DNA of 64,000 nucleotides, taken from the NCBI GenBank assembly GCA_016758965.1, contig JAEPRB010000144.1, forward strand, positions 1-64,000. Direction: 5' to 3'. Positions 1 through 64,000 of the stretch are shown here, one piece after another. The translations under genes and the position numbers were made by a program. A model generated the notes under the pieces. That model was given only the letters and a program-made list of their open reading frames with translations, had not been told where the DNA came from and ran no database searches. How positions within the stretch are numbered: position 1 is the stretch's first letter; every line of letters begins with the position of its first letter. The DNA comes from Circinella minor. Its lineage: Eukaryota > Mucoromycota > Mucoromycetes > Mucorales > Lichtheimiaceae.

Positions 1-432
1 AATAATCTTTGTTCTGATGTGGTAGCTCTATTTTCGACTGCTACCATTCGTTGAAGCAACTCTTCCATAGGGTTAATAATATTTGAGAATTTTTCCTCTG
101 TTTGTTGGTCAGCTTTTAAGGCAAGGCATGCTAGATGACTTGGGTTTGGTCCTGTTTGCGGTGAAAGTGATCGACGATGGGTTACTGTTGATGTAGTACG
201 TACTCGATGACGACTTTCTTGTTTCTCTGCACGTGATATCATGTTTTCAGATAATGTTTTAGGGCCAAAGCCTGTATTTGGCTTTTTTGTTGGGGGGATT
301 TTCGTTATGTAAAGTGGTGTTGCCGAGGAATGGCGTTTGCTGTGTTGTCGAGCCGTGGAAGTGATGATGGTAGATTGGGTGATGTTGTGTGTGTTAATTA
401 ATTTGTCTGACAATGTGGTAGGTGCTCTAATT
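1..432 (-). CDS. Partial unidentified protein, 5' part, runs off the window start
   Basis: On the minus strand one frame is open from about 432 down to base 1 with no stop. It encodes a basic, Ser/Thr-rich segment (ending SATPLYITKIPPTKK, then RAEKQESRHRVRTTSTVTHR) followed by a likely helical stretch (EEKFSNIINPMEELLQRMVA). The frame runs above the first in-frame ATG (242-240) to a TAA next to a possible acceptor (CTAAATTAG, around 432), so the true start may lie in an upstream exon that I could not locate. I do not recognise the family. The basic then coiled-coil layout would suit a nucleic-acid binding protein or a retroelement ORF1-like protein, but this is a guess. The 3' part is outside the window. 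Confidence 0.45.
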
Positions 433-739
433 TAGAAATTTGAGTTGTGTGTTTTAAAAAAATAAAAAGTATATAAGTAGTGCTGAATTGCCGCGCGCGA
501 TACTCGACAGAAGTCTCCAATCTTGTTATTATCTATAATTAATACAATACCCCTTGACAAACATAAATGATTCTAAATTATAATATAACTATAAAAAATT
601 ATTTATTTCATCTTGTCAGAAGGGCAATAGAAGTTCTTTGTAATATACCCTTCTTAATTATTTCTTTTTTTACCTGATAAATATATTCTTAGAGCATATT
701 CTGATATTTATTTAATAAATATCCGATACATTTGAAATA

Positions 740-1190
740 AATAATAAAGTTAGCTCCCTAGTGGAAGCTTTTAACCCTTGGGTAACTTTATTGTATTTTA
801 ATTTAATTTTATGATATTCTAAAAAAGATAAAAATAATCATAAGGTGCATACATTTTAGAATCGAAATATTTTCTGTCTATTTTCAATGGTCTATTAATA
901 AACAAAAACTAACTCACAAAAATGAAAGATATAAATATGGAGAACAATGTTTGTCGATTAGTTTGTTTGGTATGTATAAAAATTGACGTTATTAGAAGTT
1001 CTAAAATGATATAAATCTTACTATAGAGCTACTGAACAAGTGGAACATATAACCTTTCATCTAATAATATCCTATATTCCTTTTCTATTACCTAATAAAA
1101 ATCAGTTTAATCAATATCTGAAACAATTAAAATAATAAAGTTACCCTAAAGGTTAAAATCTTGCAGTGGCGAGCTAACTTTATTATATTT
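740..1190. repeat. Inverted repeat pair, possible MITE-like hairpin element
   Basis: A block at about 740-795 (AATAATAAAGTTAGCTC, then TTTTAACCCTTGGGTAACTTTATT in two parts) recurs at about 1131-1188 as its reverse complement (AATAAAGTTACCCTAAAGG to GAGCTAACTTTATT). Each block is itself partly palindromic: it begins AATAAAGTTA and ends TAACTTTATT. On the right of both blocks the sequence TTCTAAAAAAGATA is repeated in direct orientation. This suggests a small non-autonomous element or a duplicated hairpin whose core was flipped. No coding capacity is visible between the arms. Confidence 0.5.
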
Positions 1191-1864
1191 TAATGTTTCT
1201 AAAAAAGATATTAATTATATAGGTTACGTAGGTATAATACAAATGATTTTTATTGCCTAACTGAAAGATATGAAAAATGGCATAATGGGGGGCATGTCAT
1301 AATACAAACACCATCACCACCACTATTTGCCACTACCATATCTACTATGGATACATTATTAGGATCATTATCTCTATTAGCACCGCCACCATTATCGGCC
1401 TTATACCCTTATTGATATCAATTATACCTTCGTCCTTATCCATAGCACCAGCATTATCATCCTCATCCATGGTACCAATACCGTCACCCTCAACCGCAGT
1501 TCTTTCTCATGGCCCTAGTATTAGGAGAATTGAGTCAGCACTATTACAACCTATTCCATCAAAACCCTTGTTTTCTGTAAATGTAATTATTCCCAAAAAA
1601 AGGGCAAGATGTTGATAAATTCAAATAAAACAAGAACATTATACATACATTATTTTATATACTTTCATAACTTAATGATGTACATCACAAATTATATGAC
1701 ATAATAAAGAAAGTCTTCTTTGAGTAATATATTAAGTCTCTCTCTCTTTTTTTTTTTTTCAACAAAAAAAAAATAATAATAAAAAATAGTAAATTACCCC
1801 CAGGTATATTACTAGGGCCCAACTTTAGGTCGCGTTTTCTTTTTGTTCGTGTAATTTTAAAAAA

Positions 1865-1884
1865 TTTGGCGAAATTTACGCGAC
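1865..1884 (+). promoter_or_regulatory. E2F/MBF-like sites upstream of CAF-1 gene
   Basis: TTTGGCGAAA (1865-1874) resembles an E2F site, and ACGCGAC (1878-1884) contains the ACGCG core bound by fungal MBF. They lie about 50-70 bp before the CAF-1 start codon. Another CGCG occurs at 1831. CAF-1 is an S-phase chromatin factor, so G1/S control is plausible. The identical ACGCGAC lies upstream of SMC1 in this window. Confidence 0.5.
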
Positions 1885-1934
1885 TTAACACTTTTTGTTC
1901 TTTTTTTCTTTACTTTTCAGTAACACATACACTA

Positions 1935-3857
1935 ATGACTTCACCAGATCACCAACTATTAAAAACGACAGCACAGCAACTACAAGCTAGTAATTATTTT
2001 ATATCTTTTTTTTTGTCTCTCACTCTTTATGACTGAATAGATAATGAATGAGAATTATTAATGTATTTTTTAAATAGTGCGTGTCGATGATCCTCCTCCT
2101 CCCCAACCTGTAAAGTATATTTATTCAATCGAACCTCTTATTAAAGTAGAACATAAAAATTATATTAATCTTATTATTTTTCTTATATAGATGCCTGATT
2201 TCTTTAAAGACGGCAAAATATACTTTTATGAACCTAAATTACGAGCAGAAAATCATAATGATATCACAGAAAGTACGTGATTTTTGATTCCTATTTTGGT
2301 ATTCAATGTAACTAGGCGATTAAGAGAACTGAAATAGAAAACTAACCTTACGTATGTACATGTAGGAATTAAACAGTTTCGTAATCATCGAGCATGGATG
2401 GAACAAAACGTTGGGTTACAATCTATTACTGAATTTCCTGTTGACTTTCTCGATGTATTGATTGCTCTTTGTCAAGATAGGTAAGTTGTTATTTGAAGAA
2501 CAAGAAATAGCCACGATAAGAATAACTACTACCTTAACAAAGTAACTTATTTATTATTTGACTGAAAACTAACTTAATAAATTAAAATGATATAGTGATG
2601 AATCCACTGGACAGCTTTCTACTCGTATTAATGAAACACTCTCTCCTTTTTTACGAAATGAACAATGTAATGTAATATAAACTAGAAAGATAAGTCATTG
2701 GGGGGGGGGTGTAATAATTAATTTGATTTTACTGATAATAATGGTAATGATGTTGATGATTATAGATAGTGATAAGTTTTTGGAAGTAATTGAAAATGCG
2801 GTGAAAAACATGGGTACACGTACAAAATATGGTGTTAATCCGAGTGTACTGAAACGACTTGAATGTGGGATTGTAAATATACCTCAGGTCAGTCATTAAC
2901 ACCAATATTATGATAATAATTAAAAACAAAAATGAAGATATTAACTAAAATTAATCAATGTATAGCATCTCTCTTTTTCACGTTGGGAAGTAAAAGAAAT
3001 TAGTCTTCTTCCTTATCAAATTCAAAATATTATCAATGAACGACGGGTGAATCGAACAAATGTAAATTGCTTTTTTTTTCTATTCTCGATAAGATTTATG
3101 TATCTAAGTATTATAATCGTACATTACTTGTTCTCTCTCTAATAATAGAATATTTAATCAACTATTAGGTATCTACATATATCTCAACATGGTTTGAATC
3201 TCTTCCAGTTGAACAACAACTTAGTTTATTACAATCTAAATCCAATCGAAAAACTCAACATGATGAAAATAAAGCTATTGCTATCGAAATGGCTCATGAA
3301 AAAGAAGAAAAACGAAAGAAAAAGGAAGAAGAACGAAGGATACGTGAAGAGGAAAAAAGAAAACGTGAAGAAGAAAAAAAGATCCGTGAAGAAGAAAGGA
3401 GAAAACGAGATGAAGAAAAAAGAAAAAAAGAACAGGTTTGTTATTAGATTACTCTTAAAAATACAATATATTTATTATTTATCTCTTCTTTTTTTTATTT
3501 TTATCATAGTCACAATTACGTCTTACATCTTTATTTACAAAAGCACCCGAAGAAAAATCTACATGTATCGGCCAAAATGGTAAAAAAAAGAGGAAACATT
3601 TAAAGTGATGCAAATAATAATAAGATTTATTTATTATGATTGTATATTAATAGAATCAAATCAAATGAAAGTTAAAAAGAGTATCTTTCCATCATTCTTT
3701 GTTAAAGAACATGTTTCCATGTATTCATGGACTACTGCCAATAAGAAATCGAATCAAGAACTTGATCATCATCTCAAAAATCTTACAACTGACAAATATC
3801 GAGCATGTGAAGGTATTGTAAATAATAATATGAGTATCTGTATTTTTTATATATTAA

Positions 3858-3899
<42 letters not shown>

Positions 3900-5289
3900 T
3901 TAGTATCTAATGACTTACGATGTCAATATCTTAAATCATTAAAAAAATCCAAGCCTGAATTGACTCATAAACGTGGTTCTCGTCATAATATGGACTTACG
4001 AACTATTTTACTTGATCCTGATATGGAAAATTTTAATCAATTACAAATATTAATGAAGTTTTTACAATTTACTGAAGATGTTCGACCTGCTTACTATGGT
4101 AAAAGCAACAACAACATATTTTAAATGTATAATTCATTCATTCATTTATTTATTTATTTTTAAAAAAAACAGGTACCTGGACCAAAGCAAGTAATAAAAT
4201 TAGTGGTCAAACACCACTTGCAAAAGATGAAATTCTTGTTGATTATGATCATGATAGTGAAGGAGAATGGGAACCAGAAGGTGAAGGAGAAGAAATTCAA
4301 AGTGGTGATGAAGAAGAAGAAGATCCAGTATCTGATATCGCTGATCCAGAAGATGTAAGATATGTTTTCTTTTTTTCAACTATTGAATTAAAACTTATAT
4401 AAAATAATATTAGGCAGGCTGGCTTGTTCCTGAAGGATATTTATCAGAAGATGAAGGTGTTGAAAGTGATGATGAACGTGCAAATCAAGTTAGACCAGCT
4501 ATGCGCCCTACTAGAAAAGTAAGTTTTATTTGTTAACGGGTAGAAGTTTTGATTGAGATTTTTGTATTAATTAATTATATAGCATACCGCTATTCGACCT
4601 GTTGTTATTGGTCCCATATTTGATGATGGGAGTTTGACAGAAGATGATCCATTAAAACGTTATTCAACTCGAATGTTATTTGGTAAGTATACTTATTATT
4701 ATCTTAAAAAATAAGAAAACTAAATAATAATTATATAGATTATTCAAATAATAAAGGATATGATCCTTTTTATATTGAAACGGATGATACAACAATGAAC
4801 ACAAAACAAGTACCTACTACAACAGATGATCCTAATAAAAAATCATCATTTACAGAACAACATGAAAATGAACTTATCAATGTAATAAAAATCTTTTTAT
4901 TTAAATATATCTTGTTTTTCTTGTATTAATTTAATTTACTTATATTTTTTTTTATAGATTATTGAAGTAACGAAAGCTGATGGCATACCAAAACTTGTTT
5001 CAGAAGCAAAATCCAATTGGTAAATATTTCTTTTTTAATTCAATAAAAAAAAAACAAGAGTTAACAATAATTAAATTACAGGTTACTACAAGGTGTATCT
5101 AAGCGACAGCTTGAAATGAAAATTAAGGATTTAGCTGTCAAAGAGAAACGTGGATCAGATACGGTAAGATTCTTTAATATAATATTTTTATATAAGATCA
5201 TTGTAATATTGATATTTCCTTTCTTTATATAGAAAGCAACCTACCATGTTAAGGATAATTCAAACAATAAACAACAACAATCATTATAA
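1935..5289 (+). CDS. Chromatin assembly factor 1 large subunit (CAF-1 p150/Cac1-like)
   Basis: Large subunit of CAF-1, the PCNA-linked chaperone that deposits H3-H4 behind replication forks. About 18 exons join in frame into roughly 670 residues, from ATG at 1935 (MTSPDHQLLK) to TAA at 5287-5289. Diagnostic parts in order: a highly charged KER-type helix at about 3280-3436 (runs of KRKKKEEERRIREEEKRKR), then the CAF-1A signature, where the exon ending FTEDVRPAYYG is spliced to TWTKASNKISGQTPLAKDEI (from 4171), then the acidic ED region (DYDHDSEGEWEPEGEGEE, 4240-4350). The conserved segment GWLVPEGYLSEDEG follows at about 4417. Introns are short with GT-AG ends. The gene converges on the Myb-like gene, with 325 bp between the stops. 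Cell-cycle motifs lie just upstream. Confidence in the family is high; a few exon edges near the 5' end are less certain. Confidence 0.92.
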
Positions 5290-5614
5290 TATTCCCATTC
5301 TCTTTTCTCATATTTTTCTCTCACGAGTATTCAAGAAAAATGAAATAAAGATTGTAACTTATTAATGAAATTGATTGTTAATGATATAAAAAAAATTGAA
5401 TTAAAGTTCTGGTATCATATATAACTAAATATATAGAAATATGTCATTCATTTTTTTTTTTTTACAAACAAAATTAATTTGAATATAAAAAATAAAGCGA
5501 AGAAAAAAAAAGGAAACGAAAAGAAAAAAATAGAAGCAAATTGATGAAAAAAACAATTATTAAGGAAAAATTAGGTTGATTGGTGGGTTGGGTTTGGGGG
5601 GGGGAGGGCGGAAA
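5290..5614. other. Convergent 3' intergenic region
   Basis: Shared 3' untranslated space between the CAF-1 and Myb-like genes. It contains AATAAA-like signals (around 5342 on plus) and A-rich and G-rich tracts. No gene seen. Confidence 0.6.
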
Positions 5615-6825
5615 TCAAGTAGAGGAAGAAGAAGAAGAAGAAGAATTGGAAGTAATCGAAGAAGAAGAAGTAGAAGAAGTAGGTGATATCGACGGTGAAG
5701 AAACGTTTTCCAATGCTTTTAAAAAGAAAGATTGTAAATATTCCCATCGATGACTACATAATTTAGCAGTATGTCGACCTTCCAATTTGGCTTCAAGTTC
5801 ACGCCATCGTTCACCAGGATGAGTAGGATTTAACATATGTTCAATTAATATTCGATCATCTTCACGAGTCCATATTTCACAACCTCGAATTGTTTGATCA
5901 AATTTACCAAGAGGTGGTAAATAAGGAACTTGATGTTTTTGAGGTTGTTGAGGTTGATGAGGGGGTGATGGAGGAAAGTGATTCACAGGAGGACTTGAAG
6001 GTGATTTTCGATGGTGATGATTAGATCCTTCTCTTGGAGGTGTAAGTGGTCGCCAATAATTAGTTGTTGAGGCAGATACTGGTGAAGAAGCTAAAGAAGG
6101 AATAGACTCAATTGAAGGTGAAGATGATGACGAGGTGATATCCTATATATATACAAAATAGTTTAAGAGTTAATACCCCCTTTCAACTTATGTTTCTTTT
6201 TTCTCTTTCTTACCCATTGGTCAATAACACCATTCGTTTGATGAAGTTGATGAACAACATAGTCAATCACGTCTTTTGTTGAAGGTTGATGAGTAATTTT
6301 TACACTTTGTTTGGGATTAACTCTTCTTCGTTTTGACTTTGACTTTTTATTGTTATATATAAATGTATAAAAAAAAGTTAGTTATTTATTATATTAAAAA
6401 AAAAAGAAGTGTTTCTTTCTATTTTAAACGAAATAAAATACCTCTTGTTCTTCTTCTTGTTCTTCGTCGTTGTCATCGTTATCGTCAATCAAATTTCCAT
6501 CTTCATCATATTCTACAATTGGCTTTTCTCTTACTATATATACCAAATGATAATTAAGAGTATATGAGTAAAATAATCTTTTAATTCTTTTTTTTTTTAT
6601 TTAACCACACTTTACTCCTTTTTAAAAATAACATTAACCTCTTCGTGGTATTTGTTTCGGTAATGAAGGAGTTCCTGTTAGTTGGTGGTTCAAATATATT
6701 TGTCTTACAGCTGTTGTGGAAAGTCCCGATATACGTGCAACGACCTTTTCAGGTACTCCTGTATGATAAGCACCTACAATGAGCCATCGTTTATCTTCAT
6801 TGGTAGTTTTATGTCCAGGAGCCAT
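5615..6825 (-). CDS. HTH plus Myb/SANT-like domain protein
   Basis: Likely nuclear DNA-binding protein of about 290 residues. Start ATG is 6825-6823 (MAPGHKTTNEDKRWLIVGAY); stop is at 5615-5617. The N-terminal exon reads as a helix-turn-helix of the homeodomain-like kind found in transposase N-termini (VPEKVVARISGLSTTAVRQIYLN). An acidic exon follows (EYDEDGNLIDDNDDND), then a basic exon (SKSKRRRVNPKQS), a Ser/Pro-rich linker, and a Myb/SANT-like module near the C-terminus (EIWTREDDRILIEHM and HTAKLCSHRWEYLQSFF) whose spaced tryptophans fit a single repeat. The tail is a poly-Ser tract. Four introns are supported by GT-AG junctions in frame. Targets are unknown. The HTH with a C-terminal Myb suggests descent from a domesticated transposase, which is inference. 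Confidence 0.75.
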
Positions 6826-7651
6826 TGTTATTTTTCTTTTATTAATAATAGATAAAGAACTAAAGAAAAAGAAGAAAGAGAGAGAGAGAAAGAGAAAGAG
6901 GAGAAAGAGCTGCAGGAAATTATATGTAAAAAGAAAGACCGCTGTATGCCGACAGTTTTGTTAATAAGTTATATATGAGAAAGTATATATATACATGAGT
7001 TACACAAAAAAATAACTATGCACATTATTTTCAGTGAATAATAGACCCAATCAAACGTATATAAATCATTTAAAAAGAAAAGTAATCTTATATATATATA
7101 TTATTATATATTATTATTATTATTATTATTATTATATGTTTGAATACTAATATATGATGATTATGTATTTATCATGTGGTTTTAATATAATCATTTGAAT
7201 ACTTTTTTAATGTGGAATAATAATACTTAATCACTTGATTTAACTCTTTTTTTTTCTTCCATAACTAATTAAACCACCGAAAAAATTCTCTTTTGGATCG
7301 TATTTCCTATTTTATGTGTAACAAAGAAACCGAGTTTATTCATTTAAATATACAACAAGTGTATCATTTTAATACACTTTTTTTTTTTTTTCGTCGTCAA
7401 GAAATAAATTCTTTTCTTTGGGGATCAAATAAAAAAAAAGCTACAAAAAAAAAGCTATAAAAAATTAATAATAAACAATTATAAAGAGAGCCTAATTATA
7501 GACTTTTTTTTTTTTTTTTTAGCCTAATCTCCTCCAAAATTGGATCAGCAGCCAAGACTTTTTTTTGGTTCCTCCTTTTTTTTTTTTTCCTTAAAAGTAG
7601 GCGGGTTCCTTTTTTTTTTATACCTTCTGTCTATTTGAAAAGATTATTTAA
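6826..7651. other. Divergent promoter region
   Basis: Shared upstream region of the Myb-like gene (minus) and the rhomboid gene (plus). It has long A and T tracts, a GA-rich run at about 6860-6910 and a TTA/TAT triplet run at about 7110-7135. No gene seen. Confidence 0.55.
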
Positions 7652-9554
7652 ATGAATCGTGAAGAACAAAACGCGAATCCTGCATTCGCAGCACACTATC
7701 TTCATTCACCACCACCTATATCACATAAAAATAATAACTGGAATGATCCCGGTACAACAACAGATATTCCTTTACATGAAACAAACGGATCACCCCATGT
7801 AGCATTTGCTGCCAAATCACCTTCCATCATTCCATCCCCTGTTTATGCTGAATCGTCTATTGGTTATCCTTCTCCTTCAACTTCTGTTGTACCTCCACCT
7901 ATGCCTATGCATGTATCAACAACAACAAATGAATATACTTCAACAAATCCTCGTAACTTTGGTGTTGATACTTTTCAAACCAATACCCATAATATGAATA
8001 ATAATAATTTTAATAATCATAACGATGGAGGAGGTGAAAAAACAGCAGTAGAAGATATGGGTAAAGATCTTTATAGAAATACAAATACAAATACGAATGA
8101 ACCTACTTATTATGGTAATGCAGCCAAATCTTCTCTACGTTCGGATGGATTTATGCGACTTGAATCTGCAGAAGAGGATCCACAACAACAACAACAACAG
8201 TATAATAATGGACCTTATCAGCCACATCAACAATCATCTCAAATGGGTGGTACATCTTATCCACCCTATTTACAACAACCTATGGATTCTTCTGATAAAC
8301 GAAATTTGGGTATGCGATTGTTATTGGGTCCAGTACGTCGTCCATGGTTTAGTTGGTTATCAGGTTTAGCCATGTTGATTGTTTTAATTGTTGAATTAAT
8401 AAAAAATTCTCAAATGACTGGAAGTGTTATATCAACAATTCCAACATTTAATCCAATGATTGGTCCAAGTTTTCCAGTAAGTTTTATCATTCTTCTTCTT
8501 CTTCTTTTTAAAAGATATATAGATATATATATACTAAATATATAATTGTTTAAATCTTTATAGGTATTGATTAATATGGGTGCACGATTTACACCTTGTA
8601 TGAGAACAATACCAGAATATTCATCTACAACACCATTTAGTAATTGTTTTCATGAATCAGAACAATGTACAGTAGAAGAAATGTGTGGATTTGGTGGATT
8701 TGGTGGTGTCGAACCTAATCAATCATTTCGATTTATTGTACCTATCTTTTTACATGCTGGTATTGTACATTTTATCATGAATATGTTATGTCATTTAAGA
8801 CTAGGTGCAGATCTTGAATGTATACTTGGTGCTCCACGTTATATTCTTCTTTATATGTCTTCTGGTATTTGGGGTTTTGTATTAAGTTCTATCATGTCAC
8901 AAACCAATACAGGTAATTATAAATATATATACTTTATTTAGTTATAATATTAATAAATGAACTCTTAATCTTTTCTATAGCAAGTATGGGTTGTTCTGGA
9001 GCATTATTTGGTTTAATTGGATATATGTTTATTGATGTAATTGTCAATTGGAAAGATATTTCAAATCCTGTTAGAGAATTAGTTAAACTATTAATTGTTA
9101 CTATTATTTCTTTGATATTGGGATTACTTCCAGGTCTTGATAATTTTTGTCATTTAGGTAAAATAAGAGAAAGAAAGACGTATATTTTTTTTTTTGCTTT
9201 GTTGAAAATAACTTTTTATTCTAATATACGTATATAATTTATAGGTGGATTTGTTATAGGTATTGTAATGGGAGCATTCATAGCTCCTATGCGTTCAAAT
9301 ATGACAAAGAGAGGAAAAATGATTACATGGGGTATTCGAGCTATAGCATTTGTTATTTTAATCATCCTATTTGCCGTTACAATTAATGCATTTTATAAAT
9401 CACCCGATCCATCTCAGGTAAAATAAAAAAAAAAAAAACATATATAAATATTTTGCCCATTTTTAATCTAACTAACTAACTATTATTATTATAGATTTGT
9501 CCTGGATGCAAATATCTTTCTTGTCTTCCTGTTAATAATTGGTGTGATATGTAA
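7652..9554 (+). CDS. Rhomboid family intramembrane serine protease
   Basis: Polytopic membrane protease that cuts transmembrane substrates within the bilayer. Five exons join to about 525 residues, from ATG 7652 to TAA 9552-9554. Residues 1 to about 225 are a cytosolic, Asn/Gln/Pro-rich low-complexity tail. The first membrane segment is in PWFSWLSGLAMLIVLIVELI (about 8340-8400). A luminal loop with several cysteines follows, then HAGIVHFIMNML (the conserved HxxxxHxxxN motif, about 8753), the catalytic serine in GCSGALFGLIGY (8987 on) and the catalytic histidine in CHLGGFVIG, split by an intron at 9159-9244. Both catalytic residues are present, so it is probably active. The long disordered tail resembles secretase-type rhomboids of the secretory pathway rather than the mitochondrial PARL type. 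The tail ends in a Cys-rich stretch (ICPGCKYLSCLPVNNWCDM). Confidence 0.9.
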
Positions 9555-9852
9555 ATTATATTTTAGTTTTTAAAAAAAAAGTGTACAAAGTAATGTTTTA
9601 CTACAAATTCAATCTTATTTATAAATAAATAAATAAATATATATATATATGTGTGTATTTAAATAATTACTACTATCAATAACAATAAGAAATGTGTATA
9701 ATGTTTTTTGTGATGTATATATAAAGTTAAATATAGAACAGAAAAAAAAAAGAAAGGTACAGATAATAATAATAATAATAATAGTAGTAGTAGGAAATAA
9801 TAATAATGATAATAATAACAATGATAAAACAAAATGCAAAAAAATTATATAA

Positions 9853-10895
9853 TTAAGGTGCTATCCAATGAGTAATAGTTGTACTATTTCCTAATGTTGG
9901 ATGTAAAACTACATATTTAAAAAAGTATTCCAAATCTCGACGTCGTTGTTCAACAAATGTTGGTGTAAATTTACCCACTACTTTTTTTGGAGGTAATTTG
10001 GGTATACTGGTTTTAAGTCTTGGGTATCTTTTTACCAATTCATCTCGTAAATCAACAAAGTCAGAATATCTTTTACGAACAGAAATAGGTGGTCCCTAAA
10101 TAAAAATAAAAATTGAGTTTCTAATTTAAATATATCCAAGTAATACAAATTAATATATTATTATTATTATTTTACCTTATCACTTAGTACTGTACAATTA
10201 TAACATATATAACTTCCATAACTATAAATATAAATATAAATATAAATATAAATATAAATATAAATATATATTAATTATTAATTTTATTAATTCAATCATC
10301 ATTAAATATATTCCCTTATTTAATAACAAAAACTTACCCAACACCTATTCGTAATGGATGATTTACAATTGCATCTGAAGCAAATAATTCTCGACGTTCA
10401 TTATTATCATCACAATTATATAAACTTATTTGTGTTGTTCCAGGTAATGGTGTTGATCGAGTTGATTTTAATCCTTTAAATAATTTTGGAATTCTTCTAG
10501 TAGATGATGAAGGAGGTGGTTTTTTATTATCCCAATCTTGAACAATAATAGATCTCCGACCAAATGTACGTTGTAAATTACTATCATCATTTTCTTCATC
10601 TTCTTCGGGTATACTTGTATTAATAATTGATGAAGTTGATGATGCGCTACTACTACTACTACTACTGCTACTACTGCTATTACTGCTATTACTACTACTA
10701 TTACTGTGTCTTTCATTTGTTGATAAAAGTGATACTGTAGTTGAAAACGTGGAGGTTGAAGAACTAGTTACCATAATTGGTGTTGACACAGATGGTTTAA
10801 GATTGGCTGTTGGTGTCGTTAATTCAAAAGTATGATTATCATTATTATTATTATTACTCGCACGATCTTTTTAAATAAAATAATCAGCTTTTTTT

Positions 10896-10926
<31 letters not shown>

Positions 10927-11214
10927 TGATTCCCTATTAATAAAAGTATATTTACCACTCATTGCATATTGAAGTCGTTCACGCACATTATTAATAACAG
11001 TATCAGCTTGCAACCGCCATTCTGGATCTTCACATTTAGAATCATTTTCGTCTAAAGCATCTTGAAGTTGAACAAGTTGTTTTATACCTAGATGTAGATC
11101 TTGAGTAGCTTTTTGTAATGTTGAACTAGAAAGAGTTTGTTGTTGTTGACGTAAATTAACCCAGGCTTCTTGGCATAATTCCAATAATTCAGTTAAATGT
11201 TTTTGATAATCCAT
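9853..11214 (-). CDS. PX-domain protein (Ypt35-like)
   Basis: Phosphoinositide-binding protein, probably endosomal or vacuolar. Start ATG is 11214-11212 (MDYQKHLTELLELCQEAWVN); stop is at 9853-9855. The N-terminal exon is predicted helical. Then comes a long Ser/Asn low-complexity linker, including a run of about 12 serines at 10650. The C-terminal PX domain is built from three exons. It contains the phosphate-contacting RYSDF motif (KRYSDFVDLRDELVKRYP), the Pro-rich loop (IPKLPPKK) and the helix RRRDLEYFFKYVVLHP. Position and sequence of the PX domain at the extreme C-terminus resemble yeast Ypt35, though this protein is longer (about 360 residues). Introns are at about 10098-10176, 10225-10336 and 10870-10950. 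Short TAAATA repeats fill the second intron. Confidence 0.8.
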
Positions 11215-12524
11215 AAAAAAAATATAAAAGTAAAAGAAAAACGAATACGCAAATTATATATAAAAATGCCGTTATAGAAAACTTTAAATAAAGAAGAGAA
11301 AAACCCAGCTCTTCCCAACTTTTGTATTACAAAAGAACTAACGCGTAAAAAAAGGGAACCTTTTCATCATCATCCCCCCCCCCACGAATATATTATTACA
11401 GCTGACTTGCCCTTCCGATTCTATTTTGGTCTCTAATAAATAAATAAATAAATAATAAAAAACCTTTTTCCTTTTTTCTTTTACTTTCCTCTTTTTTCTT
11501 TTTTTTTTTGTGAAACTTTAGCTGCATAAATATGATAAACCAATATTTTTTTTTTATTTCAAGTACTTATCCCCGGGGGGGGGGAAGGACAAGGGAGTTA
11601 AAAAGAAGGTTATATAACTATACTAAACATATTTAATCAGGGAAATATATATGACAAAAAAGACTTTCTCATAAAAAAAAAAAAAGAGGAGAACATAAAA
11701 GGGAGATTGATATCTTTTTAAAAACTGTAAATGTACCCAAGAAACATAAATAAATAAAGCTCAATGGAACATAACAAAATAAAATAGAACTTTGGTAATA
11801 AAACAGGTGATTAATATCATGTGTTATGATGTAAGGTAATAATATCAAATCACTTTTTTATTTGCTAGCTAGATTTTGAATCATATTTTAGGTTATGCAG
11901 AATTTCTGACCTAAATTGAACCTCCCTCCCCCTTTTAAAAAAAATAAAGATACTTGATATGTTGTTTTGTCTCTATATTAGTGATAAGGGTTACTATAGG
12001 TTGAATAGGATGACTTTATTTATCATCCAAGAAATTAACTTTGCTAAAGTAAAATTACACGTCAGACATCGTTCTCTAATATTCGATTAGAAAAACCCGA
12101 CTTTATTATTGGACTCCTTTATTTTATTCCAGTTGGGTTTTTTAAAAAAAAATTGGTGGTAGGGGATTAAGTGCTCTGAAGGATGTGCGCCTATGGACCG
12201 TGCACACTCCGCCTTCAGAAATTTTTTATTATACTGAATAACAATAATGTCGTAAAACAAAATATACGTAACATTTTTGTTTATACTAAACTGAATAATT
12301 ATTATTACAGTTTATCGATCAAGTCAAGTTATTAGAATATATCTCTTTTAAGCAATAAGAAACAAATTTTATACTAATTATATATTGAATATAAAATGAA
12401 AGTTTTTTTTTTTTTGAACGTAATATACAAATATATATAAATGTAATAGAAAATAATAATAATAAGTATTTGGGGGTTGTTAGGGGGGGGGTTAGGGTAT
12501 CCATAGAATAGTTATAATAATAAT
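11215..12524. other. Intergenic region containing a structured hairpin
   Basis: Upstream of the PX gene and downstream of the UPF0658-type gene. It is AT-rich with C and G homopolymers (about 11376, 11574). A GC-richer hairpin at 12175-12219 followed by T residues is listed separately. The 12470-12500 stretch is G-rich (GGGGTTAGGG-like) in the 3' UTR of the membrane-protein gene. No protein gene seen. Confidence 0.5.
12175..12225 (+). ncRNA. Candidate structured RNA or terminator hairpin
   Basis: TCTGAAGG (12175-12182) pairs perfectly with CCTTCAGA (12212-12219). Inside it GGA pairs TCC and TGTGC (12184-12188) pairs GCACA (12202-12206) around a loop. A run of T follows at 12221-12226. This nested stem is GC-richer than its surroundings and ends as a pol III-type terminator would. 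I recognise no known RNA family. Confidence 0.3.
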
Positions 12525-14277
12525 TTACTCAATTGTCCACATATCATTATTAGGATGATTTCTTTTAGAGGATGAATGATTATTTTCATTATTATCTTGT
12601 TCTAATAATGTTTTATCTTGTTTCATATAGTCATGTTCAGAAGAATGACGTTGTTCACCCAATTCCATATCATCAATAGAAGATGATTGATCAATAGGCA
12701 TATCACCATGTCGCTGATTCTTTTGTCTGTTCTTTTGTTCTGATTTATGTGAAAAGACAAAGATACCTTGTTTCAAATTTAAAAAGACTTTAATCGCTAC
12801 ACCCATTGTTACTAATACTAAAGCCATTGTGACCACCACAGTAAATATTAAGAATCGACGTGTAAATTGATATGGATCCGTTTCGGTTCGAGGAATGGTA
12901 ATTCGAACAAGAGTAAATAATAAATAAGCAAAGGCAAAAACACATCCCAAGACAAAAGATCCCATCATCCAAAGACTTTCTTGATAAACTGCTAACATGG
13001 CTACACTTAATCCAATAGCACCTAATACGAATACAAGTATAGTTTCTGCAATTGTTTCATCATAATCTAATTTTTGAGATGGAATTAATTGAGCGGCAAA
13101 AGAGAAAACAAAGTAAAAATCAAGTTTCAATAGTGTTAATAAAACACTAATAAGAATCAATGCATTACGAATTCTATAAGAATAGTTAAAATATATTATG
13201 ATTATTTAGTTTATACCAGTTATTTTTAATTTATAAAATACGTAATAATAGTTTACCTCATATCTGCAGAAAAGTTTCGATAATTATCCCATGCAAATTC
13301 TCTACGTAATCGCCATGCAAAAAAACCAATAACCAAAAAGAAACTTGGAATTAATCCAATAATGGCATATTCAAGTGGTAACATTTTACTACGATAAAAA
13401 TTAATAGCTTGTTCTTGTCCAGCCGCATCATCTGTCCAACGTGGATCAACAGGAGTCCAAAGTTCCAGTTCTCCACTAAATTCAATTGTAATCCATTCAT
13501 ACGTATCATATATTAGTAAATCTATTCACTTTTTTCTTAATAATTAAATTTATTTTTCAACTCACCAACCAACTTGTTCAAGAATCATATGTTGTTCGAG
13601 TTGAATTCCACCGTAACTATAATAGTAGTAAAAGAAAAAGAAGATTTGTTAGTGTTACAGAAAATAAAATATATTAGTATTATTCCTTTATCTAGTAACT
13701 GATCTTTGCTTACACTATAAAAGGAAAAAGAAATATGTTAATAAATAAAAAGTTTGATAGATATATATATATTATATTTTAAACTTACCAACAACAAGAA
13801 AACCAAAAGCAACCAAGGTAATTAATTGAGCTATTATTTTTATTACATTAGACATAAAATCTTTGATATATTGAATAATAATAATAATAATAATAATCTT
13901 TTTACCAGTATTTTTTTGATAAAGAGCATCAACACAAAGTAAAACTTGAAATACTTGAGCAACGATAAACAGTGAATGATAGATTAAATCAGATTCATCA
14001 ACACCTATTTTTTTTAAAAAAAAAAAAAATATTTGTAAAGGAATATGTTATTATTTTTTTTCTAAATGTCAAAAATAAAATAAAATAAAGAAGCTCATTT
14101 ATATATTTTACCTTGACCATTCCTATTCAATGTACAATTACCAATAAGATCCAAATGATTCATAACAACAAAACCTTCCAAGAAACATATTATAATAGCT
14201 TCAATAGTAACAAGTGTTATAATTATTATAGAATCATTGGTTTTAAATAAAGGATTTTTTCGTGACCAGAACGACAT
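12525..14277 (-). CDS. Multi-span membrane protein, UPF0658 Golgi type
   Basis: Predicted polytopic membrane protein of about 390-400 residues. Start ATG is 14277-14275 ([16 protein letters not shown]); stop is at 12525. Hydrophobic segments include [101 protein letters not shown] and [19 protein letters not shown]. The C-terminus is polar and acidic. Layout and sequence feel match fungal UPF0658 Golgi proteins, whose function is unknown. In-frame joining of the exon ending FLVV to the exon starting YGGIQLEQH needs one extra base. That base is supplied by a predicted one-nucleotide exon at 13714 (see findings). The junction near 13515-13562 is unresolved: a GTGAGT donor gives the frame only with a downstream acceptor that loses [12 protein letters not shown]. 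Confidence 0.7.
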
Positions 14278-16133
14278 ATTAAAGTAAACGGATCAAGACC
14301 GAATAAGAAAAAAAAAAAGAAAAAAAAATAAAAAGATAAAGCCATATTATCCTTTTTATATGTAAAAAAAAAGATGTAAACTAATATGGACATGTTAGTT
14401 TCTTGTTGTTACTCATACTTTTTGGCACAGCACAAACATATTTGGGAATGATGGGGCTGAGCCCATTAAATCAATGTAACAAATTAGTTGCATGGAAAGT
14501 TTCAAGTGATAATATTCTTCATCAAAATAATAGAGTGTGGGGCTAATGTCAAATATATTATTATCTTTTTTACTTGCGACTGATTATTAATTATACGTCA
14601 TTATTATTATACTAATACTTCTATTGAATTGAACTGAATTTTTGAATTGAATTATCCTTGAAAAAAAAAATGTGAATCATCTAAAAACTTGATTTATGCT
14701 TTTCCATCGGCCTGTGTAACTTTTTTTTTAAATCGGGGAAAAATATGTTGGCCTTTTTATTTATTATACCGAAAGCATTATGTATTTGTACTACCTTCTT
14801 CTTTACCTTTCAATTGCCTGGGCCTTCAAATTCCAGTGATTCCATCCTTTGAGAGATATATGCAAAAGCCACGTTCAAAGAAGCTTTTTTTTTTTTTTAC
14901 ACAAGATTCCCAAAAAAAAAAATACAAACAGGTTTTAATTCTTTGTTTGCATATTTTTAATTAGGATTTGATTTACATATAATTTTAGTATGAATACTTC
15001 ACCAATAATAATTTATTTTTGGCTGTTAGGTAACATGGAAGGATCATATTTGAATGTCCATAGGTTATCTTTATAATAAATAGTTGAATGGTTTATATAC
15101 TGTACAATTGTGGCACAATGCGCATCGTAATCATTGTCTTACAAGAATACTGTATTTGGTAATGTTGTTCAAAAAAGTAATGAATTCGATCCCCAAACAA
15201 AAAAAAACACTCCTTTGTATATCAACAAAGGGCTTAAAATAAATAAATTGTTGATGAAACTTGATTTTTTTTCATCTAAATACATTTGCTAGGTAACTGG
15301 GTTAATACAAAAAAGAAGTATTTTATACTACTTAAAAGTTATAATCACTGTTGTTCCTTAGTAACAAGTAGTGATTTCGCTGTTTTTTCCCACTACTCGG
15401 CTGTCAAAGAAAATACTTCGGAACCATCATTAGTCAATGGGTTACAAAGGTAAGTCATATGCTATAAAGTGGCACATATATAGATCATTTGATTCATATT
15501 ATTAAATAAAACAATCTAGATTATAAAGTTTCTTTTTTAATATAAGCCAAATGATAATCAAAAGTTTTCATTTCATTTCATTCAACCTTGTATAATAATA
15601 AAAAGACTTTTAAATATGATACGTAAATAATATCATTTCAATTTGATTTGATTTACAAAAAAAAAAAAAAAAACTTGCGCCACTTCCTATAAAAGAAATT
15701 TACTAGTTTGGATTTATTTACCGTTATATTGGAAATTCTTCTTTATGAGCCCCATTTTCTAGTGATTTGTATTAAATCAATTTGCTTGGCAAAGAAAGTT
15801 CTATCATTGTCAGCCACTCCAAAAGTTCTATTCTATTATGAAAATCCGGGTATAACTGAGGTTTATCTTCAACTCTTGTAATTTTCGAATTAATATACTT
15901 TACCTTCTTTATCAAAAACCACCTTTTTTTTTTCTCTTAAAAGATACAAGGTAAAATAAATAATTGGATATGAGATTTAAAAATTCAAAGGAGAATAAAG
16001 TAACTCATATATATATGAATAGTTATAAAAAAAGGTAGAGGATAGGGTATAGTGTATGACTTTTTATCATAAACCAATAGACTATATAAAAATATATAAA
16101 CTAATAAAAGAGGGAATAAATCTTTATTATTTT
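14278..16133. other. Intergenic region, nothing recognised
   Basis: About 1.9 kb of AT-rich sequence between the start of the UPF0658-type gene and the end of the THOC1 gene. Open stretches such as 14689-14964 lack an ATG start, splice context and recognisable composition. No tRNA cloverleaf found. Confidence 0.5.
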
Positions 16134-18991
16134 TTAACTGTTTGCACCAGTAATTAAATTTCGAGTCCTTTTTAATACATCAATTTCTGCTTCCAAATGT
16201 CGTTCATCTTTTTCATCTACACTCACTCCTATCTTGCCAGTGGTTACTTGAGTTCCTTCTTTTTCTTTTTCTTCTCCTTCTTCTTTTTTGGGTGGTTCTT
16301 TAAAACTTCGATACACTTCTTTTTTAATATTATACATTTTTGGAATTAAAGCAGCTTGTGAATTGAATAATAATCGAGTCGTTTGAAATATAGCACCATT
16401 AGCAATATCATAACGTTCTATTACAGATAATCCTTGTTTTTGTTGTTCTATTTTGGATAATGCAGCATCAATAATTTCAACAGATTCAGGTAATTTGCCT
16501 CTTGATCTATTTAAACATATATTCAATTAATCAGTATTTCTTGTTTCTATCTATTAAAAATATTTACTTACTGCATTGCATCAATTAATTTTTGTTGTTC
16601 TTGACCACCATACATTTTGGTAGTTTCTGGATTTCCATATGCAAAACGATATGTTGATAAGAATGACTATTAAACCAGAAAAAAATAACATAAATAATGA
16701 TTCTTAGATTATATATATTTAATATAAAATAAAAAAAGGTATACATACTTTGGAAAGTCGATTACGTTTATCTTGTCTCATTTGATTAATATCTTCGGGA
16801 AGAGTAATAGGTGGTTTTTCAAATGCTGGACATCCTGCAGCTTTCCATATAATCTAATTTTAGTAATAATTAATAATAATCATAATTATAAGCAAGAGAG
16901 AATATATAAATATAAATATATAAATAAACGAACCCAATTTCTTTCATGTCGAAGTACTGTTTCAACAATATCGGTATAAAGTTCACCATGAGGTTTTGTA
17001 AGTTTAAGTAATTCCAACATACTCTTTTCAGTATTTCGAACCCATTCTAACTATATAATAATAATAATAATAATAATAAATATTATAAATCTAAACCTTT
17101 TTTTCTATCATATATAATTTTATATTATTACTTTTGATTACCTCATCTCCTTCTAAAGTAAAATTAGGTAAGACCAATGATTGTTTCGTTGCTCCTCGAG
17201 AATTTAATAACTTTTGTGTTTCTTCTTTTTCTTCTTGTGTAAATCCATTTAAATATTGAAATAGAATTAAGAATTGAACAATCACATTACGTCTAAATCG
17301 GGTATCTTCAATCTATTTAAACCCCCACCCAAAAAAAAAAGAAGATTATTATTAAATAAAAACTCTTCACTTCCTAGAAATAAAATGATATATATATATT
17401 TACCTCCAACTCTAAAAGTTTACGACTACTCAATAATCGTGGGAATTGATATTCTCTATTAATTTCATCCAACATTTGTTTGACAGTATCATTATTGACT
17501 TCATCTCCATCAATATCCATAACATCATTACGTTTTCGTTTAGCACCTGTACCAGATACTGCCTCTTCATTATTTGAAATTTGTTTAAATCGATCTAATA
17601 TAGCATCTCCTCCTTTTCTTAGTTCATTAAATCCATTATTTTGAAATATAATGGGTGGATTAGAAAAATATTTTCGAGTGGACCAAAATAGTTTATAAAA
17701 TGTCTTTTCTTCCTCTAAGAAATAATCAATTTTTTTAGTATATAAATATATTAAGTCCTTTTTTTTTTCCTTATCTTATAAAATTATTTACCTGTCATAT
17801 TTGGATCAGCATCAACATCTTCATCCTTGTCATACGATACAGATTCAGTATTAAATTCTCCTCGTAAGTTTACACCTATTATATTATTATTTTTTGTTTA
17901 AAATAGAATGTTTAATAATAATAATAATAATAATAATATATAATTAATTACCTGACCGTTCACCCAAAGGAAATGAATTTGCAAGAAACATAAGAATACG
18001 ACCACAAAATACAGTATTCTTTTCTTTAGAAAGTCGACGAAGCATTTCATTACACATACGTAACAAGACAAGACCTTTACCACGACCTGGAATCATATTC
18101 TAAAAAAAAAAGGAAGAGACATAGATAGAACGAGAAAAGAAACAGAAAAATTCGCAAATTTGATGTGTTTTGGTTTTTTTTTTTGGTGAGAATCTGACCA
18201 TGTATCAAAAATAAAAATAAAAAACAAAAACAAATTGTGTTATGTTGATAGGGTTGATGAATTGATAGAAAGGATGTTGATGATGTTGTATAATGTATAT
18301 ATGGTTGATATGTTTCCCTTCCAGACTGGATAATGAAGAAAAGTAAGAAAGAGGATAGAGATAAGAGAACTAACCACCGTAAGACGTGATTTTCGTTTTT
18401 CGATATAATCAAAGAGTTGTTCACATCCATAAATTGTATGTACATCTAATAATTCTTCTAATAATGTAAGACAAACTACTGGTTCCAAAAATCCTATTTT
18501 TTTAAAAAAGATTGTTTTTTTTTAGTACTTTTTTTTTATCAAATTCTAGTTCTAACTCTATTCTTTTTTTTTTTACCTAAATCAATGGCAGCTAATACAA
18601 TATCTAGCCCGTTAAATAATCTTTGAAAATGTTGAGGATTGGTTTCTGGTAATCGATTCTATATTTATTTTAATTTGAATATTAAAGATTAATAAGTGAA
18701 AAAAACTTGAAACTTAATTTTGAAAGATAAATTTACCACTAGATCAAGTAATACTCTTCGAAATGCAAGTTCTGTTCCATGTTTACGCCAATCTGGTTTA
18801 TCATCCATAAGATTGATATTAAGAATGTTTTCTGCACTTGCAAGTGGACCAAGAGTGGAACGTACAAGATCTTCAATAATAACATTACTTGTTTCAGAAA
18901 CAGGTTTTATTGTCATAGGACACGCGTCAATACATTGATTAATAGCTTCTCCTATACGTTCATGAAAAAGTTGATATTGTGTAGTTGACAT
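16134..18991 (-). CDS. THO complex subunit 1 (THOC1/Hpr1 family)
   Basis: Core subunit of the nuclear THO/TREX complex, which couples transcription to mRNP assembly and export and limits R-loops. Start ATG is 18991-18989 ([20 protein letters not shown]); stop is at 16134-16136. About 10 exons run through a helical protein of roughly 650 residues. Diagnostic segments: [20 protein letters not shown] (about 18374-18450), then [20 protein letters not shown] and [19 protein letters not shown] (18098-17960), and [12 protein letters not shown] (17950 and 17877 exons), all characteristic of THOC1. The central part contains [16 protein letters not shown] and a basic KRKRND segment (about 17530). The C-terminus is acidic and charged ([14 protein letters not shown]) and ends ITGANS. 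No C-terminal death domain, as found in metazoan THOC1, is visible, consistent with fungal forms. Confidence 0.9.
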
Positions 18992-21315
18992 TATATATAT
19001 ATAAAAAAATAAAAGAGGGTAAAAGTAAAGAAAGAAGTATGTTTTGCATATAATGTGGGTTTGTCTGGTTATGAAAAATTAACAAAAAAATTTCAAGTCA
19101 CTGAGTAACTTTTTTTTTTTTTTTTTACCTGGCTCTTGTTTGATTTAATCTTATGCACATCCTTCATATTATTTCTTTTTTTTGTTGGCGCCGCCATTGT
19201 TATCAAAATAGGATTAATGTAAAAATCAAAAAAGTTAATTAACTAATGGAATTTTTATTCAAATAGTTCCGATGGCAGTCAGATTTTTATAATAAGAGAC
19301 AACGAACATTTTTGTTCTAGATTTTGACTTTGTAACTTACTCTTCTAAATTAGGGATCAACTGAATAGTTGATACTGACAAAAACACACTCTTTTAATTG
19401 AATAAAAAAGAAAAGCTTCCGTGGGTCTAGGCGTTTAGAAAAAAGAAATAAAGAAAAAAGACCAGCGGTAGTACCTAGAATTGATAGTTTGCTGCTGATA
19501 ATATCAGCTTATCCAAAAAAAGATAAGTTTATCTTGGCAACAAAAAGGCGCCAACTATTGTGCCTTCTTTTTAGTAACCCAAGATCGAGTATTTGTATCC
19601 ATCCGACCTCCGTGCATGCATTACATCAACTATACTACGATAGAATATTCTTTTTTTTCCTATTTGTCATTACAACAATACATTAAATCATTTGTATCTT
19701 TTATATAGATAATCCATTCATGTATCGAAGAAAAAGGTGGTGATGATCATAGAAAATGTATAGACCAGTAACTGGTCGTTTTTCCCCTCATCCCCACAAA
19801 CAATTCTATCTCCGTCGTTCTTAAGAAATCGAAATCGTATTCTCACTCTCACAATCATTTAATTAATTTTATACATTTTAAAACAAAAGCTTGCTCAGGC
19901 TTAGCAAAAATAATTTTTACTTGGTATCGCCACGTGGTTTATTTTTCGGTTTTTTTTTTTTTTTTTTGGTGATCATGTATTATTACTTATGTATATTATG
20001 TTTAGAGACAAAAGAAAAAGATACCCCACTTTATATTTTTTAATGAAAAAAAAAAGTGTTCCGGAACGATCATTGATAATGATAATAGTTATAATAATAA
20101 TTTATGATTATAATAGTAATGATGACGATGACGATAATATGATGTTAAAGCTTAAATAATAATTATACTCGTCATTTTTTTTTTCTAAAAGCAATCTGCA
20201 GCTATGTTTGTAACACAAAAGAAAAAAAAATGCCACGTTTTTTGACGATTTGAAAGTGTTACAGTAGATATCCTCATCAGTCTGTTAAAAAAAACAGGAT
20301 ACAAATCAATATATAGTATTATATATTATTAACATATATGTCAATTATGAGTTACATCTATTCTTCCCTTCTCTTAGACAACAACAACAACAACAACAAT
20401 AAGAACAAATCATTTTTATATAAGATTATTATTTAGTATCACAAAAAATTATTGAATATTCGTCAAGTCAATACTTTTGTTATTGTTAGTATTATGCCAA
20501 GCAGTAAAAATACTAATTGATTGATTATATTAGCATTTACCAAATATTATCTTAATGTACCTTTATGTATATTTCATATTTATTACTATATAGTATACAA
20601 TATATTTGCAGTTAACCTGATTATATCCGGCGCGCTACGACAGAGAAAGAAATTTTTGTTTCATAAAAAAAAAAAGTAAAAACCAATAAACGCATTGGGT
20701 ACGTAAAAATCTGTGCGACGTCGATTCACGGAATCGGAGAGGTTCCTCAAGAATAAAATTACGTATACGTACAAAAAAAAAAAAGATAGTATATAGTGGT
20801 ATATAGTGACCTTGATGAATATGAAGTTTATGTTCTTAATAATGGAATTTATTACCAGCTTCTTTTTTATTTTTGTTTTTTATTTTTTAATTACTAATAA
20901 AAGAATAGAAAACTGATATATGAAAAAGAAACAGAAAAATTAAGCGCGCCAAAATTATGATAAGGACGATATGAGTGAGGAGTAAGAACCCTATTTAATC
21001 CCTGTATTTTTTGTGTTGGTGCCATCATTTTAAAAAGCTTACCATTTTAAGTAATTAATGGAAATGACCGGTGTGACACATCAGGCGTTAATAATTATAA
21101 TACAAGTATATGTATACATATAAATTGGATTTGACGTAAAGATTCATGGTCGAGTTTTTTTTTTATTTCTTTGTATAAAAGCAAACGTAACAATCAATTT
21201 TGTTCTTTATTTTTTTTTCTCTTTTCTTTTTCATAAAATTAATCATCTCATTCGTTCTTTTATTATTCTTTATCTTTTTACTTTCTTTTATCAATTTAAA
21301 TAAACATTGTATCTC
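18992..21315. other. Intergenic region upstream of zinc-finger gene 1
   Basis: About 2.3 kb of AT-rich sequence with A/T tracts, GAT/ATA repeats (20070-20145) and a CAA repeat (20385-20400). The last 150 bases resemble the region before the second zinc-finger gene (see that entry), so the duplication includes promoter or 5' UTR. No gene recognised. Confidence 0.5.
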
Positions 21316-21837
21316 ATGGCAACATATCCTATTATTAGAAACCATCATTACCGTCAAGACCAACAGCAACAAGAAACAGCTATAGAACATGAAGAAGCTT
21401 TATTGAACTATTGTGCTACTTGCAACAAGAGTTTTACTCGTAAAAGAGATTTACATCGACATTTACGTTCGGCTCGAGCCCATGTCAACAATGGTAATAT
21501 AGAAAATGGTGGTTATCCATGTCGTATGTGTGCCAAGGTTTTTACTCGACGAGATATACGACAGAAACATGAAGGAAATAGAAGTTGCATGAAACAATAT
21601 TCCCGTTTTCTTCGTGATGCAAGGTCTTGGATACGTTCATCGTTACCATTTTCATTATCAGCATCACCATATGAAACTATACCAGAAGCCGCTGTAGCAG
21701 GACTATCAGCAGCAGAAAATGATTCTTACTATAATAGTGATAATCAAAGTGTCATAACAGAGAGTACTCAGGATGATTGTTCCGTAGACACTCCATCTTC
21801 TTTAAGTACGACAACGTCATTTTCCACCTTTTCCTAG
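21316..21837 (+). CDS. C2H2-type zinc-finger protein, copy 1
   Basis: Small putative DNA-binding protein of 173 residues with no intron. I start at ATG 21316 (MATYPIIRNHHYRQD); the frame is open for three more codons but without an ATG, and the paralogue also begins MAT. Two adjacent fingers are visible. The first is C-x2-C-x12-H-x6-H (CATCNKSFTRKRDLHRHLRS); the second is C-x2-C-x12-H-x5-C (CRMCAKVFTRRDIRQKHEG then NRSC), a C2HC variant. The spacing of the final histidine in the first finger is one longer than usual. The C-terminus is Ser/Thr/Asp-rich and acidic and could activate transcription. A close paralogue lies 2.1 kb downstream in the same orientation. Target genes are unknown. Confidence 0.85.
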   Translation: MATYPIIRNHHYRQDQQQQETAIEHEEALLNYCATCNKSFTRKRDLHRHLRSARAHVNNGNIENGGYPCRMCAKVFTRRDIRQKHEGNRSCMKQYSRFLRDARSWIRSSLPFSLSASPYETIPEAAVAGLSAAENDSYYNSDNQSVITESTQDDCSVDTPSSLSTTTSFSTFS

Positions 21838-23916
21838 CGAAAAAAAAAATTAGTTCAATAAGCGATCATTATACATAAAGAGCTGCAAAGCCATTTAACA
21901 AGTCGTTGTTTGTAGTTAGTAGTAAATAATACCCCAATCTATTTAACCTTGCTTTTATCTACATGTAAAATAAAACAATCTATACCTATGTTCTCCCTTT
22001 TTATTTTTACTTTCAATATATATGATAAAAATAAATATTTATACAATTATCTTTATTTATCAGTTTATCTAAACTGTCAATTTTGTCCAGAGTTGAATTG
22101 CTGTACGTATGCATCTTATTTTTTATGATCCCTTTGAAGATCAAAACAACAGTCTGATGTAATTAATATGTCATATCTCATTATCTATATACCTCCTTAT
22201 ACGTATACAAATACTACTTTTATATTTTCTAAAATCTTTATGCAACTTATACTGTATTGAAAGTTTTATTCTTATAAATCATGATTAGTACTACGGTAAA
22301 ACACCGATTAATTCCGTTAACTTTCATACCTCACTAATTTCATCAAAAGCAGAAAATAAAAAAACATTGAAATGCCAAGTTTTTTCAGAATGTCATTTAT
22401 TTTATGCTCAGCGTGATCAGAGAATTAAAACTCTTACCAGGAACAAAAAGAAATATGCGATACGTACAATCATATAATGAGTGGGAATATTATAGTACTG
22501 TATATATCTGTTTTATTGTATACTTACATAATTCAAGAAAGTGTAGTATGGGTGAAGAATATGATATAAAAAATCATAAGCAGATATCAGTTATAACCCC
22601 TACTTTATCCAACAGAACAGGATAAGTAGCGCTAAAGCTTTTCTGTCATTTTCACAAAGAATTCTAATTCAACTGATCTTAGAAGTTTCGGTCATGTTTT
22701 TTCTCGGACCCACTCTCTTAAGATAACTTAATTAACTTTGTATCTGTTCAAAATATTTGATCGAGCTTGGCAAAAAGACCCCCCTTTTACACTGCCTCGT
22801 AGTTTTTCTTTTTCAAAAAAAAAACAATTATTACCCGAGTTTCGATATAGCATCACTATTATCGATAGACGTCATAAAGCGAGTATTTTTTTTTATTATA
22901 TATTATGCTGCGTATAAACAATAAAAGAAAACAAAAATATCGGAGTACAAACAATTGGAGGGCGTTATTAACTTAAGGTGTAGTACGTAACACAAGAAAA
23001 AGAAAGTGCCATGTTTGATCAACATGAAAATGAGGCACATAATGTTAATAGATCTAATAAAAAAAAAGATGCATGATAGTAAATTTTACTATTTACATTT
23101 ATGGTAATTATGAAAGACATGCATGGATCCTTTTTTTTTTGACAACAAGAAAAGAAAACACATTTATGCAAAATAAACATCCATATATCAATTACATTTT
23201 TTTAAAAATTGTAAAATGACATATTTATTACCTACCTAACAATATTGAGAACAATATTCCCATCTCTATAGCATTACTTTTATATACTGCTTATCTGCAT
23301 AACATACAAATGCGGCGCGCGCGACCAGGTAAAAAAAAAAAAATATTTGGTAATTAATAGCGGAGCTTAATTCCATTTGTCGATCGCATTAGTTGGCTCG
23401 AGCGAACATTTATAGGTATTTCAATAAAATTGAATGATAAAAGCATAAGGTGGTATTCAATATCTCTGTTAAATATTAAGCTTCAGAGATACATTTGATA
23501 TATATATATAACATCTACGCTATCCATTCTTTTTAATTGTTATTAATTAAAGAATAAGAAATTGGTATATCCCAATGAATTAGAGGAAAACAGCGCCCGA
23601 AGACTGATGATGAAGGTGACCATGTGAACGGGACATAAAGTCTCTGTTTGTAATACGAACAAGTATTACTATTTACGGCAATTCCTATGGAAGATGGTGG
23701 CACTTAAAAGTACTAAACAATCATGATACATATGTATACATGTTGCTGAAATTTTCCCTCATTTTTTTTCGATTTTATTTCTTTAAAAACAAACGTAGCA
23801 TTCATTCATCTTGTTCTTTTTTATATTATATATTTTCTTTATAAGATTAACGATTCTATCCACTCATATTATTTATTTATTTTATTTTATTACCAATTAA
23901 AACAAAATATTACTTT
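21838..23916. other. Spacer between duplicated zinc-finger genes
   Basis: AT-rich. It includes the 3' UTR of copy 1 and the promoter of copy 2. The 23767-23820 stretch (ATTTCTTTAAAAACAAACGT then TTGTTCTTTT) matches 21157-21210 before copy 1 (ATTTCTTTGTATAAAAGCAA then ACGTAACAATCA). A GGCGCGCGCG run is at about 23312. The open stretch at 22404-22625 has no homology I recognise and is not called. Confidence 0.5.
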
Positions 23917-24408
23917 ATGGCGACACGTTCTAGTACATCATATAATCGCCACCAACACCAGTGTCGACAGGATTCAGCAGTAGAAAATGAAAAAGATTTG
24001 GTGCATTATTGTATTACTTGTAACAAGGGTTTTACGCGTAAAAGAGACTTAAATCGACATTTGCGTACGACTCGAGTACATGTCAAGTACAGTAATATAA
24101 AAAATGGCGGTTATCCATGTCGTATGTGTGCCAAGGTTTTTACCCAACAAGATTCACTACAGAAGCATGAAGGGAATAAAAGCTGCATGAAGCGATATTT
24201 TCAATTTCTTCGCGGTGCAGAAGTATGGATGGATTCGTTACTATGTGAAACTCCAACAATAGAATTTGTAGAGCCCACAACACCAGAAACTGACTATTAT
24301 AATAGTGATACTCAAAGTATTACAATAACTGATATCCAGGATGATAACTCCGTGGAGACTCTTCCTTCTTCGTTGAGCACAACGGGATCATTCCCTACCT
24401 ATTCTTAA
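23917..24408 (+). CDS. C2H2-type zinc-finger protein, copy 2
   Basis: Paralogue of the gene at 21316, 163 residues, intronless, ATG 23917 to TAA 24406-24408. It keeps both fingers: CITCNKGFTRKRDLNRHLRT (H-x6-H form) and CRMCAKVFTQQDSLQKHEGN with the terminal Cys (KSC). It also keeps the linker NGGYPCRMCAKVF and the acidic Ser/Thr-rich tail (YYNSDTQSITITDIQDDNSV, close to copy 1's YYNSDNQSVITESTQDD). The N-terminus has diverged. Fingers and tail motifs are far better conserved than the linkers, which suggests both copies are under selection. Confidence 0.85.
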   Translation: MATRSSTSYNRHQHQCRQDSAVENEKDLVHYCITCNKGFTRKRDLNRHLRTTRVHVKYSNIKNGGYPCRMCAKVFTQQDSLQKHEGNKSCMKRYFQFLRGAEVWMDSLLCETPTIEFVEPTTPETDYYNSDTQSITITDIQDDNSVETLPSSLSTTGSFPTYS

Positions 24409-24837
24409 ATGAGAAAATCTAGATCATAAAACAGCCAACACCCAAAGAACAAAAGAGTAATATATATATATATATATATATACCAATCTATTTAACAAAT
24501 CGTTTTCTATAGTCCATCATTTAATTACCTAATAGTAATAATATAACGTATGAGAATACCCAATCTTCCATTTACCATCTTTTTTACAATATGAAAACAA
24601 TACCTATGAATTTTTTTGTCCCATTCCTCTCTTTTTATTTTTTTTTAACTTACATAAAAAAATAAATTTCTATACAATCACCTTGTCAACTTGTCAAAAA
24701 GAACCATTTTTAATTTTTCAAGTGACTCAATTTGGAAGCTAACCCAGGTTAAAATTCCAGCTCCTTCAATCTGTTTAATAAATTTATCAGAAGCTACTTC
24801 TTTTTACAACTGTTTTACTCAATTATAACGACAACAA
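24409..24837. other. Short intergenic region
   Basis: 3' UTR of zinc-finger copy 2, with a TA repeat at 24460-24482, and promoter of the downstream small gene. Nothing else seen. Confidence 0.55.
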
Positions 24838-25535
24838 ATGATTTTACGACTTGTTAATAGCCACATTCGTCGACATACACTCGCAACGTTAACTCGACGA
24901 CAAGAACAACCTGCCCGTCGCATTATTGCTATTGCTACGCAACAACAAATCGCGTCATTCCATCATACTCCACTGCGCGCAGCATCCATGCCAGAAGGCT
25001 GGAATGCATCTAATGCTCATCCTATTGTACAGAAAATTCGTGATAATCCACAAGTTATGGATCAACTTGTTGCATTTACTGTTTTGTTACAAAAGAAGGG
25101 TATTGATGTTGCTGGTAAACAACCCGGTTTTGCGGATGTAAATATATATAACTTTTTTTTTTCCATAAATATATTTGTTTGAGAAAAACGGTTTTTGACA
25201 ACAAAAATTTATTCAATATATCAACCTATATATATTTATAGATGATGAAAATAATGAACGATCCAGAAGTAAGTTAAGATATATAAGTAAAAAAAAAAAA
25301 ACGAAAGAGAGAAAAACTTTTGTTATTTAATACTAGGTGGTTGTCATGGGGGATTATATAGATTAAAGAAGTAGTCAAAAAACTTGCTCAAGAGATGCAA
25401 GCAGCTGGAATCCAATTGGATATGGCTTCTATTGGTGAAATTCAAAAAAGTCTTGAAGGTTTTAATTCAAATGGAGGAGGTGAAAAACAGAATGATGGCG
25501 TTGTTAATAAGATGAAAGGTCTCTTCAAAAAGTAA
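24838..25535 (+). CDS. Small mitochondrial-type protein with STI1-like helices
   Basis: Three exons (24838-about 25137, about 25242-25268, about 25362-25535) give about 165 residues. The N-terminus is rich in Arg, Ser and Thr and lacks acids (MILRLVNSHIRRHTLATLTR), as expected of a mitochondrial presequence. The remainder is helical. The segments HPIVQKIRDNPQVMDQLVAF and MMKIMNDPEIKEVVKKLAQ resemble the NP/DPE-containing helical repeats of STI1-type chaperone-binding domains, with the short middle exon coding exactly MMKIMNDPE. The C-terminus is basic (NKMKGLFKK). A mitochondrial co-chaperone-like role is possible, but this rests only on motif resemblance and I do not recognise a named family. 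Confidence 0.7.
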
Positions 25536-27130
25536 TAATAAAAAGCAATAAAGAAGGATTGCTATTGTAGATAGATTAGAGCGATATTATGAAACTACCT
25601 TTATTATTGACATTAAGTTAATCATTACATAAATTTATATTGAATGGATTTTCATTATGATTTGCCTCCTAATTTTTTTTTTTTTTGATTTGAGGGAAGT
25701 GGAAGGGTGCATATTTTTTACTTGTCAACGACCTCATTTTGGGCGTTGGTATGAACAAATTATAACTTTATGCCTTCGATATTTATATTTGCGTATTTAT
25801 AATATCATAAAGATGCATGGTGAACTAAAACTTACCAAGACTGCAATGGAAGGTGTGTCATATACAGTACTATGACCTTCCATATTTAAATGGTGATACG
25901 ATTATAGATGATTATGGCGTCATAGAAGCCCAAGATTTATACTGCATTGTAGACCTTGATTTTGAAGGTAACAACGGTCTACGTTCTCTTGTATAACTGA
26001 CAAAGGTTTTGTGAATAACTTCGAAAAGGTAAAAGTGAATATAAAAGGTATTTCAAAAATCGGGGACAAATCCTGTTCTGCATGCTCTATTATTATTTTT
26101 AAAAAATACATTTATCCTTTTTGCGGGTACATCTCCAGCATATTTAATTTTTAAAATATAATTTTTTTTCTTTACCAATTTTTTTTTTATATTATCATCA
26201 AAATTATTTGCCTGAAACCTTATGTTTAATATGTTTGTCTATTTTTACTTTTAGTTTACCCCATCAGTAATCTATCCCTTCCCGTTATTTTTTTGCTTAA
26301 CAAAATAAAAATAAAAACTTATATACAAATATTAATTTTGATATCCCTAAATCAGCCCCAAAAAAATGACAAAATGATTAGAGCTGTCATATAATATATG
26401 AGAATGATTCTGAATAATAATAATAATGTTTAGAGAAATAAACACGTTTTGGTGAAGGCCGCCGCATGCATGAAAACAGACATCTTCTGTTGTTAAAATG
26501 GTGTCATGTCTTTCTTGAGTAGATTGTGATCGACTAATTAATATTGTCCTTGAGAACGTGTCCAGAAGCCGTAGAGGGAAAAAACATTAAGCTGTCATGG
26601 TAATGAGAAATAGGTTAAAGTTTATTTTATTAATGGAAGGTTGAATTGATCTACGTACGCCTCGAGGCATATGTTCCTTTCCTTGCGGCATTATAAGTAA
26701 AGGATATATAAGAGTAATATAGAATATGTGGCGTTAGTGGAACACCCTTCACCAAAGTGGGAAAAGGTTACGAAAGTGTATCAAGGGGTAGGAGAAGGAA
26801 AAGAATGACTGCATTACAGTTAACGGTATTTTACAAAGAAAAAGCAAAAAGATAAACAAATGATTTCGCCGCTAAGAATAATCTATACATTCGAATAAAA
26901 CATAGAGAACATAATGTTACCATGATCTGAACCTTTGCTTCATAGTTCTACCCACACATTACTAGACGTAAAACAAAAATTAGGGATGTTGACTTGCATT
27001 AACTTTACAAATAAATTAAAAGTATATTCAATTTGGTAAAATACTTCTTAAGCCCCTACGTCCTTGTTGTTTATACTACTAAATAGTACATTTATGAACA
27101 TGGACAAAAAAAAAAGAAAATAAAAGGGCT
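25536..27130. other. Intergenic region with a possible coding relic
   Basis: A stretch at about 25840-25985 is open in one plus frame and looks protein-like (YYDLPYLNGDTIIDDYGVIE, then CIVDLDFEGNNGLRSLV). It has no start codon and is surrounded by frame breaks, so it may be a decayed gene; the family is not recognised. The rest, up to the TATA box at 27131, is AT-rich without a gene call. Confidence 0.35.
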
Positions 27131-27138
27131 TATATAAA
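27131..27138 (+). promoter_or_regulatory. TATA box of the micro-exon secreted-peptide gene
   Basis: TATATAAA lies 62 bp before the ATG at 27200. A T-rich stretch and a pyrimidine/CA-rich leader (CATCAAACATCAAC) lie between. The spacing suits a transcription start near 27165 and a short 5' UTR. Confidence 0.55.
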
Positions 27139-27199
27139 GTGAGATTTTTTTCTTATTAAATCAACTACATCTTTCTTCATTCAGTCATCAAACATCAAC

Positions 27200-29205
27200 A
27201 TGAGATTTTCTACTATTATTTTATCCGCCTGTCTTTTGGTTCTTTCCTCAGCATACACAAGTATTGCTCAACCAATTGGTACCACTGAAAATGCTGATGG
27301 TACCACTGCCAGTCATGAAAGAGTTGGTAAGTTATAATATAAGGAAGTGAGGGCTCAGGTTTTTTTTATAATAGAAAAAAAAAACAAATACTAACAGAAT
27401 TCATTGTAAAAATTATAAATGACATTTATTACTTTAAAATCAAATATGTGGATTATCAATCAATAGCCCGTAAGTAAAAAATAATAAAGTAGGGCTAACA
27501 TTTCATAAAAAATCAATACTAACAAAATATATTGTAAAAATTATAAATGACATCCAATATATTAAAATCAAATGTCTGTATTATTATTTTAGGTGGTAAG
27601 TTAAAAACTAAAAAAGTGTAGTCAAGATTTTTTCTTATAATAATGGTACAAAAAGAACATATACTAACAGAATTCATTGTTAAATTATAAATGATACTCA
27701 TTACTTTAAAACCAAATGTATGGATTGTTAATAGGATGTAAGTTAAAAAATAAGAAAGTAGAGTTGTTAATCTTTGTTATGATGGCACATAAAGAATTAA
27801 TACTAACATAATTCATTGAAAAATTTATAAATGACATTCATTACTTTAAAATCAAATGTGTTGGTTATAAATAGGCAGTAAGTTAAAAAATAAAGGAGTG
27901 GACTTAATGTTTTTTTATGATGATAGAAAAAAGAACAAGTACTAACAGAATTCATCGTGAAATTAAAAATGACATACATTACTTTAAAACCAAATGTGTG
28001 GGTTCATTATTTTAGCCGGTAAGTTAAAAATAAGGGAGTGGGTTAACCTTTGTTACGTATGATGGCACAAAAAAGATCAAATATTAACAGAATTTAAAAA
28101 ATGACAAATAACATCCATTACTTTAAAACCAAACTTGTGGATTACTAATAGTCGGTAAGTAGTGGAATTCACGTTTTTTAGAATGGCAGAAAAAAGAACA
28201 AATACTAACAGAATTCATTGTAAAAATTATAAATGGTATCCAATATTTTAAAACCAATTGTGTGAATTATTAACAGTCAGTAAGTTACAAATAAAGGGAC
28301 GAGGTTGACGTTTCTTGTAATGACAAAAAAAAAAGAGCAAATACTAACAGAACTCATTAAAAAAATTTATAAATGACATTCATTACCTTAAAATCAACTG
28401 TGTGGTTTATAAATAGATGGTAAGTTGAAAAATAAAAAAGTGTAGTCAAGGTTTCTTATAATTCCAAAAGAAAGGCAGATACTAACATAATTTACTTCAA
28501 AAATTATAAATGTCACTCATTACTTTAAAACAAATGTGTGAATTATTAATAGATTGTAAGTAGTGTAGTTAATGTTTTTTTATAATGGCACATAAAAAAA
28601 CACATACTAACAGTATCCATTGTAAAAATGATAAATGATATTCATTCTTTAAATCCAAATGTTTGGATTACGTATTAATAGCCCGTAAGTAAAAAAAATA
28701 ATAAAGTGGGGTTAAGATTTCTTATAATGCCATAAAAAAATCAATACTAACAGAATTTATCATAAAAATTATAAATGACATACACTACTTCGAAACCAAA
28801 TGTGTCAATCATTATTAGAACGTAAGTTAAAAATAAGGGAATGGAATTGACCTTTGTTATGATGGCTCAAGAAAAAGCAAATACTAACAGAACTCATTTG
28901 TAAAAATTATAAATGATAACTATTACTTTAAAATCAAATGTGTTGAATATTAATAGGCAGTAAGTTAAAAATAAACTAGTAGTTAAGGTTTCTTATAATG
29001 GCACAAAAAAGAACAGATACTAACAGAATTCATTGTAAAAAATTATAAATGGCATTTGTGTACTTTGAAACCTACTGTGTGGATTATGTATTAATAGTTT
29101 GTAAGTTAAAAAATAAGGAAGTGGAGTTAACGTTTTCGTAAAGGCAAAAATACTTTTATAGAACCAAATACTAACAGAGTTCATTGTAAAATTATAGGCT
29201 TTTAA
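27200..29205 (+). CDS. Secreted peptide precursor encoded by 13 consecutive 3-nt exons
   Basis: Exon 1 (27200-27326) encodes a signal peptide (MRFSTIILSACLLVLSSAYT, likely cut after SIA) and a short polar pro-region ending SHERV, in phase 1. Then come 13 candidate exons of three bases each: 27467 CCC, 27593 GTG, 27735 GAT, 27875 GCA, 28016 CCG, 28152 TCG, 28277 TCA, 28417 ATG, 28553 ATT, 28682 CCC, 28819 AAC, 28957 GCA, 29098 TTT. Every intron begins GTAAGT and ends AG. Joined in phase 1 they read ARGCTVVNDSQRI without a stop. The last exon is uncertain. The first usable AG (29197) adds CF and a stop at 29203-29205, for 57 residues with two Cys. A later AG (29220) adds FIGLKSYNRNQGPDH and a stop at 29265-29267, for 70 residues. 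A TATA box is upstream. The product is presumably a small exported peptide; its role is unknown. Confidence 0.6.
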
Positions 29206-29220
29206 AACCAGAAAATACAG
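27327..29220 (+). repeat. Tandem array of 14 related introns separated by variable triplets
   Basis: Introns start at 27327, 27470, 27596, 27738, 27878, 28019, 28155, 28280, 28420, 28556, 28685, 28822, 28960 and 29101. The first 13 are 122-140 nt long. Each has GTAAGT, a T-rich middle, TACTAAC (TATTAAC in the sixth), then a conserved tract (about ATTATAAATGACATTCATTA, CTTTAAAACCAAATGTGTGG) ending mostly in TTAATAG, TTTTAG or AAATAG. Between that AG and the next GTAAGT there are always exactly three bases. Apart from an AG directly after the branch site, no AG occurs before the terminal one in any of the 13 complete units. The triplets are about 54 percent GC in an array that is about three-quarters AT. 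Units 2 and 11 (both following CCC), and 7 and 10, share sub-type sequence, pointing to block duplication. Confidence 0.85.
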
Positions 29221-29267
29221 TCATTGGGTTGAAGTCATATAATAGAAACCAAGGGCCAGACCATTAG

Positions 29268-29704
29268 GATTGGATAAACGGAATGGAAAGAATTAACTGT
29301 CTTCTATATATATGATCACTTACTTTTTTTTTTTGAAAACAATTCTATTATTATTATTACATTGTGAATCTCTATTGTTACTACAGAAATAGTCCTTTTA
29401 TATGTATTTTTGTTACGATTTACTGCTTAAAATAAAACTAGTATACAGAGAGATTAGTAATCATGGAAAGTTCATTATGGGTAGCAAAATGCAGAAATCT
29501 TGATCAATAAATCGTGCTTATTTACTACATATCATTGTATATAAATAACATAAGTACTTTATTCAATCGGGCACTGTATATATTATTGCGTATACGTTTA
29601 TTGTTAGCGATCAACATAGAGTATCATACGTTCATAACTATCATGTATGATAAAAAACAGTTTTTTCTAATAACTGGTCCGCAAGTCGATCTAGTAAAAT
29701 AATG
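29268..29704. other. 3' flank of the peptide gene
   Basis: AT-rich 3' flank without a recognised gene. The open stretch at 29514-29702 lacks an ATG and homology. Confidence 0.4.
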
Positions 29705-30725
29705 GTTATGCTTTAGCAAAAGTCCAGCAAGTGCTACTCGGGTAATTAGAATGCTAGAGCGTCGGTATAAATGTATTATGCTCGTTTTAAAGATAGTAAA
29801 CCATATCTTTCAAGTTAACGTAAAGAAAAGGTGCACCATTACCAACATCAGTGGCTTATGATAGTGAATTTTTTTTTAGAAATCATATGATGAAGATCTC
29901 ATCCTTACAATAAAACCAAGCACAAGAAAAACTTCGTGAAAAATTTCAAGTATATATTACACAAAGTGGATCACAAAAGCATCTTGTAAGGTATTGTAAG
30001 CCTACCCTGAAGAAGTTACATTAAATCATCGAGTGTCTAGTCTCTGGTGGTGAAGTTATCATAAAGAAGGAGAAATGGATTCTTGAGCTCAAAAAACAAA
30101 ATATTGGTTTCGGGCAGTCTGTCTTTATTAATAATACAGGACTTAACGTACACTTGAAACAATCTTTTGGGCGATCAAAAAGAGGGACTCTTGCAAGAGC
30201 TGTAGTCTTCAACAATTAAGATGTCAACATATCTATTGATGACAAAGGCCGTAATAAAGATTTTATTAAAAAGCATCAGGGAGTAACTCGTAGGTTGAAA
30301 AAAAAACCGAAAACCGAATATACTGAACAGCATATAGTTGTAAAAAAGGGTGATACAAGAACTAAACATTTTTGTGAACTCTAAGAGCTCTGATGAACGT
30401 TTTGAAAAAAACATGTTATGTATCGAAGGTTTCCAGTTATGGATAATGAGAGGATTTATCACACAAATTTGGTTCAAGAAACTGTTGTTGTTAAACGTGT
30501 CTTTCAAGTATTATATACTCCCCCATATTCACAACAATTCATTCATCCCATGAAGAGCTTTGGTCAAAGCTAAAGGCAAGCTTAAAGCGTAAGCTTTTGA
30601 CCAAAGCAGATTCTTTAACTCCTCGCACTGTCGAAACTGCTCATCAAGTTACTGTCATTAATTGCAGAGGATGTATTGATCACTCAAAATAGTTTTTTCA
30701 CCATGAACGTGCACTTGAAAAGAGA
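29705..30725 (+). pseudogene. Decayed Tc1/mariner-like transposase
   Basis: Pieces of a DDE-type transposase can be read in shifting plus-strand frames with many stops. They are: an N-terminal HTH-like piece (SKSPASATRVIRMLERRY, about 29715), then EKLREKFQVYITQSGSQKHL (about 29925), then the region of the first catalytic aspartate as FINNTGLNVHLKQSFGRSKR (about 30125-30185). Further on are VLYTPPYSQQFIHPMKSFG (about 30510-30560), corresponding to the PPYSPxxNPIExxW motif, and LLTKADSLTPRTVETAHQVT (about 30595-30655). Both motif regions have lost expected acidic residues (FVDEAG-type to FINNTG; NPIE-type to HPMK). It is clearly dead. I did not find its terminal inverted repeats. It lies immediately 3' of the micro-exon gene. 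Confidence 0.7.
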
Positions 30726-31488
30726 ATGTTATAGTGTTAATCTGTATACCGTACGTACTCATATATTTATCATGCCTTTTATCCTCTAACAGTCTATAGT
30801 TATTCTAACCAACGTGATAGTCCCCGCGACACTTTGAAAAAGGAACCATAGAAAAAATTTTGTAGTAATACGTAATTCTTTATCTGTGGGACAAAAAAAT
30901 ATTGGTGGTTAAAAAACACACATGTACAACATAAATCTAAATATGTAACTTTTCAGGGATTAAAATGCTGAAACATTAAATGGTATAAAAGCTTTTTCTG
31001 CAAATGCAAATGATTATATAAGTAATCTCTCCCTAATATTCACCGTATATACATATTATTGTCGATCTAACTTTGGCGAACAGACATCATATCCCTAATA
31101 CACATTTAAATCTCCTACGGATAGGCCTAAAAATGGAAACGTGGTAAGTTTGTTTTTTCTGATTGCATAAAGCATTATTCCTACAGGGGAGAACAATGAA
31201 ATTTTCTACTTCCAGCTTCATTGTTTTTTAACAATTATGCGGGCTATAACAAAAAGAGCTCAAGGTACCAGATCTTTGTGTTTTGTTTCATAATAATTCC
31301 AAAGCTGGATTCTTCTGCCCCCTTCACACAAAGAAAAAAAAAGTGATAAGAAATGAAACATTCGTGACGACTCACACATCTTTTATTACCCATGCTTTTT
31401 ATTTGTATAAAATTGAGTCAATGTCGCTGTTACAAGAATCAATAAGTGCAAGATTTTCCACTATCACATCAAGTAAATATATAACATA
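30726..31488. other. Intergenic region after transposase relic
   Basis: AT-rich. It contains the promoter of the small polar-protein gene. No further gene or repeat boundary recognised. Confidence 0.45.
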
Positions 31489-31968
31489 ATGAATAATCGT
31501 CAAGCGGATTTTTCAGCTGTTCCACCCGCCAATAGTGGTGAAGGTAATAAAAATAACGCAATATATATATATATATATATATCTCCATCGTAACTAAATA
31601 TTTATTTTAAACAACATCAATCATTTAAATATATAGCACCGTGGCAACATCATCGTGAACCTGATCATGGTGTAGAAGATCCATGGAATCATAGCCCGGA
31701 TGCTCGTATGCATCCAGAACTACATAATAGTGCTTATGGTACAGTTACTACAGAAGACGAAAAGAAAGAAGAATTAGAGCATCAACATACACCAATTACA
31801 ACAAAAAAGAACAACAATGATCATCAACAAAAAGAAAGAAAGAAATCTCATAATAATAAGCATTATAATGAAGGATCATCATCACCGCCTACCGGATGCT
31901 TTGGCCACACTGTAGAATCAAAGCGTAGTCCTCAAGCTTTTGTGAAACGAGATCTTAATAATATATAA
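31489..31968 (+). CDS. Small polar protein of unknown function
   Basis: Two exons: ATG 31489 (MNNRQADFSAVPPANSGEG), an intron from about 31543 to 31636 containing a TA repeat, then about 31637-31968. The product is about 128 residues, with no membrane segment and no signal peptide. The N-terminal half has Trp/His/Pro motifs (APWQHHREPDHGVEDPWNHS and ARMHPELHNSAYGTV). The middle is Glu/Lys/Asn/His-rich and probably disordered. The C-terminus has a compact motif, TGCFGHTVESKRSPQAFVKR, which looks conserved in style. Family not recognised. Confidence 0.65.
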
Positions 31969-33588
31969 ATTCATTTCTGTTTGGTTCTTTTTTTTTGCTC
32001 CATTGTTTTATTTTTTTAAAAAAAAGACAAGTTGTTGTACAGACCCACGTTTTTATTTATTTATTTTATTTGCTACTTATTTTCCGGTAGTTATTGTGAG
32101 ACATATTGATTATCATTATTATAAGACTTGCCACGTTGTTTTCTTTTATTCTTTTTTTTACAAAAAAAAAAAAGGATCCCGTCTCCTTCTTTGAAGGGCG
32201 ATCCGACCAGTCATTAATATTAAAGAAAGTCAGATTTGTTATACATGACACATTCATTGCATTACACATAGACTAATTACACGTGGAGGGGGGTATGTAT
32301 TATTGTCATTGATTTATACATTTTATTGTTCTTTTGTTATATTTATGGTTGATCAACAACTGTGTGTGACTTATAAACATTAGTTAGCATGCTTTATTTC
32401 TTATAAGCAACAACAACAAAATAGGGATTATAAAAGGTTGGGAAAAATCCCTTGCATGATGACGAAGAAAAGAAAATTCCTTTTGTTTCTTTATACTTTG
32501 GTAACTTCAAAAAATTCATTGTGTATAGTCATAATCCACTTGACTTTTTTATTTTTATTTTTTAGTACATATCTTTTCTAATAAAATGAGATCAAATTGC
32601 GTATTAATGACAACAATATTATATTAATATAATTTGATGTCGGCACCCAGTCTTTCCCCCCAAAAAAAATTAGAATATATAAAAAGCTGCCAAACTCTTT
32701 TTAATAAAAGGAATATTTTGGATGGTGTTGCAAAAAAAAAAATTGGTTCAAGTGTCACCTAAATAAAAAGTCAACTCCGCGAAAAACACACAAAAACCTC
32801 CTTCTTGTGGTGATGGTTAAACCCAGATATATGTATTTTTTTTTCGCCACTTTTTATTTTCCTCGATATTAGGGAGCGAATAAAACAAATGCTACGATGA
32901 TGAATAAAAATAAGTATTTCCCCTTTTGTTGATACGTCCCATTATTATTTATCGCTTTTGTTTTTCTAAAAAAAAGAAAGTATATTATTCATATAAATAG
33001 TAAATAGAAATTTATATAATCAAACAAAACAAAAAGTAACAAAAGAAAAAAGGAAAGGATGCTATGTGGGGGACCCTTCTCAAATAGCAGCAATTTCGAA
33101 AGAAATCGTGTGACCTCAACAACAGATTCCGCACATGTGTGTGTATATAGACTGTGTTAACAACATCTAATATTTTTGTGTATTGGTAATCTATGCACAA
33201 ACAACAAAAAAAAAAAACCGAGGAACCACACACTTTCACTTATTAGAAAGGGATGATCATCGGTACACATAAAAAATTATAAAACGTTCCTCTTTTTTTT
33301 TTTCCTGAGTTCGCGTCTTCTTTAGAATTGGCTTTTTCTACTTTCTCTCCTATATTTTTTTTTTGTTAAACAACTCAACAACGCAGAACTTTTTTTTTTT
33401 ATAAAAATAATCTTTATCCGCTTTCCCCCTTTTTTTTATTTTTCTTCATTTCTCAAATAGTTTTTTTTTTATTTTATTTTAAAACGTCTAAATATTTATT
33501 CCATCAGTAAATAACATCATAAATCATAACTTATTACTACACACTTATCACGAAAATAAAATAACAATAAAGAATTAATATTAATAAA
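31969..33588. other. Long promoter/intergenic region before the kinase gene
   Basis: About 1.6 kb of AT-rich sequence with many T tracts, especially 33290-33480, a pyrimidine-rich stretch typical of a strong fungal promoter or long 5' UTR of the downstream kinase gene. No gene seen. Confidence 0.5.
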
Positions 33589-35512
33589 ATGCTTCACTGC
33601 ATGCCAACAACGTATCCAGTAAACCAAATAACAGGTGGCAAGGTATTAAAATATAGTTATACACATACTATTTATATAATTATTCTTTTTCCTGTTTTTA
33701 TATCATTTATCTAGATTAATTATGAGATATTGACAATTATTATTATTATTACATATTGTTATATAGCGTACACCTGGGTTGCTTGGCAACAAACGCTCGT
33801 CACTTGGTAACCTTCGCAAGTCAAAATCATCAACAACAGCTGACAACCGCGCCCGTTCTTCTTCTGTTGGAAGAAAGTCATCCATGGTTGTTGATATGAC
33901 CATGAAACGGCGTTCAACAGGATGTTTAAGAAGGGGTTCATTTATTAACAATGCATCCTCTACATTATCTCAAGGCACATGTGCTGGTAACAAGGTAAGA
34001 TAATAATAAAAAACAAAAAATTTCTCTATATTGTAAAAAAAAAAACAAGTGACTTGATCACATGAACCAACCAAAAAGAATATTTGTATCAAACAAAATT
34101 TTAACATAAAAATAAATAGGAGGTTTGGCGAGCACCAGGAAATTATGAAGTACCTAATATTTTAGGTAATGCTTTTTTAAAGCCTGAACCACATGTACCA
34201 GCAGCGAAAACATACAGTTTACGTCCTTATAATCCTGGTAAACATGTATCAAAACGACCATGGCTTCCTGTCGGACCACACTCCGAGATTCCTGAGCTAC
34301 CGCCGTTAGTTCGTACAGAGAATGAGTTTGAGCGGAGAATTCGTAAAGCGTTGCCTAAGATCCAAGTGTCATCTCTCGATCCTCGTAACAAGTACGGTAC
34401 ATTTAAAGAAATTGGTACAGGGTAAGTAAAAAAAACCCAATAATAATCTTATTGCTCCCTCTCTCTCTCTCTCTCTCTTTTATTATAGGCTTAAAATAAT
34501 AATTAACTAACTAAACTCACATATACTACTTGTTTATTTATTTGTTTAGCGTCAATGGTGCTGTCATTCGAGCCAATCACCGATATAAAAAGAACTTATT
34601 ATTGGCTATCAAGCGTTGTCGACTTGATCCTGATCGTGAATATCGTGCTGCCATTATCCGGGAATTGCGTATCATGTCATCCGGACATCCGAACTTGATT
34701 CGATTACGTGAAGTTACTTTATGGCGTGATGATGTTTGGATTGCCATGGACTTAATGCGTTGTTCCGTATTTGCTGTCTTGTGCCAGCGTGGCATTCCGG
34801 AAGAATATTCAATCTATATCACTTGTGAAACTTTGAAAGCTATAGTTTACCTTCATGGTAAAGGTTTCATTCATCGTGACATTAAGTGTGAGAACTTGTT
34901 GCTGGGTTGGAATGGTGAAGTAAAGCTTGGTATGTATTTCGTTACACTATTTTTTTCATTAACATTCAAACTTTAAAAACTACCACTTCCTAGTAGTATA
35001 TGGAGTAGTAAATGTATTGGTGACTCATATCACACCACATATTATTATTATATACTAATCAAACAATTTTTTTTATACTTTTTTTTATAGCTGACTTTGG
35101 TTTAGCAACACGCACAAACAAACGTAATCGAGATCGTTTGGGTACTAGTAAATGGATGGCACCAGAAGTGATACGTGAACAATATTATACCGAAAAGATT
35201 GATATGTGGTCATTAGGTATCACTGTCATTGAAATGATGGATCGTGTGCCACCTCATTATCTTCTCAAGGATGAGATTGAATTATTTGCTGCCATCTTGA
35301 GTGAACCCAGTCCTACATTCACTTATAGCTACCCTACTATGTATATGCGTGGTTTGGTTGCCTGGCTTTTGGATGAAATCCCAGAGACTCGACCAAGTGC
35401 TAAGGAGGTCTTGTCGGAGATCGATGCACATGTTCAAAATCGTCTGTTGAAATGTGCCTCTCAAGCTGAAACAGCTCGTTTTGTCAATCATGTCTTGCCT
35501 CCCCCATCATAA
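33589..35512 (+). CDS. STE20/PAK-type serine/threonine protein kinase
   Basis: Five exons, about 475 residues, ATG 33589 (MLHCMPTTYPVNQITGGK) to TAA 35510-35512. The N-terminal region is basic and Ser-rich (GNKRSSLGNLRKSKSS, KRRSTGCLRRGS), with several R-x-x-S sites. No CRIB/p21-binding motif is visible. The kinase domain runs from about 34390: glycine loop GTGVNGAVIRAN (split by an intron), catalytic lysine LLLAIKRC, catalytic loop HRDIKCENLLL, magnesium motif ADFGLATR (after an intron at about 34930-35090), activation-loop end GTSKWMAPEV, and DMWSLGITVIEMMD. All catalytic residues are present. The protein ends shortly after the domain. The GTSKWMAPE motif fits the STE20 group. Lack of a CRIB separates it from classical Ste20/Cla4; it may be a divergent PAK of the kind expanded in Mucoromycota. 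Confidence 0.88.
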
Positions 35513-36224
35513 AAAACTAACTTATTAACAACTTCTTTAACAACATGAACAAAACGACAAAGCATATCCATCATACCTCTTCTTTTTTTTCAACATACGC
35601 ACAACTTCTCTTATATATTCTTTGAAGCCCACCACACACACACACACACACTATACAATTACAACATGTCAATTATTAAAACAACCAAAAAAATTATAAC
35701 TCACAAACAGATCATTTACACACCATAACAACAATTCACACACATACACACACAAAAGCGAAAAACTTCTCTTTTGATATTATCAACCGATCTAAAAAAA
35801 ATCATGCATACTTCTTTATATATTATTATTCAAACAAGTTATTTTTGTTTTCTCACACACAATTGATAACAACAAATCAGCACACACACAAACTAACAAC
35901 CCTTTCCAAAATTATCATTTAAACTTTTTATATACCCTGTTTTTTTTTTTAAACAAAAAGAAAAAATACATTTCATCTTATTTACGCCTTTTCACCCTTC
36001 TAACTCTCTCCTATTTTTTTTTTTTTTGTTTTATATACAACAATTCTAAACTCCAAAAAAAAAATAACCATTTTGTTTTCGATTGTATATTTATAATTGA
36101 AAAGAATATAATGCATTCTTCTTTCATCTTAAACTTCACAAATACATGAAGTTTAGTTTTTTTTTTTTTCTTATCATTTAATTTTTTTATTTTATTTTGT
36201 TCTTTCCCCCCATGATTTTTCATC

Positions 36225-36261
<37 letters not shown>

Positions 36262-36644
36262 CTCCTCTTTATTTTATTTTTTTCACTTATGAAAAACATG
36301 TATGTTTCACACACATTTTATATATATTTTTTATTTATAGTTTCTATTTCTTTTTTCTTTTCTCTCTCTCCCCCCCTCTTTCCCTTCATCTTTTTATTTT
36401 ATATATACTTTTTCTTTTTTTTTTTAAAGTATCATTTATTTGTATCGATTTTAAATAAAGACAAAGCAGTGTTCTATTTTGTACAGAAAAAAAAGTAGTT
36501 TTTTTTTTGTTTATTATTTATATTTATTTATATTCTTAGAGTTATTTTGTAAACAAGTAAAATAAAAAAAAAGATGGTTTATGCATTATGTTAGTTTTCC
36601 GGATAATTGTCGAGCTAAAAAAAAATAGATTAAGGAGTTAGTAG
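35513..36644. other. Convergent 3' region between kinase and SMC1 genes
   Basis: CA-rich and T-rich low-complexity sequence: CACACA runs at 35632-35651 and 36244-36261, and CT runs at 36226-36243. It is probably the 3' UTRs of both genes. No gene seen. Confidence 0.55.
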
Positions 36645-39600
36645 TTAGTATAAGTTATTATTATCATCATCATTATTTCCCATGTTGATAAGGCGTAAAA
36701 GATATACCTTAAGTGATAAAGTTTTACTTGAATTGATTCCTTGATCACGATAAATGCCTACTAAACTTTCAGCCTTTTCATAAAGTGTATTTTTAAGAGA
36801 AATTACAATAAATTGGAATGAATCATTTGCATGTTCTCGGATATAACTGGCAATCTTAATAACATTAGTATTATCCAATGCTGCATCTACTTCATCAAGT
36901 ACAAAGAAAGGTGAAGGTTTGAAACTAAAAGAGATTTATAAAAAATATAAAAATAATAATAATTAGTATATAATTTAACATATAAAGAGAAATCATTTAG
37001 ATATTATATATTACCTGTGAATAGCAAAAAGTAATGCAAGTGCTGCAATACTTTTTTCGCCACCAGATAATTGATCCATATCACGGAATCGTTTCATTGG
37101 AGGCATGGCATGATAACGAATACCATCCAAGTAAGGTTCATCTGAATCTTCTAAGCTAAGATAAGCAGTGCCACCTGTTGGGAAATTATTATTCTTGGTA
37201 AGATCTTTATATATTTCATCAATTCGTTCAGAAATATGACTATAGGCATCATAAAATCGTTTAAATCTAAAAAAAATATATGTATCATCAATTAGTTGTT
37301 TTGGTCTATTGATAATAAATAATATATAATAAATCCTATCATGAGGATAAACTAAGTAATATGAAAGTCAATGATTTGTTTTCATACCTCTTTTGTTTGA
37401 CATTATTAAATTCTTCTTTTGCTCGTTTAGCTGCTTTACGTGCTGTATCAAAAGCTTCTTCAATTTCCTTTAATCGTTGTTCAACACCTTCTAATCTATC
37501 AATGGCCTTTAAGTTAGGTGCCATTTGTTCAATCTTTTCACCTAATTGTTTAATATTATCTTTAAACGTATTTTCACGTTCAACATCATTTTCACTACGA
37601 AGTTCTTCTCCAAGACTTGAATAATCTACTTCTACCATCCAATCAGTTGACTTGATTGATGCTTGTGATGGATCATCCAAATCCATTGAATTAGAGTTAT
37701 CTTGTGTCTATCATAGAAATATGGTTATTATCAACATTAGCAAAAGAAAAACAAATCAGTTGTATATGTGATATATAGAAGAAAAAATTAATAAGATACA
37801 TACTTGGCTAGTATTACTACCCATAATCGTGCTTTCATCCATAATCACATCATCCAATGTTCCTCGTGCCATGGGCAAGTCAATATCTTCTAATTTACAC
37901 TTGCGGAAAATCGATACTCGCTCTGCATGAACCTTTTCTATCTCGGTCTCAAACTTAAGCATTTCTTTTAAATAAGATTCGACATCACGACCCTTTGTTT
38001 CTAATTGACGACGTAAATCTTGAATTACTTGCTGTTTTTCATCTTCCAACAGCGTATGCTCATATAATTCTCCATTTAGTGATGCCATATCTTCCTTGGC
38101 CACCTTGAGTCTTTCTGTCAATTCATTTGCATTATTTTGCAACTGTGTAATCATTTGGTTATCATCATTATATTTGGTTTCTAATATAGTTAATCGTTGA
38201 GATAATTCCGTTAATTGCTCCTTTTCGAACACAAGTTGAGTTTCAAGACGAGATCGTTGAGCCGCAAATTGAGCTCTTCTTTCCAAAACTTCTTCAGGTA
38301 ATCCAAAACGGAGTTTTTCATATTCTCGAATATTGGAAATACCAACTTGTTGACAAAAACTGTGAAAGATTTCATCTTCTACTTGAGCAACCAAAGCTTT
38401 CGTTTGTTCAATAGAAGCTGATAAGTGGTTTGATTTTTCTTGTGCCTAATTGAAAAAAAAAATCAGGGGGTGGGGGAGATATTATAAACCCCATGATCAA
38501 TTAGTTGTGTATTACTTTTGTGTATGTGTGATATGTGAACATGTGTATGCATAATAAGTGTACAAAAAAAGTAGTTAGTAAAGTTACCTGAGAATAAGGG
38601 GCATCGGCATTAGAAATTTGTTCTTCAACATAACGAAGTTCACCCCGAACATCCTGCAGCCTTCTTTCCAATGTAGTCTAACCATTTTATTTTATTTTTA
38701 ATGAGTGAGAAATTATTATTTAACCGATTTTTTTTAATAGAATAAAAGAAAAACAGATCCGGGTAACCTGAAAATAAACTTACTATCTCTTCTCGTAAGA
38801 CATTTAATTGGGTTTCCAGACTTGCACAGCCACTCTTTGCTGCTTGTTCGGCGCTACCCATCCGCTTACGTTTATTCAATTGATTCAACTCAGCTAATAA
38901 TTTGTCACGCGATCGTAATAATCCTAAGATGTATAATAAAAAAACAGAGTTTAATAACATTTCTTCATCTTGAGTAACAAACCAATCTCAAATAGTTTTG
39001 AGTTTACCATCAATATCTCGTTCTTGCCATCGAGGACGTTGTTTATTATTATTATGACCACCAGTAATTAAACCACTTTTATGGATTACAGTTCCATCCA
39101 AAGTAACAGCTAATAATAATCATCCAAATTTGTTTCGTTAACAAAAAACTTTTCTCATGCTTAAAAAAAACAGTGTGATGGCTATTATTATTACCTTTGA
39201 CTTCTTCATTCTTGATGTAACAGATATCTTTTGCAATATTCACATTGTCACACACTAAACTATTGGCACAAGCATATTGGATTACACTTTCAAATTTCTT
39301 ATCACATTCAATAATATCAAAAGCCAAACGACTTCCACGCGTATAATTTCGGAAACGATCATTCAATGGAGGTACATTAATAGAGTTTAATGGTATAAAG
39401 GTAGCTGTTCCTGCACGTTGATCTCGCATATACTAATAATAGCAATTATGGTAAAGTTATTCCTTTTTAGTTTATCTCTTTTTTTTTACTTATTTTCTTG
39501 TAACAAATTACCTGAATACATTCTATAGCTGTTTTTTGGTCATCAACAATGATAGAATCCATATTACGACCCAAAACAGTAGCTACTGCAACATCATACT

Positions 39601-40760
39601 TTCTTTGAGTAGGTTTACATAAATCGGAAAGTTTACCATGCATGCCTAATAATAATAATAATAATAATAATGAGAATTATTCCTTTTTTTTAAAAAACAG
39701 CCCATTTTGCCTAGTATCTACTGATATTTGATCTGCATGAATAAAAGTACCTGGGAAAATTTGTTTCATCAGATTCAAGCATTCACTAAATTTGGTCTCC
39801 TTTTCTGATTCTTTTTGACCAATTTTTGCTTCCATCAACTTGTTTAAGATCTCTTGTAATTGTTCATTCAATTCAACTTCACGTTGACTATATAAAAGCA
39901 AATAAAAACATTATTGTTAGTAAAAAAAAAGACATGTTGAAAATGAGAAGCTTTTATCCTATGCTCCTCTCTATTTATTTATTTATCTATCTAGCTGTAC
40001 ACATGTATCCACATACACACATACGCACACGCATAATCATTTAAAGAAATGAAACTTACTGAGTAGTTTTACGTTCATTTTCCAAGGATTCCAATTCCTT
40101 CTTTTGGATTTCCAATTCTTCAGCCACTGTTTGTGCTTCCATTGTAAGAGCATTACCATCTTCTGTTAATTGTCGCTGATCTTCAAGAAGTTGTTGTTTT
40201 CTTGTTTTGAATTCTTCAGTTTTTGAACCAATATGTTTAAGATTTTCTTGTTCCATACGATATTGACGTCGTAAATTGTCTAATTGTTGTTCTTCATTAA
40301 TTGCTCGTATGCTCACTTGTTGCTTTCTATATAAATATTACGGTTGCTTAATATGCACGAAAGAGTCTTGTTCTTTCTTTTTATCCTTTGTCTTTCTTTT
40401 ATACATATCAAGTATATAAGTATTCATGAACTTACAATTGCTCATATCCTTCAATTTGTTCTGCAGTCAATATAGGACCTTCGATTAATCCACTCTTGGG
40501 TAATGATTCTTCATATTCTTGAGATGCTTTTTGTAATTTAGTCATGTTTTGTTCAAGATTTTGTACTACATCAGTCTTAAAAATATGATCATCACGGTTA
40601 GTATATATATGTATATATATACTATTTATTATTGTTATTAGCTTACTATTTTACCTGTTGATCATGTTCACGTTTTAAACGTTCACCTGTATTTTTAGTT
40701 TGATCCAATTTCTTTTGGATATGTTTAACTTGTTCTTCCATTCCTAAGAGTGCTGGACTC

Positions 40761-40791
<31 letters not shown>

Positions 40792-41902
40792 CATTTATAT
40801 ACAATAAATACGATTGAATTTCTTTTTCTAAATATAAATATTAATTATTACCTGTTCTTCCAATTGCTTTTTCAATTTCTTGATTTGTAATTCTGTTTTA
40901 GTTTTTTCTCTATGAGCCATAGCAGCTGCTTTTCTTGCTTCTTTAAATTGTCTTTCTAATTGATTCTTTATATAAAGAATTATGTTACTACTTAATAATG
41001 ACTTCCTTTCTTCCCCCCCAAGCTATAATAATGATCCTATCTTACTTGATCTTCTGTTGCATCATCCGCAGCTAAACGTCGTTCACCAGCTTCTTTTTCC
41101 AAAGAGTTTGATTTTTGTTCCACATGATACAATTTCCATAACAAATATTCAACCACAACATTACGACGTTGACGTACAAGTTGTTCAAAGTTTTCTGCTT
41201 CATCTTTTTGTTTTTGATATTGCTTAATTTCTGCGGTAATACCTCGTTTTTTATTGAATGTATGAGCACTATCATCAATAGCACGATCTTGTTCCTTTTT
41301 TAATCGATCGTATTCTTCTTTATATTCTAACGATCTATAATTAGGTACTTTGATTTAATATATTTACTCTCTTATATTCTTCTTTAATCAAATCAATCCT
41401 TCACACATATTACATATATATGTTATATTTATTATACTTTACCCACTAATTTGTTCAACCAAACGTGTCAAATCCTTTGCATTTTGACTTGCAACAGATT
41501 CAACGTCTCCTTGAAACACTAAAAAGTTTTTAGCTTTCACCAAGATATTTTCTTTTTCAAGCGCAGCATTATATTCAGAATAAGGTACAGTATGATCATT
41601 TAAACGATATTCGGCTTGACCTGAAAGATGAGCAATACGCATAAATCGAATCTCACGACCTTCTGAAGTTTCGTAAACAAGTTTAACATAGCCTTGTTCA
41701 GGTTGCTCTTCTTGAGTATGGCCATTATTCATACGACTATTCGATTGTTGTTGTTGTTGTTGAGCAAGTGCACTAGGACGATAAATCATGTCACGTAAAT
41801 TTTGAGATCGTAAGTGAGAAGAATGAACACCGAGTACAAATGAAATGGCATCCATAAGATTTGATTTGCCTATTATACATATAAGTTTGATGTTCGTTTT
41901 GT

Positions 41903-41953
<51 letters not shown>

Positions 41954-42097
41954 ACATTCTTTTTCAAGTTATTCTCTTTTTTTTTTACCTGATCCATTGG
42001 GACCAATGATGCTAGTAAATTTATGGAATGGACCAATAGTTTGTTGACCCTTATAAGATTTGAAGTTTTCCACCTCAAGTCGAACAAGTCTACCCAT
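36645..42097 (-). CDS. SMC1: Structural maintenance of chromosomes protein 1 (cohesin SMC1)
   Basis: ATPase of the cohesin ring, needed for sister-chromatid cohesion and loop formation. Start ATG is 42097-42095 ([20 protein letters not shown]); stop is at 36645-36647. There are over a dozen exons and about 1240 residues. The Walker A motif GPNGSG/KSN is split by a 110-nt intron at 41877-41988. The SMC1-type N-terminus follows ([34 protein letters not shown]) with a Gln-rich insert (about 41720-41770). Long coiled coils flank the hinge (about 39000-39650: [53 protein letters not shown]). The C-terminal ATPase half has the signature [19 protein letters not shown] (about 37015-37075) and Walker [16 protein letters not shown] (about 36870-36920). 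All ATPase motifs are intact. The upstream region holds ACGCG elements. Confidence 0.95.
41905..41953. repeat. TA/GT microsatellite in an SMC1 intron
   Basis: A TATATA run followed by GTGTGT (41905-41953) inside the intron that splits the SMC1 Walker A region. Similar microsatellites occur at 3860-3898 (CT/TA), 10220-10265 (TAAATA), 56755-56780 (GT) and 60695-60728 (TA), all in introns or UTRs. Confidence 0.7.
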
Positions 42098-42406
42098 GGT
42101 GTTTTATTATTTTATATATGTATAAATATTTATGTATAAGTTATGAGAAAGTAAAAATAAGAAACAAAAAAAAAAGTCGCGTCGAAGGAGAAGTTTAAAA
42201 AAAAAGAGACAAAACGGAAAGTGAAATCTTAAAATAACGCGCCTCTGCGCGTCTAGTGTGTGAGTACGTGGGGATTTTATATATTAATTACATTATCTAA
42301 CGGGTATAAATATACAAAACAAAAATTATATATAATATATTATATAAAGAGAGATGAATATGAATAAAAAAAAAGAAAGATGTTATTATTATTAATAATA
42401 TCATTA
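42098..42406. other. Short upstream region of SMC1
   Basis: 309 bp between the SMC1 start and the 3' end of the kelch gene, both on the minus strand. It contains the MBF-like sites listed separately and AT-rich sequence. Confidence 0.55.
42176..42252 (-). promoter_or_regulatory. MBF-like ACGCG cluster upstream of SMC1
   Basis: On the minus (coding) strand ACGCGAC occurs at 42182-42176. Further ACGCG-type sites lie at 42237-42241 (plus strand orientation) and 42252-42247 (ACGCGC on minus). They sit 80-155 bp before the SMC1 ATG. ACGCG is the core of the MBF box controlling S-phase genes in ascomycete yeasts. Its use in this lineage is inferred. Confidence 0.5.
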
Positions 42407-44812
42407 TTAAACTACATCAATTGAGAAGTTACTTATTTGAGGTAAATAAGCACTACTACTTAAATCTAATACATTTACTTGATTATAAAGGTGGTTTCCA
42501 TCATATCCTCCATATATGAACAGCCTGCTGTCATATAATAACATGGTATGATATCCACGAGGTGTAGGTGCCTGCCCATACACTCGACGAGTTTCCCATG
42601 TCATTGTTGCTATTTTTTTTAGATTGTATGTTAATATAAATATATAAAAGCACGAGTGAGAGAGAGACTTACCAAGATTTAATAATAAAAGATCGTCACA
42701 ATATCGTGTGCCATTATGTCCACCCGTAATAAACAAATAAGATCCTACTGCAACAGCAGCATGAGATAATCGTTTTAATCGCTTGGGTATATCAATTGTT
42801 TTTTCGACATCTACTTCTGCCCATATACATGTTTCTACATATTTGTATATATAATTTAATGAAATACAGAATATTAGTAATATAATACATTGTAATCAAT
42901 TACTATTCTTGACATATATCTATTTCTATTATTACCCATATTTAAAATATGTATATCATCAAAAGTATCATGACCATCACTTCCACCAAAAACAATTAAA
43001 TGATCTTTAACCAATGTTGCTGTATGATATCCACGTGGTGGTGGTTTTTTCCCTTTAGTATCAATATGTGTCCACGTCATTGCATCAAGATCAAGTGCAT
43101 GTAAATCATTGAGCGCACAATCAAGTCCTCCTCCTCCAAATATATATAATTTATCTTCCCAAACAATAGACGTATGTGCCCTACGTGGTGACGGTAGTGG
43201 TCCTAATACATCCGGTTTATTCCACATCATAGAAGCTATTTTGTATATATATTAATTAAGTATTCACCAAACACACACACATATGAACAAACTCTCTCAC
43301 TCAGTCTTTTTTCCTCTTTTCCCTTTCTTTCTTTCTATATATATTACAATTGCTGTAAAGATTAATACTTACCAGTGTCAAAAACATAAAGATCATTGGT
43401 ATAGTTCCCTCCATCACCTCCTCCAAACATATAGATTTTTCCTCGATGAGCTACCAGACTATGTGCACGAGAAGGTGGAGGCTTATCACCATAAAGTTTA
43501 GGTCGAATCCACTTAAACGTATCTAACACATTACATACACATCTTTTAGCACTGTATATATAAATCTTTTATTATCCTCTCATATAGATCCGTGCATTCA
43601 TTCATCTTCTGCAGGTTTTTTCTTTTTTACCTAATTCTAATACCCAAAGTGTTTCCAGACACCCGTGACTATCAGTTCCACCAATAACATACATTAAGTC
43701 TTCAACAACAACACTTGAATGCGCTCGTACAGGTCTTGGCACTGCACCATGGACAGCAGGTCGAGACCAATACATGGCTGGTGGTGGTGCCCATGGTACT
43801 CTTACAGCATTCGATACAATTAACTGTTTTACTGTTGGTTTTATCCCATTTTGCTGCTTTTGCTGCAGCTGTTGCTGTTTCTTCTGCTGTGTATGGTGAT
43901 AATGTTGTTGGGTTGTTTTGGTGTTATTATTAGCATTATTACTTTTATTATTATTTTTTGGAAATAAGGTTACGGATTGTTGACCTAAAGAACTACTACT
44001 ATTATTACTATACATGGATGAAGTAGGTGATTGGCTATTACGATTATTGATTGTTGTTGACAGAGTCGGTGTTGCTGGGGGTGATCGTTTTGTTGCATGA
44101 CGATAATGATCTCGTTGTTGTTGTACTGTTGTTATCGTAACGATAGGTTAGAAATAATCGATATCTTTTTCTTGTTCTTTATGTTTTAATTATTAAAGCA
44201 TATATATAATAATATTATTATTTATAAATAGGAAAGAAAAGAAATTGGATGACTCACTCATTACATCCGTCATACCACCCCCTACTATTGCTGTCGGAAC
44301 CGGCTGTTGTTGTAACTGTTCATGCTGCTGTGGAGAATCAAAAGAAACTGTACTACTCCTTGTTTCCAAAGTATACAATCCGAGATCATCATCTTCTTCC
44401 CTTACAGCACTCATCCAATTTGCCATTGGAGAATCAACTACTCTATTGAATCATCATCATTGTGTGTTACTTATAATAAGTATTATTTTTTTTTAATTAT
44501 TCTAAATATTATTATTAAAAGATATAAATATATATATATGTTTTACCTTGACGTTGACTTTGAAGTTGAAGACATAAATCGTCGTGGTAAACTTTGACTA
44601 CTATAGTTATGATAATTATTTGTATGATGTTTATTGTTATTGTTGGTTGAAGTACCAGAAGATGATGATGCAGATGAAAGCGATCGTTTGACTCGTGATA
44701 TTAAACCGATTTTTTGTCCTCCAGGCACCTCCAGTGTGCTTGAAGATATTGATTTTGCTTTCATAAGCAAAGTGTCATTTACAGCCGTCGTCGTTGGGTG
44801 ATCAGTTGACAT
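42407..44812 (-). CDS. Kelch-repeat protein
   Basis: Start ATG is 44812-44810 (MSTDHPTTTAVNDTLL); the frame is open three codons above it but without an ATG. Stop is at 42407-42409 (SIDVV end). The N-terminal 250 residues are low complexity (Ser, Asn, Gln and His runs, including a Gln-rich stretch at 43850-43890). At least five to six kelch blades follow, each with the GG doublet and spaced aromatic residues: VEDLMYVIGGTDSHGCLETL, RGKIYMFGGG, VWEDKLYIFGGGGLDCALND, VKDHLIVFGGSDGHDTFDD, SYLFITGGHNGTRYCDDLLL and SRLFIYGGYDGNHLYNQVNV. The blades form a beta-propeller for protein binding. Domain order (disordered N-terminus, then propeller) resembles fungal Tea1/Kel1-type polarity proteins, but no coiled coil follows the propeller, so this is only an analogy. 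Confidence 0.88.
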
Positions 44813-46231
44813 GGTAACCACAATAATAATCTTTTATTATTATTATTATTTAAAAAATATTACAGAAAAAAGGGAAAAAAAACCAAATAAAAAATAAAAG
44901 GAGAGAGAAAGAGATGGGAAAAAAAAGAAAAAGTTATTCATCTGTGTTATGCAAAAAAAAAAGTTGGTTTGTGTGCGTGTAACATGCCCCACGGTTTTTC
45001 ATGATAATATTGATGATAGTGAAAAAAAAAAAAAAAAACTCAGGCTTCGATGTTGTTGAACAGAATAAAAAAAAAGCATTTTATTTATGCAGATTAGGAA
45101 CACTCTAATTTTTTTTTTTACATTTTTCTCATAGATTAACTAATATCTGGCCCCGAGTCTTTCTTTTTATGTAATATGAATTACCACTACAAACGACGAC
45201 TTTTCTCTTTTTTTTATACAAACGGAAAATTGATGTTTGGGTTTATAAGTAATCGCTAACTTATATTATTTTTCGTCTTGCCATTAACTAGGGCTACTCA
45301 GTATCAGATGATATTATTTAAAAAGTTTTTTGTTGTTTCATCTTTCCATCTGATTTTACACAAACAAATTTAGTGTGTATCATCTTTGTACTACAAACCA
45401 GTCATTAGAAGTCATCTTTTTTTTTCACTAAAATAAAAGCATTCTATGCAAAATCATATTGTGGGGTTGTGTGTGATCTATATTATCGCTATCATCAATA
45501 ATATGTCAGATCAATCTGATGATCTCTCGAATTAACAAACCTTATTTCAATGAATTACTTCAGCTTTATTGATTAATTTTCATTGAAGTTGCTAAGAAAA
45601 ACAAACAAACAAACAAAAACGTTAAACCACATAGCAGTAACATCTTAATACCGTTTTGAAACACAGAAAAGACAACTTCCTTAATCCATCATCTTACAAG
45701 CTTTTGTTGGTGACACCCTCACATGCACCCATAACTAAATTAGCGCATTGTTCAACTTTTTTTTTCCTTTTTATTACATATTCGTCTGTTGACGGATGTA
45801 TGTATATAATTAAAATGCTTTAATATTTTTTCTTCTTCCAACAATTATTAATAATACAATACGTAACGCGACGGATTAGATTAATAATAAATATAAATTT
45901 AGTTAGACTGATCTATATACATGATATTTTTTTTTACTTCAAACAAATTGTTCAAATAGGACAATAGTTACAATACGTACTGGAGAAATCATAAATAAAC
46001 CAATCATCGTCAGTCTTTTTTTTTTTTTTAATCAATTGGATACTTTTCCATTTATGATTTTTTAACTAGATTCAGAAAAAAAGCTTGTTTCCTACTACGC
46101 TGTACTAAAACAAGATCATTCTGGATTTTATTATATCCTCTATATGGAAGTTCACACCACCTCATCTGACGATTACTGTATAATTCATATGCAAACGTAT
46201 TTTTTAAACACCCATTGTCCTCATGTGTGGG

Positions 46232-46265
<34 letters not shown>

Positions 46266-47822
46266 AGGACATTGAAGTAACTTTGTTCTTTTTATTTCTT
46301 AATAATGTTTTCTTTCATAGTACGTAATTCTCTCAATCATAGTATATTCTAAGAAAGCTGTTCAGTAAATATCCCGCGAGTCCCTGAATAATTCATTGTC
46401 TTGTATTAACATGCTGACCTACATATCAGCATAAATAATGGCGAACGGATGAATTTTATTGTAGTAAATTCTCTTTTGTACTACGACCTCTCACCCCCTA
46501 CTTCTTGCTTCCATAAACAACTAATTTTGGTTGTCGTTACGTTGTAAATCTCTCGGAGTCATCGGCGGATTAGCAACCGTTTACTCGGTATTTCTTGTTA
46601 GATACCAAAATAAAATTTAATCCACAGTAGAGAATATGAGAGAGCCTTGAAAGCCCATATCTATCCAATAATTAACAGCCCGAACCTTGAGGTGGCAACA
46701 GTCTGTTATCAAATTTAATCTTAGTTTATCTTTTATGAGTAAAAATTATCTCGCTTTTTTTTTTCTTTATAAAATTTAATGTTAATTCAGATATTACCTT
46801 CAAATTAAATAAAGTGCAGCATACTGCAAAAGAATGGACAACAGGTAAAGAACTTTTTAGCTAAATCAGATAAGATTTTAGTTAAATGACTTGGAACGAT
46901 TAAGAACAGAGTTTTTATCATTAATTGAGGGTGAGGCCAGTTGCGCATAAGGTCTTGTTCATATTGAACTCTCCAAGGCGGAAAAAAGAGAGGGGTGATA
47001 CGATTTCGACTATTTTGTTGAAAAAATATAATCATTGAATAACAAACTGCATATAAATCTGACTGTCAAACTTTATATACTGATACTACCAATGGTCAAT
47101 GAGTATGGGCTATAATCAACAAATATTCCAACAACATTTCCTAATAGCTAAGTAAAATCGATCCAACTTTTGCTTATGATAGTTCTACTTGAATTATCAA
47201 TTTCCCAAAGTATGTACATTTATGTCAATTGAAATATGGTATAGTAAATCCAGTTTTTATAAAACGTGAATATGTATTACGTAATTGTAATAGTCTTCTT
47301 ATTTTCATATTATAATGAGTTCAAATGTGTGAAAGTATGAATTTATGATCCGTATACTATTATTTATTAGGTTTTGTAAAATTTATTTTAAACCCATAAC
47401 TATTTTTTCTTTCATTATTGGGAATATTATATTGTACCGAGTATTTAAATCAGGTTAAGGTTAATAATGATTTTATACTAAAATTAGAAACCAATATAAA
47501 TCATTCTTTAACCAAAAATCGATAATACTAGTCGAATTTCTTCTCTTGGCTTCTTTTAGAATGGGTCATGTGGACTTTTTCGTCTTAACAAATTTCCGGC
47601 CAGTAAAATGATGACAGAAAAGATCAACATATACTAACAAAAAATTACAATTCACCAAAAGAAAAAAAAAAAAGAAGAAGGTAGCATTATCCATATAATT
47701 GATACTTTGTCCAATAAAGTTTTATTGAATAAAGAGAAAAAAAAATATTATATTATATTATTATTATTTTTTTATCCCAAGAAATCATTATCAATAGAAA
47801 AGAAAGGTATATATAACTTTGT
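44813..47822. other. Three-kilobase intergenic region, nothing recognised
   Basis: AT-rich, with long T tracts (for example 46230-46265). The minus-strand open stretch at 46805-47035 (WRVQYEQDLMRNWPHPQL, then LTKILSDLAKKFFTCCPFF) looks like a piece of a decayed coding sequence, perhaps of a transposon, but is unidentified. No tRNA or known RNA seen. Confidence 0.45.
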
Positions 47823-49342
47823 TTAATATTCGACTTCTTCCTCAATTTCCGAATCACCAAGGGAATCAGAGCCAACTTCTTCATAATCCTTTTCAAGAGC
47901 AGCCAAGTCTTCACGAGCTTCAGAGAATTCACCTTCTTCCATACCTTCACCAACATACCAGTGAACGAAAGCACGCTTGGCATACATCAAATCGAACTTA
48001 TGATCAAGACGTGCCCAAGCTTCAGCAATAGCAGTGGTGTTACTCAACATACAAACAGCACGTTGAACTTCAGCCAAGTCACCACCGGGGACAACAGTAG
48101 GACGTTGATGGTTGATACCAACCTTGAAACCAGTAGGACACCAATCGACGAATTGAATTGTACGCTTGGTCTTGATAGAAGCAATAGCAGCGTTGGTATC
48201 CTTAGGAACAACATCACCACGATACAACAAACAACAAGCCATGTATTTACCATGACGAGGATCACACTTGACCATTTGATTGTTGGGTTCAAAGCAAGAG
48301 TAAGTGATTTCAGGCACAGACAATTGTTCATGGTAAGCCTTGGCAGCAGAAATAATAGGAGCATAAGTGACAAGAGGGAAATGAATACGAGGATAAGGAA
48401 CCAAGTTAGTTTGGAATTCGTTCAAATCAACGTTCAAGGAACCATCAAAACGAAGAGAAGCAGTGATAGAAGAAACAACTTGGGCGATCAAACGATTCAA
48501 GTTGGCATAAGTGGGACGTTCGATATCCAAATTACGACGGCAAATATCATAGATGGCTTCATTGTCAACCATGAAAGCACAATCAGAATGTTCCAAAGTA
48601 GTATGGGTGGTCAAGATGGAGTTGTAAGGTTCAACAACAGCAGTTGAGACTTGAGGAGCAGGATAGACACTGAATTCAAGCTTGGATTTCTTACCATAGT
48701 CAACGGACAAACGTTCCATCAACAAGGCACCAAAACCAGAACCGGTACCACCACCGAATGAATGGAAGACCAAGAAACCTTGCAAACCACTACAGTTATC
48801 GGCAAGCTTGCGAACACGGTCCAAAACGGAATCGACAAGTTCCTTACCAACAGTGTAATGACCACGAGCGTAGTTGTTAGCAGCATCTTCCTTACCAGTA
48901 ATCAATTGCTCTAATAATGCAAATAGCCCCCTTTTTTTATTAGCATACATATACATATATATGTATAACATTGATATATTCTTTCCCCCCCCTATTCACT
49001 TTCTTTTGATTCATCATCCCACCTCCCAAAAAAAAAAATATTCCTCCCCCCCTCCCTTATTTTTTTTTCTCTTTACTTACCAGGATGGAAGAGTTGACGA
49101 TAAGTGCCAGTACGAACTTCGTCAACAACAGTAGGTTCCAAATCGACAAAGACAGTACGAGGAACGTGTTTACCAGCGCTAGTTTCACTAAAGAAAGTAG
49201 CAAAGGAATGGTCCTTGGTTTCTTGTTCAGCAGGGATGCGACCATCAGGATTGATGCCGTGTTCCATACAATACAATTCCCAACAGGCATTACCAATTTG
49301 AACACCGGCTTGACCAACGTGAACACTGATGATTTCTCTCAT
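47823..49342 (-). CDS. Alpha-tubulin
   Basis: Subunit of the alpha/beta-tubulin heterodimer. Start ATG is 49342-49340 ([20 protein letters not shown]); stop is at 47823-47825. Two exons make about 449 residues, the normal length. The intron (about 48920-49077) follows the codon for Pro in QLFHPG. The GTP-binding tubulin signature GGGTGSGFG is at about 48735-48765. The alpha-specific M-loop and C-terminal region ([20 protein letters not shown]) are present, and the acidic tail ends EEEVEY, so it has the C-terminal tyrosine that can be removed and re-added. Codon use is strongly biased to C-ending codons compared with neighbours (AAC, TTC, GGT), typical of a highly expressed gene. Confidence 0.98.
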
Positions 49343-50290
49343 TTTTTTTATATTATTTTAAAGATTAATTTGGAGATGGGGTTTTATAAGTCGATAGTTC
49401 CAAGGTTAGGGTAGGACACCGATGAAAAGAAAAAAAAAAGAATAAAAAAGAAGTAAAAAGAGTTGAACGCAAGAAAAAAAAATATATATATATCAGGGTT
49501 CTGGAAGTTCAGTTTTATAAACGCTTTGAATTGAATAAAATTATAAAGGCGCGCCAATAAAAATGAATATTTTTACCAAACACACGAGTTGTATTGCCCC
49601 TTATTTGAACATACATAGTCCCCTGGCACGTTTTGTGGTTGAAATGTAAACATGTGTATATTAACCATTATACTCGCGTGGGGGGAGGGGAGAGAAGTAG
49701 ATATAATGTTTATCTTTAAACAAAAGAAAACTATACCCTAAATTCTTAAAAACCTGTTTACAAAAAAAAAAAAAAAGTGATAAAAAATTTCTATGTTTTG
49801 AAGTTGATATTGTTATTGCTAAGTAACAAGGCAAAATGTTTATTATAGTTCCCCCATTAGCACTAGAGATATATCATCCTGTCAAAGAACACCATTTGAG
49901 ATGATGGTACACCGCATTGAATCAAGTGAAACGATACACATGAACAATAACTTTACTTCTATTTCATGTATAATTCTAAGGTTTTTTAAACGACACTATA
50001 ATATAAATAGTATCGGAGTGAAAGTGTTGAATGTAAGTTTATTTCCCAAAATAGATCGAACATTTAGATTAAATTTTAAGTGACACTTTTTTTTTGATTC
50101 ACATAAAAATGAGAAACCAACCTTTTTAGATTTTAAATAAATATTTTGTATATTATAATGAATAATGAATTAAGAGAAAAAAAAACACAAATTATGAAAG
50201 AAATACAAAAAAAAAAAAAAGAAGAAAAGAATGATACAAAAAAAAATATGCAAAAGAAATGAGGAGAAGAAAAAGTTATGAATTTTTTTT
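49343..50290. other. Upstream region of alpha-tubulin and 3' flank of SDA1
   Basis: Holds the tubulin promoter, including a GGCGCGCC palindrome at about 49549-49556 and G-rich runs at 49680. The open stretch at 49901-50083 lacks homology. No further gene. Confidence 0.5.
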
Positions 50291-52793
50291 TTAATGTTTG
50301 GATTTTTTCTGTTTGTTGATAGCAGCCCGTAATGCTTTTTGTTTCTCGACCAAACTTCGTTTGCCTTTGAGAATAACAGATGTCTTGTGTGCAATCATCA
50401 TAAAATTCTTCTTGCGAGCCTTTTCTCGGTTGGTCGTACTGCCACGTTCCTTGCCTCTCTTGGAACCGAACTTTTCACGACCTTCACGACCTTCTTGAAT
50501 AGATGCCAAACGGGCTTCGTAATCCATCTTGGCTTTCTTACGTGCACCCAAAATGACACTTTCATCAATTTGATTATCATCATTCACCTTATCATTCGTT
50601 CGCTTAACACCAGCTGCTTTATCTACTTCTTGGTTTTCTCGAAGTTCATTTAATTTAGCAAAATCAGCTGGCGTAAGAATACGACTTGAAGCAACCTTAA
50701 GCATAGTTTCGCGTTTCTTTTCTTCTTCTTCACGACGTGCTTCATTTTCCTTGCGTAATTTTTCTTGATGTTCTTCTGAAATTTCTTCTGCATCTTGTAA
50801 TTTACGCAATTGTCGTTTACCAATACGTCGTTGTTTCTTTTCACCAGGTGCCAACTCTTTCTTTTCTTTCTTCTTTTCGCCTTCTTCTTCATCTTCGTCA
50901 TCACTCATGGCAATCTTGACATCACCTTCGTCATCCGATACATTGACCCAACCTTCTTCTTCACTATCACTACTATCTTCATCGACTTCCCAACCTTCCC
51001 ATCCATCATCACCATTTTCTTCAGCATTCTCAGCTTGTTCGTCAAGTAATTCAATACCTTTCAAGCCAGAACCATCACCTTCACCAGCACCAAATTGTAA
51101 TCGAGGAGCAGAACCATCTTTGAGTTGCATAGTGGCAGAACGTCCACGATCTTTCTTTAATAACATTTCTGGATTAACTTCACGATAAAGTGCAATTAAT
51201 GATCGTGCACCTGTTAATACACCCTTATCTCGATGATTCTTATACTGTGTTAAATCTTGTAATAATGTTTCATCAATAGCAAGAGGTTGACGAGCACAAA
51301 TTTCACGAATACCGTTCAAACTAAATAAAATGATAGATATAAAATATTTAGAATTTTTTTTTCTCTCACTTATATAAAATAAACAAAAGTAGATTGACAT
51401 TTACCCAGCAGCGATAACTTCATTGGATACCCGATCAGTAACAAAATTATTAGCAATAGCTTTTAAAACAGGTTCAATAGCATCTGGTGGAACTAATGTA
51501 TGACTTGCTTGAGCAGCAGAAACCAACACCATGGTAACATCCCGTTGTGTAGGTTGTAAATATTTAATCAAATAAGGATAAAATCCAAGCAATGATAATT
51601 GATGAATACCAATAACACGCGAAATTAAATTCATACGCAACAATCTAATTTCCCATCGTTCATCTTTAGCATTTAATTTAGAATATAATTTTTCAGCAAA
51701 ACCTTGTGGATCATTCAATAAATGAAGTGCTGAGAAATTAAATGATTCGGCCTTTGTTTTGTTTTTGGCTTTTTTCGATATTCTTTTTTTGACAGTTTCT
51801 AAACGTCTGGATCGAGCTTTGGTCTTTTTTGTATATACACTGGCTTGCTTCATACGTTTCAAATCGGGGATATCATTATCTTCATCTTCAGATTCTTCCT
51901 TTTCTTCATTGGAACTCAAAAAGAAACGAATGGCTGTTACTGCAATTTTACTGACAGGTGAAAAGCAAGCTTCAGCAATAACATTGACTGTTTTAGCATC
52001 GTTCCTGTATATATATATATGTGTGTGTGTATAATAAGTATATTGTTTTATTCCAAAAAAGAATAGATTCTTCTTAATAATATTATTATTATAAAAAAAA
52101 ACTTACCAAACATTTTTATGGTACAAATCAATACACACATCTACACTTTTCTTTGCTGCAACAGCATTTTCATCACTATTACCGGTTTTGACAGATTCAA
52201 GCATTGTAAACATAAATGATTGTAATGATCGATTCAATTTGTTGTTCTTGGCTTTGATATTAGCATTCTTAATATCATTGACAATATGACTATACAATAA
52301 TTCTCTTAAATGTTTATCTTTACATTTAAATAATGTAAAGAACAAAGGTAATAACCTAAAAAATAAAAATAATGTTAGTAACTTTTTTTTTTTTCTTCCC
52401 AATTCAAAAATAAAAATAGTTTCGTTTTCATAATACATACCGAGTATTATCCAATACACCTTTATTACGTAAAAGAATAAGAGCTTGAACAAAACTTTTA
52501 CGAACGTCTGGATTTAATACAACACAATGTTGTTGTAATAAATCAACCAATTGTTGTGGAAATTCTTTAGTCTCGGTAGGATAACATTGTGCTACTTGAC
52601 TAATAAAAGTAACTAATTCAGAAAGTTCTTTGGCTTCTTCACTAGGTTTTAAACAGAAAATGGATAAAGTCGATTGGTAATGACGATATTGTTGTTGAAA
52701 TTCTGCTTCATACGATTTTGAATCTCTTTTAATAAGATTTTGTAATTGTGGTAAGTGAGTTGGTAAAAAGGCAGCACGATTTCGTTTTCCCAT
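50291..52793 (-). CDS. SDA1: SDA1 ribosome-biogenesis protein
   Basis: Nucleolar protein needed for 60S subunit maturation and nuclear export. Start ATG is 52793-52791 ([20 protein letters not shown]); stop is at 50291-50293. Four exons make about 740 residues. The N-terminal half is helical repeat-like ([31 protein letters not shown], and the exon with [19 protein letters not shown]), as in the SDA1 N-terminal domain. The third exon contains the signature [20 protein letters not shown] and [20 protein letters not shown]. The last exon has [20 protein letters not shown], the Asp/Glu-rich tract ([18 protein letters not shown]) and a very basic, Lys-rich C-terminus ([20 protein letters not shown]). 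All hallmarks and length fit. Confidence 0.95.
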
Positions 52794-53129
52794 ATTTGAT
52801 TTATAAAAAAATAAAAAAGAAAAAGGGGGGAAATGAGGGGTGGGTATATCCAAATAATAAAAAAAAAAGAAATGTAATAAAGGAAAAGCACCAAAAAAAA
52901 AAAAAAAAAGTTAAAAATGGGAATTTCTTTTTTCTCTATTTCACAAAAAGAAATTCCGGTGCCTGGTCAGTTAGGTGGCTTATAAAATTCATGCAGGTGT
53001 ATAAACCTTGACTGGTTCAAAAACTCAGTACGTAAAAGAAATGAGAATTCTAATTTATGTATACGTATAATATAATACAGCAAATATATACTTGTAGTAT
53101 GTAATGAAAACTAATAATAATAATACTAT
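52794..53129. other. Short intergenic region upstream of SDA1
   Basis: SDA1 promoter and 3' flank of the Rho GEF gene, both minus strand. It contains an A tract at 52890-52908. Nothing else seen. Confidence 0.55.
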
Positions 53130-56100
53130 CTATGTTTTATGTAATACCAGTTGAAAAAGTTGTTGTCTATCTAATGTATTCGATTCAACCATACAACCAT
53201 GAATAATATGTTCATTATTCACAAACCCTTCATAGGTTAACTGACATGAATCTGCATGCATAATTTGAACAAGTTCACCCTAAATATTATAATACGTATA
53301 GATAAAAAAAAAAGTTTAGTATATATATATACTTTAACATTAATAATTATTTAGCTTGAGTCAATAATCTTACCGAATATATTTTTCGAATTTCAATAAA
53401 ATGATTGGAAACTCCAATAACATAATCTTTGTGACGAACAACATGAAGTGGTTCACTTTCCCATTTAAACATATAAGGTTGTCCATGATTACCTGTTGCG
53501 ATTCGATGTCCATCATGTGCATCAATGATATAAGCATAACGATTATAACATAATAAGATACGACTTGATGTTAAATAAAATGCAGCTCGAGCTTCTAAAC
53601 TATCATTATCCTTTCTTCGTCTATCATCAAGTGATAATGATGATCTTTGTTCATGTGGTTCTCCATCATCAAAAGAAAAAAATCGAAAATTGTTTAAACA
53701 TACAAGTGCTACATTTCCTGCACCACAAAATTGAACCATTCGAACATCTTTACCACGAATATTTTCCTAATAATCATATCCAAAAATATATATAAGTATC
53801 AATGTAATAATACGTACTACGTAATATGTTTATTATAAAATATCTTACATGATGCACGCGTTGAAATATATAAGTATGTGGACTCGTAATATGACGATTC
53901 GTAAAATATTGTGGACTCATTAAAACAAATCGTTCACGTGTTTTTGCATGATATAATTCTTCAATGGGTTTAACAGCAACCAAAACACTTTCATTATGTC
54001 GCTTTTTCTTATATATTAATAAATCTTTGTGTTGTTGAGTTGATCCAACCTCGAAAAATTGAACAGATTGATCAATGGACATGGATTGACCTCTTATAAA
54101 ACCATGTCTACTATCGTATGTTGCATCAATAATGGATTCAATAGTATATGCTTTAAGTTCATGGTGCATTGCTATTAAAATAAAAATAAAATATATACCC
54201 AATTATTATTATTTTTTTTAAACCCCCCCCCTCCATTCATTTTATTTTATAAATCATACTCATCATCGTTGTTTTTTTTTTCTATTTACCTGTCAAGACT
54301 AACAATAAATTTGCTTTGGGTGACATTGTGGCCATTTGTAATACTTTACCAACTGGTAACATTAAATCAGCAGTAGATGAATCGTTATGAACACGATATA
54401 TGCCAGTGTTTGTACCAACAGCAGTAATACCATTTCCTTTATATATAAAGTAATTAATAAGTAATAATATTATATTTATTATTCATAAGTACTTTTATAA
54501 TAGTTATTTGAAAAGACATATATAAAGGGAATTATGAAAAGAAAAGGAAAACCATTATATTTATAGCTTACCAAGTGGTACTGAACAGTTTACTTTATCA
54601 TAACTAATTATATCTTCATTTCTTGAAGAAGATGATTCACGGGTAACACGAAATGCTGTACGATTTAACCAAGATAATCGAAAAACATCATTATGTTTAT
54701 TGTTTTGTTTATATAGCTTACGAGCTTCATCAATAGCTTTTAAACATCTTTTTTTTTCATTCATGGAAGAACAAGAAAGTACTCTTGGTTTATGATTATT
54801 TTGACCCAAATGTACAAGTGTAATAGTAGAACCTAAATCTTCTTGTGATGAATCACTATGTAAAAATGAAATTCTACGTCTTCTTGTTGTACTTTCATTA
54901 GATGATGTTGAAGATGCCGAGGATGGTTTCATAACCCAATTTGTTTTACTTTCTTGTACATGAAGCATGGGTAATGGTATCTTTTCCATAAAACTATGTA
55001 CATCACGACGTATATTTCTTTTGGTTGATGAAGTTGTCGAAATGGCTGTTGTTGTTGTTGTTGTCAATACCATATGATCAAGAACAAACACATGAATTGT
55101 CTTTTTATTAATTAGTGTTGTAATACTATTAGAAGATGATTTTTTAAGTGCTCCATGATATAAAAGACGACGTTGAGGTGCAGCTAAATCCAAATCTTCT
55201 TCTATTATTACATCAGAAGATGAAATTTTTAAATCATCCGCAAGTCGTAAAACTTGAACACGTCGTTCTGTATCTATTTTGGCCAATTTTTTAGATTCAC
55301 GTTCGATGCGTTCCATTTTTTGAATACCATGTTTTAAATAATCGATATCTGGATGACCTTCTGGTGTATAGGCAAGAATACCTCTTAAATAAGTCATGTA
55401 AAGAGGCATTTGCATTCGTGGTGCCAAATAAATATAATTGAGGGAAGTAATTTTTGAATCAACAATTCGTTTGTCTTCTTTTACTCGTTCCAAAAGATTG
55501 GCAAAATGAGAGTTAGTGTTACGTTCATGATCGATAATATATTCAGCTAATGGAATATTAGCCAAATAAGTGACAATGGGTTCCGACATCAATTTAATAT
55601 GACTATAAAAAAGGTCTCCAATCTTGTAGATAGCGCCTCCTCTTTCTTTTTGACTTGATATTCTTAAATGTTTCATATCATTATATAAATCTCGATTCAT
55701 TTTATGAAGCGTATCAAAAGTACTAAATGCATTGGATACTAAAGTTTTTCGTTGTTCTTTTGTACCGATTGTATTTGTTGAAAGAATGGAATCGATAATC
55801 ACCTAAATGAATAATGAATTGTTCAGTATTTTCTTTTTATATTTCATCTTACACGTCTTCATTTTGATAAATATCTTACATGGTGTAAAATATCAAGTGT
55901 TTTACAATACGATCGATGAGATCGAATCAAGTCAAGAATTGCATTTTGTCGGGCTGGTTCATCCAATGAATGAATTATTGTTCTTTCTTCGTTACTACTA
56001 TTACTATCTTGGCGTCGATAATAATGTTCTTGTTGTATTTGACTATCATTGTATTGTGAATTTTCCCCATTTAAAGTAATCGATGAATCAACGTTCTATT

Positions 56101-57438
56101 TTTTTTTTTTTTTTTTTTTTTTTGTGTATGTGGTCAGTAAAAAAAAAAAAAGTATATATTTTTCACACTAATTAACTTACAACTTGAGAATGATTGTGTA
56201 ACAATGACCTTACAACAACAGGAACTGATGTGGATTGATCACATTGCTTTTTATATATCTATCTATATGTTAATTTCACTCTGTAAAAAAAAGAAAAAAA
56301 AAAAGATAAAATCACATATATAAAAAGAAAACTTACTGAAATTTCTCGTATAGCATTACTTGGATTATTAGGACATCTTGGTGCATAACAATCTGTGTTA
56401 CCAGGTTCACAACCCATTACATAACATGGTGTTAAATTGGATAAAACACTCACAGGTTTTGTTTCTTCTTCTAAAGAATCATAACGTAACATATATTTTT
56501 TACCCCAAGCTGAACTAAAGGATACATCACTTTTAGGTGGTGACCCATAATCTTCTGCTGGTTGAAATAAAGCATGAGGTTTACAATGTAAAAGTGCATT
56601 AGCAACTTGAATGGTTTTATATTCTGGATAATAAGCTAATGCTAAAAGTCCATGCAATGCATTCTAATTAAAAAAAAAAAAGGAAACCATTTAGTATGTT
56701 GTATAAGAAATATTAGTTTTAGAGTCAATCTATTTTTTGTTATTTGCATATGGCGTGTGTGTGTGTGTGTGTGTGTGTGTGGGAAGGAGGTGAGAGGGGC
56801 CAATACTTTACAACTGTTTCTTCACCCGTAAATGTCTTTCGATGACCAAGTTGATGTACTAATGCTTCTGCGAGAACAGAAAGAATACTACAATTGGCTG
56901 AATCGATAGGAGTAAGATAATTTTCTTGATGTTCATCATAGAGTGGTGTATTACTAGTTGATCGTTCATATTCTAACATTATTTGTGAAGATCGATATGC
57001 TGAAATATAATCTTGAGTAGGTTGAGGTACTGGTCTTAATGATGGTGATAAACTTTGATTGGATGAAGATGAAGAAACAGTAGGTGTATTATTATTATTA
57101 TTATTATTATTATCATTTGTTGTTGTTATTGTTGTTGATGATGATGGTGGTGGTGGTGAAGAAGAAGAAGAAGATGATGATGATAAAGAGGAATTGGTAT
57201 TATTTTGAGCAGCAAGCATACCATTGACAACCAAAGGACCTGAAATTCGTCTTTTTCTCTATATAATTATTCAAGGGGAAAAACTCAAATTAAATTTAAA
57301 ATGAATTTAAAAAGACAAATAACTTTAAAAACTTACCAGAGTAGGTGGACGTAGTTGTACAGCAGATCTTTGTTTACGAATAACATTACTAAGATTATAA
57401 TTATTATTATTATTATTTTCGTTATAATATACCTCCAT
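53130..57438 (-). CDS. Rho guanine-nucleotide exchange factor (Rom2/Tus1-like)
   Basis: Activator of Rho1-type GTPases, thus of cell-wall synthesis and actin polarity. Start ATG is 57438-57436 (MEVYYNENNNNNYN); stop TAG is at 53130-53132. About eight to ten exons make roughly 1100 residues. In order: an Asn/Ser low-complexity N-terminus; a DEP-like region (LVHQLGHRKTFTGEETV, then NALHGLLALAYYPEYKTIQ); a Cys-rich segment (CEPGNTDCYAPRCPNNP); the DH domain (PARQNAILDLIRSHRSYCKT through SLNYIYLAPRMQMPLYMTYL, about 56000-55330, where LxPxQRxxxYxxLL-type residues are recognisable); a PH domain (LLYHGALKKSS, IHVFVLDHMVL); and a CNH/citron domain (from about 54590 to the end: NCSVPLG, GITAVGTNTGIYRV, MATMSPKANLLLVL, VRMVQFCGAGNVALVCL order reversed across exons). 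The DH-PH-CNH order is typical of fungal Rho1 GEFs. Confidence 0.88.
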
Positions 57439-58014
57439 TATTTATGAACGATGAACGTGGGGAAGGAAACAAAAAGAAAAAAAGTAAAACCCAAATACGT
57501 GGATGAAATCTTTTTTTCTTATTTAAATAAGGAAGAGAAGGGCGCAGTAAAGTTTAGTCTATAATGTGGCGCCCTTGTTACATATATATATAAAAGAAAG
57601 ATTGATCTTATGATATGGCCTCATTATCAACATTGTAATTTTTTTTTTTAGTGTGAGTAACACCACTTTACACTACGCATTTTTTTTTTTTTACACTTAT
57701 CGAAAATTCTTAATCCTAAAATGGAATATTGTGTGTTTTCTATATGGCGCACAAAAAAAAAAAAAAAAGAAAGAAATTATAACTTGTTAAATAAAAATAA
57801 AGGAATAATAATAAGAGTAATAATACATTTAGTTTGGTTTTGTGATTCGTTCTTGAATTTTTTTTTTTTTTTCATTATTTTTTTTTTAAAGTTGTAAAAA
57901 GGAAAGAAGTGGGTAGGGGACGGAGGGGGAGGGGGAGAAGTTTGGGTTGAGTGTGGGGTTGGGGGGAATAAAGAGAGAAGATAAACTTTGTTTTGGAATT
58001 TTGAATTCAAAAAT
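57439..58014. other. Intergenic region between Rho GEF and AP-1 gamma genes
   Basis: Promoter of the Rho GEF gene and 3' flank of the AP-1 gamma gene. It has long A and T tracts and a C/T-rich stretch (57915-57965 on minus). No gene seen. Confidence 0.55.
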
Positions 58015-60692
58015 TTAAAAAGCATTTTCAGGGAAAGGACCATATTCTGCTACATCATCTATTTTTTGTCCATTTGACAATACATAAGAAATACGTAATC
58101 GCAATTTAACAGGTGTCTATAAAAAATAATTTCATATTAGTTTTCTTTTATATATATAGTTCATTGTTTTTTTTTCTTACCTGTTGAGGATTATTGATAC
58201 GCATTAATTGCTTTTCAGTACCACCTGATTGAACAGTTGAGCTACTAGCAGGTGCCATTTGTAATTTTTGACTCCTTGGTACAGCAGCTTGAAATTGTAA
58301 TGATGAAATAGTACCTTCTGTACTATTATGAAATAATACTTGTATATTAATAATAGCACCATTATTACGATCCTTTGCAGGAACAAGATTAATAATAAAA
58401 CCATTCTTTCCATAAGCTTGATAACCATTTGTTGTTGTTGTTGTTGTTGTTGATGATGATGTTTGTGTAGTAGAAAGTGTAGGGCTATTATTTGCCATAG
58501 CTGGACTACCAGTACTAAAAGCAGGTGAAATAGATCGTTGAGCAGAAGAAGGTGAAGTGGTTCCTCCCATGGAGAAACCAAGAGATGCAAGTGGATCAGG
58601 ACTTGAATTAGATGGTGGTGGTGTAGAAGATGGTTGAGGTTGTACATCCCCACCAAGTAAATCCATTAAAGCATTGTTTTTATTCAAAGAAGAAGAAGAA
58701 GGAGGAGGTGATGAAGTTGTTGGAGGAATAGGTGATGATCCACTACTACCACCGCCACCACCAAAAATATCTGCTAAAAGATCTATATTTTGAGTAGATT
58801 GTTGAGTTTGTTGTTGTTGTTGTTGAGGTTCTGGAGATACAGATACTTCTTCTTGTTGTTGATCTCCACTTGAAGCTGTACCAACACCCATAAGATCCAA
58901 TAATAACTATATAAATAAAATAAAATTATACAATTGTTTAAAATTGACTGGGTAATTGAAATTAAAAAAAAAGTTCATAATATTTACATCTTGATCACTT
59001 GGTCCACTCTTTTGTTGTCCTTGTCCAGATGCTAAATAAATAAATAAAAAAAAAACGAATTAAAAACTTTTTTTTTATTTATCCTTATAAATCTTTATAG
59101 TATCAAAAAGAAGAAAGATTATTTACCATGACTATTGATATCATTTTCAGATGTTGATGATTCAATAATAGATCGACCTTCAGGTACAGGCATACGTTCC
59201 AAAACAGCAGAACGAATATTATCAAAAGAAAAGAGTTGGGTATATTCAACAGCACGTTGTTGAATTTCGACTTCCATACTGGTAGAGTGATCATGTAAAA
59301 TCTGTTTAATATTTTGTTGAACATCATGATCATTAAGACGAGAAGATAATTTCATCAAAGTGGTCAAAATGTATTCACGAGTAAGTTGATTGGCGTAAGG
59401 ACCCATCAAGATAGATTCTAATAATCCAACAATGGAACTATCAGAAACCTAAAAAAAAAAAAAAGAAAACCAGTGTTTTTTTTTTAATTTAATTTATTAA
59501 CAACCATTATAATATAATTCAAATAATATATTCTCATCCTCATTAATCCTCCCCTATCCCCCGACAGCTTTTTCATTTATGAATATATATATTTACCTCG
59601 ATTGTCTTGTTTTCATCCTCAAAACTACCACCATTTACTAATACATCACCATATTCACCAATGACCCAAACACCGGCAAGAACAAAACCTTCCTATTTTA
59701 ATTGCATATTTTTTTTTTTTTTTAAAAAAAAAAATTAGTAACAAGATTCCGTTTTTCTACATATCTCTCACAAACATATATATTCATAAACTACTTTCTT
59801 ATTTATTTATTTTATTTTTTTACTAACCTGAGAAATATCTTGTTTTAAACCAGCATACAATTTTTGAACGGTATATTGATGTAATTGAGATGTTTGAGCA
59901 ATAAGTCGAATAAAATTAGCCAATACTTCTTCACGAACAAAATTTCCTGCCAATTTAAGCATACGTAACATGGTATCAATATGCCATCTACTATTGGGAG
60001 CAAATCGTTCGGCAGCAAGTGAAATTTTGGTAGTCATGCTTTGTTTAAATTCACTATCTGCCACTTCCAGGAATGCCAAAAGTTCACGGGTCAATACTCG
60101 TACATTACTTTCATTAATAAGAGCAAAACTTAATTCCAAAGCACGTCGACGAATAGAAATATCACCATCACGTAAACAATCCAAAATAATGTTACGATGA
60201 CGTTGAACTGCTTGAGTTTCGATACCTACAGTCTTGTTTAATGTTTCCAAGGCAACGTAACTAAAAAATATATATATATATAAAATGATTAGTTGCTTAG
60301 AGCATTGTTTTATTTTTTATAAGATGAACAAACATATATATATATGAAAACTCAAACTTACCGAATATTATTATCACGGTTACTCAAGAATTTACCCAAA
60401 ATGTTGACAGCAAGAACACGTAAACCTGCTTCACTTTGAATATCCATGATCGTCAATACAGTTTCATATAAAATAGCATTACCCACATTCTTTGTACTTT
60501 CAGTATTTGTAGCTACTTGAGCAAGAATATCATTCATTGCATCAGAAGCTTCTTGATCATTTTTGGCAAGAATACGTAAAAGACGAAGAATCTTGACTTG
60601 TAAAAATGGATCAGTGACCCCTGTAACATCATGTTCTGGAGAAAATCCAGCACTGACAAGATTTTTCAAATGTCGAACTAAAAGTGGTACTG

Positions 60693-60729
<37 letters not shown>

Positions 60730-61873
60730 CATAGAGAGACATTTTATATACAGTCAAAAAAGAAAATAGTTAGTTTTATTTTATGTATGATACCCACAAG
60801 AAACAGAAAGAACTTTCCACCCCCCCTTTAATATACCTTTCTAAAGATTTCAATGTTTTCTGGGTATTGTTGACACATTTCGGTAACTAATGTGACACCA
60901 GTAATAAGTACACCATGACTACGATCATTCAATAAAGTTTTTGCTCTTGAAAGAAAATTTTCATGTAATTCTGGTACACGACGTACAATACGTAAAGCAC
61001 ATAATCCAGCCTATATATAATAAGTTTAATAATCCCATTGACCTTCCTCTCTATTGCTTTTTCTTAAAATTTAAAATACGAACCTTCTTTCGAATATAAG
61101 TATTCGAACTACCTAATAACTTTTCTACTTCTGAACAAAGATCGCGTGCCATTTCAGAAGATGAAATATTACCAAGTGTACATAATGCAAGACCAACAAC
61201 ATACATATTACTATGGTTAAGGTCACTATATTATAAAAGATAATGTAATAATATGTCAATATATTAATACATATATATATAGAAAGAAAGCCCCGGGAAC
61301 CAAAAATATAATAATAAAATTGGTTTGCATATTATACATTTGTCAAAAATAGTGTGTGTGGGGGGCATATAATGAACTTACTTTTTCAAACTATTGGTAA
61401 CAAGAGTTAAAACTTCTGTTTTTTCGTCAATTAAAAGCATAATGCCTAAATAACCGAGACGTTTATCTGCAAACTTTGGACTTGCTACCAATTTTAAACA
61501 CTCCATCTGACCAAAATGAGCAGGATAACCCAACATGTGAATATATAATAGTTTAGAAACATTGGCATGACGCGTATCATTATGTTCTTCTTTAAATGCT
61601 GTTCTAATATTTGCACTTTCTTTTTGAATAACTGAACGTTCTTCAGCTGCTGTTTTACATGCTCGTACAGCCTTGATGAGGTCTTTATTTTTAAATTAAA
61701 TATAATGTTAGCTCTCCGGACTCAAAAAATAATAACAATATTATAAATTGAAATGTTGACTTTTTCGTTAAATAAAGAATAAAGAATAATAGGGGAAACA
61801 ACATTTTACCCTTGAGACGATAAAGTGGAAGCTTCGATAGGATTTGTTGGGAGATGCTATTGATGCTATTCAT
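58015..61873 (-). CDS. AP-1 complex subunit gamma (gamma-adaptin)
   Basis: Large subunit of the clathrin adaptor AP-1, acting between trans-Golgi and endosomes. Start ATG is 61873-61871 ([20 protein letters not shown]); stop is at 58015-58017. About nine exons make roughly 830 residues. The adaptin trunk is unmistakable: [132 protein letters not shown] Ser/Pro/Gln-rich hinge follows, with a DLL motif ([13 protein letters not shown], about 58880-59000) and further DLL/DLLGG boxes of clathrin-binding type. The C-terminal gamma-ear domain ([20 protein letters not shown] to [10 protein letters not shown]) is complete, split by an intron at about 58117-58180. Exon 1 is separated from exon 2 by an intron at about 61685-61810. 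Confidence 0.95.
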
Positions 61874-63684
61874 TTTTTCGCACCCGGAGTTAAAGGCAAA
61901 AAAAAAAAAAAAAAAAACTGTCTAAAAGGTATATATATATATATATATAAAAGAGCGAGAAAGGTTTATGGGCTTTCTTTTTTTTTTTTTGTGCTCTTCT
62001 CTTTTTTTTTTTTAGGAAAGCTAGCTGTAATTTTTTAAAGTTCCACCTATTTTTTTTTTTTCATTTAGTTTGAAATTTTTACTATATAAATTTTATGCTT
62101 AATTAAGATTACAACGCCCCACCACCCCTACATCCCACAGGCTTTGATGAATAAATAGTACCTTGTTTCCATTATTTATAAAAAAAATAATATTCTAATT
62201 TTTTTTAATCATAAAAGCGTGATATAAGTTAAATGGGTTATAATATTACAGATGACAGTTTAAAATGAATGCCTACTACACTACTATTAAATGAATGATT
62301 TCTGTAAACATAGCCCACAATGAATATAGAATATATGATATAACTTAAAGAGTTACACATTATATTAATTGTTGAACAAAGTTATGATAATAAATACTCA
62401 TGAGTTTATATCATTCTTTTAACATTTAAAATTTTAGGATAGCTTGTATGAATTTGTAAAAGTTGAAAAAAGAAACTTAGAATGCGGGATAATAATAATA
62501 ATGGGGAATACACACTCGCACACAAGGAACTACATACATACTCTTGTCATAAATAATCTAAATATCTTTAGTTTCTGGATCGAATCTTATGTACTTCATT
62601 ATGTAAAAAGTGAAAAAAAGGGGGGGGTGTGGATTTCTTTTTTTTACGTAGATGTTGATTTGATTTTAAATGTATAGATAAAATAAGCTGATATTATTTG
62701 TCTTAAAAATAATAATGTAAAATAAATAGCAAGATTCATGTTATTAATAGCTTCTTTATAGACATACAGTAATATATTCTTTTATTATAATCGTAATGCA
62801 CGTTACATACATAACAAATAAAATGTTTTGTTTGGTTGTCACGCATAATTATTACATACGTACAACGTATTATTAAGTTATAAAGTTGATAATAAGACTT
62901 TATATTATAAATGTATGTATATATATATATATATTTATACTTTTTCATGAATCTTTTTTTTTTTTTGAGAAATAATAATAGTAGTTTCAGAATGTCAAGA
63001 AAGGATGCTGTTTTTTTTTTTTTTTGTTGTTGTTATTATACTACTACATCTACGTACTGCCTGGTTACTAAAATTGAATAAATAAAAACGTCCTGTTAAA
63101 AATATAAAAACTCGGATCATTATTCTTAATATTAACTATGGTCTTAAAGAAGGAATTATCATCATACGTAATAACAGAAGCTGAGGTTGTTACAAACAAT
63201 AAAATAATGTTATAGAAACCAAATCAATTTCAAGAAAGCTGGAATTTTTTTTTGATAAAAGGTAACCAAGTTCAGGAACGGAGCTTTTTAAATCTTGATC
63301 CGATCTTGACGACTTTTTTTTTTTTTAATGAAAAGATGGAAAGGTTAAACTCAAAACATGTATAAACATCTGATTCATAATGAGTAATATTATTAAAAAA
63401 AAAGCATGATCAGAAAACCCCAATAAAAGATTTCTTCATCCAGTAAAGATTAAAATTAGTATTTTTCTCACGGTAAAAAGATTGGAGGGTTTTTATCTTT
63501 AAGATACATGCCATTTTATGATACACCTCCCCCCCCCTTGATGGGACCTTACCAGGGTTACTATTATATACTATTGGTAATAAGAGGGTGTATTCACTTT
63601 TCTCTCTTTCACTTTATTTATTCTTTTTTCTTTATCTTACATTTTACTTTCTTTCTTTTTTTTTTTTAACGATTATACAAAAGA
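61874..63684. other. Intergenic region, nothing recognised
   Basis: Promoter of the AP-1 gamma gene on the left and of the F-box gene on the right. It is AT-rich with homopolymers; a run of C is at 63530-63537. No gene seen. Confidence 0.5.
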
Positions 63685-64000
63685 ATGACTCTACAACAAT
63701 CTCGACAGAATGAACTACTACGAATCAACTATACTAATAAGACTGACTTTGTTCAATATCTCACATATGATGTTCTTAATATAATTTTTTCATACTTATC
63801 ATTTCGTGAACGTATTCGGTTTACTCGAGTTTCTAAAACTTGGAGATATTTTTTAACAAGTTGGCCTCATCTTTGGAACACAATTGCAGATCACCATGTG
63901 AATCTCGATACAAATTTATTACCTTATCTTGATTATTTTCAAGGTCAATATGTACGAACTGTAAGAATACCTGAATTTAGTCAACAACCTATTCAATTTC
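63685..64000 (+). CDS. F-box protein, 5' part, runs off the window end
   Basis: Starts at ATG 63685 (MTLQQSRQNELLRIN) after a pyrimidine-rich leader and stays open to base 64000 (105 residues). An F-box is visible at residues 20 to about 65: FVQYLTYDVLNIIFSYLSFR, ERIRFTRVSKTWRYFLTSWP, HLWNTI. This is the SKP1-binding module of SCF ubiquitin ligases. The substrate-binding part lies beyond the window; the sequence QGQYVRTVRI that follows suggests leucine-rich repeats, as in many Mucoromycota F-box proteins. Confidence 0.85.
   Translation, partial: MTLQQSRQNELLRINYTNKTDFVQYLTYDVLNIIFSYLSFRERIRFTRVSKTWRYFLTSWPHLWNTIADHHVNLDTNLLPYLDYFQGQYVRTVRIPEFSQQPIQF

Follow-up and report, generated by a model that had tools for sequence, protein, structure and literature searches.

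The described genes closest in structure to those considered here are the micro-exon genes (MEGs) of schistosomes and the bicycle genes of aphids, and neither family is described, in the parts of the accounts drawn upon here, as being built of single-codon exons. The MEGs of Schistosoma mansoni, 35 in number, have exons of 6–81 bp (also given as 3–81 bp), mostly of 15 bp, and introns of 0.1–5 kb (PMC10526429). Aphid bicycle genes have about 17 exons on average, of phase 2, and megacycle genes have more than 100 micro-exons; the excerpted account of both mentions neither single-codon exons nor tandemly copied introns (PMC9168663). Ultra-short exons are also on record, such as the 1-nt exons of plants (APC11/VPS55; PMC8831610) and the 3-bp exon of Drosophila homothorax (hth; PMC7392893), and introner elements and fungal stwintrons form near-identical intron families inserted in many genes (PMC9860276, PMC12403724).

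Here we consider a gene of the fungus Circinella minor (Mucorales, Lichtheimiaceae), found in a stretch of 64,000 nucleotides (the window, throughout this text), in which 13 consecutive AG/NNN/GTAAGT units occupy positions 27467–29100 of the forward strand behind a signal-peptide-like exon 1. We propose, with a probability of roughly 0.86, that this gene and its relatives are constitutively spliced, fast-diversifying secreted-peptide genes in which introns interrupt essentially all codons, and that their arrays change by duplication and loss of ~140-bp units. The preliminary description of the locus had named the schistosome MEGs as its analogy. This comparison stands for the architecture, as both combine proteins that are secreted (judged here by eye from the N-terminus) with many tiny exons, mostly a multiple of three in length, and both are hard for automatic annotation. 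It fails for exon size and for ancestry, given that MEG exons are mostly 15 bp, whereas those of Circinella are 3 nt in 282 of 290 cases and are separated by introns of ~137 nt drawn from one repeat family. A profile built from 11 joined proteins found only two matches at E<=10 among 696 candidates, both from Circinella umbellata, whose two gene models contain exon 1 and no recognisable array product, and a Pfam scan of six proteins, four of them joined array products, returned no family above the cut-off; kinship with MEG proteins appeared in neither search, nor were bicycle proteins among the profile matches. The bicycle and megacycle genes resemble the Circinella family in being a divergent family of putative effectors whose numerous small internal exons share a single phase, yet bicycle internal exons are nearly all of phase 2, whereas exon 1 in Circinella has a single donor-like site, of phase 1, in 12 of 12 genes (no phase was imposed in the search). 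The isolated ultra-short exons of plants and Drosophila make clear that the spliceosome can include exons of 1–3 nt; however, they are single exons of ordinary genes, and Circinella has arrays of them. Conotoxin and other venom-peptide families likewise have a conserved signal peptide and introns and a hypervariable mature peptide, which is encoded, unlike here, in one or few ordinary exons, and they belong to unrelated organisms. We know of no other gene splitting this extreme, and none of the open-licence papers listed, as judged by titles and abstract openings, describes single-codon exon arrays or this family.

In the window gene, a TATA-like box (TATATAA, 27131–27137) lies 69 nt upstream of the ATG that opens exon 1 (27200–27326, 127 nt), all features being on the forward strand. 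Exon 1 encodes a signal-peptide-like start (MRFSTIILSACLLVLSSAYTSIAQ...) and a linker, and ends in phase 1. It is followed by intron 1 (27327–27466), itself a member of the repeated intron family, and by the micro-exons CCC (27467–27469), GTG (27593–27595), GAT (27735–27737), GCA (27875–27877), CCG (28016–28018), TCG (28152–28154), TCA (28277–28279), ATG (28417–28419), ATT (28553–28555), a second CCC (28682–28684), AAC (28819–28821), a second GCA (28957–28959) and TTT (29098–29100), each directly between AG and GTAAGT. These are separated by introns 2–13 (27470–29097), which are tandemly related and of 122–139 nt each; with intron 1 included, the introns preceding the 13 micro-exons measure 122–140 nt and are related to one another, and a tandem-repeat finder assigns the array a period of 140. 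A branch motif is present in 13 of these 13 introns (12 TACTAAC, 1 TATTAAC), 63–73 nt upstream of the AG. The window as a whole has 17 copies of the motif AGNNNGTAAGT, where 100 shuffles averaged 1.5 and never exceeded 5, and 14 of the 17 copies fall within 27322–29106, that is, at the exon-1 donor and the 13 units. The joined exons read ...HERV/ARGCTVVNDSQRI free of stops. On all of these points, namely the thirteen triplets and their places, the phase-1 end of exon 1, a branch site in every intron and the open joined frame, the preliminary description was correct.

The window gene is not alone in its genome. An arbuscular mycorrhizal origin of the DNA, suggested at first by low GC and TACTAAC sites, was rejected, the alpha-tubulin of the window having its best match among the full-length fungal hits listed in Circinella umbellata (98%). 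Within the 46.6 Mb searched (619 contigs, the window contig being C144), exon 1 has 15 other DNA matches at 71–83% identity, and parsing of the DNA around exon-1 matches gave twelve array genes. One truncated remnant, C181, retains a few units and a terminal region without exon 1. The 290 units parsed in 13 loci are distributed as 13 in C144; 18, 18 and 12 in the three genes of C85; 18, 43 and 51 in those of C235; 14 in C240; 32 in C321; 11 in C201; 8 in C243; 29 in C323; and 23 in C469. Both C323 and C469 end inside an array at a contig end, in compatible orientation, and probably belong to a single gene with 52 units or more, for which reason we count twelve genes and a span of 8 to at least 52 micro-exons per gene; the assembly of long arrays may be imperfect. 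Read by eye, all twelve copies of exon 1 share one hydrophobic start, in most cases MKYSTI or MKYSTT, with AQ after it, and a TATA-like motif lies 67–74 nt upstream of the ATG in nine of the twelve. The strict pattern TACTAAC-N55-85-TAATAG-NNN-GTAAGT occurs at 99 places in the genome and at none in the reversed control, and every one of the listed places falls in an array contig. A looser pattern matched 49 places against 5 in the control, and two of the 49 (C20 and C23) were outside array contigs; as a background check, a scan of viral contigs with an array pattern gave one isolated match in each of 8 contigs. The family has so far been seen only in Circinella.

The introns of the arrays appear well equipped for splicing. 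Across the family their lengths range from 93 to 156 nt (median 137), the donor is GTAAGT in 248 of 290, and a branch motif is recognised in 266 of 290 (199 exact TACTAAC, leaving 24 introns in which none is recognised), with the acceptor at a median distance of 68 nt. Between branch site and acceptor, only 7 AG dinucleotides were seen where base composition would predict 672, and only 5 of the 266 introns contain any, while AG abounds further upstream, at 0.078 per nt before the branch site. The arrays carry the donor, branch site and AG-free 3' zone expected of functional spliceosomal introns. For 281 of the 290 introns, retention would introduce a stop in frame.

As to the micro-exons themselves, our parser assigned 3 nt to 282 of the 290, 6 nt to five, and 9, 2 and 0 nt to one each, such that 288 are of 3, 6 or 9 nt. 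Because the parser prefers 3 nt and considers only lengths of 3, 6, 9, 2 and 0, we added a length-free measurement, in which every array GTAAGT with a TACTAAC in the upstream 130 bases was taken and its distance to the first AG lying 9 nt or more beyond the branch A was measured. Of the 168 distances, 163 were of 3 nt, two of 6 nt, and one each of 0, 2 and 18 nt. In the parser's count, two units whose triplet is preceded by AGTAG were scored as 3 nt, where the first AG would make 6. The exceptions include a 2-nt exon in C85c (position 109443), which shifts the frame, and a bare AG/GTAAGT in C235c (position 40699, the 0-nt case). Together with C243, in which an acceptor AG has been lost, these suggest that some loci may be decaying.

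How such arrays arise and change can be approached through the relation between each triplet and its flanks. When 9,000 unit pairs were sampled across the family, the triplets proved no more alike than chance (identity 0.30) until intron identity reached about 0.9, and some pairs with 98–99% identical flanks still differ in their codon; units 17 and 24 of C321a, for instance, show one mismatch in 131 flank bases and yet read TTC and CTA. These observations are what would be expected had the arrays originated by repeated insertion of introner-like elements into an ordinary exon, one per codon, rather than by duplication of an intron-plus-codon unit, and introners with target duplications of 3–9 bp are known (PMC9860276). 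We consider that origin unlikely. It would demand an insertion in the same phase at every codon, and a similarity search with the unit gave at least 185 matches that, among those listed, all lie in array loci or the C181 remnant; introners and stwintrons, alike in being near-identical intron families, are by contrast inserted in many genes. Furthermore, ordered blocks have been duplicated in C321a (units 16–17 to 23–24) and in C235b (10–12 to 32–34, where some duplicated units retain their codon, TTG TTG CTG), and in C323 seven AAG units follow one another, their flanks nearly identical. No uninterrupted copy of the joined C321a or C235b peptide was matched in the genome at E<=10, in searches run without a positive control, and it is on this basis that we report no intronless parent.

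Among reciprocal-best duplicated units the triplets are the faster-changing part. Outside C323 and C469, they differ at 5 of 21 bases against 30 of 895 in the flanks for 7 pairs (p=0.00055), at 8 of 39 against 83 of 1670 for 13 pairs (p=0.00057), and at 35 of 93 against 374 of 3877 for 31 pairs (p=4.5e-13); within C323/C469, 8 pairs gave 2 of 24 against 14 of 989 (p=0.045). When C235b and C235c are matched by position, introns are 86% identical and triplets 73%. Taken with the duplicated blocks, this points to units that spread by duplication and to codons that afterwards outpace their flanks in divergence by a factor of about 4–7. A difference of this kind usually stems from diversifying selection. 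We would go further only tentatively, in suggesting that very strong diversifying selection, or else a mutational process focused on the exons, drives the codon changes, and that the family evolves one codon at a time as a panel of secreted peptides for recognition or antagonism.

Whether the triplets are read together, and in what combination, is best addressed by joining them. With the eight units not of 3 nt excluded, consecutive phase-1 joins contain no stops in 282 codons, against a mean of 6.4 when the order is shuffled within each gene (P=0.0002), and the same holds without C323, C469 and the paralogue C235c (0 of 181 against 5.65, P=0.0007). None of the 13 parsed loci has an in-frame stop once its array is joined. 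Skipping a single exon removes this effect altogether: skip-one joins have 7 stops in 269 codons (6.06 shuffled), and joins that skip two, three or four exons have 3 of 256, 4 of 243 and 4 of 230, the fraction of shuffles at or below the observed count being 0.77, 0.13, 0.35 and 0.43 for skips of one to four, none of which is a significant depletion. Codon usage, referenced to 2471 codons of eleven hand-picked open reading frames in the window, fits phase 1 best. There the triplets have a mean log codon frequency of -3.90, against -4.56 in phase 0, which brings one stop, and -5.08 in phase 2, which brings 31. Consecutive joins exceed shuffled order in codon likelihood at z=3.7, and joins of longer span at no more than 0.5; with stop codons set aside the excess of consecutive joins is weak (z=1.7), and most of this signal thus comes from the stop test. 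The triplets are also richer in GC (45%) than the introns (26%). Joined peptides such as DELIKIAAAHLDAMGKCFQDVVTCASGTQAQAG (C321a), IDTIRDQIRAIVAELRGAIGDQKAELRARLDEIVAEIREILRE (C235b) and ETNPNVKNFIASLFNSLAS (C235a) are protein-like in appearance. Helical amphipathicity exceeded that of shuffled order in 3 of 10 genes tested (uncorrected p<0.05), which is too weak to serve as proof of coding.

These results bear directly upon the possibility that the micro-exons are used in combination. Any 3-nt exon could be removed without a change of frame, and MEG isoforms arise mainly through alternative splicing of the central exons (PMC10526429), so it might be postulated that symmetric exons are skipped in many combinations and that each gene encodes a library of peptides. 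However, the absence of stops from consecutive joins alone, as well as the codon likelihood raised for these joins alone, fits constitutive inclusion instead; combinatorial skipping seems to us quite improbable.

A further possibility is that the arrays are simply tandem repeats within one long intron or UTR, with exon 1 spliced to the terminal exon and the AG/NNN/GT junctions either unused or serving as intermediates of recursive splicing. Recursive splice sites exist, and the bare AG/GTAAGT of C235c would be suited to such a role. Against this, unused junctions would not be expected to exclude stops from consecutive joins or to produce a composition of coding type, unused triplets would have no cause to vary faster than their flanks, and the 3-nt spacing would not be kept in nearly all of the cases measured; we regard the reading as very improbable. 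It is equally doubtful that the family is a relic, once spliced in this manner and now mostly pseudogenes, for while the 2-nt exon of C85c, the lost AG of C243 and the truncated C181 would suit this, the joined arrays are stop-free in all 13 loci, the AG-free zones are nearly intact and the TATA-like box is retained in most genes. The DNA itself shows the arrays, the one frame common to them, strong signals for splicing and a family of genes, and the splicing of every unit, in order and in one frame, is the favoured account of them. The proposal in the preliminary description of a one-codon-per-exon gene for a small secreted peptide thus finds support in the common frame, in the freedom from stops of consecutive joins only, in the codon-position bias, in the AG-free 3' zones and in the recurrence of the arrangement in twelve genes; splicing is inferred from the sequence, and secretion from the appearance of the N-terminus.

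Under constitutive splicing, exon 1 would supply the signal-peptide-like start and a short linker, and the tandem array a variable C-terminal peptide. With each ~140-bp unit consisting of an intron and a 3-nt exon, a phase-1 intron would fall in essentially every codon. At 3 nt, an exon presumably falls below the size that exon recognition requires, and it is reasonable to postulate that the spliceosome operates by intron definition, removing introns of ~137 nt by way of their near-perfect donor and branch signals. Removal would probably proceed from 5' to 3', since each triplet is joined to the long upstream exon once its preceding intron is removed, which would provide the next donor with a normal upstream exon and relieve the crowding of splice sites. 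Every micro-exon would be included constitutively, and the terminal exon would add a few residues and the stop. On an evolutionary scale, arrays would gain or lose one or a few units at a time, adding or removing whole codons with the frame intact, and the codons themselves are probably under diversifying selection; on the more tentative view given above, recombination between the interchangeable homologous introns around every codon could insert, delete, duplicate or swap single residues without risk to the frame.

The function of the products is most likely that of diversifying bioactive or antagonistic secreted peptides, deployed in conflict or recognition. The signal-peptide-like start and the short, hypervariable tails, a number of which have paired cysteines or helices, point toward secreted bioactive peptides, and so do five sister genes that share exon 1 and have an ordinary second exon. 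In four of these, C216 and three on C211, the second exon encodes a cysteine-rich domain; in the fifth, C321b, it is defensin-like by eye and exon 1 has an in-frame stop. The C216 protein matches INT45_013343 of Circinella minor at 100% identity, with a second hit at 77%, and a solved-structure search with two of the cysteine-rich second exons returned nothing convincing. Should transcripts confirm the proposed splicing, runs of up to ~50 consecutive single-codon exons would constitute an extreme test of how the spliceosome finds exons too small for exon recognition, and a natural system for the study of ordered intron removal and of escape from the limits of exon recognition, in proteins that grow, shrink and diversify by single codons. 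Genes of this kind would probably escape standard gene prediction, and similar families may therefore have been missed elsewhere.

Last, the 3' ends of the arrays were compared in 12 terminal regions, the array of C323 being cut short at its contig end. The first AG at some distance beyond the terminal branch site is found at +22 to +26 in 11 of the 12 (ten by script and C235c by eye) and is absent in C243. Its use would give the short in-frame ends CF, C, C, DPKN, ALRD, DSKN, RPQN, IIEN, CAPNQ and GI, and a terminus of 8 residues in the frame-shifted C85c. An alternative acceptor, at the end of the conserved GAAGTCATATAATAG, was measured in ten regions, where its position is +70 to +80. We favour the first AG, because the rest of the array obeys a first-AG rule, because the first-AG end of C235b continues its helix, and because cysteines are added, a second for the window gene and C85a and a fourth for C85b (C201 would have one). 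In the window gene, the terminal intron would accordingly span 29101–29197, with its acceptor at the first AG well beyond the TACTAAC branch site (29197, over the alternative 29245), and the terminal coding exon 29198–29205 would read C F stop (T/GC TTT TAA), for a predicted precursor of 57 residues with the end ARGCTVVNDSQRICF. The conserved GAAGTCATATAATAG occupies 29231–29245 in this gene, and splicing at its end would produce the stop T/AA. Absent from C85a, it has seven exact copies in the genome, all at array ends, and occurs with one mismatch at four further array ends and in C181.

The end of the arrays is marked by a conserved element, GAAGTCATATAATAG, which lies at 29231-29245 (+) in the window gene and which, allowing no more than one mismatch, is present at the end of 11 of the 12 array genes of Circinella minor; it may serve as the terminal acceptor, or else be an untranslated element. 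At position 40699 (-) of contig C235 a junction consists of a bare AG/GTAAGT, that is, a zero-length exon, which is in frame with the neighbouring units, and a truncated array remnant on C181 (36178-36575, -) has the terminal region without exon 1.

The first exon common to the array genes also occurs in sister genes, in which a single, ordinary second exon that is cysteine-rich (motif GCYNGYCW...WCYTT...CAGSC) takes the place of the array: one on C216 (about 35597-35110, -) and three on C211 (near 13550, 11460 and 7790, -). Distant protein matches to these come from eukaryote and metagenome-type sources (P0125-P0128). By eye, a stretch 3' of a sister gene on C211 (about 6700-6400) resembles a pogo/CENP-B type transposase DNA-binding region. 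A further sister gene, C321b (C321, about 19425-19014, -), is situated upstream of array gene C321a at a distance of about 4 kb; its exon 1 is interrupted by an in-frame stop, and its exon 2 looks defensin-like on visual inspection of the sequence.

Elsewhere in the window, two mutually similar ORFs that carry C2H2 zinc-finger-like motifs lie close together (21307-21837 and 23917-24408, +), apparently as a duplicate pair.
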